Origin: an uncultured Eubacteriales bacterium
GTDB lineage: Bacteria > Bacillota > Clostridia > Oscillospirales > Ruminococcaceae
NCBI GenBank assembly: GCA_900314975.1
Contig: OMXI01000029.1
Coordinates: 1-41,412, forward strand
Direction of reading: 5' to 3'
Length of the DNA stretch: 41,412 nt
Shown here: one piece after another, positions 1-41,412 of the stretch
Position numbering within the stretch: position 1 is the stretch's first letter
Layout: each line of letters begins with the position of its first letter
Notes under the pieces: generated by a model
Databases searched by the model: none
Seen by the model: the letters and a program-made list of their open reading frames with translations, nothing else
What the model was told of the DNA's origin: nothing
Program-made: the position numbers and the translations under genes

Positions 1-204
1 CAGAGTTATCGCACCGCCGCTTCCGTTATACTTTGTTATCGTAACTGTTCCATCGCTTTTGACCGAGTAGGTATAGTCACCCTCCTGCTCCGCACTTGCT
101 GTTATGCCCGCACTTTCGCCCATAAAGCCCTGCGGCAGAGCTGCTGCCGAGCCGAACAGCATACACAGCGCAAGCGCCGCGGATAATAGTCTTTTCTTTT
201 TCAT
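1..204 (-). CDS. Secreted leucine-rich-repeat-type surface protein, N-terminal fragment
   Basis: The first 68 codons of a gene running off the left edge. The protein begins with a typical signal peptide (MKKKRLLSAALALCMLFGSA, then more small residues). It continues into a Tyr/Thr-rich segment ending SDGTVTITKYNGSGGAITL, the style of the first strand of BspA-type (LRR_5) repeat proteins of gut Clostridia. The start at 204 is supported by AAAGAGGTG about 6 nt upstream. It has its own promoter in the 190 bp gap after sigF. The repeats themselves lie outside the window, so the family call rests on the lead-in sequence only. Confidence 0.7.
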   Translation of the reverse strand, partial: MKKKRLLSAALALCMLFGSAAALPQGFMGESAGITASAEQEGDYTYSVKSDGTVTITKYNGSGGAITL

Positions 205-288
205 TTTTGCACCTCTTTATTTGTCATAAAAACCAAACTTTTGCGGTGCGTTTTTTACCCCTTTTTCCGCACACTCTCTTAATATTAA

Positions 289-317
289 ATTATACAACAA
301 ATTCCGTCCAAAGTCAA
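289..317 (-). promoter_or_regulatory. Sigma-A promoter for the leftward secreted-protein gene
   Basis: On the minus strand TTGACT (317-312), a 17 bp spacer, and TATAAT (294-289). It lies about 85 bp upstream of the start codon at 204, giving a 5' UTR of roughly 80 nt. Confidence 0.8.
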
Positions 318-394
318 CGAAAAAAGCACACAAAAATCACTTTGGATACTTCAACAAAACGGGTGCATATTTTTTATATAAACAGACGTAATTT

Positions 395-1048
395 TTACGA
401 CAATTTCTCCTTCATATCCGCAAGTATCTTTTTCTCGCGGCGCGATACCTGCACCTGCGTCATACCCAGCACCTTTGCGGTCTGCGTCTGTGTCAGGCTT
501 TTGAAATAGCGAAGAAGAATAAGCTTTTTGTCCCTTTCTTCAAGCGCCGTCAGCGCCTGTCGCAGAGACAGCTTTTCGGCTATCTCCTCGTCGGGCGCTT
601 CGGTGGGGATATCTATCTGCCGCGTGCCGTCCTCATTTTCTTCAGTCAGGCTCATCGGCGCAGCCGAAACGTTCAGCGCCTCTATGACGCTTTCCTCGCT
701 CGCCTGTGCGATTTGAGCAAGCTGCGAAACAGTCGGCTCACTTCCCTTTTCCAGCATAAATTTTTCACGCAGCCGCGCAAGCCGCAGCGAAAGCTCCTTT
801 GTGCTGCGCGAGACCTTTATCGTCCCGCCGTCGCGGAAAAGCCGCTTTATCTCGCCAAGTATCACAGGCACAGCGTAGGTCGAAAACAGCACTCCCCTGT
901 CCGCGTCAAACGCCTTTACCGCCTTTAGCAAGCCTATGCAGCCTGCCGAAAAAAGCTCCTCGTACTCTATGCCGCGGTTTTTGAACCTGTTCGCGCACAG
1001 GTGAACAAGCCCCAGGTTGTCCTGCGCAAGCGGTTTATCGGATTTCAT
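395..1048 (-). CDS. sigF: RNA polymerase forespore sigma factor SigF (SpoIIAC)
   Basis: A 217-aa sigma-70-family factor of the sporulation F/G type. Region 2 is visible at residues ~10-70 (NLGLVHLCANRF, YEELFSAGCIGLLKAVKAFD, FSTYAVPVILGEIKRLFRD) and the region 4 helix-turn-helix near the C-terminus (SLTQTQTAKVLGMTQVQVSR). It directs the first forespore-specific transcription during sporulation. The ATG overlaps the end of spoIIAB by 4 nt, and the order spoIIAA-spoIIAB-sigF is the classic spoIIA operon. SigG is the main alternative, but the operon context settles on SigF. Confidence 0.96.
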   Translation of the reverse strand: MKSDKPLAQDNLGLVHLCANRFKNRGIEYEELFSAGCIGLLKAVKAFDADRGVLFSTYAVPVILGEIKRLFRDGGTIKVSRSTKELSLRLARLREKFMLEKGSEPTVSQLAQIAQASEESVIEALNVSAAPMSLTEENEDGTRQIDIPTEAPDEEIAEKLSLRQALTALEERDKKLILLRYFKSLTQTQTAKVLGMTQVQVSRREKKILADMKEKLS

Positions 1049-1488
1049 GCCCTTGTCCGCACAGCAACCGCTTTTTCAAGAGTGACTGCCGTGCCCTTGC
1101 CAAGCTTGCTTTTCACCTTTATCTTGTCCATAAAACTCTCCATTACCGCAAAGCCCAGACCTGCCCTGTCCTCCTCGGGCTTAGTGGTGAAAAGCGGCTG
1201 CATAGCCTTGTCGATATCCTCTATACCGCAGCCCTTGTCGCTGACCTTTATCCTTACGATATTGTCCTCAAAGACCTTGACGGTAAGCTCTATTTGTCCG
1301 ACCTCGTCGGGATATCCGTGTACGATGCAGTTTGTGACGGCTTCACTGACCGCCGTTTTGATGTCTGCGAGTTCATCAACCTTAGGGTCAATAAATGAAA
1401 GGAAACCGCTGACTGCAATTCGAGCAAAGCGTTCGTTTTCAGATAAACTGGGAAAAACGACTTTCATTTCGTTAATTGGTCGTTTCAA
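1045..1488 (-). CDS. spoIIAB: Anti-sigma-F factor and serine kinase SpoIIAB
   Basis: A 147-aa GHKL-fold protein that binds and holds SigF and phosphorylates SpoIIAA. The N-box (SEAVTNCIVHGYP) and the G1/G2 ATP-lid motifs (DKGCGIEDIDKAM, RAGLGFAVMESFM) are intact. The start is a TTG at 1488: AGGAGGTGG ends 6 nt upstream, and the N-terminus from there (NEM followed by a strand and the NE-FAR motif) lines up with the B. subtilis protein. The next ATG at 1467 is too far from the ribosome binding site. The gene overlaps the 3' end of spoIIAA by 17 nt, implying coupled translation. Confidence 0.95.
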   Translation of the reverse strand: MKRPINEMKVVFPSLSENERFARIAVSGFLSFIDPKVDELADIKTAVSEAVTNCIVHGYPDEVGQIELTVKVFEDNIVRIKVSDKGCGIEDIDKAMQPLFTTKPEEDRAGLGFAVMESFMDKIKVKSKLGKGTAVTLEKAVAVRTRA

Positions 1489-1837
1489 TTTTAACCACCT
1501 CCTGCGCTTCCTCGGCGGGAAGCTCGTAATCCTCGGCTATCCTTGCAAGCCTGTTTATTCCTGCCACACGCATCACCTTGCGTATATAGCCCGGCAGGCG
1601 CGCGATCGTCAGCCTGCCCTCTCTCTCGGTCATCACCTTGTACCTGCCCATAACAAGCCCTATGCCCGAGCTGTCCATAAAGGTAACGCCCGAAAAGTCG
1701 AGTATAAGCTCCTTTGCGTCGTTTTCTCTGACCGCGACATCAATTACGCAGCGCATCTCCCGCGCGCTGTGGTGGTCGATATCGCCTATCAGCTTTGCGC
1801 AGACCGTCTGCCCGCGCGCAATGACCTGTACGCCCAT
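1472..1837 (-). CDS. spoIIAA: Anti-anti-sigma factor SpoIIAA (STAS domain)
   Basis: A 121-aa single-domain STAS protein. The phosphorylation site is the second serine of the FMDSSGIG motif (Ser57, matching Ser58 in B. subtilis). The unphosphorylated form displaces SigF from SpoIIAB in the forespore, and the SpoIIE phosphatase that resets it is not in this window. GGGAGG lies 8 nt before the ATG. It is first in the spoIIA operon; no clear sigma-H promoter could be picked out in the ~80 bp upstream, which is shared with the divergent mannanase gene. Confidence 0.95.
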   Translation of the reverse strand: MGVQVIARGQTVCAKLIGDIDHHSAREMRCVIDVAVRENDAKELILDFSGVTFMDSSGIGLVMGRYKVMTEREGRLTIARLPGYIRKVMRVAGINRLARIAEDYELPAEEAQEVVKIETTN

Positions 1838-1927
1838 TTTTCATTCCTCCCTTTTTTGATTGGCAAGGCTATAATAGCACAAGCTATGCGCGAATCGTGT
1901 CATTTCGGCTGACCGCAAACAAAGGGC

Positions 1928-1956
1928 TTGAAACTTTCGGCAAAATGTGCTATAAT
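1928..1956 (+). promoter_or_regulatory. Sigma-A promoter for the mannanase gene
   Basis: TTGAAA (1928-1933), 17 bp spacer, TATAAT (1951-1956), followed by a ~58 nt leader to the ATG at 2020. The promoter sits in the divergent gap with the spoIIA operon. Confidence 0.75.
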
Positions 1957-2019
1957 GTGCAGTGTGTAAAATGCCAAAGAAATAATACAGGCACAAGCTT
2001 TGGAAAGGACTGTATCTTA

Positions 2020-3750
2020 ATGAAGAAAAAAAGGTGGCTGCCCTCGGTGCTTGCTTTGAGCCTCGCCCTGCTTGTTTCGGGCTGCGGAAGCAATATAAAC
2101 ACCAACAGCAGACTTTCATCTGAAAAAGCTACCGAATCTACATCACAATCCGTTACAGAAAACTCCTCGCAGGCTGAAACGACCACAAAGCAGACCGCTC
2201 CCGAAATTCTTGAGCAGGTCATCGTGGGCAACTATATGGATTTCACCTCGTTCGGTGCAACAGTTCAAGCAGAGGACGGAAAGCTTTCGGGCGGTGCAAA
2301 AACTGATAACAAGCGTGAGGGCTTCAAGGGCAAGGGCTACGTCACGGGAATGACCTCGCCGAGTGACTGGAGTGTCGAGTTCGACCTGCCGCAGTCGCAG
2401 TATTACCACGCTATCATAGTCATAGCGACCGAAGAGAAAAAGAAAAACGCTATCCTTGTCGACGGAAAGCGCTTGAGTGAGTTTTCCACGTCAGGCAACG
2501 GACACTTTGAGATAATCACCGTGCGCAACAATTTTCTTGAAAAAGGCAAGCATACCGTAACGCTTGAAAATGCCGACGCTAAAACGGATATCGACTATGT
2601 AAGCATCGGCGCGAGCGAGGATATCGCAAACATCAAGTTCAGACTCACCGACCCTGCGCTTTCAAACAAAAATTCCGACGAAAACACCAAGGCGCTGTAC
2701 CACTATCTTTGCACAAGCTACGGCAAAAGCATACTGCTCGGTCAGCACGACACCGTCGGCACGAGCGCAGAAACAGACCTTGTCTACAAAACCACGGGCA
2801 AATACCCCGCAATACGCTTCGGCGATATGATGCTTCAGACTGCAAGCACCGACCCCGCCAAGCAGACCGAGCTTGCCTGCGCCGAAAAGTTTGCACAGGA
2901 CGGCGGACTTATCGGCTATATGTGGCACTGGACCGCACCTATGGGCAAAAGAGGCTACTACTCCACCGATACGGATTTTGACATAACAAAGGCAGTGACA
3001 AAAGAGAATATCGCGCTTTTGCCTATCGAGGATATCCGCAAGCTTGAACAGGAGAAAAAGATATCCCCCGAATGCCTTGCGCTCGTGAGTGATATCGACA
3101 CCATTTCAGAAAAGCTCGCCGAGCTTGGCAAAAAGGACATCACGGTTCTTTGGAGACCTCTGCACGAGGCAAGCAACGGCTATTTCTGGTGGGGAAAAGA
3201 CGAAAGCTCTTATAAATGGCTGTGGAATCTTCTCTATCAGCGCCAGACACAGTACCACAAGCTGAACAATCTTATCTGGGTGTGGAGCGCACAGAATGCA
3301 AGCTGGTATGTCGGCGACTCAATGTGCGATATCGTCTCGGTCGACATCTACGACGAGGGCAACACCAGCGGCAACGTCAACAGCCTGCTGTTTTTGCAAA
3401 GCATCGCAAAAAATAAGCCCGTCGCTATCAGCGAATGCGGCAATCTGCCGTCAATACAAAGCATTGCCGACGAAAAGGCTATGTGGACTTACATAGGTCA
3501 GTGGGGCGGAAACTTTATGATGAACGAGGACGGCACGCTTTCAGAGCGCTATAACACCAAGCAGGAGCTTCAGATAATGTACAACAACAATCTGACCGTC
3601 ACCCGCGATAAACTCCCCGATGCGAAAAAGCGGCTTGAAAACTACAAAAAAGCCCGGGAGGAAAAGAAAAAAGCCGCAGCAGCAACTACTACGACCGCAA
3701 AACCTGCCGAAACCGCAAAAACCTCACAAACCACAAAACCCAATGCATAA
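2020..3750 (+). CDS. Secreted GH26 beta-mannanase lipoprotein with an N-terminal CBM35-like domain
   Basis: A 576-aa extracellular glycoside hydrolase predicted to cut beta-1,4-mannans. A lipoprotein signal ends in LVSGC (Cys22), followed by a Ser/Thr linker. Residues ~70-195 resemble a CBM6/35 carbohydrate-binding module (VQAEDGKLSGGAKTDN, VDYVSIG-type end). The GH26 barrel follows: LLGQHDTVG, IGYMWHWTAP, the acid/base Glu383 in LWRPLHEASNGYFWWG and the nucleophile Glu472 in PVAISECGN. The tail is Lys/Ala/Thr-rich and probably lies in the wall. An upstream in-frame start at 1897 would precede the promoter, so the ATG at 2020 with GGAAAGGA was chosen. Mannanase is the most likely activity; other GH26 specificities cannot be excluded. 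Confidence 0.9.
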   Translation: MKKKRWLPSVLALSLALLVSGCGSNINTNSRLSSEKATESTSQSVTENSSQAETTTKQTAPEILEQVIVGNYMDFTSFGATVQAEDGKLSGGAKTDNKREGFKGKGYVTGMTSPSDWSVEFDLPQSQYYHAIIVIATEEKKKNAILVDGKRLSEFSTSGNGHFEIITVRNNFLEKGKHTVTLENADAKTDIDYVSIGASEDIANIKFRLTDPALSNKNSDENTKALYHYLCTSYGKSILLGQHDTVGTSAETDLVYKTTGKYPAIRFGDMMLQTASTDPAKQTELACAEKFAQDGGLIGYMWHWTAPMGKRGYYSTDTDFDITKAVTKENIALLPIEDIRKLEQEKKISPECLALVSDIDTISEKLAELGKKDITVLWRPLHEASNGYFWWGKDESSYKWLWNLLYQRQTQYHKLNNLIWVWSAQNASWYVGDSMCDIVSVDIYDEGNTSGNVNSLLFLQSIAKNKPVAISECGNLPSIQSIADEKAMWTYIGQWGGNFMMNEDGTLSERYNTKQELQIMYNNNLTVTRDKLPDAKKRLENYKKAREEKKKAAAATTTTAKPAETAKTSQTTKPNA

Positions 3751-3756
3751 AACAAA

Positions 3757-3804
3757 AAAACCTCCGCACAATAGCCTTGAAAAAAGACTGTTTACGGAGG
3801 TTTT
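3757..3804 (+). terminator. Hairpin after the mannanase gene whose 3' arm is the spoVAC ribosome binding site
   Basis: AAAACCTCCG (3757-3766) pairs perfectly with CGGAGGTTTT (3795-3804) around a 28-nt loop, followed by a T-rich run. The CGGAGG of the 3' arm lies 7 nt before the ATG of spoVAC, so the structure would both end mannanase transcription and mask that ribosome binding site on any read-through transcript. Confidence 0.65.
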
Positions 3805-3807
3805 ATT

Positions 3808-4248
3808 ATGGATATAACAAGGCAGCAGTATACACAGATGTACAAACAGGCATCAAAGGGCACAAAATGGTATGTGACCGTCCCCAAAGCATTCTTCTTC
3901 GGAGGGCTGATATGCGTGCTGGGGCAGTCGCTGCTTGATATGTACAAGTCATTCGGACTTGAGCAAAAGACCGCCTCACTGGCAGTGTCCGTCACACTGA
4001 TATTCCTATCAGCGTTCTTCACAGCGCTCGGCTGGTACGAAAAGCTCGCAAAGCACGCAGGCGCAGGCACTCTCGTGCCGATAACAGGCTTTGCAAATTC
4101 TGTCGCCGCACCCGCCCTTGAGTTCAAAACAGAAGGGTGGATACTCGGTCTTGGCGCGAAGATATTTATCATCAGCGGTCCAGTTATCCTCTACGGTACC
4201 CTCGCCAGCGTCGCCTACGGGCTTATCTACTTCTTCTTTGTAAAATAA
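3808..4248 (+). CDS. spoVAC: Stage V sporulation protein AC, orphan copy
   Basis: A 146-aa hydrophobic protein of the SpoVAC/SpoVAEB family, part of the channel that moves Ca-dipicolinic acid across the spore inner membrane. Family landmarks are YVTVPKAFFFGGLICVLGQ, FFTALGWYEKLAKHAGAGTLVPITGFANS and ALEFKTEGWILGLGAKIF, with four likely membrane segments. Length fits SpoVAC rather than the shorter SpoVAEB. spoVAD and spoVAE, which normally follow, are absent here: the next sequence is a repeat element, and the TAA stop lies within that element's terminal repeat. A sporulation promoter is expected; GCATA-N17-CACAATA at 3745-3773 is only a weak sigma-G-like match. Confidence 0.9.
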   Translation: MDITRQQYTQMYKQASKGTKWYVTVPKAFFFGGLICVLGQSLLDMYKSFGLEQKTASLAVSVTLIFLSAFFTALGWYEKLAKHAGAGTLVPITGFANSVAAPALEFKTEGWILGLGAKIFIISGPVILYGTLASVAYGLIYFFFVK

Positions 4249-4444
4249 ATCAGAATTTATCGGCGCTTTGCGCCGATAAGCAATGAATAGTGAAGAGTGA
4301 ATAGTGAATAGTGAATAGTAGTGGTGTTCGCTTCGCTCACATATTTTAATATATCGCCGAAGGCGATACCTTAACTATAAACTTTTCACTATTCGTTATT
4401 CACTATTCACTGTTAGCGTCAAAGACGCTAAATTCTGATTTATT
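4244..4444. mobile_element. MITE-like inverted-repeat element (~200 bp)
   Basis: The ends are a perfect 16-bp terminal inverted repeat, AATAAATCAGAATTTA (4244-4259) and its complement (4429-4444). Just inside each end is a short GC hairpin with a TTT/AAA loop (GGCGC-TTT-GCGCC at 4262-4274; GCGTC-AAA-GACGC at 4417-4429). Then come runs of GTGAATA-type 7-mers, direct on the left (4283-4320) and inverted on the right (4385-4411), so the two arms match imperfectly over ~75 bp. A further hairpin, TATCGCC-GAA-GGCGATA, is at 4352-4368. There is no ORF, which fits a non-autonomous element; the transposase family is unknown. Confidence 0.7.
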
Positions 4445-4460
4445 ATAGCAACCATAAAAT

Positions 4461-4493
4461 AATCAGCCGACCTCGCAATGAAGTCGGCTGATT
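4461..4493 (-). terminator. Terminator for the minus-strand zinc-ribbon gene pair
   Basis: AATCAGCCGAC (4461-4471) and GTCGGCTGATT (4483-4493) form a perfect 11-bp stem with an 11-nt loop. On the minus strand a T-rich run follows; A/T flanks on both sides make it potentially bidirectional. Confidence 0.8.
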
Positions 4494-4502
4494 TTATACA
4501 TA

Positions 4503-5273
4503 TCAATCTGCCTTGAACGATTCAAGCCACTTGTACATAGAATCAATGTACTTATCCTTGTCAGCCTTGGGGCAGCAAGCCTCAAGCTCGTAAACACCCT
4601 TTTGTGTTACCAGCGTCGCATTGAGTATCCACACCTCGTCGGTGCTTTTTATATAATTCTTTTTGGTCGCAGGGTACTCAACACAGATAAGGTCGCCGCG
4701 CTGCTTAGGGTCAAGCTGCTGACCGTTTATCTTTCTTCTCTTGTCGGTATCGATTATATTCTTCTTTAGCGTATCAACGCCGCCCTGCGCCTGAAGAACA
4801 CTTTGCTCGTCAGCGGAAAGCTGGTACTGCGTCACATACACAGCCGCATTCTCACTTGTGAAAAATCCGAGCTTTTTGTAATTCTGATTAAGCTCGATAA
4901 CGTTGTCACTCTCTTCCAAGGCACTCGGAATAGTTATCGTGCAGCCGCCCAGGTCGCGCTTTTCCCAGCTGTCCTCGTCAAGAACGTCCTTGCCCTTGAT
5001 AAGCTTGTACCCAACAAAAGCACCCACGCCGATAATAGCCAGCACGATAAGCATTATCAGTATCTTTCCGCCCGCACCCATTCCGCTCTTTTTCTCCAGC
5101 GAGGAAAGACTTCTTCCGTCAGGCGTGTACCAGTTTCTATCGTAATCAGACGGTGGCCCGGGAAATCCTCCCGAAGCGCCGTAATCCGTACCTCCCGAAA
5201 GGCTTATCGGGTGACCGCATTCGCAGTACACCTGCCCCGGCTGTGCCTCACGTCCGCAATATTGACATCTCAT
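4503..5273 (-). CDS. Zinc-ribbon, single-pass membrane protein of unknown function (copy 2)
   Basis: A 256-aa protein with four parts. An N-terminal zinc ribbon (CQYCG...CECG) is followed by a Gly/Pro-rich linker containing TPDGRSL. One membrane helix (ILIMLIVLAIIGVGAFVGY, residues ~70-90) leads to an external domain of ~160 aa ending in MYKWLESFKAD. The start is the ATG at 5273 rather than 5279, because GGGGG lies 9 nt before it and the paralog starts the same way (MKCKNCG). It is a tandem paralog of the protein at 5364-6095, sharing the TPDGR linker, the DSW/DNW boundary after the helix and the W-ESFK ending. Function is not recognised; the layout suggests a cytosolic metal-binding head and an extracytoplasmic domain. 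Confidence 0.85.
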   Translation of the reverse strand: MRCQYCGREAQPGQVYCECGHPISLSGGTDYGASGGFPGPPSDYDRNWYTPDGRSLSSLEKKSGMGAGGKILIMLIVLAIIGVGAFVGYKLIKGKDVLDEDSWEKRDLGGCTITIPSALEESDNVIELNQNYKKLGFFTSENAAVYVTQYQLSADEQSVLQAQGGVDTLKKNIIDTDKRRKINGQQLDPKQRGDLICVEYPATKKNYIKSTDEVWILNATLVTQKGVYELEACCPKADKDKYIDSMYKWLESFKAD

Positions 5274-5301
5274 AACCATACCCCCATTTCAGATTAGCAA
5301 A

Positions 5302-5330
5302 AGAATATCACAATAACTCCGCAAAGTCAA
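5302..5330 (-). promoter_or_regulatory. Sigma-A promoter for the downstream zinc-ribbon gene
   Basis: Minus strand TTGACT (5330-5325), 17 bp spacer, TATTCT (5307-5302), about 30 bp before the ATG at 5273. The second paralog can therefore be expressed on its own. Confidence 0.65.
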
Positions 5331-5363
5331 TGACTGTCCGCTGTCAAAAGCATTACCTGCCCG

Positions 5364-6095
5364 TTATTTCAGCTTAAAGGACTCTATCCACCTTGTCATT
5401 ACCTCGGCGTAGTCCTCTTTTTTCTCATCTGCACAGAAAGCATCTATCTGATAAATGCAGTCCTCGGTTATCAGCGTGGCTGATACAGCCCAGAGTTCTT
5501 CCTCATCATCAACATAATCCTGCGCATCCAGCGGATATTCAACTATGACAAAGTCGCCGTGGATTTCAGGCGACAGCTTGAAACCGTTTACGACCTGGTT
5601 TTTTCCGTTTTCATACGCCTGCGTTCTCATACCGCTCACGCCGCGCTTTTTCAGCAGTTCTTTTTCGTCCTCGTTAAGCTCTGCTTTGGATATATACACG
5701 CTCGCCTTGCTGCACTTGTAAAAGTCCACCTTTGTAAAATCAGTATCTGTTTCGATATTCTTATTACTCTTTTTCATAGCCTTTGGCAGAGTAATCGTGT
5801 ATGTATCTGTGCTGACCTCTTTCCAGTTGTCCTTATCGCGAATGTCGCTGCCGACTATCACCTTGTAAACAATAAATGCGATGATCGCTATCACCGCAGC
5901 AATAGCAATCAGGACCACAGGGCTTATGTCCGTCTTTTTGACCGCAGGCTTTTCCAGTGCCGCAAGGTCTCGCCCGTCGGGAGTAGTAAGCCCGGACTTC
6001 TTTTCAGCAGCAGCTTCAGCCTGTTCTATCGGCGTACCGCACTCGCATTCAAGCTCGCCCTTTTTTATCTCGCGTCCGCAGTTTTTGCACTTCAT
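5364..6095 (-). CDS. Zinc-ribbon, single-pass membrane protein of unknown function (copy 1)
   Basis: A 243-aa paralog of the neighbouring protein. It has a zinc ribbon CKNCGREIKKGELECECG (residues 3-20), a linker with TPDGRDLAALEK, one membrane helix (VVLIAIAAVIAIIAFIVYK, ~60-80) and an extracytoplasmic domain with conserved spots shared with copy 2 (YTITLPKAM, VYISKAELNEDE, GDFVIVEYP, WIESFKLK). GGGGAGG precedes the ATG. The external domain is divergent enough between copies to suggest different ligands rather than a recent duplication. No known family was recognised. Confidence 0.85.
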   Translation of the reverse strand: MKCKNCGREIKKGELECECGTPIEQAEAAAEKKSGLTTPDGRDLAALEKPAVKKTDISPVVLIAIAAVIAIIAFIVYKVIVGSDIRDKDNWKEVSTDTYTITLPKAMKKSNKNIETDTDFTKVDFYKCSKASVYISKAELNEDEKELLKKRGVSGMRTQAYENGKNQVVNGFKLSPEIHGDFVIVEYPLDAQDYVDDEEELWAVSATLITEDCIYQIDAFCADEKKEDYAEVMTRWIESFKLK

Positions 6096-6125
6096 AAGTC
6101 CGCCTCCCCATTTTACGCTGTTGTG

Positions 6126-6154
6126 AGTATATCACATTATCGCGAAAATGTCAA
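6126..6154 (-). promoter_or_regulatory. Sigma-A promoter for the zinc-ribbon gene pair
   Basis: Minus strand TTGACA (6154-6149), 17 bp spacer, TATACT (6131-6126). The -35 starts immediately after the T-run of the yebC terminator, so the two transcription units are packed end to end. Confidence 0.8.
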
Positions 6155-6160
6155 ATAAAA

Positions 6161-6186
6161 AGTGAGAGAACAAGCGTCCTCTCACT
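6161..6186 (-). terminator. Terminator of yebC
   Basis: AGTGAGAG (6161-6168) pairs with CTCTCACT (6179-6186). On the minus strand the hairpin is followed by TTTTTATTT. It begins 10 nt after the yebC stop. Confidence 0.85.
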
Positions 6187-6195
6187 GTCATTGTC

Positions 6196-6939
6196 TTAAT
6201 CCTCTTCAGGCTCCTCGGGCATATCCCAGTTATGATAAACATTCTGAACGTCATCGTCATCCTCAAGGTTTTCAAGCAGCAGCTTCATCTTCTTGATAGC
6301 GTCCTCGTCCGTGAGGGTAGTGTAGCTTGAAGGCACCTTTGCAGCCTCTGCTGAAAGCACATTGTAGCCCATTGATGTCAGAGCCTCTCTTACCGCGTGA
6401 ACGTCATTGGGACCGCATGCGATCTCGATCACATCATCGTCGATGTTGAAATCGTCCGCACCAGCCTCAAAGCAGTCCTCCATTATCTTGTCCTCGTCAG
6501 CGCCGTTGTTTTCAACAACTACCTCGCCCTTGTCAGAGAACATAAACGATACGCAGCCCGATGTACCCAGGTTTCCGCCGAACTTGTCAAAGAAGTGGCG
6601 AACATCACCTGCTGTACGGTTCTTGTTATCGGTCAGGCACTCAACAATAACTGCAACGCCCGATGGACCGTAGCCCTCGTAAACCATTGGCTCGTAGTTG
6701 TTCTTGTCGCCGTCGCCCGCAGCCTTCTTTATGCATCTGTCGATATTATCGTTAGGAACGTTGTTTGCTTTAGCCTTCTGTATAAGGTCACGCAGCTTTG
6801 CGTTGCCCGCAGGGTCAGCACCGCCCTCTTTTACGCACACCGCGATCTCTCTGCCTATCTTGGTGAATATCTTTGCCCTTGCAGCATCAGTCGCGCCTTT
6901 TTTTCTTTTAATGTTTTCCCATTTTGAATGTCCTGACAT
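6196..6939 (-). CDS. yebC: YebC/PmpR family translation factor or regulator
   Basis: A 247-aa member of the YebC family, annotated both as a transcriptional regulator and, more recently, as a factor that helps ribosomes through polyproline stretches. The N-terminus MSGHSKWENIKRKKGATDAARAKIFTKIGREI is the family hallmark, and TSGCVSFMF and an acidic C-terminus (MPEEPEED) are also typical. The longer frame starting at 7002 lacks a ribosome binding site; AAGGAG 11 nt before 6939 and family length fix the start. It is read alone, ending in its own terminator. Confidence 0.95.
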   Translation of the reverse strand: MSGHSKWENIKRKKGATDAARAKIFTKIGREIAVCVKEGGADPAGNAKLRDLIQKAKANNVPNDNIDRCIKKAAGDGDKNNYEPMVYEGYGPSGVAVIVECLTDNKNRTAGDVRHFFDKFGGNLGTSGCVSFMFSDKGEVVVENNGADEDKIMEDCFEAGADDFNIDDDVIEIACGPNDVHAVREALTSMGYNVLSAEAAKVPSSYTTLTDEDAIKKMKLLLENLEDDDDVQNVYHNWDMPEEPEED

Positions 6940-7060
6940 TTTTAATTCACTCCTTGTAGTTTTTATACTTGTACAATTGTTTATCCTTTGATGTGTTTCC
7001 AAAATTGAACGGAAGAAACAAGACCGCTTCGCTTCTCAGAAGCAAGAAGCAAGAAAATGT

Positions 7061-7078
7061 ATCGCTGCAAGCAGCGAT
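7061..7078. other. Short palindromic hairpin between mrnC and yebC
   Basis: ATCGCTGC-AA-GCAGCGAT is an 8-bp perfect stem lying 10 nt downstream of mrnC. On the minus strand only ACATTTTC follows, so it is a weak terminator at best. Nearby repeats (GCTTCT-C-AGAAGC and two AGAAGCA units at 7029-7052) give the gap a repeat-like look. Confidence 0.35.
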
Positions 7079-7087
7079 GATTATGAT

Positions 7088-7504
7088 TCATTCTTTATCT
7101 TCCGTCTCGCCGAACTCCCATATCAGTGAGAACAGCTCCTCTATACGCTCACACCTGTCCGTCAGCTTTAAAAACCCGAACAGCGTCTCAAGCCCCGTCG
7201 CACTTCTGTACTCGCCTACCGACGAATGCTTCGGCGGATTGATACCGTTGGCGTTCCTGCCGCGCTTGTAGACCTCGGTTTCCTGCTCGGTAAGTACGCC
7301 TTTTCCGATAAGCTCGTGTATCGCCGCCGACTGAAATTCGGCGCACACCCTCTCAACAGCAAGCTTGTGCAGCACGTTTGCCGTGGTGTTGACTTTCATT
7401 ATCAGCCTTTCCCTCACCAGCTGCTCATAGACCGCATCGCCTATGAAAGCCAGCGCAAGCGGTGAATATTGCAGCGCATCGTGGTCTGTCAGCTTTATCT
7501 GCGT
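7088..7504 (-). CDS. mrnC: Mini-ribonuclease III, apparent ACG start codon
   Basis: A 138-aa stand-alone RNase III domain without a dsRNA-binding domain, the enzyme that matures 23S rRNA ends in Firmicutes. The signature LALAFIGDAVYEQLVRERL contains the catalytic Asp; later landmarks are KRGRNA, YRSATGLETLFGFL. The only standard start in frame (GTG at 7417) would cut away the catalytic Asp. A strong AAAGGAGG lies 7 nt before an ACG codon at 7504, and starting there puts the Asp at residue 23, the same number as in B. subtilis MrnC. No ATG, GTG or TTG lies between the obgE stop and 7417 in this frame. Either ACG initiates or an ATG has been altered by mutation or a base-call error. Confidence 0.88.
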   Translation of the reverse strand, partial: TQIKLTDHDALQYSPLALAFIGDAVYEQLVRERLIMKVNTTANVLHKLAVERVCAEFQSAAIHELIGKGVLTEQETEVYKRGRNANGINPPKHSSVGEYRSATGLETLFGFLKLTDRCERIEELFSLIWEFGETEDKE

Positions 7505-7522
7505 AGGAACTCCTCCTTTTAC

Positions 7523-8800
7523 TTACCTTACATACTCAAACTCAAAGTCGAAGATAGCGACTGTGTCGCCCTCGTTTATGCCCATTTCCTCAAGCTTGTC
7601 AATGATGCCGCTTGAACGCAGAACGTTCTGGAAATACTGAAGTGACGAGTAATCCTCCATATCCGCAACTCTGATAATATCCCAAAGCCAGTCTGCCTCG
7701 ACAAAATAAATACCGTCCTCGACCGTTATCTCAAACTCTTTCTTTGAAAGCAGCTTTGCGTCAAGCTCCTCTCTCGTCAGCGGCTGCGCCTCAAACTGCT
7801 TTACGGGCGGCAGCTTGCCAAGCTCCTCCCAAACGCCGTAAACAAGCTCTTTCGTGCCCTGCGTTGTCGTGGCGGATATCTCATAGAAAGCCAGACCTTT
7901 ATCCTGTATATACTTTTTGAAAGTCTCTATCTGCTCGCTTGTCGCCATATCCGACTTGTTCGCAGCCACTATCTGCGGCGCGTCTGCAAGCTCCTGCGAA
8001 AAGCCCGCAAGCTCCTTGTTTATCGCCTCAAAGTCTTCTATCGGGTCTCTGCCCTCGCTGCCCGAAACGTCAACAACGTGAACGATAAGTCTGCACCTTT
8101 CAACGTGGCGCAAAAACTCGTGACCCAAGCCCACGCCCTCGCTTGCGCCCTCGATAAGACCGGGTATATCCGCCATAACAAAGGACTTTCCTTCCTCTAT
8201 CTTGACCACCCCGAGTACAGGTGTAAGCGTGGTGAAATGGTAGTTAGCAATCTTTGGCTTTGCCGCCGAAACTACCGATATCAGTGTTGACTTGCCAACG
8301 TTTGGAAAGCCCACCAGTCCGACATCGGCGATAAGCTTGAGTTCAAGCAAAAGCTCGTACTCGTCGCCTCTGAACCCCGGCTTTGCAAACTTGGGTATCT
8401 GCCTTGTAGACGTAGCAAAATGCGCGTTTCCGCGACCGCCCTTGCCGCCGCGAGCGATAACAACAGGCTCGTCGCCCGACATATCCGCAAGTATCCTGCC
8501 TGTTTTGAACTCCTTGACAACTGTTCCGCGCGGCACTTTTATGATAACGTCCTGCGCGCTCCTGCCCGAGCTGTTCTTTGCCGAGCCGTTCTCGCCCTTT
8601 TGCGCAACGTACTTTCTTTTATAGGTAAAATCAATAAGGCTGGAAAGATTGCTGTCCACCTTAAAGACGATATCTCCGCCCTTGCCGCCGTCACCGCCGT
8701 CTGGACCGCCCGCAGCTACATACTTTTCCCTGTGAAACGATACTGCGCCGTCGCCGCCGTCACCTGCCTTGACATAAATCTTTGCACTGTCAACAAACAT
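7523..8800 (-). CDS. obgE: Obg family GTPase (ribosome assembly)
   Basis: A 425-aa Obg/CgtA GTPase. The glycine-rich Obg fold occupies residues 1-157 (GDGGDGAVSFHREKYV, GGPDGGDGGKGG). The G domain has GFPNVGKST (P-loop), DIPGLIEGA (G3), NKSD (G4) and SATT (G5). The C-terminal OCT domain ends FEYVR. It acts in 50S ribosome maturation and stress control, and the OCT domain is the form typical of Firmicutes. AAGGAGG precedes the ATG. The stop is 18 nt before the proposed mrnC start and the two are surely co-transcribed. Confidence 0.97.
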   Translation of the reverse strand: MFVDSAKIYVKAGDGGDGAVSFHREKYVAAGGPDGGDGGKGGDIVFKVDSNLSSLIDFTYKRKYVAQKGENGSAKNSSGRSAQDVIIKVPRGTVVKEFKTGRILADMSGDEPVVIARGGKGGRGNAHFATSTRQIPKFAKPGFRGDEYELLLELKLIADVGLVGFPNVGKSTLISVVSAAKPKIANYHFTTLTPVLGVVKIEEGKSFVMADIPGLIEGASEGVGLGHEFLRHVERCRLIVHVVDVSGSEGRDPIEDFEAINKELAGFSQELADAPQIVAANKSDMATSEQIETFKKYIQDKGLAFYEISATTTQGTKELVYGVWEELGKLPPVKQFEAQPLTREELDAKLLSKKEFEITVEDGIYFVEADWLWDIIRVADMEDYSSLQYFQNVLRSSGIIDKLEEMGINEGDTVAIFDFEFEYVR

Positions 8801-8856
8801 CTTTCCTGCCTCCTTCGCTGTATAATTTGGAAAAACTCTTTCAGGTTTTTTCTTCT

Positions 8857-9096
8857 TTATTCTTTCTCATAGTATTTGCACAAATCATTTTGAAATAACA
8901 CTTCGTGAGGCTTAAGACCTCCCTGTGTTCTTCCTTTGTACTTTTCACAAGTATCCCTTGTTATTCCTACATAAATTTTTCGTTCATTAAGTTCAATAAA
9001 TGTTTTATCTCGGTATTTGCAATCTCTGCACATTATATTTTTTACTGATGGAGTCTGCGCCCTGATAGGATCAAATTCTCTTTTCTTGTTATCCAT
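8857..9096 (-). CDS. Small cysteine-containing protein of unknown function
   Basis: A 79-aa protein with a Cys pattern reminiscent of a small metal-binding protein: CRDCKYRDK, then a single Cys (RDTCEKYKG), then KPHEVLFQNDLCKYYEKE. Similar short Cys proteins are common in Clostridia, but I cannot name a family. AAAAAGGT about 8 nt upstream of the ATG is a modest ribosome binding site. It sits between the rpmA terminator and obgE, with no separate promoter visible, so it is probably made by read-through. Its base composition is more AT-rich than the flanking ribosomal genes. Confidence 0.7.
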   Translation of the reverse strand: MDNKKREFDPIRAQTPSVKNIMCRDCKYRDKTFIELNERKIYVGITRDTCEKYKGRTQGGLKPHEVLFQNDLCKYYEKE

Positions 9097-9131
9097 ATCG
9101 AACTACCTTTTTGTTCTTTCGCTACAAAAAA

Positions 9132-9154
9132 ACCCCAAGCCTCAAGCTCGGGGT
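9132..9154 (-). terminator. Intrinsic terminator after rpmA
   Basis: ACCCCAAGC (9132-9140) and GCTCGGGGT (9146-9154) form a fully paired 9-bp stem (one G-U) with a 5-nt loop. On the minus strand it is followed by seven T. It sits 18 nt after the rpmA stop and would separate ribosomal protein expression from the small gene, obgE and mrnC. Confidence 0.85.
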
Positions 9155-9171
9155 CGGTCATTTTCATTAAA

Positions 9172-9453
9172 TCAAGCCTGTGGATAAACAGATACTTTTT
9201 TGCGGTCCTTGCCAAGTCTCTCAAACTTTACAACGCCGTCACTTGTAGCAAAAAGTGTGTCGTCTGAACCACGCTTAACGTTCTCGCCCGGGTGGATGTG
9301 AGTTCCTCTCTGTCTTACCAGGATGTTGCCCGCGAGAACGAACTGTCCGTCAGCTCTCTTGACGCCGAGTCTTTTAGCCTCGGAATCACGGCCGTTCTTT
9401 GTGGAACCCATACCTTTTTTATGAGCAAAAAACTGCATAGAAATCCTAATCAT
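9172..9453 (-). CDS. rpmA: 50S ribosomal protein L27 with cleavable N-terminus
   Basis: A 93-aa L27. The first nine residues (MIRISMQFF) precede [21 protein letters not shown], matching the Firmicutes form whose leader is removed by the Prp protease after FF before the protein can work at the peptidyl-transferase centre. The body has the usual [18 protein letters not shown] core. GGAGGTG lies 9 nt before the ATG. The processing protease is encoded directly upstream in the same operon. Confidence 0.97.
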
Positions 9454-9492
9454 TGTAAATACACCTCCGTTAGTGTGATACTCCCGCCAAGG

Positions 9493-9813
9493 TCATCTGT
9501 CATGCACCTTGACCATAACATAGCCCGGGAACTCGTCCTGCATAAGATACAAATGCGTGAGCAGTCCCAGAAGGACCTTGTCGCCCTCGCCCTGCGGGTC
9601 GTTTCCCAGCTTCAGCATAATGTCGTTTTCTTCAACACTTACCTTCGCGTCGATCTTAAACGCGTCAGTAATTGTATTCGCCGCCAGCATTACGGCAGAG
9701 GATACGCTTGCACAGCAAACATCGTGTCCCTCGTCGGCAAGCCCCGCGTGACCCGAAACCTCGAATCCCAGCAGACTTCCCTTGCTGTCTCGGTAGAAAT
9801 CAGCCTGTATCAT
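9493..9813 (-). CDS. prp: Ribosomal-processing cysteine protease Prp
   Basis: A 106-aa YsxB/Prp protease. The catalytic pair is His22 (SGHAGLADEG) and Cys34 (HDVCCASVSSAVM), at the same residue numbers as in the S. aureus enzyme. It removes the N-terminal leader of L27, encoded next in the operon. The ATG lies 3 nt after the rplU stop with no separate ribosome binding site, which points to translational coupling. Confidence 0.95.
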   Translation of the reverse strand: MIQADFYRDSKGSLLGFEVSGHAGLADEGHDVCCASVSSAVMLAANTITDAFKIDAKVSVEENDIMLKLGNDPQGEGDKVLLGLLTHLYLMQDEFPGYVMVKVHDR

Positions 9814-9816
9814 CGC

Positions 9817-10128
9817 TTATGCGTTGATAGCTTCGATCTGTACCTTTGTGTATGGCTGTCTGTGACCGATCTTGGTCTTTTCGCCCTTCTTCGGCTTGTA
9901 GGTGAAAACGGTTATCTTCTTGGACTTGCCGTTCTTGAGCACCTTTGCACTAACGGTAGCGCCTTCAACATAAGGAGCACCAACAGTTGTCTTGCCCTCG
10001 TCGCCTACCATCATTACCTTGTCGAAAGTTACCTTTTCGTCAGCCTGCGCATCGAGCTTCTCAATGAAGACCTCATCGCCTGCCTTGACCTGGTACTGCT
10101 TTCCGCCTGTTTCGATTACTGCGTACAT
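9817..10128 (-). CDS. rplU: 50S ribosomal protein L21
   Basis: A 103-aa L21: [20 protein letters not shown] at the N-terminus and the C-terminal [24 protein letters not shown] signature. First gene of rplU-prp-rpmA, preceded by a structured leader that resembles the L21 autoregulatory element. GGCAGGTG lies about 8 nt before the ATG. Confidence 0.97.
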
Positions 10129-10134
10129 TCAATA

Positions 10135-10212
10135 TGCACCTGCCTTTTCATGAACTCGCTATTATACGGTGTCGGATCATGCTCCGAACTTGCATACCGT
10201 AGATATGCGGCT
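10135..10212 (-). ncRNA. Putative L21 leader (5' UTR regulatory RNA of rplU)
   Basis: Between the rplU promoter and start, the minus strand has an outer stem TACGGT (10201-10196) with ACCGTA (10170-10165) enclosing an inner stem CGGA (10186-10183) with TCCG (10176-10173). This nested hairpin, upstream of rplU, matches the general form of the Firmicutes L21 leader, which lets L21 repress its own operon. Assigned from position and folding by eye; no covariance model was run. Confidence 0.55.
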
Positions 10213-10217
10213 TAAAT

Positions 10218-10246
10218 ATGATACCATATACATAATAAAAAGTCAA
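10218..10246 (-). promoter_or_regulatory. Sigma-A promoter of the rplU operon
   Basis: Minus strand TTGACT (10246-10241), 17 bp spacer ending in an extended TGG, and TATCAT (10223-10218). The predicted start lies just before the L21-leader-like hairpin. Confidence 0.85.
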
Positions 10247-10272
10247 GTCCTGCGCAAAAGTTTACACAAATT

Positions 10273-10659
10273 TTACTTTTGCTGCTGCTCTACCGTAAAG
10301 CTTTCTGTTTTCAGGTCGCAATAGTACCTCCCGCTTTCTGCGTGAAATTTCAGAACGCAGTAGTCGGGATCTGTAACGCCGCCCTTATAAAAAATAGTAT
10401 CGCCCCTGCGCCAGATCATATTTTTCGTTTCCTGATCTGTCAGCACCTCCATTGTGCCTTTGAGCATAACTCCCGTATACTTTATCAGTCCCTTGTGATA
10501 GAAATAGATGCAGGCTTTGGGATCGTTCAGATACTGCTTTACTCTCATCGATGAAGTATTGGTTGAAAAGAAGAACTGATTCAGACCTTCGATCCTTCTC
10601 GGTCTGAGCATCGCCTTCACGTTCGGGTAGCCCTGCTCATCGAGCGAGCATATAACCAC
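10273..10659 (-). CDS. Pyridoxamine 5'-phosphate oxidase-like FMN-binding protein, 5'-truncated
   Basis: A 128-aa split-barrel flavin-binding-type protein (VICSLDEQGYPNVKAMLRPRR, FFFSTNTSSMRVKQYLNDPKACIYF, GTMEVLTD, GVTDPDYCVLKF). Relatives begin about 15 residues earlier with a helix that is missing here. The first codon after the break is GTG at 10659, directly against the hairpin end of a transposon-like remnant at 10660. An in-frame stop lies two codons further upstream. GGGGG is 10 nt before the GTG, so a shortened protein could still be made, but the gene may be decaying. Function in the family is usually reduction or binding of small molecules with FMN or F420; no substrate can be assigned. 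Confidence 0.7.
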   Translation of the reverse strand: MVICSLDEQGYPNVKAMLRPRRIEGLNQFFFSTNTSSMRVKQYLNDPKACIYFYHKGLIKYTGVMLKGTMEVLTDQETKNMIWRRGDTIFYKGGVTDPDYCVLKFHAESGRYYCDLKTESFTVEQQQK

Positions 10660-10793
10660 GACTTATGACCCCCGCCTCTTATGCGGCGGTCATCTTAGTC
10701 TTTCGGTGGTGGGAATGAATCCCCCACCGAAACCCTAAGCGGCTAACGCCCAGTCGTGCTTGAATGACGGGGCGATGCCCCTTGCACCTGCCG
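10660..10793 (-). mobile_element. Probable IS200/IS605 right-end remnant (tnpB tail plus omega-RNA-like hairpins)
   Basis: On the minus strand this gap holds three hairpins in a row: GGGGC-ATC-GCCCC (10781-10769), TTTCGGTGG...CCACCGAAA (10732-10701) and a terminal hairpin closing with GACT/AGTC and ATGACC/GGTCAT (10700-10660). A short open frame from the radA stop ends in TAGARGIAPSFKHDWALAA and a stop, compatible with a TnpB C-terminus. An array of hairpins ending at a sharp junction with a broken gene is what the right end of an IS605-type element, which encodes the TnpB guide RNA, looks like. No transposase remains. The assignment is an inference from structure and context. Confidence 0.45.
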
Positions 10794-12164
10794 TCAGATC
10801 TCCTTGAACGCCTCTTTTATGGAGCGCACGCCGACGACCTTTATCCCCGTTTTTTTCATATCTGCCGATTTCAGCGCGTGTGCAGGCAGTATCACCCTCT
10901 CAAAGCCCATACGTTCAGCCTCTGCTATTCTCTGCGCCGCGTGGGTGACTGTGCGCAGCTCGCCGCCCAGACCTATCTCGCCGAAAGCGATAGTCTTGCT
11001 GTCAATGACCTTATCCGTAAGGCTTGAATAAAGCGCCATCGCGACCGCCAGATCCGCCGCCGTGTCATCAAGCTTCAAGCCGCCGACAATGTTGATGTAC
11101 ACATCAAGTCCGCCGAAAAAGTACCCCAGCCGCTTTTCAAGCACCGCGATTATTATCGACATACGGTAGTAATCTATGCCCGTCGCCGTGCGCCGCGGCG
11201 TAGAAAGCGCCGACTTTGATACCAGCGCCTGCACCTCCGCCATTATCGGACGAGTACCCTCGATTATGCAGGCAACGCACGTTCCCGAAACATCTGTCGG
11301 TCTGCCGTCAAGAAGCATCATTGACGGGTTTTCCACCTCCAGCAATCCCTTGTCCGCCATTTCAAAAACGCCTATCTCGTTAGTCGAGCCGAAGCGGTTC
11401 TTTGCAGCGCGCAGGATACGGTATGTAAGGTTTCTCTGCCCCTCAAAGTACATCACGCAGTCAACAATATGCTCCATAACTTTAGGTCCTGCGATAGCGC
11501 CGTCCTTGTTGACGTGCCCGACGATAAACATCGGTATCTCCTCGGACTTTGCCGTGTGCATGAACATATTCGTACACTCGCGCACCTGCGTCACAGAGCC
11601 CTGCGCCGAGCTTATCCCCGCCATGCTCATCGTCTGTATCGAGTCGATTATCACTATCTCGGGCTGCTGCTTGACGATGACATTGCATATCCTCTCGCAG
11701 TCCGTCTCCGCCAGCAGATACAGATTCGGGCTTTTCACCCCGAGCCTGTCCGCACGCAGCTTTATCTGCCTCAGCGATTCCTCTCCCGATACATACAGTA
11801 TCGTGTGATCTTTCCCCAAGAACGCGCATATCTGCAAAAGCAGCGTGGATTTACCGATACCCGGCTCACCGCCGAGCAGCACCAGCGAGCCTTTCACCAG
11901 ACCGCCGCCAAGCACCCTGTCAAGCTCGCCCAAGCCCGTCTTGTAGCGCACCTCGTTGTAGCTTGCATCGACCGCGGTAATATTCACAATGCTTGAGGAT
12001 ATGTCCTTTACCGCCGCCGAGCCTTTTGAGCCCGTGCGCGCACTCACCGCGACCTCGACCTCCTCAAAGGTGTTCCACTCGTTGCAGTTTGGGCATTTGC
12101 CGTTCCATTTGCTCGTCTCGTAGCCGCACTGACTGCATACATAGCTGCTTTTGACCTTTGCCAT
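10794..12164 (-). CDS. radA: DNA repair/branch-migration protein RadA (Sms)
   Basis: A 456-aa RadA with all parts in order: an N-terminal zinc finger (CSQCG...CPNC), Walker A GGEPGIGKSTLL (residues ~98-109), Walker B IVIIDSIQT, the RadA-specific KNRFG motif, and a C-terminal Lon-protease-like domain. It promotes branch migration in recombination intermediates. AGGGGAG precedes the ATG at 12164. It is transcribed from its own promoter, divergent from the gene at 12328. Confidence 0.97.
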   Translation of the reverse strand: MAKVKSSYVCSQCGYETSKWNGKCPNCNEWNTFEEVEVAVSARTGSKGSAAVKDISSSIVNITAVDASYNEVRYKTGLGELDRVLGGGLVKGSLVLLGGEPGIGKSTLLLQICAFLGKDHTILYVSGEESLRQIKLRADRLGVKSPNLYLLAETDCERICNVIVKQQPEIVIIDSIQTMSMAGISSAQGSVTQVRECTNMFMHTAKSEEIPMFIVGHVNKDGAIAGPKVMEHIVDCVMYFEGQRNLTYRILRAAKNRFGSTNEIGVFEMADKGLLEVENPSMMLLDGRPTDVSGTCVACIIEGTRPIMAEVQALVSKSALSTPRRTATGIDYYRMSIIIAVLEKRLGYFFGGLDVYINIVGGLKLDDTAADLAVAMALYSSLTDKVIDSKTIAFGEIGLGGELRTVTHAAQRIAEAERMGFERVILPAHALKSADMKKTGIKVVGVRSIKEAFKEI

Positions 12165-12199
12165 TTTGCACTCCCCTTTTCACAGAATATATCAGTAAG

Positions 12200-12228
12200 A
12201 GTATAGCACATTTGCACAGCTTTTGCAA
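12200..12228 (-). promoter_or_regulatory. Sigma-A promoter of radA
   Basis: Minus strand TTGCAA (12228-12223), 17 bp spacer, TATACT (12205-12200), 36 bp from the ATG. Confidence 0.7.
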
Positions 12229-12267
12229 GGTTTGTCTGTACAAAATATCGGACTTTGCGACAAATGT

Positions 12268-12296
12268 TTGACAAGGCTGCAAAATCATAGTACAAT
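12268..12296 (+). promoter_or_regulatory. Strong sigma-A promoter for the genes from 12328
   Basis: TTGACA (12268-12273), 17 bp spacer, TACAAT (12291-12296). It reads away from the radA promoter, with about 40 bp between the two -35 boxes. Confidence 0.8.
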
Positions 12297-12327
12297 TATT
12301 AAAACACTTTTTTGCAGGAGACAGTCA

Positions 12328-12705
12328 ATGTGGTTCTATGATATAACGACAAGAGATGATTTTGAAAAGGTTAAGGATACCGTGGAAGAGATAATGCTTC
12401 GCTCAGGCGCTGAAATATTTGAAACAGACTTGCCTTATGAACAAAAAACAACGACCTTTTCAGGAGACTTTGATGAAACGCATTTTTCCAAAAGACCGAT
12501 CTTTACCTATAACAAAGAATACTTCAGAGTAGATGAAATTCTTTTTAAGCACAAGCCTTTTATTGTAATAGAGTGCGGTGATATAGACCATTTGCTGAAT
12601 AATACAATGGAAGATGCCGAACCGTTTCCATACGATCTGCCGTATGAAGAATTGGTAAACGAGGTAAAGTATTCGTTAGGTATCAAGCCTTATCCGAAGA
12701 TATAA
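12328..12705 (+). CDS. Hypothetical protein, AT-rich
   Basis: A 125-aa acidic protein (MWFYDITTRDDFEKVKDTVEEI...) with no signal peptide or membrane segment and no family I recognise. Aromatic residues and acidic pairs are spread through it, with a C-terminal PYDLPYEELVNEVKYSLG helix. GCAGGAG precedes the ATG at 12328. Codon use is clearly more AT-rich than the neighbouring genes (TTT, AAA, GAT, TAT preferred), which may mean it was acquired. It is followed after 29 nt by the zinc-ribbon gene and is probably co-transcribed with it. Confidence 0.75.
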   Translation: MWFYDITTRDDFEKVKDTVEEIMLRSGAEIFETDLPYEQKTTTFSGDFDETHFSKRPIFTYNKEYFRVDEILFKHKPFIVIECGDIDHLLNNTMEDAEPFPYDLPYEELVNEVKYSLGIKPYPKI

Positions 12706-12734
12706 AGCATCAAAAATCAGTTGAGGTGATATGA

Positions 12735-13769
12735 TTGAACGTCTGGGGTTACTGGAAATGCCCATACTGCGGCGAGGTCGTACGGGCAGACCACAAAGAC
12801 TGCACAAAGTGCGGAACGTCGGTGCCAAACGATGTTCGGTTCTTTATGGACCCGACCAAACCAATTGAATATGTCGATAAAGAGCTTGAAAGCGACGAGG
12901 CAAACTGGCTTTGCTCTTTCTGCCGAATGCAGAATCCCGCGCAGGCAGAGGTCTGCGAGAGCTGCGGCGCATCGCGTGACGAGGCTCTGGGCTGGTACAA
13001 GCCCGACCCCGAGCCGATAGAACCAAAGCCCAAGCCAAAGCCCGAACCCAAGCGAGAGCCTGAACGCAAAAAGAAGAAAAGCTACAAATCGCTGATCGGT
13101 TTCGTAATTATGATGCTGGTCATCATGGTTGGCTACTGGTATTACTCGCCTGTCACGCGCGAGGGCGAGATAACAGGCTTTGAGTGGGAGCAGTCAATAA
13201 CCGTTGAGGAATTTCAGAGGGTCCGCGAAAGCGACTGGAATGTACCAAGCGGCGGTAGCCTCGTTTCCTCAAACAGAGAGATACGCTCCTATCGGCAGGT
13301 GCTTGACCACTACGAATACAAGACAAAACGAGTCGCCAAGCGGGTACAGGACGGCTACGATGTCAAGTATAAGGATATGGGCAACGGGCAGTTCAAGGAG
13401 ATAAAGACCCCGCGCTACAAGACCGTCTACGAGAATCAGAGGGTAAAAGAGCCTGTCTATCGACAAGAGCCTATCTACGACACCAAATACTATTACGACA
13501 TAGACAAATGGAAAGCCGTCGACCCCTTGAAAACAAGCGGCAGCGACCACGAACCTATATGGGCTGAAACAGGCCTGCCCCAAAATGTTCAGTCGCCAAA
13601 ATACGGCGACAGGCGGCAGGGGGCGCGCATTGGCACCTATTGGGCGGTCGTAAAAGACGACAAGGGCAAAGAGCAAAAGATCGAATACAGCCTCGAAGAA
13701 TGGGAAAAGCTGAAAGTGGGCGACAAGATACAGTACAAGACCCGAAGATTCAGCGATGAACCGCTGTAA
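12735..13769 (+). CDS. Double zinc-finger, single-pass membrane protein of unknown function
   Basis: A 344-aa protein with two zinc-finger modules. The first is CPYC...CTKC (Cys9/12/23/26). The second is RanBP2-like, WLCSFCRMQNPAQAEVCESCG (Cys60/63/74/77). A Pro/Lys/Glu linker of repeated PKPKPEP units leads to one membrane helix (LIGFVIMMLVIMVGYWYY, ~121-138). A ~200-aa outer domain follows, rich in Tyr, Arg and Val, with pairs such as YKTVYENQRVKEPVYRQ. GAGGTG lies 6 nt before a TTG start; the nearby ATG at 12731 is out of frame and no usable ATG exists in frame. Third member of the zinc-ribbon plus TM design in this window, but its outer domain is unrelated by eye. Confidence 0.82.
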   Translation: MNVWGYWKCPYCGEVVRADHKDCTKCGTSVPNDVRFFMDPTKPIEYVDKELESDEANWLCSFCRMQNPAQAEVCESCGASRDEALGWYKPDPEPIEPKPKPKPEPKREPERKKKKSYKSLIGFVIMMLVIMVGYWYYSPVTREGEITGFEWEQSITVEEFQRVRESDWNVPSGGSLVSSNREIRSYRQVLDHYEYKTKRVAKRVQDGYDVKYKDMGNGQFKEIKTPRYKTVYENQRVKEPVYRQEPIYDTKYYYDIDKWKAVDPLKTSGSDHEPIWAETGLPQNVQSPKYGDRRQGARIGTYWAVVKDDKGKEQKIEYSLEEWEKLKVGDKIQYKTRRFSDEPL

Positions 13770-13784
13770 GAAAGGATAAAAGCT

Positions 13785-15272
13785 ATGAGCAGATACATAC
13801 TTGCGCTTGACCAGGGAACGACCTCGTCAAGAGCGCTGATATTCAGCGAAAAGGGCGAAAAGCTCGCCTGCTGCCAAAAGGAGTTTGAGCAGATATTCGT
13901 CAAAAGCGGCTGGGTCGAGCACGACCCAAAGGACATATGGGAAAGTCAGCTTGAGGTCGCACGCGGCGCGATAGAACAATCAGGCATAGACCCCGCCGAC
14001 ATCAGCGCCATTGGCGTTACCAACCAGCGCGAAACTACGATAATCTGGGATAAAAGCACGGGCGAACCCGTTTACAACGCTATCGTGTGGCAGTGCAGAC
14101 GCACCGCGGATATGTGCGCAAAGTTCACCGAGCAGGGACTTGAAAAGTTCTTCAGCGACAAAACGGGACTGGTCATCGACCCCTACTTTTCCGCCACAAA
14201 GGTCAAATGGATACTTGATAACGTAGACGGCGCACGCGAAAGAGCGAACAAGGGCGAGCTGCTTTTCGGCACCGTTGACAGCTGGCTGATTTGGAACTTA
14301 ACAGGCGGCAAGGTTCACGCCACCGACTACACCAACGCATCACGAACGATGATGTTCAACATACACACGCTCGAGTGGGACGAGGAGATACTCGGACTGC
14401 TTGGCATACCAAAATGTATGCTGCCAAAGGTGGTCGATTGCAGCGGCGTTATCGGCACGACCGAAAAATCTTTTTTCGGCGCGGAAATAAAGATATGCGG
14501 CTGCGCAGGCGACCAGCAGGCTGCACTTTTCGGGCAGTGCTGCTTCCATAAGGGCGATGTCAAAAACACCTACGGCACAGGCGGATTTTTGCTGATGAAC
14601 ACAGGAAAAGAGCCTGTAAAAAGCCGGAGCGGTCTGCTCACCACTATCGCGTGGGGTATCGACGGAAAGATAAGCTACGCGCTCGAAGGCTCGGTGTTCG
14701 TCGCAGGCGCTGTCGTAAAGTGGCTGCGTGACGAGCTTAAAATGATAGACGACGCAGCGCAGACCGAGCAAATCGCCCGCAGTGTCGAGGATTCGGGCGG
14801 CGTGTATGTCGTGCCCGCGTTCGTGGGTCTTGGTACGCCTTACTGGGACCCCGCGGCAAGAGGCAGCATCTTCGGGCTTACTCGCGGCGCATCAAGAGCG
14901 CATATCGTCCGCGCCTGCCTTGAAGCTATCTGCTATCAGACCGCAGACGTTATCGACGCTATGGCGCGCGACGCAAGCAGCCTCAATACCATAAAAGTTG
15001 ACGGCGGCGCATCTGCCAATGACTTTATCATGGAGTTTCAGGCGGATATTCTTGGGTGCAGTATCATAAGGCCCGAAAACGTCGAATCGACCGCCACAGG
15101 CGCTGCATACCTCGCAGGACTGGGCTGCGGTATATGGAACTCGTTTGAGGATATTTTGCAGATATCGGGCAGCTTCAAAGAGTTTTCTCCCGCAATGAAA
15201 AGCGCAAAGCGCAAGGCTCTGCGCGCAGGCTGGGACAAAGCAGTACAGCGCAGTCTGCATTGGGAAGAATAA
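13785..15272 (+). CDS. glpK: Glycerol kinase
   Basis: A 495-aa FGGY-family kinase that makes sn-glycerol 3-phosphate from glycerol and ATP. The N-terminus [17 protein letters not shown] is diagnostic. Also seen are [14 protein letters not shown], the [13 protein letters not shown] loop, [15 protein letters not shown], and the C-terminal [19 protein letters not shown]. The usual partners glpF and glpD are absent; it lies 15 nt after a membrane protein gene and 80 nt before ppk1. The TNAS and WDEEIL context is normal for glycerol rather than xylulose kinases. Confidence 0.96.
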
Positions 15273-15283
15273 CGCGGTTTTGC

Positions 15284-15312
15284 TTGACTTTTGCACCGTT
15301 TTGTATTACAAT
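15284..15312 (+). promoter_or_regulatory. Sigma-A promoter of ppk1
   Basis: TTGACT (15284-15289), 17 bp spacer, TACAAT (15307-15312), followed by AAAGGAGGG at 15339-15347 before the ATG at 15354. Confidence 0.8.
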
Positions 15313-15353
15313 TATTACAATGAAACTATACCCTTGCGAAAGGAGGGAACGAT

Positions 15354-17549
15354 ATGGGCAAAAAGGTTTATGACAACCGCGAGCTGTCGTGGCTGAAATT
15401 CAACGAGCGCGTGCTTGAAGAGGCGCAGGACGGCAGTGTGCCGCTGCTTGAAAGGCTGATGTTCGAGTCTATCTTTTCAAGCAACCTTGACGAGTTTTTT
15501 ATGGTGCGCGTAGGCTCGCTGTATGACGCATCGCTGGACGACGACGAGCAGAAGGACAACAAGACCAAGCTGCACCCGTCAGAGCAGCTGAGCGCTATTT
15601 TCAGCCGCGTGCGCGAGCTTGGCGCATTGCGCGACAAATCGTTTGACGCACTTTTGAAAGAGCTTAAAAGCAAGGGCATACACCATAAGTCTGTCAAAGA
15701 GCTTTCGCGCATAGAAGCCGAGTTTATCGAGGGGTACTACGCCTACGAAATAAAGCCGTTCATCAATGCAAACATCATAGATAAGCGCCACCCGTTCCCG
15801 TTCCTTGTGAACAAGGACATCTACGTCATCACAAGGCTTTCGGCAAAGGGCAGCAGGTCGCTGGGCATGATATCGTGTACCGATAAATTCAAGCGCGTGG
15901 TGTTCCTTCCCTGCGAGGAGGGCAGCGACATCAGCTTTGTGCTGGTCGAGGACATCATCTCGCACTTTGCGCAGGAGATCTTTGAAAACTACAAAATAGA
16001 AGAAAAAGCGCTTATGCGCATTACCCGCAACGCCGATATCGACGTTGACGAAAGCTACGACTCCGAGCTTGATTTCAGACAGAACGTGTCCGTGGCAATA
16101 AGCAAGCGCAAAAGGCTGTGCCCCGTGCGTATGCAGGTGTCAAAGGACATCTCCGACGAGCTTAAAAACGCACTTTGCGAAAGGCTTGAGCTTGCCAAAA
16201 AGCAGATGTTTGTCGAAAAAGCACCGCTTGATATGTCATACGTAGGCGACATTTTTGACAAGGCTGCCGACAAGAAGAATATGTTCTTTGAAAAGTTTGA
16301 GCCGCAGCGCTCACCTATGATAGACCAGCTCAAACCGATGATAGAGCAGATAGACGAGCGCGACCTGTTCCTGTCATACCCCTACGAGTCGATAGACCCG
16401 TTCATTCGCCTTTTGAACGAAGCAGCGGAGGATAAGCAGGTAGTGTCGATAAAGATGACACTTTACCGTGTTGCGAAAAACTCCAAGGTCGTCAGAGCGC
16501 TTTGCCAGGCGAGCGAGAACGGCAAGGAGGTCGTTGTGCTTGTCGAGCTGCGCGCACGTTTTGACGAGGAGAACAACATCGGCTGGTCAAAAGCACTTGA
16601 GGAATCGGGCTGTCACGTTATCTACGGACCGCCGCGCCTCAAAGTCCATTCAAAGCTGTGCCTTATCACAAGAAACGTGGGCGGCGAGGCAAAGTATACC
16701 GTTCAGATAGGCACGGGCAACTACAACGAAAAGACCGCAAAGCTGTATACAGACTTTTGCCTTATGACCTCAAACACCGATATCGCCGCAGACGCAGCCG
16801 AGGTGTTCAGAGCGCTCAGTATGGGCGAGCTTGTTGAGGATTCAAAAACGCTGTGGGTAGCACCGAAATGCCTGCAAAACAAAGTGCTTGAGGCTATGGA
16901 CAACGAAATAGCCGTGGCAAAAGCAGGAGGTGACGGCTACGTCGGCGCAAAGCTCAACTCGCTGACGGACAAAGTGATAATCGACAAGCTGATAGAGTGT
17001 TCGCAGGCAGGCGTAAAGGTCGAGCTTGTGATACGCGGAATATCCTGCCTTGTCGCAGGCGTAAAGGACGTTACCGACAACATACATATCCGCTCGATAG
17101 TCGGAAGATTTCTTGAACATTCAAGAATATACATCTTCGGCGCGGGCGTAAGAAAACAGGTCTACATCTCAAGTGCGGACTATATGACCCGAAACACCAC
17201 AAGGCGTGTCGAGGTCGGTGCGCCGATACTTGACGAGCAGATAAAGCAGCGCGTGCTGGATTATTTCAATATACAAATGCACGATAACGTCAAGGCGAGA
17301 GTAATGGGCGCAGACGGCATCTACACACGCTCCTTTGACAGCAGCGCGAAATGCTGCGCGCAGGAAAAGTTCGTAGCTATGGCTTACGAAAGCGCGCCGC
17401 CGCTCGTTACCGCACCGCCCGAGCCGCAGGCTGTTCAGACTGCCGCACCCGCCTTGCAGCCTATCGACCCGTTGCCGACACCGCAGCCGCAGCCCGAAAA
17501 GAAAGGCTTGTGGGCAAAAATAAAGGCATTTTTCAGCAGAAAAAAATAA
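15354..17549 (+). CDS. ppk1: Polyphosphate kinase with an unusual C-terminal extension
   Basis: A 731-aa PPK1, a peripheral membrane enzyme that polymerises the terminal phosphate of ATP into polyphosphate. The N-domain begins NRELSWLKFNERVLEEA. The catalytic half has two PLD-like parts: PRLKVHSKLCLITR, holding the autophosphorylated His, and FLEHSRIYIFG, holding the second conserved His. After the normal end (~residue 680) there is an Ala/Pro/Gln-rich linker and a short basic amphipathic end (KKGLWAKIKAFFSRKK) not typical of the family, which could attach the enzyme to the membrane. It has its own promoter and terminator. Confidence 0.95.
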   Translation: MGKKVYDNRELSWLKFNERVLEEAQDGSVPLLERLMFESIFSSNLDEFFMVRVGSLYDASLDDDEQKDNKTKLHPSEQLSAIFSRVRELGALRDKSFDALLKELKSKGIHHKSVKELSRIEAEFIEGYYAYEIKPFINANIIDKRHPFPFLVNKDIYVITRLSAKGSRSLGMISCTDKFKRVVFLPCEEGSDISFVLVEDIISHFAQEIFENYKIEEKALMRITRNADIDVDESYDSELDFRQNVSVAISKRKRLCPVRMQVSKDISDELKNALCERLELAKKQMFVEKAPLDMSYVGDIFDKAADKKNMFFEKFEPQRSPMIDQLKPMIEQIDERDLFLSYPYESIDPFIRLLNEAAEDKQVVSIKMTLYRVAKNSKVVRALCQASENGKEVVVLVELRARFDEENNIGWSKALEESGCHVIYGPPRLKVHSKLCLITRNVGGEAKYTVQIGTGNYNEKTAKLYTDFCLMTSNTDIAADAAEVFRALSMGELVEDSKTLWVAPKCLQNKVLEAMDNEIAVAKAGGDGYVGAKLNSLTDKVIIDKLIECSQAGVKVELVIRGISCLVAGVKDVTDNIHIRSIVGRFLEHSRIYIFGAGVRKQVYISSADYMTRNTTRRVEVGAPILDEQIKQRVLDYFNIQMHDNVKARVMGADGIYTRSFDSSAKCCAQEKFVAMAYESAPPLVTAPPEPQAVQTAAPALQPIDPLPTPQPQPEKKGLWAKIKAFFSRKK

Positions 17550-17571
17550 AGCGGAGGACTTTCTCCGCTTT
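17548..17571 (+). terminator. Terminator of ppk1
   Basis: AAAGCGGAG (17548-17556) pairs with CTCCGCTTT (17563-17571), with a T-run continuing to 17575. The hairpin begins in the ppk1 stop codon. Confidence 0.9.
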
Positions 17572-17643
17572 TTTTGCATTTCAGATAATCTTTAGCAACA
17601 ATTAAGCGCTATAATAGGTGTATCACAATCAAGGAGTTTTAAG

Positions 17644-19383
17644 ATGTTCAGGCTTGCAAAGTATCTAAAGCATTATAAAATACAAAGCATCTTCGGACCC
17701 GTGTTCAAGCTGATAGAGGCTTGCTTTGAGCTTGCCGTACCGCTGATAATGGCGGATATAATCGACACGGGCATAAAAAACGAGGACTCGTCATATATCC
17801 TCTGGCGCGGCGGCATACTTGTGCTGCTGGGCGTGCTGGGGCTTACCTGCTCGCTGACGGCGCAGTACTTTGCAGCGAAAGCCTCTGTCGGCTTTGGGCG
17901 TGAGCTTCGCACCGCGCTTTTCAAGCACATAAATACTCTTTCCTACACCGAGATAGACAAGCTCGGCAGCCATACCCTCGTAACGCGTATGACCTCTGAC
18001 ATCAACCAGGCGCAGACTGGCGTGAATATGATACTGCGTCTGTTCCTGCGCTCGCCGTTTATCGTGCTTGGCTCGGTGATAATGGCTTTCACCATCTCTG
18101 TAAAGCTGACACTTATCTTTCTGATAATGTCACCTGCGCTGGCATATGTCATCTATAAAATCATGACCGCGACTATACCGCGCTTTAAAAAAGTGCAAAG
18201 CACGCTTGACAAAACAAATCTTCAGACCTCTGAAAACCTCACGGGTACAAGAGTCGTCAGAGCGTTTTCGCGCCAGAAAGACGAGCAGGCGGAGTTTGAG
18301 AAAAACGCCGAGCAGCTGCGCGCAATGCAGATAACTGCGGGCAGGATATCCGCAATAATGAACCCCGCAACCTATGTGCTTGTCAACCTCGCGATAGCGG
18401 CTATACTATGGTTCGGCGGCAAGTCGGTAGACACGGGCAGCATTACGCAGGGCGAGGTCATCGCGCTGCTCAACTATATGAATCAGATATTGCTTGCGCT
18501 TTTGGCAGTGACACTTCTCGTGACCAACATAACAAGGATGTATGCCTGCGCAGGACGTATCAACGAGGTTTTTGACGTTCACACAAGCGTTTCCGACGAG
18601 GGCAGCACCGACGTTGCCGACAACCGCAGCGCACCGAGCGTAGAGTTCAGAAACGTCGATTTCAGATACGCAGGTGCAGGCGAAAACGTGCTTGAGGGTA
18701 TCAGCTTTACCGCGCAAAAAGGCGAAACTGTCGGCATAATCGGCGGTACAGGCTCGGGCAAAACGAGCGTTATCAACCTTATCCCGCGCTTTTATGACGC
18801 AACACAAGGCAGCGTGCTTGTTGACGGCACAGATGTCAAGCACTACCCGTTTGCGCAGCTGCGCGGCAAAATAGGTATCGTACCGCAAAAAGCAGTGCTT
18901 TTCAAAGGCACCGTGCGCGAGAATATGTGCTGGCGCGACGAAAACGCGAGCGACGAGGACATATGGAATGCGCTTGAGATCGCGCAGGCAAAGGACTTTA
19001 TCGAGCAAAAGCAGGGACAGCTCGATTACTTGATAAACCAGCAGGGCAAAAACCTTTCGGGCGGTCAGCGCCAAAGGCTGACTATCGCAAGAGCGCTCGT
19101 GGGAAACCCCGAAATACTTATCCTTGACGACTCCGCCTCGGCGCTTGACCTCGTAACAGATGCGGCGCTGCGCAAGGCTATCGCCGAAAAGACCGACGGT
19201 ATCACCGTTTTCATCGTTTCGCAGCGCATATCCTCAATAAAAAATGCAGACAAAATAATCGTACTCGACGACGGCAAAATCGCGGGTATCGGCACACATA
19301 TGCAGCTTTACAAAACCTGCAGCGTGTACAAGGAAATATGCCTCTCGCAGCTTTCCGAAAAGGAGGTGGCGCAGCATGGCTGA
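17644..19383 (+). CDS. ABC exporter half-transporter, subunit with degenerate Walker B
   Basis: A 579-aa type IV exporter: six membrane helices (residues ~1-300) and a nucleotide-binding domain with Walker A GGTGSGKTS (367-375), Q-loop IVPQKAVLF, signature LSGGQ (471-475) and Walker B ILILDDSASALD, in which Asp496 replaces the catalytic Glu. That, with overlap into the next half-transporter, marks it as the degenerate-site partner of a heterodimer like BmrC/D or TM287/288. Drug, lipid or peptide export is possible; the substrate cannot be read from sequence. AAGGAG precedes the ATG; a TATAAT at 17610-17615 lacks a good -35. Confidence 0.92.
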   Translation: MFRLAKYLKHYKIQSIFGPVFKLIEACFELAVPLIMADIIDTGIKNEDSSYILWRGGILVLLGVLGLTCSLTAQYFAAKASVGFGRELRTALFKHINTLSYTEIDKLGSHTLVTRMTSDINQAQTGVNMILRLFLRSPFIVLGSVIMAFTISVKLTLIFLIMSPALAYVIYKIMTATIPRFKKVQSTLDKTNLQTSENLTGTRVVRAFSRQKDEQAEFEKNAEQLRAMQITAGRISAIMNPATYVLVNLAIAAILWFGGKSVDTGSITQGEVIALLNYMNQILLALLAVTLLVTNITRMYACAGRINEVFDVHTSVSDEGSTDVADNRSAPSVEFRNVDFRYAGAGENVLEGISFTAQKGETVGIIGGTGSGKTSVINLIPRFYDATQGSVLVDGTDVKHYPFAQLRGKIGIVPQKAVLFKGTVRENMCWRDENASDEDIWNALEIAQAKDFIEQKQGQLDYLINQQGKNLSGGQRQRLTIARALVGNPEILILDDSASALDLVTDAALRKAIAEKTDGITVFIVSQRISSIKNADKIIVLDDGKIAGIGTHMQLYKTCSVYKEICLSQLSEKEVAQHG

Positions 19384-21142
19384 TACAAAACTGTCCGCAA
19401 AAAAAACAGGCTCAAAGCAGGCGCTTAAAATGCTTGCAGGCTACGCCAAGCCGTACAAAATGCTGTTTGTCCTGTCGGTGCTGTTCGCACTTGTCAGCGT
19501 GGCAGCAACGCTGTACGCGCCTATCGTCATAGGACAGGCGGTAGATGTTATCGTCACAAAGGGAGATGTCGACTTCAAGGCGCTTATCCCCAAAATCATC
19601 ATACTGCTCGCAGCGGTCGTTATAACCGCGCTTTGCCAGTGGCTTATGACGCTTTGCACCAACAAGATAACCTACAACATCGTGCGCGATCTGCGAAACG
19701 ACGCATTCAAAAAGCTCGAAAAGCTCCCCCTTTCGTATATCGACTCGCACCCGCACGGCGATATAATCAGCCGTATCATAACCGATGTCGAAGCCGTGTC
19801 GGACGGCTTGCTTATGGGCTTTGCACAGCTTTTCACAGGGCTTTGCACAATAATCGGCACGCTTATCTTCATGCTGACCATAAACGTCAAGATAACGCTT
19901 GTGGTAGTGCTTATCACTCCCCTGTCGCTGTTTGTGGCAAGGTTCGTTTCAAAAAACACCTACAAGCTGTTTCACAAGCAGTCGGTAGCGCGCGGCGAGC
20001 TTACAAGCCTTGTCGAAGAAATGACGGGCGAGCAAAAGACTGTCTCTGCTTTCGGCTACGAGCAGCAGGCGCTTGAAAAATTCGAGCAAGCCAACAAAGC
20101 GCTCTCGGACGTAAGCGTAAAGGCTATCTTCTTTTCAAGCCTCACCAACCCCACCACGCGCTTTGTCAACGGTCTTGTCTACACAAGTGTCGGCATAGTG
20201 GGCGCATTTACGGCGTTTTCGGGCGGCATAACAGTCGGTCAGCTTTCGAGCTTTCTCACCTACGCCAACCAGTACACCAAGCCGTTCAACGAGATATCGG
20301 GCGTTATCACCGAGCTTCAGGGCGCGCTCGCCTCGGCAAACAGAGTCTTTGAGCTTATCGGCGAAAAGGAAGAAAGCTCTGACGAGGGCGCAAAGGTCAT
20401 CACCCAATTTGACGGCAGCGTGGACATAAACGGCGTCAGCTTTTCATATACCCCCGAAAAGCCGCTGATAGAGAACTTTGAGCTGCACGTAAAGAAAGGT
20501 CAGCGCACCGCGATAGTAGGACCTACAGGCTGCGGAAAGACCACAATGATAAACCTGCTTATGCGCTTTTACGACGTCGGCAAGGGCACTATCAGCGTCA
20601 GCGGCGAAAGCATCAAGGATATCACCCGCGCTTCTCTGCGTTCGGGCTACGGAATGGTTTTGCAGGAGACCTGGCTCAAAACAGGCACTATCCGCGAAAA
20701 CATCGCCTACGGCAAGCCTGACGCCACAGATGAAGAGGTCATAGCGGCAGCAAAAGCAGCCTACTGCCACGGCTTTATAAAACGTCTGCCTATGGGCTAC
20801 GATACCGTAGTTTCGGACAGCTACGCCACCCTTTCGGCAGGGCAGAAGCAGCTTTTGTGCATAGCGCGCGTTATGCTTTGTGTCCCGCAAATGCTGATAC
20901 TCGATGAGGCGACCTCGTCTATCGACACACGAACCGAGATACTTGTCCAGAACGCCTTTGCAAAGCTGATGCAGGGCAGAACGAGCTTTATAATCGCGCA
21001 CCGCTTGTCCACGATAAAAGAGGCGGACAGCATAATCGTAATGAAAGACGGGCATATCATCGAGCAGGGCGACCACAAAAGCCTTATGCAAAAAGGCGGC
21101 TTTTACGCGCAGCTCTACAACTCGCAGTTTGCCGTCACATAA
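19376..21142 (+). CDS. ABC exporter half-transporter, catalytic partner subunit
   Basis: A 588-aa half-transporter that overlaps the previous gene by 8 nt. It carries six membrane helices, then Walker A GPTGCGKTT (382-390), Q-loop MVLQETWL, a variant signature LSAGQ (486-490), and a full Walker B with catalytic Glu511 (LILDEATSSID). The two subunits complement each other: the competent ATP site would use this Walker A/B with the LSGGQ of the first subunit, while the other site combines Asp496 with LSAGQ. Transcription probably ends at the hairpin at 21286-21315. Confidence 0.93.
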   Translation: MADTKLSAKKTGSKQALKMLAGYAKPYKMLFVLSVLFALVSVAATLYAPIVIGQAVDVIVTKGDVDFKALIPKIIILLAAVVITALCQWLMTLCTNKITYNIVRDLRNDAFKKLEKLPLSYIDSHPHGDIISRIITDVEAVSDGLLMGFAQLFTGLCTIIGTLIFMLTINVKITLVVVLITPLSLFVARFVSKNTYKLFHKQSVARGELTSLVEEMTGEQKTVSAFGYEQQALEKFEQANKALSDVSVKAIFFSSLTNPTTRFVNGLVYTSVGIVGAFTAFSGGITVGQLSSFLTYANQYTKPFNEISGVITELQGALASANRVFELIGEKEESSDEGAKVITQFDGSVDINGVSFSYTPEKPLIENFELHVKKGQRTAIVGPTGCGKTTMINLLMRFYDVGKGTISVSGESIKDITRASLRSGYGMVLQETWLKTGTIRENIAYGKPDATDEEVIAAAKAAYCHGFIKRLPMGYDTVVSDSYATLSAGQKQLLCIARVMLCVPQMLILDEATSSIDTRTEILVQNAFAKLMQGRTSFIIAHRLSTIKEADSIIVMKDGHIIEQGDHKSLMQKGGFYAQLYNSQFAVT

Positions 21143-21204
21143 AAGTAAACTCCGCATTACGTTTTGTATTTATGATGTAATCAGTTTTTTGCGTGGGGTG
21201 CGTT

Positions 21205-21253
21205 ATATTTGGGGGGCTTTCCGCAAATTTGCGCCCACCCAAACCCCTTCGGG
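21205..21253 (-). repeat. Copy of a dispersed G-rich intergenic repeat
   Basis: Read on the minus strand, CCGAAGGGG (21252-21244) is followed by TTTGGGTGGGCG, a short variable part, then CGGAAAGCCCCCCAAA (21223-21208). The same order of blocks occurs at 34167-34205 on the plus strand. No ORF or known RNA was recognised. Confidence 0.5.
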
Positions 21254-21285
21254 TACATATCTTAATAATTTGAGTAACAGTAAAA

Positions 21286-21315
21286 ACCGCAGTGCTTATG
21301 GCTTGGCACTGCGGT
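21286..21315 (+). terminator. Terminator after the ABC exporter genes
   Basis: ACCGCAGTGC (21286-21295) and GCACTGCGGT (21306-21315), a perfect 10-bp stem with a 10-nt loop, preceded by A-run and followed by CTTTTC. It lies ~145 bp after the stop codon. Confidence 0.8.
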
Positions 21316-21327
21316 CTTTTCAATATT

Positions 21328-21371
21328 AGGGGGAGAGAGAAATTATTATAGGGGGGGGAGAAAATTATTAT
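21328..21371. repeat. Tandem 22-bp purine-rich repeat with a G8 tract
   Basis: Two head-to-tail 22-bp units (21328-21349 and 21350-21371) differ at three positions. Each is a G-run, an AG-rich part and ATTATTAT; the G-run is 5 long in the first unit and 8 in the second. A GCCC/GGGC mini-hairpin with a T-rich tail follows at 21379-21405. The whole gap 21143-21624 holds only the G-rich repeat, the terminator, this repeat and the promoter below. Confidence 0.65.
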
Positions 21372-21547
21372 TGACATCGCCCTGTTTTACGGGCTTTTGT
21401 TTTGTCTATGTTTAAAGTATACCCTGCCAAGCTTAAACCAACCTAAAGCCTGTGTGAGATTTTTGTGAAAGATTACCGCCGACAGCATTTTGCCTATATT
21501 GTAACAAGTATCTAAAAATCTTTTAGTCATATTGTACATAAATTGAA

Positions 21548-21576
21548 TTGACGAAACCGCTTTAAAGTGTTATACT
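21548..21576 (+). promoter_or_regulatory. Sigma-A promoter of the CWB2 surface protein gene
   Basis: TTGACG (21548-21553), 17 bp spacer, TATACT (21571-21576). GGAGGT at 21612-21617 precedes the ATG at 21625. Confidence 0.8.
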
Positions 21577-21624
21577 ACTTATATATATGTTATATGTGTG
21601 TGATGACATCATGGAGGTCTTTAT

Positions 21625-24600
21625 ATGGTAAAAAAAGTAACCTCGCTGCTCTTATCCGCAGCGCTGTTTCTTGGCAGCGGCGCGCTGTCAGGCGACATCG
21701 CGCGCGAGATAACTTCAGCGTTTACAATAACGGCTCGCGCCGACGATACGGTAATATATGACGGAGACACAATGGCGGAGTTTTCGGGCAGAACAGCCGA
21801 TACAGTCGCCAAAAAGTATACCGATGCATTCTACGCGGGCAAAAGCTATACCGACGGTGACGAATCTACCTACTACACTACGGCAGCCTCGACTAAATCT
21901 CCCTATAACGAGGGCGTGCTGACCGACGATACGCTCAAGTGTATGCAGGAGATGACCAACTTTTACAGGTGGCTGGTGGGCAGCAGTCCGCTTGCGGTAA
22001 ACTGCGAGCAGACACCGTCTTTGCAGTATCAGGCGCTTGACAGAAACTTTGAATTCAATCACAATATCAGCAATTCAAGCAAGCCTGACGATATGCCGCA
22101 GGAGCTTTGGGACAAGGGCTTTGAGTGCCGCCATAATATCCTCGCGGGCGGTTTTACGCCGCTTGGCTCGATAACGGGCTGGATGAACGAGGGTTATTAC
22201 CTTTCCGGCAAATCCTGGACAGCGCTCGGTCACAGAGAGGTGCTTATCCACCCCGACCACGTCGACCAGCAGTTCGGCTATAGCGGAAATATCGGCATAG
22301 GCGTGTGTGATTTCAGTGCGTCATCAGCCAATCATCCGCCGTTTTATGCGTTCCCCGCACCATCTTATAACCCATCGTCGTGCATAATCCCTTCAGAGAG
22401 CGCGTGGTCGATCGGGCTTGACCTCAAAAAGCTCACCTACACAAGCAAGTCCGACGTTAAAATAACAGTTACCAATCTTTCAACAGGCGCAAGCTACGTC
22501 TGCACACAGGCAAACGGAAAGATAAACTTTGAAAGCAGCGATTTTATCGGCTTTGTACAGCCGTCCGACTACAATACAACTACAAACAAGTACGACAAAA
22601 GCTATAAGGTCGTTGTAACAGGTCTTACCGATAAAGCCACCTCAAAGCCCGCGCAGGTGCAGTACACCGTAAAGTTCTTCGAGCTTAAGGACTACGCCGC
22701 AGGCGCTATAACCAAAGCAGGACTCAACTTTGAAAACATCAAGATATACAACGATACCTTTGACAGCACCGATGCACTCAAAAAGCTCGGCGCCTGCCTG
22801 CCGCAGTATGTCACCATAACCAACGAGTTCGGCAGCAGTACCAAGGTAAAGACCAAAGGCGCGTGGGTGCTTGACAAAGCCAAAAGCTGCTGGTACAACA
22901 GCGTCGATGCCGCGGATATCCCCGTAAAATATGTGGATACCGCAGGTCTGCTTGACAGGATAGAGATAAAGTACGAGTACACCGACGATATGTACTGCCA
23001 GTGGAATACCCTGACCATATCACCCTCAAAGCCGATAGAGAATTCACAGGTAAAGTTCTCCGTTTACAGAACCTACACTCACCTTGAAAGCTCTGCACTT
23101 TGCCAGATAGTTGAGGACGAAAGCGGCAGCTATGTCTGCAAAAATACCTACAGCTCGCTCTCCTCTACCGAGTTTGATAAGGACGGCAGCGGCGTTGAGC
23201 ATTACTACTATATCAACGCCACACCCGAGGACAGCGGTCAGTACATCTCCATTTACTATTCCACCAACGACTATTGGAAGGATGCTTACGTCTGCGTTAT
23301 GGCGAGAACTCTTTCCGTTACGCACAGCTACACTCTTGTCAGCAAAAAACCGCCTACCTGCACCGAAAAAGGCGAAACCGTCTACAAATGCTCGGTGTGC
23401 GGACAAAGCTATACAGAGTATGAAGACGCCCTCGGGCACAGCTACACAGGCAAGCCCGTCGATGCCACCTGCACCGAGCAGGGCTACACACGCTATACCT
23501 GCTCGCGCTGCGGCGACGAGATGATAGGCTCTTATACCGCTGCAAAGGGTCACAGCTGGGGCTCGTGGAATATAACCACGCCCGCGACCTGTACCACCGA
23601 CGGCGTACAGACGCATAGCTGCTCTGTCTGCGGCGCTACCGAAACGCAGCCTATCATCGCACCCGGACACAAGTACCCCGCCGTGGGAACGACCGTCCCG
23701 CCGACCTGTACCGAACAGGGATTCACTCAGTTCACCTGCTCCGTATGCGGAAATGTGCATAAAACTGATTATACCGCGCCAGCAGGTCATAAGTGGAACG
23801 AGTGGACGACCACCGAGGCAGCCACCTGCACCAAGGAAGGTACACAGGCGCACAGCTGCACCGTCTGCGGAAAATCAGAAACCAAAACCATACCAAAGCT
23901 TGAGCATCAGCTCACCTTTGTAAAAACAGTTGAGCCTACCTGCGAGGAGGAGGGCTACAGCCTTTATACCTGCGCAAACTGCGGTCAGTCCGAGCAAAGA
24001 GATAAGACCGCGGCAACAGGTCACAGCTTTGGCGAGTGGACACAATCGCAGGCACCGAGCTGCTCACAGGAGGGCTTGCAGACAAGAACCTGCGAAAAAT
24101 GCTCCAAGACCGAAACCAAACCGATAGCAAAGCTCGACCACGATTACAGGTTCACCAAAACCGTTGAGGCGACCTGCGAGGAGGGCGGATATTCGCTGTA
24201 CACCTGCGTAAACTGCGGTCAGACCGAGCAAAGAGACAAGACCGCGGCAAAGGGTCACAGCTGGGGCGAATGGAGCATAACACAAGCCGCAAGCTGCACC
24301 AAAATGGGTGTAAAGACAAGCACCTGCTCGCGCTGCGGCGAAAGCCGGATCGAATATATCGCCACAATACCGCATTCGTATACCACAAGGATAGTTCCGC
24401 CTACGTGTACCGAAAAGGGCTATACCGAGTACACCTGCGCCATCTGCGGCGACAGCTACAAGGGCAATTACGTCACACAAACAGGGCATAACTGGAGCGA
24501 TTGGACACAAACGCAGGAACCTTCCTGCACAAAGACGGGTACAAAAACGCGAACCTGCTCGGCTTGCGGCGAAAGCGAGGATCTGCCTGTCCCCAAAACA

Positions 24601-25716
24601 GCCCACAGCTATGAAAGCACAGTCGTTCCTGCGACCTGCACATCACAGGGCTATACACTGCATACCTGCTCGCACTGCGGCGACAGCTACAAGGACAGCT
24701 ACACCACCACCACACCGCATCAGTACGGCGATTGGGTAACTATCGAAGCCTCGCCCGCACAGGCTGGCGGCAGATACAGAGTTTGCACCGTCTGCGGCAA
24801 TAAGCAAAGTGAGGAGTATGAAAAGACAGACCTGCGCCTTGCAGGCAAAACACGATACGATACCGCCTTTGCCATAGCCGACAGACTTAAAGCGGAAAAC
24901 GGCGGCAAGGCATTTGAAAATATCATCATCGCATCGGGTACCGACTTTGCAGACGCACTCTCGGCAACCTACCTTGCAAAAACGACCAACGCACCTATCC
25001 TTATCACCTCAACAGCGGATTTTGCTATGGAAAATGTTGTATCATACATCAAGGCTAATGCCGACAAGAGCGCAACAATATATATCATCGGCGGCGAGGC
25101 TGCTGTCCCCGCGCAAATGGAAAGCAAGCTCGGCGGCTTCAAGACCGTCCGCCTTGCAGGCAAAAACAGATACCTCACCAACCTTGCAGTGCTTAAAGAG
25201 GCAAAGCTCACCAACGAAGAACTGCTCGTCGCATTCGGCGGAAACTACGCAGATGCGCTGTCATCGTCAGCCGTCGGTAAACCGATATTCCTCGTTGCAG
25301 GCAACGGCTTGACCGCAGACCAGAAAGCATTCCTTGCTACGCTCAAATCCACCAATGCTACCATAATCGGCGGCACTGGTGCAGTCAGCACAGGTATCGA
25401 GAGTGAGCTTAAAAAGAGTTTCTCGTCTGTCACAAGGCTCGGCGGCAAGAATAGATACGAAACCTCCGTGCTTGTAGCCGAAAGGTATTTCAGCAACCCT
25501 CCAACGATTGCCGTTGCCTATGGACTTAATTTCCCCGACGGTTTATGCGGCGGACCTCTTGCAATGGCATACAAATGCCCGCTGATACTCACCGTCAGCA
25601 ACAACTACGCCGCGGCAAAAGCGTACGCGCAAAAGATAAAAGCGACCAGCGCAGTCACCTTCGGCGGCTCAACACTTATAACCGACGATGCAATAAAAGC
25701 CATTCTCGGCAGATAA
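21625..25716 (+). CDS. Large secreted CAP-domain protein with 13 Cys-rich repeats and three CWB2 wall-binding modules
   Basis: A 1363-aa surface protein. A signal peptide (SLLLSAALFLGSGALSG, then ARAD) is followed by a CAP/SCP domain at ~100-250 (CMQEMTNFYRWLVGSSPL, HNILAGG, GHREVLIHPDH with His203). Residues 250-566 are strand-rich linkers. Residues 567-1068 hold thirteen repeats of ~37-40 aa. Each starts with His, has a Cys near position 12-14 and a CxxC 11-13 residues later (PTCTEKGYTEYTCAICG type). Two repeat flavours (HSY... and H-W-W) partly alternate, and the last copy lacks the first Cys. Residues 1069-1363 are three CWB2 modules (RLAGKTRYDTA, RLAGKNRYLTN, RLGGKNRYETS) that bind anionic wall polymers. 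Likely non-covalently wall-anchored; the ligand is unknown. Confidence 0.9.
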   Translation: MVKKVTSLLLSAALFLGSGALSGDIAREITSAFTITARADDTVIYDGDTMAEFSGRTADTVAKKYTDAFYAGKSYTDGDESTYYTTAASTKSPYNEGVLTDDTLKCMQEMTNFYRWLVGSSPLAVNCEQTPSLQYQALDRNFEFNHNISNSSKPDDMPQELWDKGFECRHNILAGGFTPLGSITGWMNEGYYLSGKSWTALGHREVLIHPDHVDQQFGYSGNIGIGVCDFSASSANHPPFYAFPAPSYNPSSCIIPSESAWSIGLDLKKLTYTSKSDVKITVTNLSTGASYVCTQANGKINFESSDFIGFVQPSDYNTTTNKYDKSYKVVVTGLTDKATSKPAQVQYTVKFFELKDYAAGAITKAGLNFENIKIYNDTFDSTDALKKLGACLPQYVTITNEFGSSTKVKTKGAWVLDKAKSCWYNSVDAADIPVKYVDTAGLLDRIEIKYEYTDDMYCQWNTLTISPSKPIENSQVKFSVYRTYTHLESSALCQIVEDESGSYVCKNTYSSLSSTEFDKDGSGVEHYYYINATPEDSGQYISIYYSTNDYWKDAYVCVMARTLSVTHSYTLVSKKPPTCTEKGETVYKCSVCGQSYTEYEDALGHSYTGKPVDATCTEQGYTRYTCSRCGDEMIGSYTAAKGHSWGSWNITTPATCTTDGVQTHSCSVCGATETQPIIAPGHKYPAVGTTVPPTCTEQGFTQFTCSVCGNVHKTDYTAPAGHKWNEWTTTEAATCTKEGTQAHSCTVCGKSETKTIPKLEHQLTFVKTVEPTCEEEGYSLYTCANCGQSEQRDKTAATGHSFGEWTQSQAPSCSQEGLQTRTCEKCSKTETKPIAKLDHDYRFTKTVEATCEEGGYSLYTCVNCGQTEQRDKTAAKGHSWGEWSITQAASCTKMGVKTSTCSRCGESRIEYIATIPHSYTTRIVPPTCTEKGYTEYTCAICGDSYKGNYVTQTGHNWSDWTQTQEPSCTKTGTKTRTCSACGESEDLPVPKTAHSYESTVVPATCTSQGYTLHTCSHCGDSYKDSYTTTTPHQYGDWVTIEASPAQAGGRYRVCTVCGNKQSEEYEKTDLRLAGKTRYDTAFAIADRLKAENGGKAFENIIIASGTDFADALSATYLAKTTNAPILITSTADFAMENVVSYIKANADKSATIYIIGGEAAVPAQMESKLGGFKTVRLAGKNRYLTNLAVLKEAKLTNEELLVAFGGNYADALSSSAVGKPIFLVAGNGLTADQKAFLATLKSTNATIIGGTGAVSTGIESELKKSFSSVTRLGGKNRYETSVLVAERYFSNPPTIAVAYGLNFPDGLCGGPLAMAYKCPLILTVSNNYAAAKAYAQKIKATSAVTFGGSTLITDDAIKAILGR

Positions 25717-25726
25717 CAAAACAAAA

Positions 25727-25760
25727 CGGCTTGTGTGAACCTCAATGCTCACGCAAGCCG
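25727..25760. terminator. Bidirectional terminator between the CWB2 protein and PHP genes
   Basis: CGGCTTGTGTGA (25727-25738) pairs with TCACGCAAGCCG (25749-25760), 12 bp with one mismatch. It is followed by ATTTTTT on the plus strand and by GTTTTGTTTT on the minus strand, so it can serve both converging genes. Confidence 0.85.
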
Positions 25761-25765
25761 ATTTT

Positions 25766-26446
25766 TTATCTTTCACATATCAACCGCTCTATCTTCCCAA
25801 GCCTCACAAGGCGCATATAGTCGTCAATGCTTTGCAGCCTTTCAGCGAACACCGTCGCGCATTTTGCAGTGCTGTAAGTCTCGTGCCTGTCAGTCCCCGC
25901 GACCTTTACCAGCCCGTAGCTTTCAGCATACCAGTTTGCACGCTCATCAGCCTTTGGGTCTTTGTTTCCGCCGTTGAACACCTCGACCGCATCAACATCA
26001 TACGGGTAAAGCCGTATCGTGTCAATGTAGGAAGCCTTCCTGAACGGGTGCGCGTGAACTATCATTCCGCCGTTTTCATAAACAAGGCGCATGAAATCCT
26101 TAACGTAAAGCTCCATTACCTCGGGGTGCGCCTTCAGCCAAGCCTCGTCCAGCCCGTAAACAAGCAGGTCGGTGCCGAAGTAAGAGTATTCCATTCCGAA
26201 AAAGACCGACAAGCCTATCTGCTCACCCACGCGCCTTGCGTCCTTGTAGCCCTCGCAGTAGCGCTCGCACTTTTCCTCCCAGCGAAGATTTTTATCGACC
26301 GCGCAGTTGCCGTTAAAAAAGTGGTCGGTGACGATAATGCCGTCATACCCCGCAGCTTTGTAGTACCGTGCAAGCTCCGCACCCGTGGCGCGACCGCAGG
26401 CACTTCCCTGCGAGGTGTGGCAGTGCGTTTCATAAATGTACTGCAT
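25766..26446 (-). CDS. PHP-domain metal-dependent phosphoesterase
   Basis: A 226-aa PHP protein. The metal-binding motifs are in the expected order: ETHCHTSQGS (HxH near the N-terminus), GIIVTDHFF, an internal Glu in FFGMEYSYFG, MIVHAHPFR and the C-terminal AGTDRHE. Family members hydrolyse phosphoesters such as histidinol phosphate, nucleotides or 3',5'-bisphosphates; the substrate is not evident. The ATG shares one base with the TGA of the DUF1015 gene (TGATG), so the two are translationally coupled. Confidence 0.9.
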   Translation of the reverse strand: MQYIYETHCHTSQGSACGRATGAELARYYKAAGYDGIIVTDHFFNGNCAVDKNLRWEEKCERYCEGYKDARRVGEQIGLSVFFGMEYSYFGTDLLVYGLDEAWLKAHPEVMELYVKDFMRLVYENGGMIVHAHPFRKASYIDTIRLYPYDVDAVEVFNGGNKDPKADERANWYAESYGLVKVAGTDRHETYSTAKCATVFAERLQSIDDYMRLVRLGKIERLICER

Positions 26447-27705
26447 CAGTCAGCTATCTTTCTTGCCTCAACATAGTAGCGCTTGTCCCACGCGTGACCC
26501 ATAGAGAACGTCTTTCTGGGCAGCGCACCGTCACATATTACCGTCGGGAAAAGCTCTGATTTCGCCATATCCGGCAGCAGCACGCCAAGCGCATCAGCGC
26601 TCTTTGAAAGATTGTCAATTACCTCAGCACCGTGAATGTAATCTATCTTGCCGCCATTTTCTTTCATATACCCGTCAAGGAAATTCTGCAGCGAGCCGAC
26701 CGTCAGCTTTGAGCTTGGCTTGTGGATATAAAAGTCCTCGTGCGCGCCGTCTGTAACGACAGTAATCTTCTGCTCGCTCTGCTCCTTTGAAAGTCCGAGA
26801 GCCTGTGTCATTTCAGAGACCAGCTTTGCCCTGTCGATACCCGTGCATATCCTGTGTATAGCCTCAAATTCCAGCGCCGGCGAATGCAGATTGACTATCT
26901 CAACAAGCGCATATCTGCACTTTGCGCAGGACATATCCCTGCCCGCATTCTGCGCCTTCTGCTCCTCGTAGAAAGCCTTCGCCGTAGCAAGCGAGTGGTT
27001 TCCGTCGCCCATAGCAAACGTCAGCGCCGCCTCGTTCTCATAGCCGTAGCGCTCGCTGAAAGCCTCCTGCGAGTCGAACCTTTCAAGCGTGTCAAGGAGC
27101 GCAGCCTGTGTGTCCTTGTCTATCACCCAGCCCGTGATGTGACCGCCGTTTTTCATCATATCAAAGTCGTACACCTTTTCAAAGGTGTCTTTTTTTGCAG
27201 CCAAAGGCTCGATAATGCTCTTTTTCACATCGTCAATAAGAATCATAATGTGCGGCAGCTCAACAGGCGCACCGCGTCTTACCTTTATCCTCGGCGGAAT
27301 GCGCTCAACAACAGTCGCCTCGGTAGCCCTTACCCTGCTCTTTGAACCCTTGTTGTAGTCATACTGCTCAAGGTCGATAGCGCCGACAATGCCCGCTCTC
27401 ACCTTGCCGTCAGCCTGTACGCGCTCAATGTAGATAAGCGCGTCCTTGTACTCGGTGAAAGTATCCTGCGACATATACTCGTTCATCTTGCCGTGTATCT
27501 TCTCAATGCGCTGGTCAACGTCGTCGCCCTCAAGGTAGACCTCCGGAAGAATAAGGTCAAGCGTGCTCTTGCTGCCCTGCGTTATCTTCTCCACGTCAGC
27601 CCAATACTGCGGCTCGCTCGTGTACTGGTCGCAGGCAACTACCGCCCACTTTGACATATCGGTGTTCTTTGGCAGAAGAATATCTGCCGGTTTAAATGCT
27701 GACAT
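26446..27705 (-). CDS. DUF1015 family protein
   Basis: A 419-aa member of the DUF1015 family, recognised by the N-terminus (FKPADILLPKN...WAVVACDQYTSEPQYW), VVERIPPRIKVRRGAPVELPHIMILIDD, FAMGDGNHSLATAKAFYEE and the C-terminal HGAEVID motif. The family includes proteins related to free-serine kinases (SbnI/SerK-like), which gives a lead but not a function. AGGAAGGA precedes the ATG. It lies between a GNAT acetyltransferase gene and the PHP gene in one minus-strand run. Confidence 0.9.
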   Translation of the reverse strand: MSAFKPADILLPKNTDMSKWAVVACDQYTSEPQYWADVEKITQGSKSTLDLILPEVYLEGDDVDQRIEKIHGKMNEYMSQDTFTEYKDALIYIERVQADGKVRAGIVGAIDLEQYDYNKGSKSRVRATEATVVERIPPRIKVRRGAPVELPHIMILIDDVKKSIIEPLAAKKDTFEKVYDFDMMKNGGHITGWVIDKDTQAALLDTLERFDSQEAFSERYGYENEAALTFAMGDGNHSLATAKAFYEEQKAQNAGRDMSCAKCRYALVEIVNLHSPALEFEAIHRICTGIDRAKLVSEMTQALGLSKEQSEQKITVVTDGAHEDFYIHKPSSKLTVGSLQNFLDGYMKENGGKIDYIHGAEVIDNLSKSADALGVLLPDMAKSELFPTVICDGALPRKTFSMGHAWDKRYYVEARKIAD

Positions 27706-27738
27706 TAAAATCAGTCCTTCCTTTATAAAATCAATGTG

Positions 27739-28209
27739 TTATTTGTCTATCAGCTGCATTTCGGCAGGCATCTGCACAAACCCGTACTTTTCATACAGCG
27801 GTCTGCCCATATCGGTCGCCTCAAGCGTAATGTGGTCAACTCCCCTCGCCTTTGCGTCCTGCACCAGCAGGTCAAGCGTCTTGTATGCTATCCCCTGCCG
27901 CCTGTATTCGGGGTCGGTGTACATATTCATAACGTATGCCTTTTTGCCCGTCGTGTCGCAGCAGGTCGGCATAACGCTGTAATAGCTCATTCCGCCCGCG
28001 CCGATAAGCCTGTCGCCGTCAAACACAAGATACGCCGTGTGCGTATCCTGCGCAAGCGCCTTTTTGTAGTATTCCCTCGACCGCGCTTCTATCTCGCTCA
28101 TATCCGTGTCCTCGTGCAGCTTGTTCGCCGCTTTGAGCACCATGACCCTTGACGAAACGAGCAGTTCAAGGTCATCTATCGAAGCCTTTTTGTAAGTGTA
28201 TTCTTTCAT
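27739..28209 (-). CDS. GNAT family N-acetyltransferase
   Basis: A 156-aa acetyl-CoA-dependent acetyltransferase. The acetyl-CoA binding motif YRRQGIAYKTLDLLV follows MNMYTDPE, and the strand LIGAGGMSYY precedes it. The end, LYEKYGFVQMPAEMQL, is common in this family. The start is the ATG at 28209, because GAGGGTG lies 6 nt upstream; the ATG at 28224 overlaps that site. Substrate unknown. It follows the secA terminator with no room for a new promoter, so expression may depend on read-through from secA. Confidence 0.88.
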   Translation of the reverse strand: MKEYTYKKASIDDLELLVSSRVMVLKAANKLHEDTDMSEIEARSREYYKKALAQDTHTAYLVFDGDRLIGAGGMSYYSVMPTCCDTTGKKAYVMNMYTDPEYRRQGIAYKTLDLLVQDAKARGVDHITLEATDMGRPLYEKYGFVQMPAEMQLIDK

Positions 28210-28232
28210 AGTATTCACCCTCATCTGCTCAA

Positions 28233-28262
28233 ACAGGACTGCAAATCATATTACAGTCCTGT
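28233..28262 (-). terminator. Terminator-like hairpin after secA
   Basis: ACAGGACTG (28233-28241) pairs with CAGTCCTGT (28254-28262), 9 bp with a 12-nt loop. The minus-strand tail is only TTTGAG, so termination may be partial. Confidence 0.6.
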
Positions 28263-28274
28263 CCGTCTCACAAA

Positions 28275-31070
28275 TCAATCTTCGGTTTTATCTTCGGTCT
28301 TTTCCTCTGCCTTTTTCTCGGCTGCTTCCTTTTCAGCCTGCGCAGTGGTGGTCTTGTTTGCACCGCAGCAGTTCTTGTACTTCTTACCGCTTCCGCACGG
28401 ACAAGGAGCATTTCTGCCTATCTTCTCTTTCTTGCGGATAGTCATATTGTGGTGTACCTTGTTTTCCTTGTAAACGTCCTCACGCTTTGGCGCGTCCTCG
28501 TTCTTTCTCACCTGAATGGTGAACAGCATTCTCACCGTGTCCTCGCGGATAGATGCGACCATATCGTCGAACATATCCATACCCTCAACACGGTACTCGA
28601 CAACAGGGTTCTTCTGACCGTACGAACGCAGACCGATACCTCTCTTGAGTTCCTCCATATCGTCGATGTGCGCCATCCACTTTGTGTCAACGACCTTGAG
28701 CAGACAAACTCTCTCGACCTCGTGCAGCATCTCCGTGCCAAGCTCTTCCTCGCGCTTTTTGTAAAGCTCGTTCGCCCTGTCGGAAAGTATCTTCACGATA
28801 TCTTCCTTGTTAACGTCGTCAAGCTCCTGAACAGTGTAGTTGAAATCGTCCTCTGTCGTGAGGATACCCGCAAGGTGCTCACGCAGACCCGAAAGGTTCC
28901 AGTCGTCCTTGATATCATCATCGAGCAGGTAAGCATCTACCGAGTCAACAACATACTGGTCTATCATATTAACAATGTAATCGTGAACGTCCTCACCGTC
29001 AAGCACCTTCTGGCGCTGACCGTAGATTATCTCACGCTGCGTGTTCATAACGTCGTCGTAGTTGAGGACATTCTTTCTGATGTTGAAGTTTCTGCCCTCT
29101 ATCTTCTTCTGCGAGGACTCGATAATGCTTGTGAGCATCTTTGACTGTATCGGCGTGTTCTCGTCGACCTTCAGAGCGTCCATGATGCCCGTTACCTTGT
29201 CGCCGCCGAAAATTCTCATAAGGTCGTCCTCAAGCGAGAGGAAGAATGTGCTTTCGCCCGGGTCACCCTGACGTCCCGAACGACCGCGCAGCTGGTTGTC
29301 TATACGTCTTGCCTCGTGTCTTTCCGTACCGATGATGTACAGACCGCCTGCCTCTCTTACCTTGTCAGCAAGCTCTGCGACCTCCTCGGCAAAGCCCTTG
29401 TAAAGCTCCTCATATCTCTTTCTTGCAGCAAGTATCTCCTCGTCCTCGGTGACCGACGGACCTGATGCCGCAACAGCTATCTCCTCGGAGTAGCCCTCCT
29501 TCTGGAGCTGTGCAAGCGCCTTGTACTCGGCATTACCGCCGAGCATAATATCGGTACCACGTCCTGCCATGTTCGTTGCGATAGTTACCGCACCGAACTT
29601 ACCGGCCTGGGCAACGATAAGCGCTTCCTTGTCGTGATACTTGGCGTTGAGTACCTCGTGCTTGATGCCCTTGTTTTTGAGCAGCTTTGAGAGGTATTCA
29701 CTCTTTTCGATAGAAACCGTACCTACAAGCACAGGCTGTCCTTTTGCGTGGCACTCCTGTATCTGCTCGATAACGGCATTGAATTTACCCTTTTCTGTCT
29801 TGAAGATAACATCGGGGTGGTCAATTCTTGCGATAGGCTTGTTTGTCGGCACCTCGATAACGTCAAGACGGTATATCTCCCTGAACTCGTCCTCCTCGGT
29901 GAGCGCAGTACCTGTCATACCCGACAGCTTTTCGTAAAGTCTGAAATAATTCTGGAACGTGATAGTCGCGATAGTCTTTGACTCTCTTGCGACCTCCACG
30001 CCTTCCTTTGCCTCGATAGCCTGATGCAGACCGTCGTTGAAACGTCTGCCCACCATGATACGACCCGTGAACTCGTCAACGATAAGCACCTCGCCGTCCT
30101 TAACAACGTAGTCGATATCCTTTCTCATCGTACCGTTAGCCTTGATAGCCTGGTTGATGTGATGCAAAAGCGTCATATTCTCGGTGTCCATAAGGTTTAT
30201 CACGTTGAACGCCTTTTCAGCCTTTTTAACACCGCTCTTGGTAAGTGTGGCAGTCCTTGCCTTTTCGTCAATGATGTAGTCTCCGCCAAGTGCGTCGTTG
30301 TCGGCTTTGTCGTCCATCTCAACGACCTTTACGGCTTTAAGGGTCTTGGCAAACCTGTCCGCAAGCGTGTAAAGCTGGGTAGACTTGTCGCCCTGTCCCG
30401 AAATGATAAGCGGAGTTCTCGCCTCGTCGATAAGGATAGAGTCCACCTCGTCGACAATAGCGAATGAATGCTCTCTCTGAACCTTGTCTTTCTTATAAAT
30501 CACCATATTGTCACGCAGGTAGTCAAAACCGAACTCGTTGTTCGTGCCGTAGGTGATGTCGGAGAAATACGCCTTTCTCTTATCCTCCTTGCTCATGCCC
30601 GGCAGTACGCAGCCGATAGTGCAGCCCAGGAACTTGAACACCTTGCCCATTTCTTCCGACTGGAACTTTGCCAGGTAGTCGTTGACCGTTACAACGTGAA
30701 CGCCCCTGCCGTCAAGCGAGTTTGCATACGCAGCAAGGCAAGCAACGAGAGTTTTACCTTCACCTGTTTTCATCTCCGCGATACGTCCCTGGTGCAGTAC
30801 GATAGCACCGATTATCTGTACGGGGTAAGCCTTTTTGTCAAGCACTCTGTACGCAGCCTCACGGCAAACAGCGAGCGCATCGCAAAGCACGTCGTCAAGC
30901 GTTTCTCCGCCGCTTACTCTGTCTTTGAGTACCTGCGTCTGCTCTGACAGCTCCTTGTTGTCCATGCCCTGATATTTTTCCTCAAGGTCGAGAACTTTTT
31001 GCTTGATAGGCTCTATCTTTTTAAGCTCTTTCTTTGAGTAGTTGCCGAATAATTTGTCTACTAAACCCAT
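28275..31070 (-). CDS. secA: Preprotein translocase ATPase SecA
   Basis: A 931-aa SecA motor that drives Sec-dependent export, on which the many lipoproteins and secreted proteins of this window rely. NBD1 has MKTGEGKTLVACLAAY (Walker A) and VDEVDSILIDEARTPLIISG (Walker B region). The second NBD shows VGTVSIEKSE, TNMAGRGTDI and GTERHEARRIDNQLRGRSGRQGD. The C-terminus is a Lys/Glu tail after the zinc-binding SEC-C motif NAPCPCGSGKKYKNCCG. Length matches the single-copy SecA1 of Clostridia. AAAGGGTGG precedes the ATG. Confidence 0.98.
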   Translation of the reverse strand: MGLVDKLFGNYSKKELKKIEPIKQKVLDLEEKYQGMDNKELSEQTQVLKDRVSGGETLDDVLCDALAVCREAAYRVLDKKAYPVQIIGAIVLHQGRIAEMKTGEGKTLVACLAAYANSLDGRGVHVVTVNDYLAKFQSEEMGKVFKFLGCTIGCVLPGMSKEDKRKAYFSDITYGTNNEFGFDYLRDNMVIYKKDKVQREHSFAIVDEVDSILIDEARTPLIISGQGDKSTQLYTLADRFAKTLKAVKVVEMDDKADNDALGGDYIIDEKARTATLTKSGVKKAEKAFNVINLMDTENMTLLHHINQAIKANGTMRKDIDYVVKDGEVLIVDEFTGRIMVGRRFNDGLHQAIEAKEGVEVARESKTIATITFQNYFRLYEKLSGMTGTALTEEDEFREIYRLDVIEVPTNKPIARIDHPDVIFKTEKGKFNAVIEQIQECHAKGQPVLVGTVSIEKSEYLSKLLKNKGIKHEVLNAKYHDKEALIVAQAGKFGAVTIATNMAGRGTDIMLGGNAEYKALAQLQKEGYSEEIAVAASGPSVTEDEEILAARKRYEELYKGFAEEVAELADKVREAGGLYIIGTERHEARRIDNQLRGRSGRQGDPGESTFFLSLEDDLMRIFGGDKVTGIMDALKVDENTPIQSKMLTSIIESSQKKIEGRNFNIRKNVLNYDDVMNTQREIIYGQRQKVLDGEDVHDYIVNMIDQYVVDSVDAYLLDDDIKDDWNLSGLREHLAGILTTEDDFNYTVQELDDVNKEDIVKILSDRANELYKKREEELGTEMLHEVERVCLLKVVDTKWMAHIDDMEELKRGIGLRSYGQKNPVVEYRVEGMDMFDDMVASIREDTVRMLFTIQVRKNEDAPKREDVYKENKVHHNMTIRKKEKIGRNAPCPCGSGKKYKNCCGANKTTTAQAEKEAAEKKAEEKTEDKTED

Positions 31071-31157
31071 TTTATCTTTCCACCCTTTACTTTTGTTGGC
31101 ATTATTTTTTCGGATATATTCTCAAACTTTTCATCAAGTTACAAAAATACACTATAT

Positions 31158-31186
31158 ATTATACAACAAGCAGATAGGAATGTCAA
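31158..31186 (-). promoter_or_regulatory. Consensus sigma-A promoter of secA
   Basis: Minus strand TTGACA (31186-31181), 17 bp spacer, TATAAT (31163-31158), with a ~80 nt 5' UTR. Confidence 0.9.
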
Positions 31187-31220
31187 CTAAAAATCGCAAA
31201 ACTTTTAACATTACCTCCAT

Positions 31221-31249
31221 TTGACTTATTTCTCGCCGTGTGTTATAAT
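31221..31249 (+). promoter_or_regulatory. Sigma-A promoter of the ABC-F gene
   Basis: TTGACT (31221-31226), 17 bp spacer, TATAAT (31244-31249), then GAGGGAGAG before the ATG at 31288. The -35 boxes of the divergent secA and ABC-F promoters are ~35 bp apart. Confidence 0.85.
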
Positions 31250-31287
31250 AAATTGTTTAATGCACTATTTAAGAGGGAGAGTAAAAA

Positions 31288-32904
31288 ATGATTACAGTAT
31301 CAAACGTCAGCATTTCCTTTGCAGGTCAGCAGCTTTTCAAGGACGTTGACCTCAAATTCACACCCAACAACTGCTACGGCATCATCGGCGCAAACGGCGC
31401 TGGCAAATCCACATTTCTGCGTATCCTGTGCGGCGAGCTTGAACCCACCACAGGCGAGGTCATTATCCCCAAGGATACACGCCTTTCCGTACTGCGTCAG
31501 GACCACTTTGCCTTTGACGAGTACACAGTGCTCGACACCGTGATAATGGGCAACAAGCGCCTTTACGAGATAATGCAGGAAAAGGACGCACTGTATGCCA
31601 AGGAGGATTTCTCCGAGCAGGACGGCGAGCGCGCAGGCGTGCTTGAAAGCGAGTTTGCCGAGCTTAACGGCTGGGAGGCGGAGTCCGACGCTTCAAAGCT
31701 GATACAGGGACTCGGTCTGCCCGAGGATATCCTCTATTCGCAGATGTCCACATTAAGCGGTAACGAAAAGGTCAAGGTGCTGCTTGCACAGGCGCTTTTC
31801 GGCAACCCCGATATCATTATGCTTGACGAGCCTACCAACCACCTCGACATCGACGCTATCAGCTGGCTGGAGGATTTCCTTTCGGACTACTTCGGCACCG
31901 TGCTTGTCGTTTCGCACGACAGACACTTTCTCAACAACGTCTGCACCCATATCGTCGATATCGACTACACCAAGATAAAAATGTATGTCGGCAACTACGA
32001 GTTCTGGTACGAGTCCTCACAGCTTATGCAGCGAATGATAAACAACCAGAACAAAAAGACCGAGGAAAAGATAAAGGAACTGCAGGAGTTTATCCAGCGC
32101 TTCTCCGCCAACAAGTCCAAATCCAAGCAGGCGACCTCGCGCCGCAAGCTGCTTGATAAGCTCACCGTCGAGGAGCTTCCCGCATCGTCGAGAAAGTACC
32201 CTTTCATAGCATTCAATATGGACAGAGAGCTTGGCAAGGACGTGCTTAAAGTCAACGGAATATCCAAAACAGTTGACGGCGTAAAGCTGCTCAACAATGT
32301 CTCGTTCACTCTTTCAAGAACCGATAAGGTCGCATTTATCGGCGAGTCAGAGCAGGCAATAACCATGCTTTTCAAAATTCTTGCCGAGGAGGAGCAAGCA
32401 GACGAGGGCAGCATCAAATGGGGCGTTTCGACCTCACGTTCATATTTCCCTATCGACAATTCAAGCTATTTCAACGACAACGATACCACCATAGTCGACT
32501 GGCTGCGTCAGTATTCGCGCTCGGAGATAACCGACACCTATCTGCGCGGTTTCCTCGGCAAAATGCTCTTTTCGGGCGACGAGATATACAAGCCCGTCAA
32601 GGTACTTTCGGGCGGCGAAAAGGTCAGATGTATGTTCTCGCGAATGATGCTCTTCGGCTCAAACGTGCTTATCCTTGACAGACCTACCAACCACCTCGAC
32701 CTTGAATCTATCACCGCCGTAAACAATGCACTTTCGGATTTCAAGGGCGTTGTGATATTTGCTACCCACGACCACGAGATAGCGCAGACCGTTGCCAACA
32801 GAGTTATCGAGATAACCCCCGACGGCTGCCTTGACAGAATGGGAACATATGAGGAGTTTCTCGATTTCCGCCGCGAGCGCGGTATGAAATCGTTTATCGA
32901 GTAA
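31288..32904 (+). CDS. ABC-F family ATPase (YkpA/YbiT-like) with a degenerate second ATP site
   Basis: A 538-aa soluble protein with two fused nucleotide-binding domains and no membrane part, as in translation-associated ABC-F proteins. The first domain is intact: Walker A GANGAGKST (34-42), LSGNE signature, Walker B with Glu181 in MLDEPTNHLD, SHDRHFL. The linker (~240-310) is Lys/Arg-rich and helical. In the second domain the Walker A position reads GESEQAITM (352-360), lacking the Gly-Lys, and Walker B reads LILDRPTNHLD with Arg465 in place of Glu, although LSGGEKVRC is intact. A factor acting on the ribosome is likely; antibiotic protection cannot be judged from sequence. Confidence 0.9.
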   Translation: MITVSNVSISFAGQQLFKDVDLKFTPNNCYGIIGANGAGKSTFLRILCGELEPTTGEVIIPKDTRLSVLRQDHFAFDEYTVLDTVIMGNKRLYEIMQEKDALYAKEDFSEQDGERAGVLESEFAELNGWEAESDASKLIQGLGLPEDILYSQMSTLSGNEKVKVLLAQALFGNPDIIMLDEPTNHLDIDAISWLEDFLSDYFGTVLVVSHDRHFLNNVCTHIVDIDYTKIKMYVGNYEFWYESSQLMQRMINNQNKKTEEKIKELQEFIQRFSANKSKSKQATSRRKLLDKLTVEELPASSRKYPFIAFNMDRELGKDVLKVNGISKTVDGVKLLNNVSFTLSRTDKVAFIGESEQAITMLFKILAEEEQADEGSIKWGVSTSRSYFPIDNSSYFNDNDTTIVDWLRQYSRSEITDTYLRGFLGKMLFSGDEIYKPVKVLSGGEKVRCMFSRMMLFGSNVLILDRPTNHLDLESITAVNNALSDFKGVVIFATHDHEIAQTVANRVIEITPDGCLDRMGTYEEFLDFRRERGMKSFIE

Positions 32905-32908
32905 CATT

Positions 32909-34081
32909 ATGAAAGTACTGAAAATAAGGCTTTTGGCGCTCTCACTGTGCGCAGCGCTGATGCTTTGTTCGTGCGCTGACAGCGCAAGTGAGAAACAAGA
33001 TTCAAGCAGTCAGCCGCAAAGCGAGAGTGTGACCTCGCAGACCACATCATCAGTCACAGCGAGCAGCACAACAAGTGTCTCCACCACAGCAAGCACGACC
33101 ACAAGCACAACAACCACCACTACCCCCACAAGCACCACCCCACCGACAGTCACCGCGCCTGTTCCGCCCTCTGCCGACCGCACAAACCCAACTGTAATTT
33201 ACGGCGGCTCAACCACCTACCACGCTTTAGGCACGCCGTTTGACCTTAATAAATACGTCAGCTACGGCGACGACACCGACAGGCACCCGCGCCTTACCTA
33301 TACGGGCAAGGTCGATACCGATAAGCAGGGCGATTACCCCATAAAAGCCACCGTTACCGATTCGTCCGGCAACAGTACCTCGTGGGATATCACCGTCAAG
33401 GTCGTCAGCAGCCTGCCCTCGTCACCGAGCGAGCCGATACCCTCAATGACCTTTGAGGAGTTCACCTCAAAGTACAAATCGGCAAATACCCGCGTGGGCA
33501 TTGACGTTTCGCAGTGGCAGGGCGAGATAGACTTCAACGCAGTCAAAAACGCAGGCTGCAGCTTTGTGTTTATCCGCGTGGGAACAAAGTTCAGCGGCTT
33601 CACCCTCGACCCGTATTTCAAGAAAAACCTCGACGGCGCGCTCGCCGCAGGTCTTGACGTGGGCGTGTACCTGTACACCACCGACCTTACCGAAGCCTCT
33701 GCGCGCGAAAGCGCAAAATGGGTAGTTTCGCAGCTCGGCGGCAAAAAGCTCACCCTGCCCGTCGCATTCGATTGGGAGGAGCTTGACAGCTTTCAAAGCT
33801 TCGGCGCGAGCTTTGCCGACCTCAACGCCGCCTATATCGCCTTTAAAAACGAGCTTGCCCAAAACGGCTGCTCCGCTATGATATACGGCAGTGACTTTAC
33901 ACTTGGTAAGCTTTGGAGTGACCCAGTCAAAAACACAAGCCCCATATGGCTCGCACAGTATACCGATAAGCCGACATATAAAGGCGATTTCGGCGTATGG
34001 CAGGTGTGCTACGGGCGTATCGCAGGTATCGGCGGCAATACCGATTTTAATGTGCTGTATACCGATAAAAAGTATAAATAA
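32909..34081 (+). CDS. GH25 lysozyme lipoprotein with Ser/Thr linker and Ig-like domain
   Basis: A 390-aa secreted muramidase. The lipoprotein signal ends LMLCSC; a Ser/Thr-rich linker of ~65 residues follows, then an Ig-like/cadherin-like domain (DLNKYVSYGDD...YPIKATVTDSSGNSTSWDITV, ~95-165). The GH25 barrel (~195-390) has RVGIDVSQWQGEIDF with Asp199 and FDWEELD with Asp288 and Glu290, the expected catalytic acids, ending GVWQVCYG...FNVLY. It should cut the MurNAc-GlcNAc bond in peptidoglycan, for growth or competition. The ATG is 4 nt after the ABC-F stop with no clear ribosome binding site, so it is likely coupled to that gene. Confidence 0.92.
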   Translation: MKVLKIRLLALSLCAALMLCSCADSASEKQDSSSQPQSESVTSQTTSSVTASSTTSVSTTASTTTSTTTTTTPTSTTPPTVTAPVPPSADRTNPTVIYGGSTTYHALGTPFDLNKYVSYGDDTDRHPRLTYTGKVDTDKQGDYPIKATVTDSSGNSTSWDITVKVVSSLPSSPSEPIPSMTFEEFTSKYKSANTRVGIDVSQWQGEIDFNAVKNAGCSFVFIRVGTKFSGFTLDPYFKKNLDGALAAGLDVGVYLYTTDLTEASARESAKWVVSQLGGKKLTLPVAFDWEELDSFQSFGASFADLNAAYIAFKNELAQNGCSAMIYGSDFTLGKLWSDPVKNTSPIWLAQYTDKPTYKGDFGVWQVCYGRIAGIGGNTDFNVLYTDKKYK

Positions 34082-34085
34082 AACC

Positions 34086-34122
34086 AAAAAGTCATCACAG
34101 AACCACTCCGTGATGACTTTTT
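34086..34122 (+). terminator. Terminator of the GH25 gene
   Basis: AAAAAGTCATCAC (34086-34098) pairs perfectly with GTGATGACTTTTT (34110-34122), 13 bp, followed by a further T. Confidence 0.92.
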
Positions 34123-34445
34123 TCATCAAATCAGAATATAGTTTAGCACTATGTAGTAGTGTGTGTCCGAAGGGGCTTTTGGGGGCGACCGGAAAGCCCC
34201 CAAAAAAACAAGAGCTATTCAATCCGCCTTTTTGCAGGCGGATTGCGGAAGAATAGTGAGTGTATTCTCCGTAGGGGACGCCCTCTCTTGCAGGGCGTCC
34301 CCTCTTTCAAACAGTCCACAGGACTGTTTGAAATTCACCCCTTGCCGAGCGCGCGAAGCGTCAGGGTATTCCGCCGAAAAGGCTGGACCGAAAAACCTGT
34401 CTTGTCTTTGGCAAGTCCTTATAGGTAGTGCAGACCGATATATTC
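34123..34445. repeat. Gene-free gap filled by a cluster of four hairpins
   Basis: After a sequence similar to the MITE end (AAATCAGAATATA, 34128-34140) come four perfect stems: TTTTGGGGGC/GCCCCCAAAA (34177-34205), CAATCCGCC/GGCGGATTG (34220-34245), GGGGACGCCCT/AGGGCGTCCCC (34274-34302), and a 13-bp stem TTTCAAACAGTCC/GGACTGTTTGAAA with a 3-nt loop (34305-34333). The first belongs to the same G-rich repeat as 21205-21253. From 34334 to 34445 I see nothing definite; short open frames here lack coding character. Confidence 0.65.
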
Positions 34446-34757
34446 CTATTTGTCGATCATTTCGAGTATAGCAGGTTTAGGTATTGCACCGACATTCTGC
34501 GCGGTGATCTTACCGTTTTTCATCACCACCAGCATAGGAATGCTCGACACACCGAAATGCGCAGCAAGCTCGCCCTGCTCGTCAACATCGACCTTGCACA
34601 CCTTGACATCTTCTCTCTCGTCAGCTATCTCGTCCACCAGCGGCGAGACCATTCTGCACGGACCGCACCAGTTTGCGAAAAAGTCGATAAGCACGGGCTT
34701 GTCCGAGCGCATGACCTCCTGCTCAAAATTAAGATTAGTAAGATTAATAACTGCCAT
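34446..34757 (-). CDS. trxA: Thioredoxin
   Basis: A 103-aa thioredoxin with the active site WCGPC (30-34), the upstream strand KPVLIDFFANW and the cis-Pro strand GVSSIPMLVVMKNG. It passes electrons to peroxidases and reductases in the cytoplasm. AAAGGCGG precedes the ATG, 22 nt after the FTR-like gene. It is last in the gpx-ohrR-FTR-trxA unit. No NADPH-thioredoxin reductase gene is seen in the window. Confidence 0.96.
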   Translation of the reverse strand: MAVINLTNLNFEQEVMRSDKPVLIDFFANWCGPCRMVSPLVDEIADEREDVKVCKVDVDEQGELAAHFGVSSIPMLVVMKNGKITAQNVGAIPKPAILEMIDK

Positions 34758-34779
34758 AATTATTCCGCCTTTCTTTTAT

Positions 34780-34980
34780 TCAGTCTTTTGATTTATAATA
34801 AAGCATACAGTGGCAAAAGCCCTCGAAATCGGGGTCGGCGACCTGGTCTCTGAACTCCTTGCACATGCATTTCGTGTCGGGAGTTTTTTCAAGTCTGCAC
34901 GGGCAGTAGCCGCCTTTTTTTGCAAGACCTTCCTTGATAGCCTTTACAACTTCCTTGTCCTCGTTAAGCCTTATGCTCAT
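34780..34980 (-). CDS. Ferredoxin-thioredoxin reductase catalytic-chain-like protein
   Basis: A 66-aa protein with three paired-Cys motifs: CPC (26-28), CMC (38-40) and CHC (56-58). These are the signature of the FTR catalytic subunit, which uses a 4Fe-4S cluster next to a redox disulfide to reduce thioredoxin with ferredoxin electrons. Spacing differs from chloroplast FTR (CPC-16-CPC-8-CHC): here it is 9 and 15 residues, and no FTR variable chain is nearby. The GGYCPCR start and FEGFCHCMLYY end are well conserved in tone with clostridial relatives. AAGGGAAGGTG precedes the ATG. Its position directly before trxA supports a role in thioredoxin reduction. Confidence 0.85.
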   Translation of the reverse strand: MSIRLNEDKEVVKAIKEGLAKKGGYCPCRLEKTPDTKCMCKEFRDQVADPDFEGFCHCMLYYKSKD

Positions 34981-34983
34981 ACA

Positions 34984-35430
34984 TTACACCTTCCCTTCAA
35001 AATCGCCCAGCAGCTTGTACAGCAGCATATACAGCGTTTTTGCATCCTGCTCGTCAAGTGCCGAGCAGCTGCCCATCTGCGCAGGGATATCCTTTGCCGC
35101 CTCGCGCATCTCCCAGCCTTCCTGCGTCAGAGATATCTTCACCACGCGCTCGTCCTCGCTGCAGCGCCTGCGCTCGATAAGCCCCTGCTTTTCCAGCTTT
35201 TTCAGCAGCGGTGTGAGCGTGCCGTTGTCAAGATACAAACGCCTGCCTATCTCGCCCACAGTCACACAGTCGCTCTCCCACAGCACCATAAGCACAATGT
35301 ACTGCGTGTAAGTCAGCCCCAAAGGCTTCAGCAGCGGCGTGTAGCTGTTCACCACCTGCCGCGCGCACGCGTACAGCGGAAAGCATATCTGGTTTTCAAG
35401 CTTTAGCTGCTCGTAGTTTTCGCTTTTCAT
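34984..35430 (-). CDS. ohrR: MarR/OhrR family peroxide-sensing repressor
   Basis: A 148-aa winged-helix regulator. The N-terminal NQICFPLYACAR motif places a Cys at residue 16, matching the peroxide-sensing Cys15 of B. subtilis OhrR, and LGLTYTQYIVLMVLWE is also typical. The DNA-binding helices span ~50-95 (VTVGEIGRRLYLDNGTLTPLLKKLEKQGLIERRR). Three ATG codons (35439, 35433, 35430) are possible; the last gives the family-like length but the ribosome binding site is unclear in all. It begins within 12 nt of the gpx stop. It probably represses its own operon through the palindrome at 36016-36036. Confidence 0.88.
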   Translation of the reverse strand: MKSENYEQLKLENQICFPLYACARQVVNSYTPLLKPLGLTYTQYIVLMVLWESDCVTVGEIGRRLYLDNGTLTPLLKKLEKQGLIERRRCSEDERVVKISLTQEGWEMREAAKDIPAQMGSCSALDEQDAKTLYMLLYKLLGDFEGKV

Positions 35431-35440
35431 CATTATCATC

Positions 35441-35983
35441 TCACATAAGTTTTTTAATATACTCCACGACCTTCTTCATATCCTCGGTCGGCTCAAAGCG
35501 CTTGACAACATTACCGTCCCTGTCAACAACAAACTTGGTGAAATTCCACTTTATGTCGGGATTATTCTTGTAGTCCTTGTCCATCTTTTTCGCCACAGCC
35601 TTCACAGCCAAAGCCTTTACACCGCTGCCAAAGCCCTCAAAGCCCTGCTGCGACTTCAGATATTCAAAAAGCGGCAGAGCGTTCTCGCCGTTTACGTCAG
35701 ACTTTTTCATCTGCGGGAACTGCGTGTTGTACTTGAGCGTGCAGAATTCGTGTATCTCCTCGTCGGTGCCCGGGGTCTGCCCCGCGAACTGATTGCACGG
35801 AACGTCGATTATCTCCAGTCCCTTTGCGTGATATTCCTCGTACAGCTTTTCAAGCGGCTCGTAGTGCGGAGTAAACCCGCAGCCCGTCGCGGTGTTGACG
35901 ATAACTATCACCTTTCCCTTGAACTCGGAGAGCTTAAGCTCGCTGCCGTCGGGTCTTGGTACGCTGTAATCGTAAATGTTCAT
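35441..35983 (-). CDS. gpx: Glutathione peroxidase-family thiol peroxidase
   Basis: A 180-aa Gpx-fold enzyme with the catalytic tetrad elements: Cys35 in VNTATGCGFTPHY (Cys, not selenocysteine), Gln in PCNQFAGQTPG, Trp and Asn in KWNFTKFVV. Bacterial Cys-Gpx enzymes generally use thioredoxin, not glutathione, which fits a trxA in the same operon. It reduces H2O2 and organic hydroperoxides. AAAGGAGG precedes the ATG. First gene of the redox operon, from a near-consensus promoter overlapped by an OhrR-like operator. Confidence 0.95.
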   Translation of the reverse strand: MNIYDYSVPRPDGSELKLSEFKGKVIVIVNTATGCGFTPHYEPLEKLYEEYHAKGLEIIDVPCNQFAGQTPGTDEEIHEFCTLKYNTQFPQMKKSDVNGENALPLFEYLKSQQGFEGFGSGVKALAVKAVAKKMDKDYKNNPDIKWNFTKFVVDRDGNVVKRFEPTEDMKKVVEYIKKLM

Positions 35984-36015
35984 ATATAATTCCTCCTTTG
36001 GTTTTGTCAGCCTTT

Positions 36016-36036
36016 ATTGTTTGCAATTATATTGTA
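36016..36036. promoter_or_regulatory. Probable OhrR operator overlapping the gpx -10
   Basis: On the minus strand ACAATATAATTGCAAACAAT contains two interleaved inverted repeats, CAAT-ATA-ATTG and ATTG-CAAA-CAAT. It resembles the repeated TACAATT-AAATTGTA pattern of the B. subtilis ohrA operator. It covers the -10 hexamer and the expected start site, where a repressor would block transcription. Confidence 0.6.
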
Positions 36037-36059
36037 TCAAATATATTTTGATTTGTCAA
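36031..36059 (-). promoter_or_regulatory. Sigma-A promoter of the gpx-ohrR-FTR-trxA operon
   Basis: Minus strand TTGACA (36059-36054), 17 bp spacer, TACAAT (36036-36031), about 48 bp before the gpx ATG. Confidence 0.9.
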
Positions 36060-36087
36060 GGGGTTTTTGAAAAAAATTATTCTGCGC

Positions 36088-36116
36088 TTGCAATTTGCTG
36101 AAAAGTATGGTATATT
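36088..36116 (+). promoter_or_regulatory. Sigma-A promoter of the small lipoprotein genes
   Basis: TTGCAA (36088-36093), 17 bp spacer ending TGG (extended -10), TATATT (36111-36116). AGGGAGTGAT precedes the ATG at 36156. Confidence 0.7.
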
Positions 36117-36155
36117 TATATTGTTATTATTGTTAACACAAGGGAGTGATGCTTA

Positions 36156-36713
36156 ATGTCAATGGGCAGGCTCACAGCCGTATTGCTCGCAGCAGTGATC
36201 TCCTGCGCAGCGCTGACCGCCTGCGGCAGCCCGTCGGCAGACAGCGTCTCCGCACAAACGGGCAAAGCACAGGAAAACACCGTGACCTATGATACAACCG
36301 TTTTCACCGTTTGTGCTCCGAGCGGCTGGTGTGCAGCTCCCGCGCCCGATACGCTAAAAGAATATGACGGCAAGACAAATCCCGATCAGGTGTATGTGAT
36401 AAAAAACGGCAAGTCAGCCGACGATATAATGAAATATCCTTATATATGGATAAGCTATTATCAGAACGCCGAAAGGTTTGTCAGTCCCGAGTCGATGTAC
36501 AGCGACTCGCGCAAAACCACCGTTGATATCAACGGCACAACGTGGGAGGGCTTTACCTACACAAGTTCGGGCTACCCCGGCGCGTGCATAACGCTTCGCG
36601 AGGGAGAATCGCTGTGGGTAGCAATGTTCGTCCTCTCTCACGGAGAGTATAATATCGACCTCAACGAGCAAGACGTAAAGACCGTACTTTCGAGTCTTAA
36701 AATAAAACAATAA
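36156..36713 (+). CDS. Small lipoprotein of unknown function (copy 1)
   Basis: A 185-aa protein with a lipoprotein signal (AVISCAALTACG, lipobox Cys ~23) and a single outer domain. It shares with the next gene the blocks DQVYVIK (after a charged loop), YPYIWISYYQ / YPSILISYFS, TWEGFTY / TWEGYTY, LWVAMFVL / LWVCKFTL and the ending DVKTVLSSLKIK / DVKDILSSLKVK. The two are therefore paralogs with ~140-residue cores. No known family was recognised. Starts with the ATG at 36156. Confidence 0.82.
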   Translation: MSMGRLTAVLLAAVISCAALTACGSPSADSVSAQTGKAQENTVTYDTTVFTVCAPSGWCAAPAPDTLKEYDGKTNPDQVYVIKNGKSADDIMKYPYIWISYYQNAERFVSPESMYSDSRKTTVDINGTTWEGFTYTSSGYPGACITLREGESLWVAMFVLSHGEYNIDLNEQDVKTVLSSLKIKQ

Positions 36714-36733
36714 AACAAAAAGGGGAAAGAAAA

Positions 36734-37216
36734 ATGAAACTTACAAAATTTATCGCGTTAATGCTGATAGTGGTCATTTCGTGCAGCGCACTCGTGTCCT
36801 GCGGCGACAACGAGCTTGACACGGGCGTTTTCTCTGTCAAAACATCGAGTGACTGGGAAATCGTAAAGCGCAAGGTCGACGGCAAGGAAAAAGACGACCA
36901 GGTGTACGTTATCAAGGGCGGCGAGGATAATAACAGCTATCCAAGCATCCTGATATCCTACTTCTCCGACCCGTCACAGTACAAGGATGAAAAGAGCTTT
37001 TACAAGGACGCAAAAGACGTGTCCGACATAACTGCAGGCAGCAGAACGTGGGAGGGCTATACCTACTCTCTGTTTGGAAGCAGCGAAGCGTGCTTTACCG
37101 CAAAAGAGGGCAGCGGACTTTGGGTGTGCAAGTTCACACTCGAAAAGGGCGGAGAGAAGATATCCGTCAGCGACGGCGACGTTAAGGATATTCTTTCAAG
37201 CCTCAAAGTAAAGTAA
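36734..37216 (+). CDS. Small lipoprotein of unknown function (copy 2)
   Basis: A 160-aa paralog of the upstream lipoprotein with a signal ending ALVSCG. It is shorter between the lipobox and the core (DTGVFSVKTSSDWEIVKRKVDGKEKDD). Shared blocks are listed in the entry for copy 1. AAGGGGAAAG precedes the ATG, 20 nt after the first copy, with no separate promoter, so they form one unit. It is Lys/Asp-rich and clearly extracytoplasmic. Confidence 0.82.
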   Translation: MKLTKFIALMLIVVISCSALVSCGDNELDTGVFSVKTSSDWEIVKRKVDGKEKDDQVYVIKGGEDNNSYPSILISYFSDPSQYKDEKSFYKDAKDVSDITAGSRTWEGYTYSLFGSSEACFTAKEGSGLWVCKFTLEKGGEKISVSDGDVKDILSSLKVK

Positions 37217-37241
37217 CAGACCTTTGAAAAGGGTGATCGCT

Positions 37242-37649
37242 ATGCGAAAAGCGTACAAAAAAATAGCAGCCGTGCTTTTATGCGCCGCCTTGCTGATATG
37301 TGCAGTCTCCTGCGGGAAAAACAAAGACGAGGGAACGTATGAAATATCAGGGCTGTTCGTCAGCGAGATACAGGTCGTTCACCTTGAGAATGAGGATTAT
37401 AATTTCATACTATCGGTAAAGAATCCCTATTCCGAGCCTGCACAATTTGATATAGGCAAATTTGAGCTTTTGCTCAACGGTACTGACATTATACCGCATT
37501 TCGGCGGTATGACCGAGTGCAAAGCCGGCAAAACCGAAAAGTTCTCGTTTATGATAGACTATGTCAGACCGAAAATGTCTGTCGGCGACAGCGTGACCGT
37601 AAAGTTCGGCGACCGAGAGCTTTGCAAAATAAAAATCACCGAGCTGTAA
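37242..37649 (+). CDS. Small lipoprotein of unknown function, DUF4352-like fold possible
   Basis: A 135-aa lipoprotein with signal IAAVLLCAALLICAVSCG. The rest is beta-rich (YEISGLFVSEIQVVHL, YNFILSVKNPYSEPAQFDIGKFELLLNG, KFSFMIDYVRPKMSVGDSVTVKFGDRELCKI), in the manner of immunoglobulin-like DUF4352-type domains, though this is a guess from strand pattern. A TTG at 37224 extends the frame, but AAAGGGTGAT just before the ATG at 37242 decides the start. Not related by eye to the two lipoproteins upstream, but in the same run. Confidence 0.8.
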   Translation: MRKAYKKIAAVLLCAALLICAVSCGKNKDEGTYEISGLFVSEIQVVHLENEDYNFILSVKNPYSEPAQFDIGKFELLLNGTDIIPHFGGMTECKAGKTEKFSFMIDYVRPKMSVGDSVTVKFGDRELCKIKITEL

Positions 37650-37654
37650 AAAAT

Positions 37655-37685
37655 ACTCCGCCTTGGTATTGTACCAAAGCGGAGT
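37655..37685. terminator. Terminator between the lipoprotein run and the cyclophilin gene
   Basis: ACTCCGC (37655-37661) pairs with GCGGAGT (37679-37685), and the inner TTGGTA/TACCAA extends the stem. An A-run precedes and TAATTT follows, so it can serve both converging genes. Confidence 0.75.
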
Positions 37686-37698
37686 TAATTTATGTGTG

Positions 37699-38376
37699 TC
37701 AGAAATCCATATAGAACTTCACCTGATGATGTCCCTCGCTGTCGTCGTCTGTCATTTCAGCCTTAACGATAAGAATAGTCTTGTTCGGAACGGACAGCTC
37801 ACCGCGCGCGTCATACGAAAGACCGACCTTGAGGAAATCGTCAACGACCTCCATGCCCTTTGTTACCTTGCCGAAAGCCGCGTAGTTGCCGTCAAGGAAG
37901 GTATCTTCATCCGAATAGCAGATAAAGAACTCCGAGGAAGCACTGTTCATAGGAGTTGCCCTTGCCATTGAAACAACACCTCTTGTGTGGCTCAGCTTGT
38001 TTTTGGTAAAGCCGTTCGCGGAAAACTCACCGTTTATGTTCGAGCTTTCCTTGCGCTTGCCGTTTGTATCATAACCGCCGCCCTGCGCCATAAAGCCTTC
38101 CATTACCCTGTGGAAGATAAGCCCGTCATAAAAGCCGCTGCTTACGAGCTTTTCAAAGTTATCACACGTTTCGGGCGCATACTCGGGATAAAGCGCGATA
38201 ACAAATGACTTGCTGTCATCAAGCTTTTCATCCGATGAATCCGCCTTGCTGCTTGACGAGCTGTTTGTCGATACCTCCTTCTTTGTGTGCGCGTTTCCGC
38301 ACGATACCAGCGAAAGCGTCATTACCGCCGCGCACATCGTACTCACCATACAGGTGAGTATTTTTTTCAGTTTCAT
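37699..38376 (-). CDS. Cyclophilin-type peptidyl-prolyl isomerase lipoprotein
   Basis: A 225-aa extracytoplasmic PPIase that should speed folding of exported proteins. A lipoprotein signal (MTLSLVSCG) and Ser/Lys linker precede the cyclophilin domain: FVIALYPEYAPETCDNFEKLV, FHRVMEGFMAQGG, SHTRGVVSMARATPMNSASSEFFI, LDGNYAAFGKV. The catalytic Arg (FHRV) is present. AAAGGAAAG before the ATG at 38376 fixes the start; the frame extends to 38442 without support. Confidence 0.93.
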   Translation of the reverse strand: MKLKKILTCMVSTMCAAVMTLSLVSCGNAHTKKEVSTNSSSSSKADSSDEKLDDSKSFVIALYPEYAPETCDNFEKLVSSGFYDGLIFHRVMEGFMAQGGGYDTNGKRKESSNINGEFSANGFTKNKLSHTRGVVSMARATPMNSASSEFFICYSDEDTFLDGNYAAFGKVTKGMEVVDDFLKVGLSYDARGELSVPNKTILIVKAEMTDDDSEGHHQVKFYMDF

Positions 38377-38413
38377 TTTTATCTTTCCTTTCATATAGAT
38401 TATCCACCCTTGC

Positions 38414-38442
38414 ATTGTATCACGTATAAAGAAAAAAATCAA
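38414..38442 (-). promoter_or_regulatory. Sigma-A promoter of the cyclophilin gene
   Basis: Minus strand TTGATT (38442-38437), 17 bp spacer, TACAAT (38419-38414). Confidence 0.75.
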
Positions 38443-38469
38443 GCCGAAACCTGATTTTTCATCTATATT

Positions 38470-38973
38470 TCACACTTGCGCATCAAAAACGATATCCCCG
38501 AAGCTGCCGCCGCAGGCGCTTACAAGGTCACGCGGTGAAAGCATTATCTGCGAGCCGAGCCTGCCGCCGCTGATGATGATAGTCTCAAATCCCTGCGCGC
38601 TTTGGTCAACTACCGTGGGGAACTGCTTTTTCATGCCCAGCGGTGAGCAGCCGCCGCGAATGTAACCCGTCACCGCATTGATGTCCTTGACGTGAACCAT
38701 CTCTACCGACTTCTCACCCACGGCTTTAGCCGCCTTTTTCATATCAAGCTCTTTTGCAACGGGCAGTACGAACACAAAGTACCCGCCGCCTTTGCCCTTT
38801 GTAACAAGCGTTTTAAAGGACATATTCTCGTCCTGCCCAAGCATCTGCGCAATATGCACCCCGTCGATAAAGTCCTCACATTCGTAGGTGTTGACGCTGT
38901 ACGCTATCTTCTTTGAGTCCAGAAAGCGCATAGCGTTGGTCTTAATGTCCTTGTCCTTTTTAGCCTTGCCCAT
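38470..38973 (-). CDS. ybaK: Cys-tRNA(Pro)/Cys-tRNA(Cys) deacylase YbaK
   Basis: A 167-aa YbaK/EbsC trans-editing protein that hydrolyses Cys mis-attached to tRNA-Pro. Family landmarks: KTNAMRFLDSKKIAYSV, FKTLVTKGKGGGYFVFVLPV, the catalytic-lysine strand region, GYIRGGCSPLGMKKQFPTVVD and a C-terminal GGRLGSQIMLSP. The ATG follows the stop of the kinase gene with no gap, so the two are co-transcribed and coupled. Confidence 0.95.
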   Translation of the reverse strand: MGKAKKDKDIKTNAMRFLDSKKIAYSVNTYECEDFIDGVHIAQMLGQDENMSFKTLVTKGKGGGYFVFVLPVAKELDMKKAAKAVGEKSVEMVHVKDINAVTGYIRGGCSPLGMKKQFPTVVDQSAQGFETIIISGGRLGSQIMLSPRDLVSACGGSFGDIVFDAQV

Positions 38974-39567
38974 TTATACCGACATCTCCACAGTCTTTAC
39001 GATAATATCCCTGCACATCTCGTAGCCGAGCTTTCCGCTGTCAAGACACATATCGTAACTGTCTATGCTCCCCCACTTTTTGTTGGTGTTGGAATTGTAG
39101 TATCTCTCACGTTTCTGGTCGTACTTTTTAAGGCGCTCTTCAACGTGGTCACAATCTATGTCGTGCCGCTCGGTCGCAGTCTGTATGCGCTTGTCAAGCG
39201 ACGCGGTAATAAACACGCTCAGCGTCTTGACCTTGTTTTTGAGAATGTGGTCAGCACACCTGCCGACAATAACGCACGATTCCTTTGAGCATATGTCAAG
39301 TATCAGCTCGCTCTCCGCCGCAAAAATCTTCTCCGCAAGCGTAAGCTCTGGCTGCCCGAACAGCGTGATAGGTGTCTTGAGCCAGTTCATCATGTTCTCC
39401 TCGTTTTTAGCGACCTCTGCCATGGAAACGCCCACCAGCTCGGCAGCTTTTTCAACAAGCTCCCTGTCGTAGCACTTGACACCCAGCTTATCGGCAACCA
39501 TTTTGCCTATCTCGCTTCCGCCCGTGCAGAAACGTCTGCCAATAGTAACGACCTTGATTTTTGCCAT
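38974..39567 (-). CDS. Cytidylate kinase-like family protein
   Basis: A 197-aa member of the Cmk-like P-loop family (PF13189 type). The glycine-rich loop is degenerate relative to true CMP kinase: TIGRRFCTGGSEIGKMVADKLG, then YDRELVEKAAE. Other landmarks: CVIVGRCADHILKN, SVFITASLDKRIQ, and a RERYYNSNTNKKWG segment. Members are common in Clostridia; the substrate is untested. The main cmk of the cell is probably elsewhere. AAAGGGGGAG precedes the ATG, from a full-consensus promoter. Confidence 0.9.
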   Translation of the reverse strand: MAKIKVVTIGRRFCTGGSEIGKMVADKLGVKCYDRELVEKAAELVGVSMAEVAKNEENMMNWLKTPITLFGQPELTLAEKIFAAESELILDICSKESCVIVGRCADHILKNKVKTLSVFITASLDKRIQTATERHDIDCDHVEERLKKYDQKRERYYNSNTNKKWGSIDSYDMCLDSGKLGYEMCRDIIVKTVEMSV

Positions 39568-39614
39568 ACGATTCTCCCCCTTTGGTATATTATCGCGCCA
39601 AATTCTTCCTCTAT

Positions 39615-39643
39615 ATTATAATACGTTCACGCCCATATGTCAA
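39615..39643 (-). promoter_or_regulatory. Consensus sigma-A promoter of the Cmk-like/ybaK operon
   Basis: Minus strand TTGACA (39643-39638), 17 bp spacer, TATAAT (39620-39615): full match in both hexamers. Confidence 0.92.
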
Positions 39644-39693
39644 ATTAAAGTTTGATTACAAAGCGCCGCAGTGCCATTGCCTGACAGAAACTG

Positions 39694-39722
39694 TTGACTT
39701 TTATACGATTTTGATATATGAT
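39694..39722 (+). promoter_or_regulatory. Sigma-A promoter of the zinc-ribbon envelope gene
   Basis: TTGACT (39694-39699), 17 bp spacer, TATGAT (39717-39722). The palindrome at 39730-39747 lies just after it, over the expected start site. Confidence 0.75.
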
Positions 39723-39729
39723 GTAAATA

Positions 39730-39747
39730 TGGTATTATATAATACTA
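39730..39747. promoter_or_regulatory. Candidate third operator for the XRE regulator
   Basis: TGGTATTATATAATACTA, with a perfect 14-bp palindromic core (39732-39745). Its arms, TGGTA and TACTA, match the TAGTA and TACTA arms of the two sites at 40706-40778 with one difference. It starts 8 bases after the -10 hexamer, close to the position of the operator at 40761. Confidence 0.5.
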
Positions 39748-39772
39748 AAAAAATTATAGGGGTGTGATATGT

Positions 39773-40408
39773 ATGAAAAATTGTGCAAAATGCGGCGCGT
39801 CACTGGAGGATAATGCTCTTTTCTGCAACATATGCGGCGCACAGCTCACCGACAGTCCCGTGCAGACTGCGAACCAGCCTGCCGCAGTACCGCAAGCCGT
39901 AATGCAGGGCGATACAGCCGCGCTGCCTGCAAAGAAGAAATCAAATCACCTGCTGTTCATTGTTCTTTTAGTGATTTTTGCTATCGCAGGCTGTGTAATG
40001 CTGTGGTGGTTTCTCTACGGTCAGTACCGTACATATGATGCGCTCAGGGATGCGAACGACTATGCAAAAATGGCATATGAAGCGGCTGACGAAACAGCAC
40101 GCAATGCATACATCGACTATGGCGAACTGCTGGACCCTCTGGACTACACAGGACCTGTAAGTGATATCCCCGAAAGCAACGCTATCGGAAAAGCGGTCAA
40201 AAGCGCGCTTGAAGAAGCGGATGTCGGCGGATATATCTGTATCAGATTTCATTCTTACGATAACAATGATTTTGATACCTCACTCGATAATTTTGTACAG
40301 TGGTCAGCAAAGAAAAGCGGCGCAGTGATAGGACAATGCCCATGGGCGCCCAACTCCGAAGATAAGTCATTGGAACTTGAATTCGGCACTTATTCACCGG
40401 GCTATTAA
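39773..40408 (+). CDS. Zinc-ribbon, single-pass membrane protein with the same outer domain as the lipoprotein at 40804
   Basis: A 211-aa protein. It has a zinc ribbon CAKCGASLEDNALFCNICG (Cys4/7/18/21), a Gln/Ala linker, a membrane helix (FIVLLVIFAIAGCVMLWWFL, ~62-82) and an outer domain of ~120 aa. The core of that domain (LDYTGPVSDIPESNAIGK, GGYICIRF, FVQWSAKKSGAVIGQCP) is repeated in the lipoprotein at 40804-41265. A GTG at 39764 opens the frame, but AGGGGTG sits 8 nt before the ATG at 39773. Function unknown. Confidence 0.82.
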   Translation: MKNCAKCGASLEDNALFCNICGAQLTDSPVQTANQPAAVPQAVMQGDTAALPAKKKSNHLLFIVLLVIFAIAGCVMLWWFLYGQYRTYDALRDANDYAKMAYEAADETARNAYIDYGELLDPLDYTGPVSDIPESNAIGKAVKSALEEADVGGYICIRFHSYDNNDFDTSLDNFVQWSAKKSGAVIGQCPWAPNSEDKSLELEFGTYSPGY

Positions 40409-40417
40409 TAAACAATA

Positions 40418-40453
40418 AAACGGCAATTCGTATTTGTGTGCGAACTGCCGTTT
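40418..40453. terminator. Bidirectional terminator between the zinc-ribbon and XRE genes
   Basis: AAACGGCA plus TTCG (40418-40430) pair with CGAA plus TGCCGTTT (40441-40453), with one internal mismatch. A/T runs flank both sides. The 3' arm overlaps the XRE stop codon by two bases. Confidence 0.8.
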
Positions 40454-40664
40454 ATTTTGTTTTTTTGCTGTTTGTCCTGCCTAAAATGTAATCGGTGGAA
40501 ACGCCGTATAGGTCTGCCAGAATAAGCAGGTGTTCAACAGGTATCGTCAGCGCACCGCGCTCGTAGCGGGAGTAAACGGTCTGACTTGTAAAAAGCAGCT
40601 TTGCGACCTGCGCCTGTGTCATATCAGCGTCCTCACGCAAATCGCGCAGCCTTGGAAAATACAT
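40452..40664 (-). CDS. XRE family helix-turn-helix regulator
   Basis: A 70-aa Cro/C1-type DNA-binding protein made of little more than the five-helix domain: LRDLREDADMTQAQVAKLLFTSQTVYSRYERGALTIPVEHLLILADLYGVSTDYILGR. The frame extends to 40736, but GGGGTGG 6 nt before the ATG at 40664 decides the start. It is divergent from the lipoprotein gene, and the shared gap holds two matched palindromes, so it probably controls that gene and itself. No ligand-binding domain is present. Confidence 0.9.
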   Translation of the reverse strand: MYFPRLRDLREDADMTQAQVAKLLFTSQTVYSRYERGALTIPVEHLLILADLYGVSTDYILGRTNSKKTK

Positions 40665-40705
40665 AAAAACCACCCCGAAATTTGTAATTTTTGCCGAATT
40701 TGTTT

Positions 40706-40723
40706 TAGTACCTTTCGGTACTA
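40706..40723. promoter_or_regulatory. Operator-like palindrome 1
   Basis: TAGTACC-TTTC-GGTACTA, a perfect 7-bp inverted repeat, ending exactly where the -35 hexamer of the lipoprotein promoter begins. Confidence 0.75.
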
Positions 40724-40752
40724 TTGACTTTACCATATTTTTGACGTATAAT
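40724..40752 (+). promoter_or_regulatory. Sigma-A promoter of the lipoprotein gene, boxed by two palindromes
   Basis: TTGACT (40724-40729), 17 bp spacer, TATAAT (40747-40752). It is flanked by palindrome 1 directly upstream and palindrome 2 eight bases downstream. Confidence 0.85.
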
Positions 40753-40760
40753 TGTGGTTG

Positions 40761-40778
40761 TAGTACTTATTGGTACTA
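40761..40778. promoter_or_regulatory. Operator-like palindrome 2
   Basis: TAGTACT-TATT-GGTACTA, one mismatch from the arms of palindrome 1, with centres 55 bp apart (about five helical turns). It covers the expected transcription start. Confidence 0.75.
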
Positions 40779-40803
40779 AAAATCTTTTAAGGAGAGTGTT
40801 CCT

Positions 40804-41265
40804 ATGAAAAAGTTTCTGTTATTAGTCCTTTGTGCCGTATTGCTGACTATGTGCCTTACCGCCTGCGGCGACAGTTCAAGCGCGGCAGACAGCAGCTTGA
40901 GCGAGCAGCAAAAGACCGACCTGCTGAAAACCGCAAATTCCAACGCAAAGCTGGTATTTACAACAGCAAACAATTATGCCGCCGACTTTATTGCAGACGG
41001 AAAAATCGTCGATAAGCTGGACTACACAGGTCCCGTTGACGAGCTGCCCGACAGCAATTCTCTTTCTAAACCTATCCAAACTGCACTTGAAGAAGTGTGT
41101 GGGGACGACTGCGGTTATATCTGCATTAAATTTGACCCAAGTGCTGAAGACGGCAATTTTGCCCAGTGGTCTGAAAAGGAAAGCGGTTCTCCTGTCGGAC
41201 AATACCCCAATCCCCAAAAAACATATGATAAATCAATCGAAATCACCCTTGGCGAAAAAGCATAA
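40804..41265 (+). CDS. Lipoprotein with the same outer domain as the protein at 39773
   Basis: A 153-aa protein with a lipoprotein signal (LLTMCLTACG) and Ser-rich linker, then a domain with LDYTGPVDELPDSNSLSK, GYICIKFDPS, FAQWSEKESGSPVGQYP and a basic/acidic end (YDKSIEITLG). These blocks match the zinc-ribbon protein upstream in the same order; only the means of attachment differs. AAGGAG precedes the ATG. Its promoter lies between two operator-like sites. No known family was recognised. Confidence 0.85.
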   Translation: MKKFLLLVLCAVLLTMCLTACGDSSSAADSSLSEQQKTDLLKTANSNAKLVFTTANNYAADFIADGKIVDKLDYTGPVDELPDSNSLSKPIQTALEEVCGDDCGYICIKFDPSAEDGNFAQWSEKESGSPVGQYPNPQKTYDKSIEITLGEKA

Positions 41266-41271
41266 CCCACC

Positions 41272-41297
41272 AAAGCAGCTCCCCCGCGGGCTGCTTT
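41272..41297 (+). terminator. Terminator of the lipoprotein gene
   Basis: AAAGCAGC (41272-41279) pairs with GCTGCTTT (41290-41297), with T continuing to 41299. The last ~110 bp (41300-41412) hold no ORF I can support; a GCTGAT-ATA-ATCAGC hairpin lies at 41377-41391. Confidence 0.85.
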
Positions 41298-41412
41298 TTG
41301 CTTGCTCAAAATTCTGTCGGTTTGTCAATGATGTGATACAAAGATTTCAAAAAAGTTCACCATTTGAAAGGAAGGCGCTGATATAATCAGCGGGAGACTT
41401 CCAGTTCAATGG

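What the first reader, a model, noticed from the sequence alone, without database searches (positions are those of the whole stretch)
34446..36059. Self-contained peroxide-defence operon: Gpx, OhrR-type sensor, FTR-like iron-sulfur protein and thioredoxin
Four tightly packed genes encode a Cys-peroxidase, a one-Cys MarR/OhrR sensor, a 66-aa FTR catalytic-chain-like protein and thioredoxin, with a probable OhrR operator over the -10. Seen: gene order, motifs, promoter and palindrome. Known: FTR reduces thioredoxin with ferredoxin; bacterial Cys-Gpx uses thioredoxin. Inferred: ferredoxin to FTR-like to Trx to Gpx electron flow, induced by organic peroxide. OhrR usually controls ohr, so pairing with gpx and a ferredoxin-linked reductase in an anaerobe is notable.
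Basis: partly seen in the sequence, partly recalled or inferred. Interest (0 to 1): 0.7.

Follow-up and report, generated by a model that had tools for sequence, protein, structure and literature searches.

The report
Tiny iron-sulfur thioredoxin reductase in peroxide operon
A gut-type anaerobe seems to recharge its only thioredoxin with a 66-residue iron-sulfur protein instead of the usual flavin enzyme, and keeps both genes in what looks like a peroxide-sensing operon; the small protein and a thioredoxin lie side by side in many related bacteria.

Summary
The four genes are real: gpx–ohrR–ftr–trx, window 35983→34446 (minus), gaps 1, 3 and 22 nt, behind TTGACA-17-TACAAT with an OhrR-box-like site over the -10. 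The four-gene operon is local: 10 of 208 distinct loci of this FTR family have gpx alongside on the same strand. OhrR-family control of gpx is already known (Pseudomonas gpx–ospR), and the sensor may be two-Cys rather than one-Cys.

The stronger finding is the ftr–trx pair. The 66-aa protein belongs to a short FTR subfamily (CPC-9-CxC-15-CHC) that lies beside a thioredoxin in 143 of 208 distinct loci. The window's genome (98.5% complete) has one thioredoxin match, this one, and no recognisable flavin thioredoxin reductase. In its genus, 12 of 29 genomes have FTR only, 15 flavin reductase only, 1 both, 1 neither; in the family, 9 genera hold FTR-only and flavin-only species. Within the genus this rests on few independent events, and 55 of 101 FTR-bearing family genomes hold both. 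Best reading: a minimal ferredoxin:thioredoxin reductase, the sole recognisable one here. No biochemistry was possible; structure prediction was off.

The parts
35441..35983 (-). gpx: Cys-type glutathione-peroxidase-family thiol peroxidase; Cys35 (peroxidatic), Cys63, Cys81 (probable resolving)
   Evidence: PF00255 122 bits; aligned with 3cmi HYR1; all three Cys in 11 of 11 relatives
34984..35439 (-). ohrR: MarR-family, probable organic-peroxide sensor; reactive Cys19, possible second Cys125
   Evidence: NF052638 162.7 bits, below its 200 cut-off; best PDB match 1z91/1z9c organic hydroperoxide regulator, E 2.6e-39; 2pfb/2pex OhrR next
34780..34980 (-). short FTR: 66-aa ferredoxin:thioredoxin reductase catalytic-chain homologue, CPC-9-CMC-15-CHC
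   Evidence: PF02943 25 bits, cut-off 22; hhalign 95.5%, E 1.5e-8 against canonical FTR/FDR; 9/15 spacing in 203 of 208 distinct loci
34446..34757 (-). trxA: thioredoxin, WCGPC; the only PF00085 match in this genome
   Evidence: (TIGR01068 117.9 bits, cut-off 96.8)
36031..36059 (-). sigma-70-type promoter TTGACA-17-TACAAT of the operon
   Evidence: 11 of 12; conserved in relatives
36022..36036 (.). OhrR-box-like inverted repeat TACAAT-ATA-ATTGCA overlapping the -10
   Evidence: (one hit, 0.10 expected); published box TACAATTNAATTGTA in PMC6034001
36036..36052 (.). second inverted repeat ATCAAA-N5-TTTGAT between -35 and -10, possible further operator half

Best explanation
The 66-aa protein is a minimal ferredoxin:thioredoxin reductase. 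Reduced ferredoxin gives single electrons to a [4Fe-4S] cluster held by four of the six cysteines; the other two (by analogy with plant FTR, recalled: the second Cys of CPC, Cys28, and of CHC, Cys58) form the disulfide that reduces the neighbouring thioredoxin. In this genome it is the only recognisable thioredoxin reductase and that thioredoxin the only one found, so the pair stands in for the flavin enzyme (TrxB or FFTR). In this clade the pair has been joined to gpx and an OhrR-type repressor: organic peroxide oxidises OhrR, the operon is derepressed, Gpx destroys the peroxide with electrons from thioredoxin, and thioredoxin probably also resets OhrR. Shown by sequence: gene order, families, six aligned Cys, conserved promoter/operator block, ftr-trx linkage, no TrxB or Ohr match, alternation with flavin reductases. 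Inferred: cluster, ferredoxin as donor, thioredoxin reduction, OhrR binding, induction, OhrR reset.
For: All six Cys aligned with canonical FTR/FDR; the 9/15 CxC spacing is kept in 203 of 208 distinct loci, 9/14 in 2. (The invariant Cys of the 46-row alignment are partly by construction, since searched with Cys-bearing peptides; the 13 genus rows are not.) Thioredoxin within 300 nt on the same strand in 143 of 208 distinct loci (119 of 179 with at least 1 kb on both sides; 140 of 208 at a stricter E of 1e-15), a thioredoxin 1 kb or more away in only 2 of those 179. Window genome: one PF00085 match, one PF02943 match, best TIGR01292 match 88.8 bits against a cut-off of 343, and no CxxCD motif in long ORFs of its 8 flavoprotein loci. 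Genus: FTR only 12, flavin only 15, both 1, neither 1, of 29. Family: FTR only 46, both 55, flavin only 249, neither 46, of 396; better genomes 38, 37, 184, 25 of 284; 9 genera hold FTR-only and flavin-only species. Of 39 FTR-only genomes searched for PF00085, 29 have exactly one full-length thioredoxin and in 28 it lies near FTR. 13 of 14 flavin reductases read from FTR-less genus members lack one or both NADPH motifs, so both alternatives fit a ferredoxin donor. Promoter/operator block conserved in 11 loci; no promoter-like site on the minus strand between the operon's genes. No OsmC/Ohr match in 29 of 29 genomes. Thioredoxin reduces oxidised OhrR of Chromobacterium in vitro (PMC3469484, abstract and passages).
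Against: Cys spacing differs from canonical FTR (9/15 against 14/12), and a profile of the genus proteins (A1) finds no solved FTR by sequence. 55 of 101 FTR-bearing family genomes also hold a flavin reductase and 46 of 396 hold neither, so FTR is not always a replacement; in 7 genera FTR occurs only beside a flavin reductase while sister species are flavin-only. 65 of 208 distinct loci lack an adjacent thioredoxin. Within the genus the alternation rests on few events (3 changes of the FTR-only label; 2 independent pairs, no significance possible). Two of the nine mixed genera rest on an FTR-only genome under 90% complete (G106, G276). Placing the sole thioredoxin behind a repressor is odd unless it leaks. 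The OhrR box differs from the published consensus at 2 positions, its first half is also the -10 (TAAAAT in 2 of 11 relatives), and its distal half varies.
Confidence: 0.66

Rival explanations
1. The short FTR and thioredoxin are a housekeeping pair (disulfide repair, class III ribonucleotide reductase and so on); gpx-ohrR merely moved in front of it in one clade, and peroxide control is secondary or leaky.
For: ftr-trx without gpx is the rule; gpx-ohrR joined once within the genus (1 change). A ferredoxin disulfide reductase feeding class III ribonucleotide reductase in Methanosarcina barkeri is cited in PMC6262447 (seen as a reference title only).
Against: Order and tight spacing are kept in all 10 same-strand loci and the promoter block in the 11 loci aligned; no promoter-like site ahead of ftr on the minus strand. 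FTR loci elsewhere also carry oxygen-related genes: flavodiiron-like 13, rubrerythrin 5, gpx 13 of 216 loci, duplicates included.
Confidence: 0.2
2. The small Fe-S protein is not a reductase of thioredoxin but a redox relay, sensor or thioredoxin target; thioredoxin is reduced by an unrecognised flavoenzyme.
For: Divergent spacing, no solved homologue by sequence, other pyridine-nucleotide-disulfide-like flavoproteins in the genome (8 matches), 46 of 396 family genomes with neither enzyme.
Against: All six FTR cysteines aligned and kept; alternation with TrxB/FFTR; none of the 8 flavoprotein loci shows a TrxB-type CxxCD in a long ORF.
Confidence: 0.1
3. The MarR protein answers to a signal other than organic peroxide (hypochlorite, sulfane sulfur, diamide-type stress).
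For: The NCBIfam OhrR model scores below its cut-off (162.7 against 200); no Ohr match in the genus; a paper titled 'MarR family proteins sense sulfane sulfur in bacteria' exists (PMC11211675, search listing and start of abstract only).
Against: Best solved matches are OhrR proteins; OhrR-box-like site; gpx as first gene.
Confidence: 0.2

Closest known systems
Ferredoxin:thioredoxin reductase catalytic chain (FTRc, PF02943) and archaeal/bacterial ferredoxin:disulfide reductase (FDR; canonical forms match PDB 4tpu and 7pwe)
   Same: three CxC motifs with all six Cys aligned; presumed job
   Different: 66 aa; the class's canonical forms run about 107 aa plus a C-terminal rubredoxin-like part; spacing CPC-9-CxC-15-CHC against CPC-14-CPC-12-C[YF]C; variable subunit not tested
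[quoted passage not shown]
   Same: same proposed job and electron donor; FFTR-like proteins alternate with the short FTR in this genus
   Different: unrelated flavoprotein of about 300 aa
Pseudomonas aeruginosa gpx-ospR operon (PMC4999210)
   Same: gpx followed by an OhrR-family two-Cys repressor, induced by organic hydroperoxides
   Different: no FTR or thioredoxin mentioned with the operon in the passages read
ohr-ohrR systems
   Same: OhrR-type sensor and OhrR-box-like operator
   Different: first gene is a Gpx; no Ohr/OsmC match in 29 of 29 genus genomes
C. difficile trxA1-trxB1 operon (PMC10880999)
   Same: thioredoxin and a ferredoxin-type reductase paired, linked to oxidative stress
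   Different: the reductase is an FFTR; the paper names Fe-S types only in general, and its main text has no word beginning with FTR

Membership tests
FTR/FDR catalytic chain (PF02943) | score above Pfam gathering cut-off | tested here: met
   25 bits, cut-off 22
FTR/FDR catalytic chain (PF02943) | six cysteines in three CxC motifs | tested here: met
   present in the window protein; invariant in 13 genus rows; motif in 205 of 208 distinct loci; aligned with canonical forms
FTR/FDR catalytic chain (PF02943) | canonical spacing between the motifs | tested here: not met
   9/15 against 14/12 in six canonical class members; plant 16/8 is recalled. Hence filed as a divergent short subfamily
FTR/FDR catalytic chain (PF02943) | [4Fe-4S] cluster; ferredoxin-dependent disulfide reduction | not testable with these tools
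   no biochemistry; structure prediction switched off
FTR/FDR catalytic chain (PF02943) | variable subunit FTRv (said to be exclusive to oxygenic phototrophs, PMC9025218) | not tested
OhrR | reactive N-terminal Cys in the NQ(L/I)CF motif | tested here: met
   Cys19, 11 of 11; aligned with OhrR chains
OhrR | NCBIfam OhrR equivalog cut-off (NF052638) | tested here: not met
   162.7 bits, cut-off 200; so 'OhrR-type', not certified OhrR
OhrR | OhrR box at the promoter | tested here: inconclusive
   1 mismatch to TACAATNNNATTGTA, 2 to TACAATTNAATTGTA; conserved but overlapping -10
OhrR | ohr as target | tested here: not met
   PF02566 in 0 of 29 genomes, in 12 of 14 controls
Two-Cys OhrR | second Cys about 105-110 residues after the first | tested here: inconclusive
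   Cys125, 106 after Cys19; column Cys in 9 of 11, shifted by one in 1, Thr in 1; one residue off the 2pfb Cys in the ungapped alignment
Thioredoxin-type Cys-Gpx | peroxidatic and resolving Cys, KWNF Trp | tested here: met
   Cys35, Cys81 and KWNF align with 3cmi; all in 11 of 11 relatives
TrxB/FFTR in this genome | strong TIGR01292 match | tested here: not met
   best E 2.4e-25, 88.8 bits, cut-off 343

The most novel reading that the evidence does not exclude
A 7-kDa, single-subunit [4Fe-4S] ferredoxin:thioredoxin reductase, far smaller than the thioredoxin reductases I know of, is the sole thioredoxin reductase of many gut and rumen Clostridia and has repeatedly swapped places with flavin reductases; in one clade the whole thioredoxin system of the cell sits under an organic-peroxide switch that thioredoxin itself resets.
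Probability: 0.4. Interest if true: 0.75.

Novelty: new variant of a known kind. Interest (0 to 1): 0.6.

Why it matters
Thioredoxin systems of Clostridia have been surveyed as NAD(P)H- or ferredoxin-flavin-dependent (PMC10880999, passages). A short Fe-S reductase would be a further route, present in many gut and rumen species known mostly as metagenome-assembled genomes (titles), and fuelled by ferredoxin. It would show how small a thioredoxin reductase can be and how anaerobes that, like most Clostridia, are said to lack glutathione (PMC10880999) meet peroxide. It also offers an explanation for genomes that seem to lack any thioredoxin reductase.

Tried and rejected
Rejected: the four-gene operon as a conserved unit (10 of 208 distinct loci); OhrR-gpx pairing as new (PMC4999210); plain Fisher p values as proof of replacement (3e-6 genus and 4e-9 family; 5e-11 for the better genomes), because relatedness is not corrected: the SecA tree and the pairs test leave 2 independent contrasts in the genus, too few for significance. 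Led nowhere: solved-structure search with the FTR profile (two unrelated weak hits); literature on short FTR in Clostridia (held library only). Balsera 2013, Prakash 2018 and the 2018 PNAS FFTR paper are not held; what I say of them comes from citing papers or recall. Limits: one search scored 5 candidates per genome, and name only part of the genomes without a match, so same-direction contrasts (both against neither) could not be counted; the genomes and families are unnamed; Gpx, OhrR and thioredoxin near FTR were sought by phmmer with the window proteins only; gene calls in my scripts are plain ORFs; loci near contig ends are short, so missing neighbours are partly missing sequence.
Full report
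What is there. Four minus-strand genes with gaps of 1, 3 and 22 nt: gpx 35441-35983, a MarR/OhrR gene 34984-35439, a 66-aa FTR-like gene 34780-34980 and thioredoxin 34446-34757. All four pass their Pfam cut-offs, the FTR-like one narrowly (25 bits, cut-off 22). Upstream lies TTGACA-17-TACAAT and, over the -10, TACAAT-ATA-ATTGCA, the only site in the window within one mismatch of TACAATNNNATTGTA (0.10 expected). The published B. subtilis OhrR box is TACAATTNAATTGTA (PMC6034001, passages); the window site differs from it at two positions. A second inverted repeat ATCAAA-N5-TTTGAT sits between -35 and -10. Alignment of 11 distinct upstream regions shows this block as the best conserved part, but the -10 itself explains half of the box, TACAAT reads TAAAAT in 2 of 11, and the distal half varies. 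No promoter-like site on the minus strand lies between the operon's genes (a consensus scan).

The proteins. Gpx Cys35 and Cys81 align with Cys-containing regions of yeast HYR1 (3cmi; catalytic roles recalled); Cys35, 63 and 81 are present in 11 of 11 relatives. The best solved relatives of the regulator are OhrR chains 1z91 and 2pfb/2pex. Cys19 is in 11 of 11 relatives; Cys125 stands in a column that is Cys in 9 of 11, shifted by one residue in one and Thr in one. Two-Cys OhrR proteins use Cys pairs 105-110 residues apart (Cys21/Cys126 in C. violaceum, PMC3469484; C24/C134 in OspR, PMC4999210; abstracts and passages). So 'one-Cys' is doubtful, though not disproved. The NCBIfam OhrR model is matched below its cut-off.

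The FTR-like protein. Its motif is CPC-9-CMC-15-CHC. All six Cys are invariant in 13 genus proteins, and the 9/15 spacing holds in 203 of 208 distinct loci, 9/14 in 2; 3 lack the full motif, two of them (L186, L194) having lost cysteines in genomes (G380, G295) that also hold a flavin reductase. The invariance in the 46-row alignment is partly by construction, because searched with Cys-bearing peptides. Six canonical FTR/FDR proteins of the same class have CPC-14-CPC-12-C[YF]C and a C-terminal rubredoxin-like part. hhalign of the two profiles gives 95.5% and E 1.5e-8 with all six Cys in register. A profile of the 13 genus proteins finds no solved FTR by sequence, whereas a canonical member finds 4tpu and 7pwe. 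It is therefore a divergent short branch of a known family.

Neighbourhoods. I read 216 FTR loci: 13 genus, 101 family, 80 named species, 22 class; 208 have distinct FTR genes. A thioredoxin lies within 300 nt on the same strand in 143 of 208, downstream in 125; among 179 loci with at least 1 kb on both sides, 119 have it adjacent and 2 have a thioredoxin 1 kb or more away. By set: genus 13 of 13, family 70 of 100, class 16 of 22, named species 44 of 73. So 65 of 208 have none adjacent. gpx lies within 3 kb on the same strand in 10 of 208: nine in the window's genus and one in another genus (G098/L087). One more, L201, has ftr-trx with gpx and ohrR on the other strand. Other recurrent neighbours in the 216 loci, duplicates included and one representative each named by Pfam, are Crp/Fnr-type regulators 18, flavodiiron-like proteins 13, CcdA/DsbD-like proteins 7 and rubrerythrin 5. 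So ftr-trx is the unit, and oxygen-defence genes are joined to it in different ways.

Does it replace thioredoxin reductase? The window's genome, 98.5% complete, has one thioredoxin match, one FeThRed_B match and no real TrxB: the best TIGR01292 match is 88.8 bits, cut-off 343, and none of its 8 flavoprotein loci shows CxxCD in a long ORF. In 29 genus genomes the short FTR is in 13 and a strong TIGR01292 match (E 1e-58 or better; none over the family's cut-off) in 16: FTR only 12, both 1 (G001), flavin only 15, neither 1 (G025, 86% complete). In 396 family genomes: FTR only 46, both 55, flavin only 249, neither 46; in the 284 better genomes 38, 37, 184 and 25. Nine genera hold FTR-only beside flavin-only species; in two of them (g79, g118) the only FTR-only genome is under 90% complete. 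In seven genera (g43, g55, g64, g80, g81, g90, g94) FTR occurs only in genomes that also hold a flavin reductase, beside flavin-only species, so there it looks additional. Of 39 FTR-only genomes given to a thioredoxin search (of 46), 29 have exactly one full-length match (60 bits or more; 8 of these also have weaker partial matches), and in 28 of the 29 it lies within about 0.6 kb of FTR (G243 is the exception).

How independent is this? On a SecA tree of the 29 genomes the FTR-only label needs 3 changes (at least 2 forced), the lower-scoring flavin group 1 and the higher-scoring one 2. FTR presence as a whole needs 2 changes and gives 2 independent pairs; over 200 random pairings the flavin enzyme goes the other way in 1.4 of 2, does not differ in 0.6, and never goes the same way, too few for significance. 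The pattern fits replacement; the uncorrected p values should not be quoted as proof.

Which donor? My script read 15 of the 16 strong flavin reductases of the genus (L037 was not found). Only those of G010 and G001 show both GGGDTA and HRRDEFR; 13 of the 14 from FTR-less genomes lack one or both NADPH motifs. By the criterion used for C. difficile (PMC10880999, passages) most look FFTR-like. Both alternatives in this genus would then draw on ferredoxin, which suits the FTR reading. Ferredoxin as donor remains inferred.

Mechanism. Organic peroxide oxidises OhrR; the operon is released; Gpx reduces the peroxide and is recharged by thioredoxin; thioredoxin is recharged by the short FTR from ferredoxin; thioredoxin may also reset OhrR, as shown for C. 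violaceum OhrR in vitro (PMC3469484). No Ohr/OsmC match is found in 29 of 29 genus genomes, while 12 of 14 control genomes ring, so Gpx is a likely organic-peroxide enzyme. If there is no other promoter, the only thioredoxin found in this genome depends on a peroxide-controlled transcript, which needs a leak or an unseen start site.

What is known. FTR catalytic chains in other bacteria, and related Fe-S ferredoxin:disulfide reductases in archaea and bacteria, are known; the variable subunit is described as exclusive to oxygenic phototrophs (PMC9025218, PMC6262447, passages; Balsera 2013 and Prakash 2018 not held). The gpx-ospR operon is known (PMC4999210). A survey of Clostridia thioredoxin systems describes NTR and FFTR, mentions Fe-S types in general, and has no word beginning with FTR in its main text (PMC10880999). 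In the held library, searches listed no paper that, by title or the passages I read, describes short FTR in Clostridia; subscription papers are not covered.

Verdict. It is a new variant of a known kind: a short FTR subfamily tied to thioredoxin, probably the sole thioredoxin reductase of this organism, here placed in an OhrR-type peroxide operon.

Noticed in passing
L083:5121-8204, L084:4147-7242, L085:1-2575: In three genomes of one genus (g80) the short FTR is fused in frame to the N-terminus of an M16C/PreP-type peptidase (about 1030 aa; the third is cut by the contig end). Pfam was run on L083 only; function unknown.
   Followed up: partly
L112:2217-2312: Upstream of gpx in G022 the operator/-10 unit ATTTGATACAATATA is expanded into a tandem array of about 6.4 copies of 15 bp.
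   Followed up: partly
L087 (G098): The whole gpx-ohrR-ftr-trx operon occurs in a genome of another genus (g71), 66-95% identical per protein to the window's, close to the range of the window's own genus: horizontal transfer or a mis-binned contig.
   Followed up: partly
L186 (G380) and L194 (G295): Two short FTR genes that have lost motif cysteines, both in genomes that also hold a flavin thioredoxin reductase; they may be decaying copies.
   Followed up: no
L002 (G000:C87:13083-13289): A second, partial GSHPx match (profile positions 1-69, one TAG inside the match) in the same genome; possibly a decayed copy.
   Followed up: no
36156-36713 and 36734-37216: Two neighbouring lipoprotein-like genes without a Pfam family, divergent from gpx; homologues lie in 9 of the 216 FTR loci (7 after removing two duplicate records), all of them with the gpx operon.
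   Followed up: partly
L298:1489-1698: A variant short FTR with CPC-9-CMC-14-CHC spacing and CHCGLY in place of CHCMLY.
   Followed up: no
L026-L041: Most flavin thioredoxin reductases of the FTR-less genus members lack one or both NADPH motifs, so they may be ferredoxin-dependent FFTRs.
   Followed up: partly
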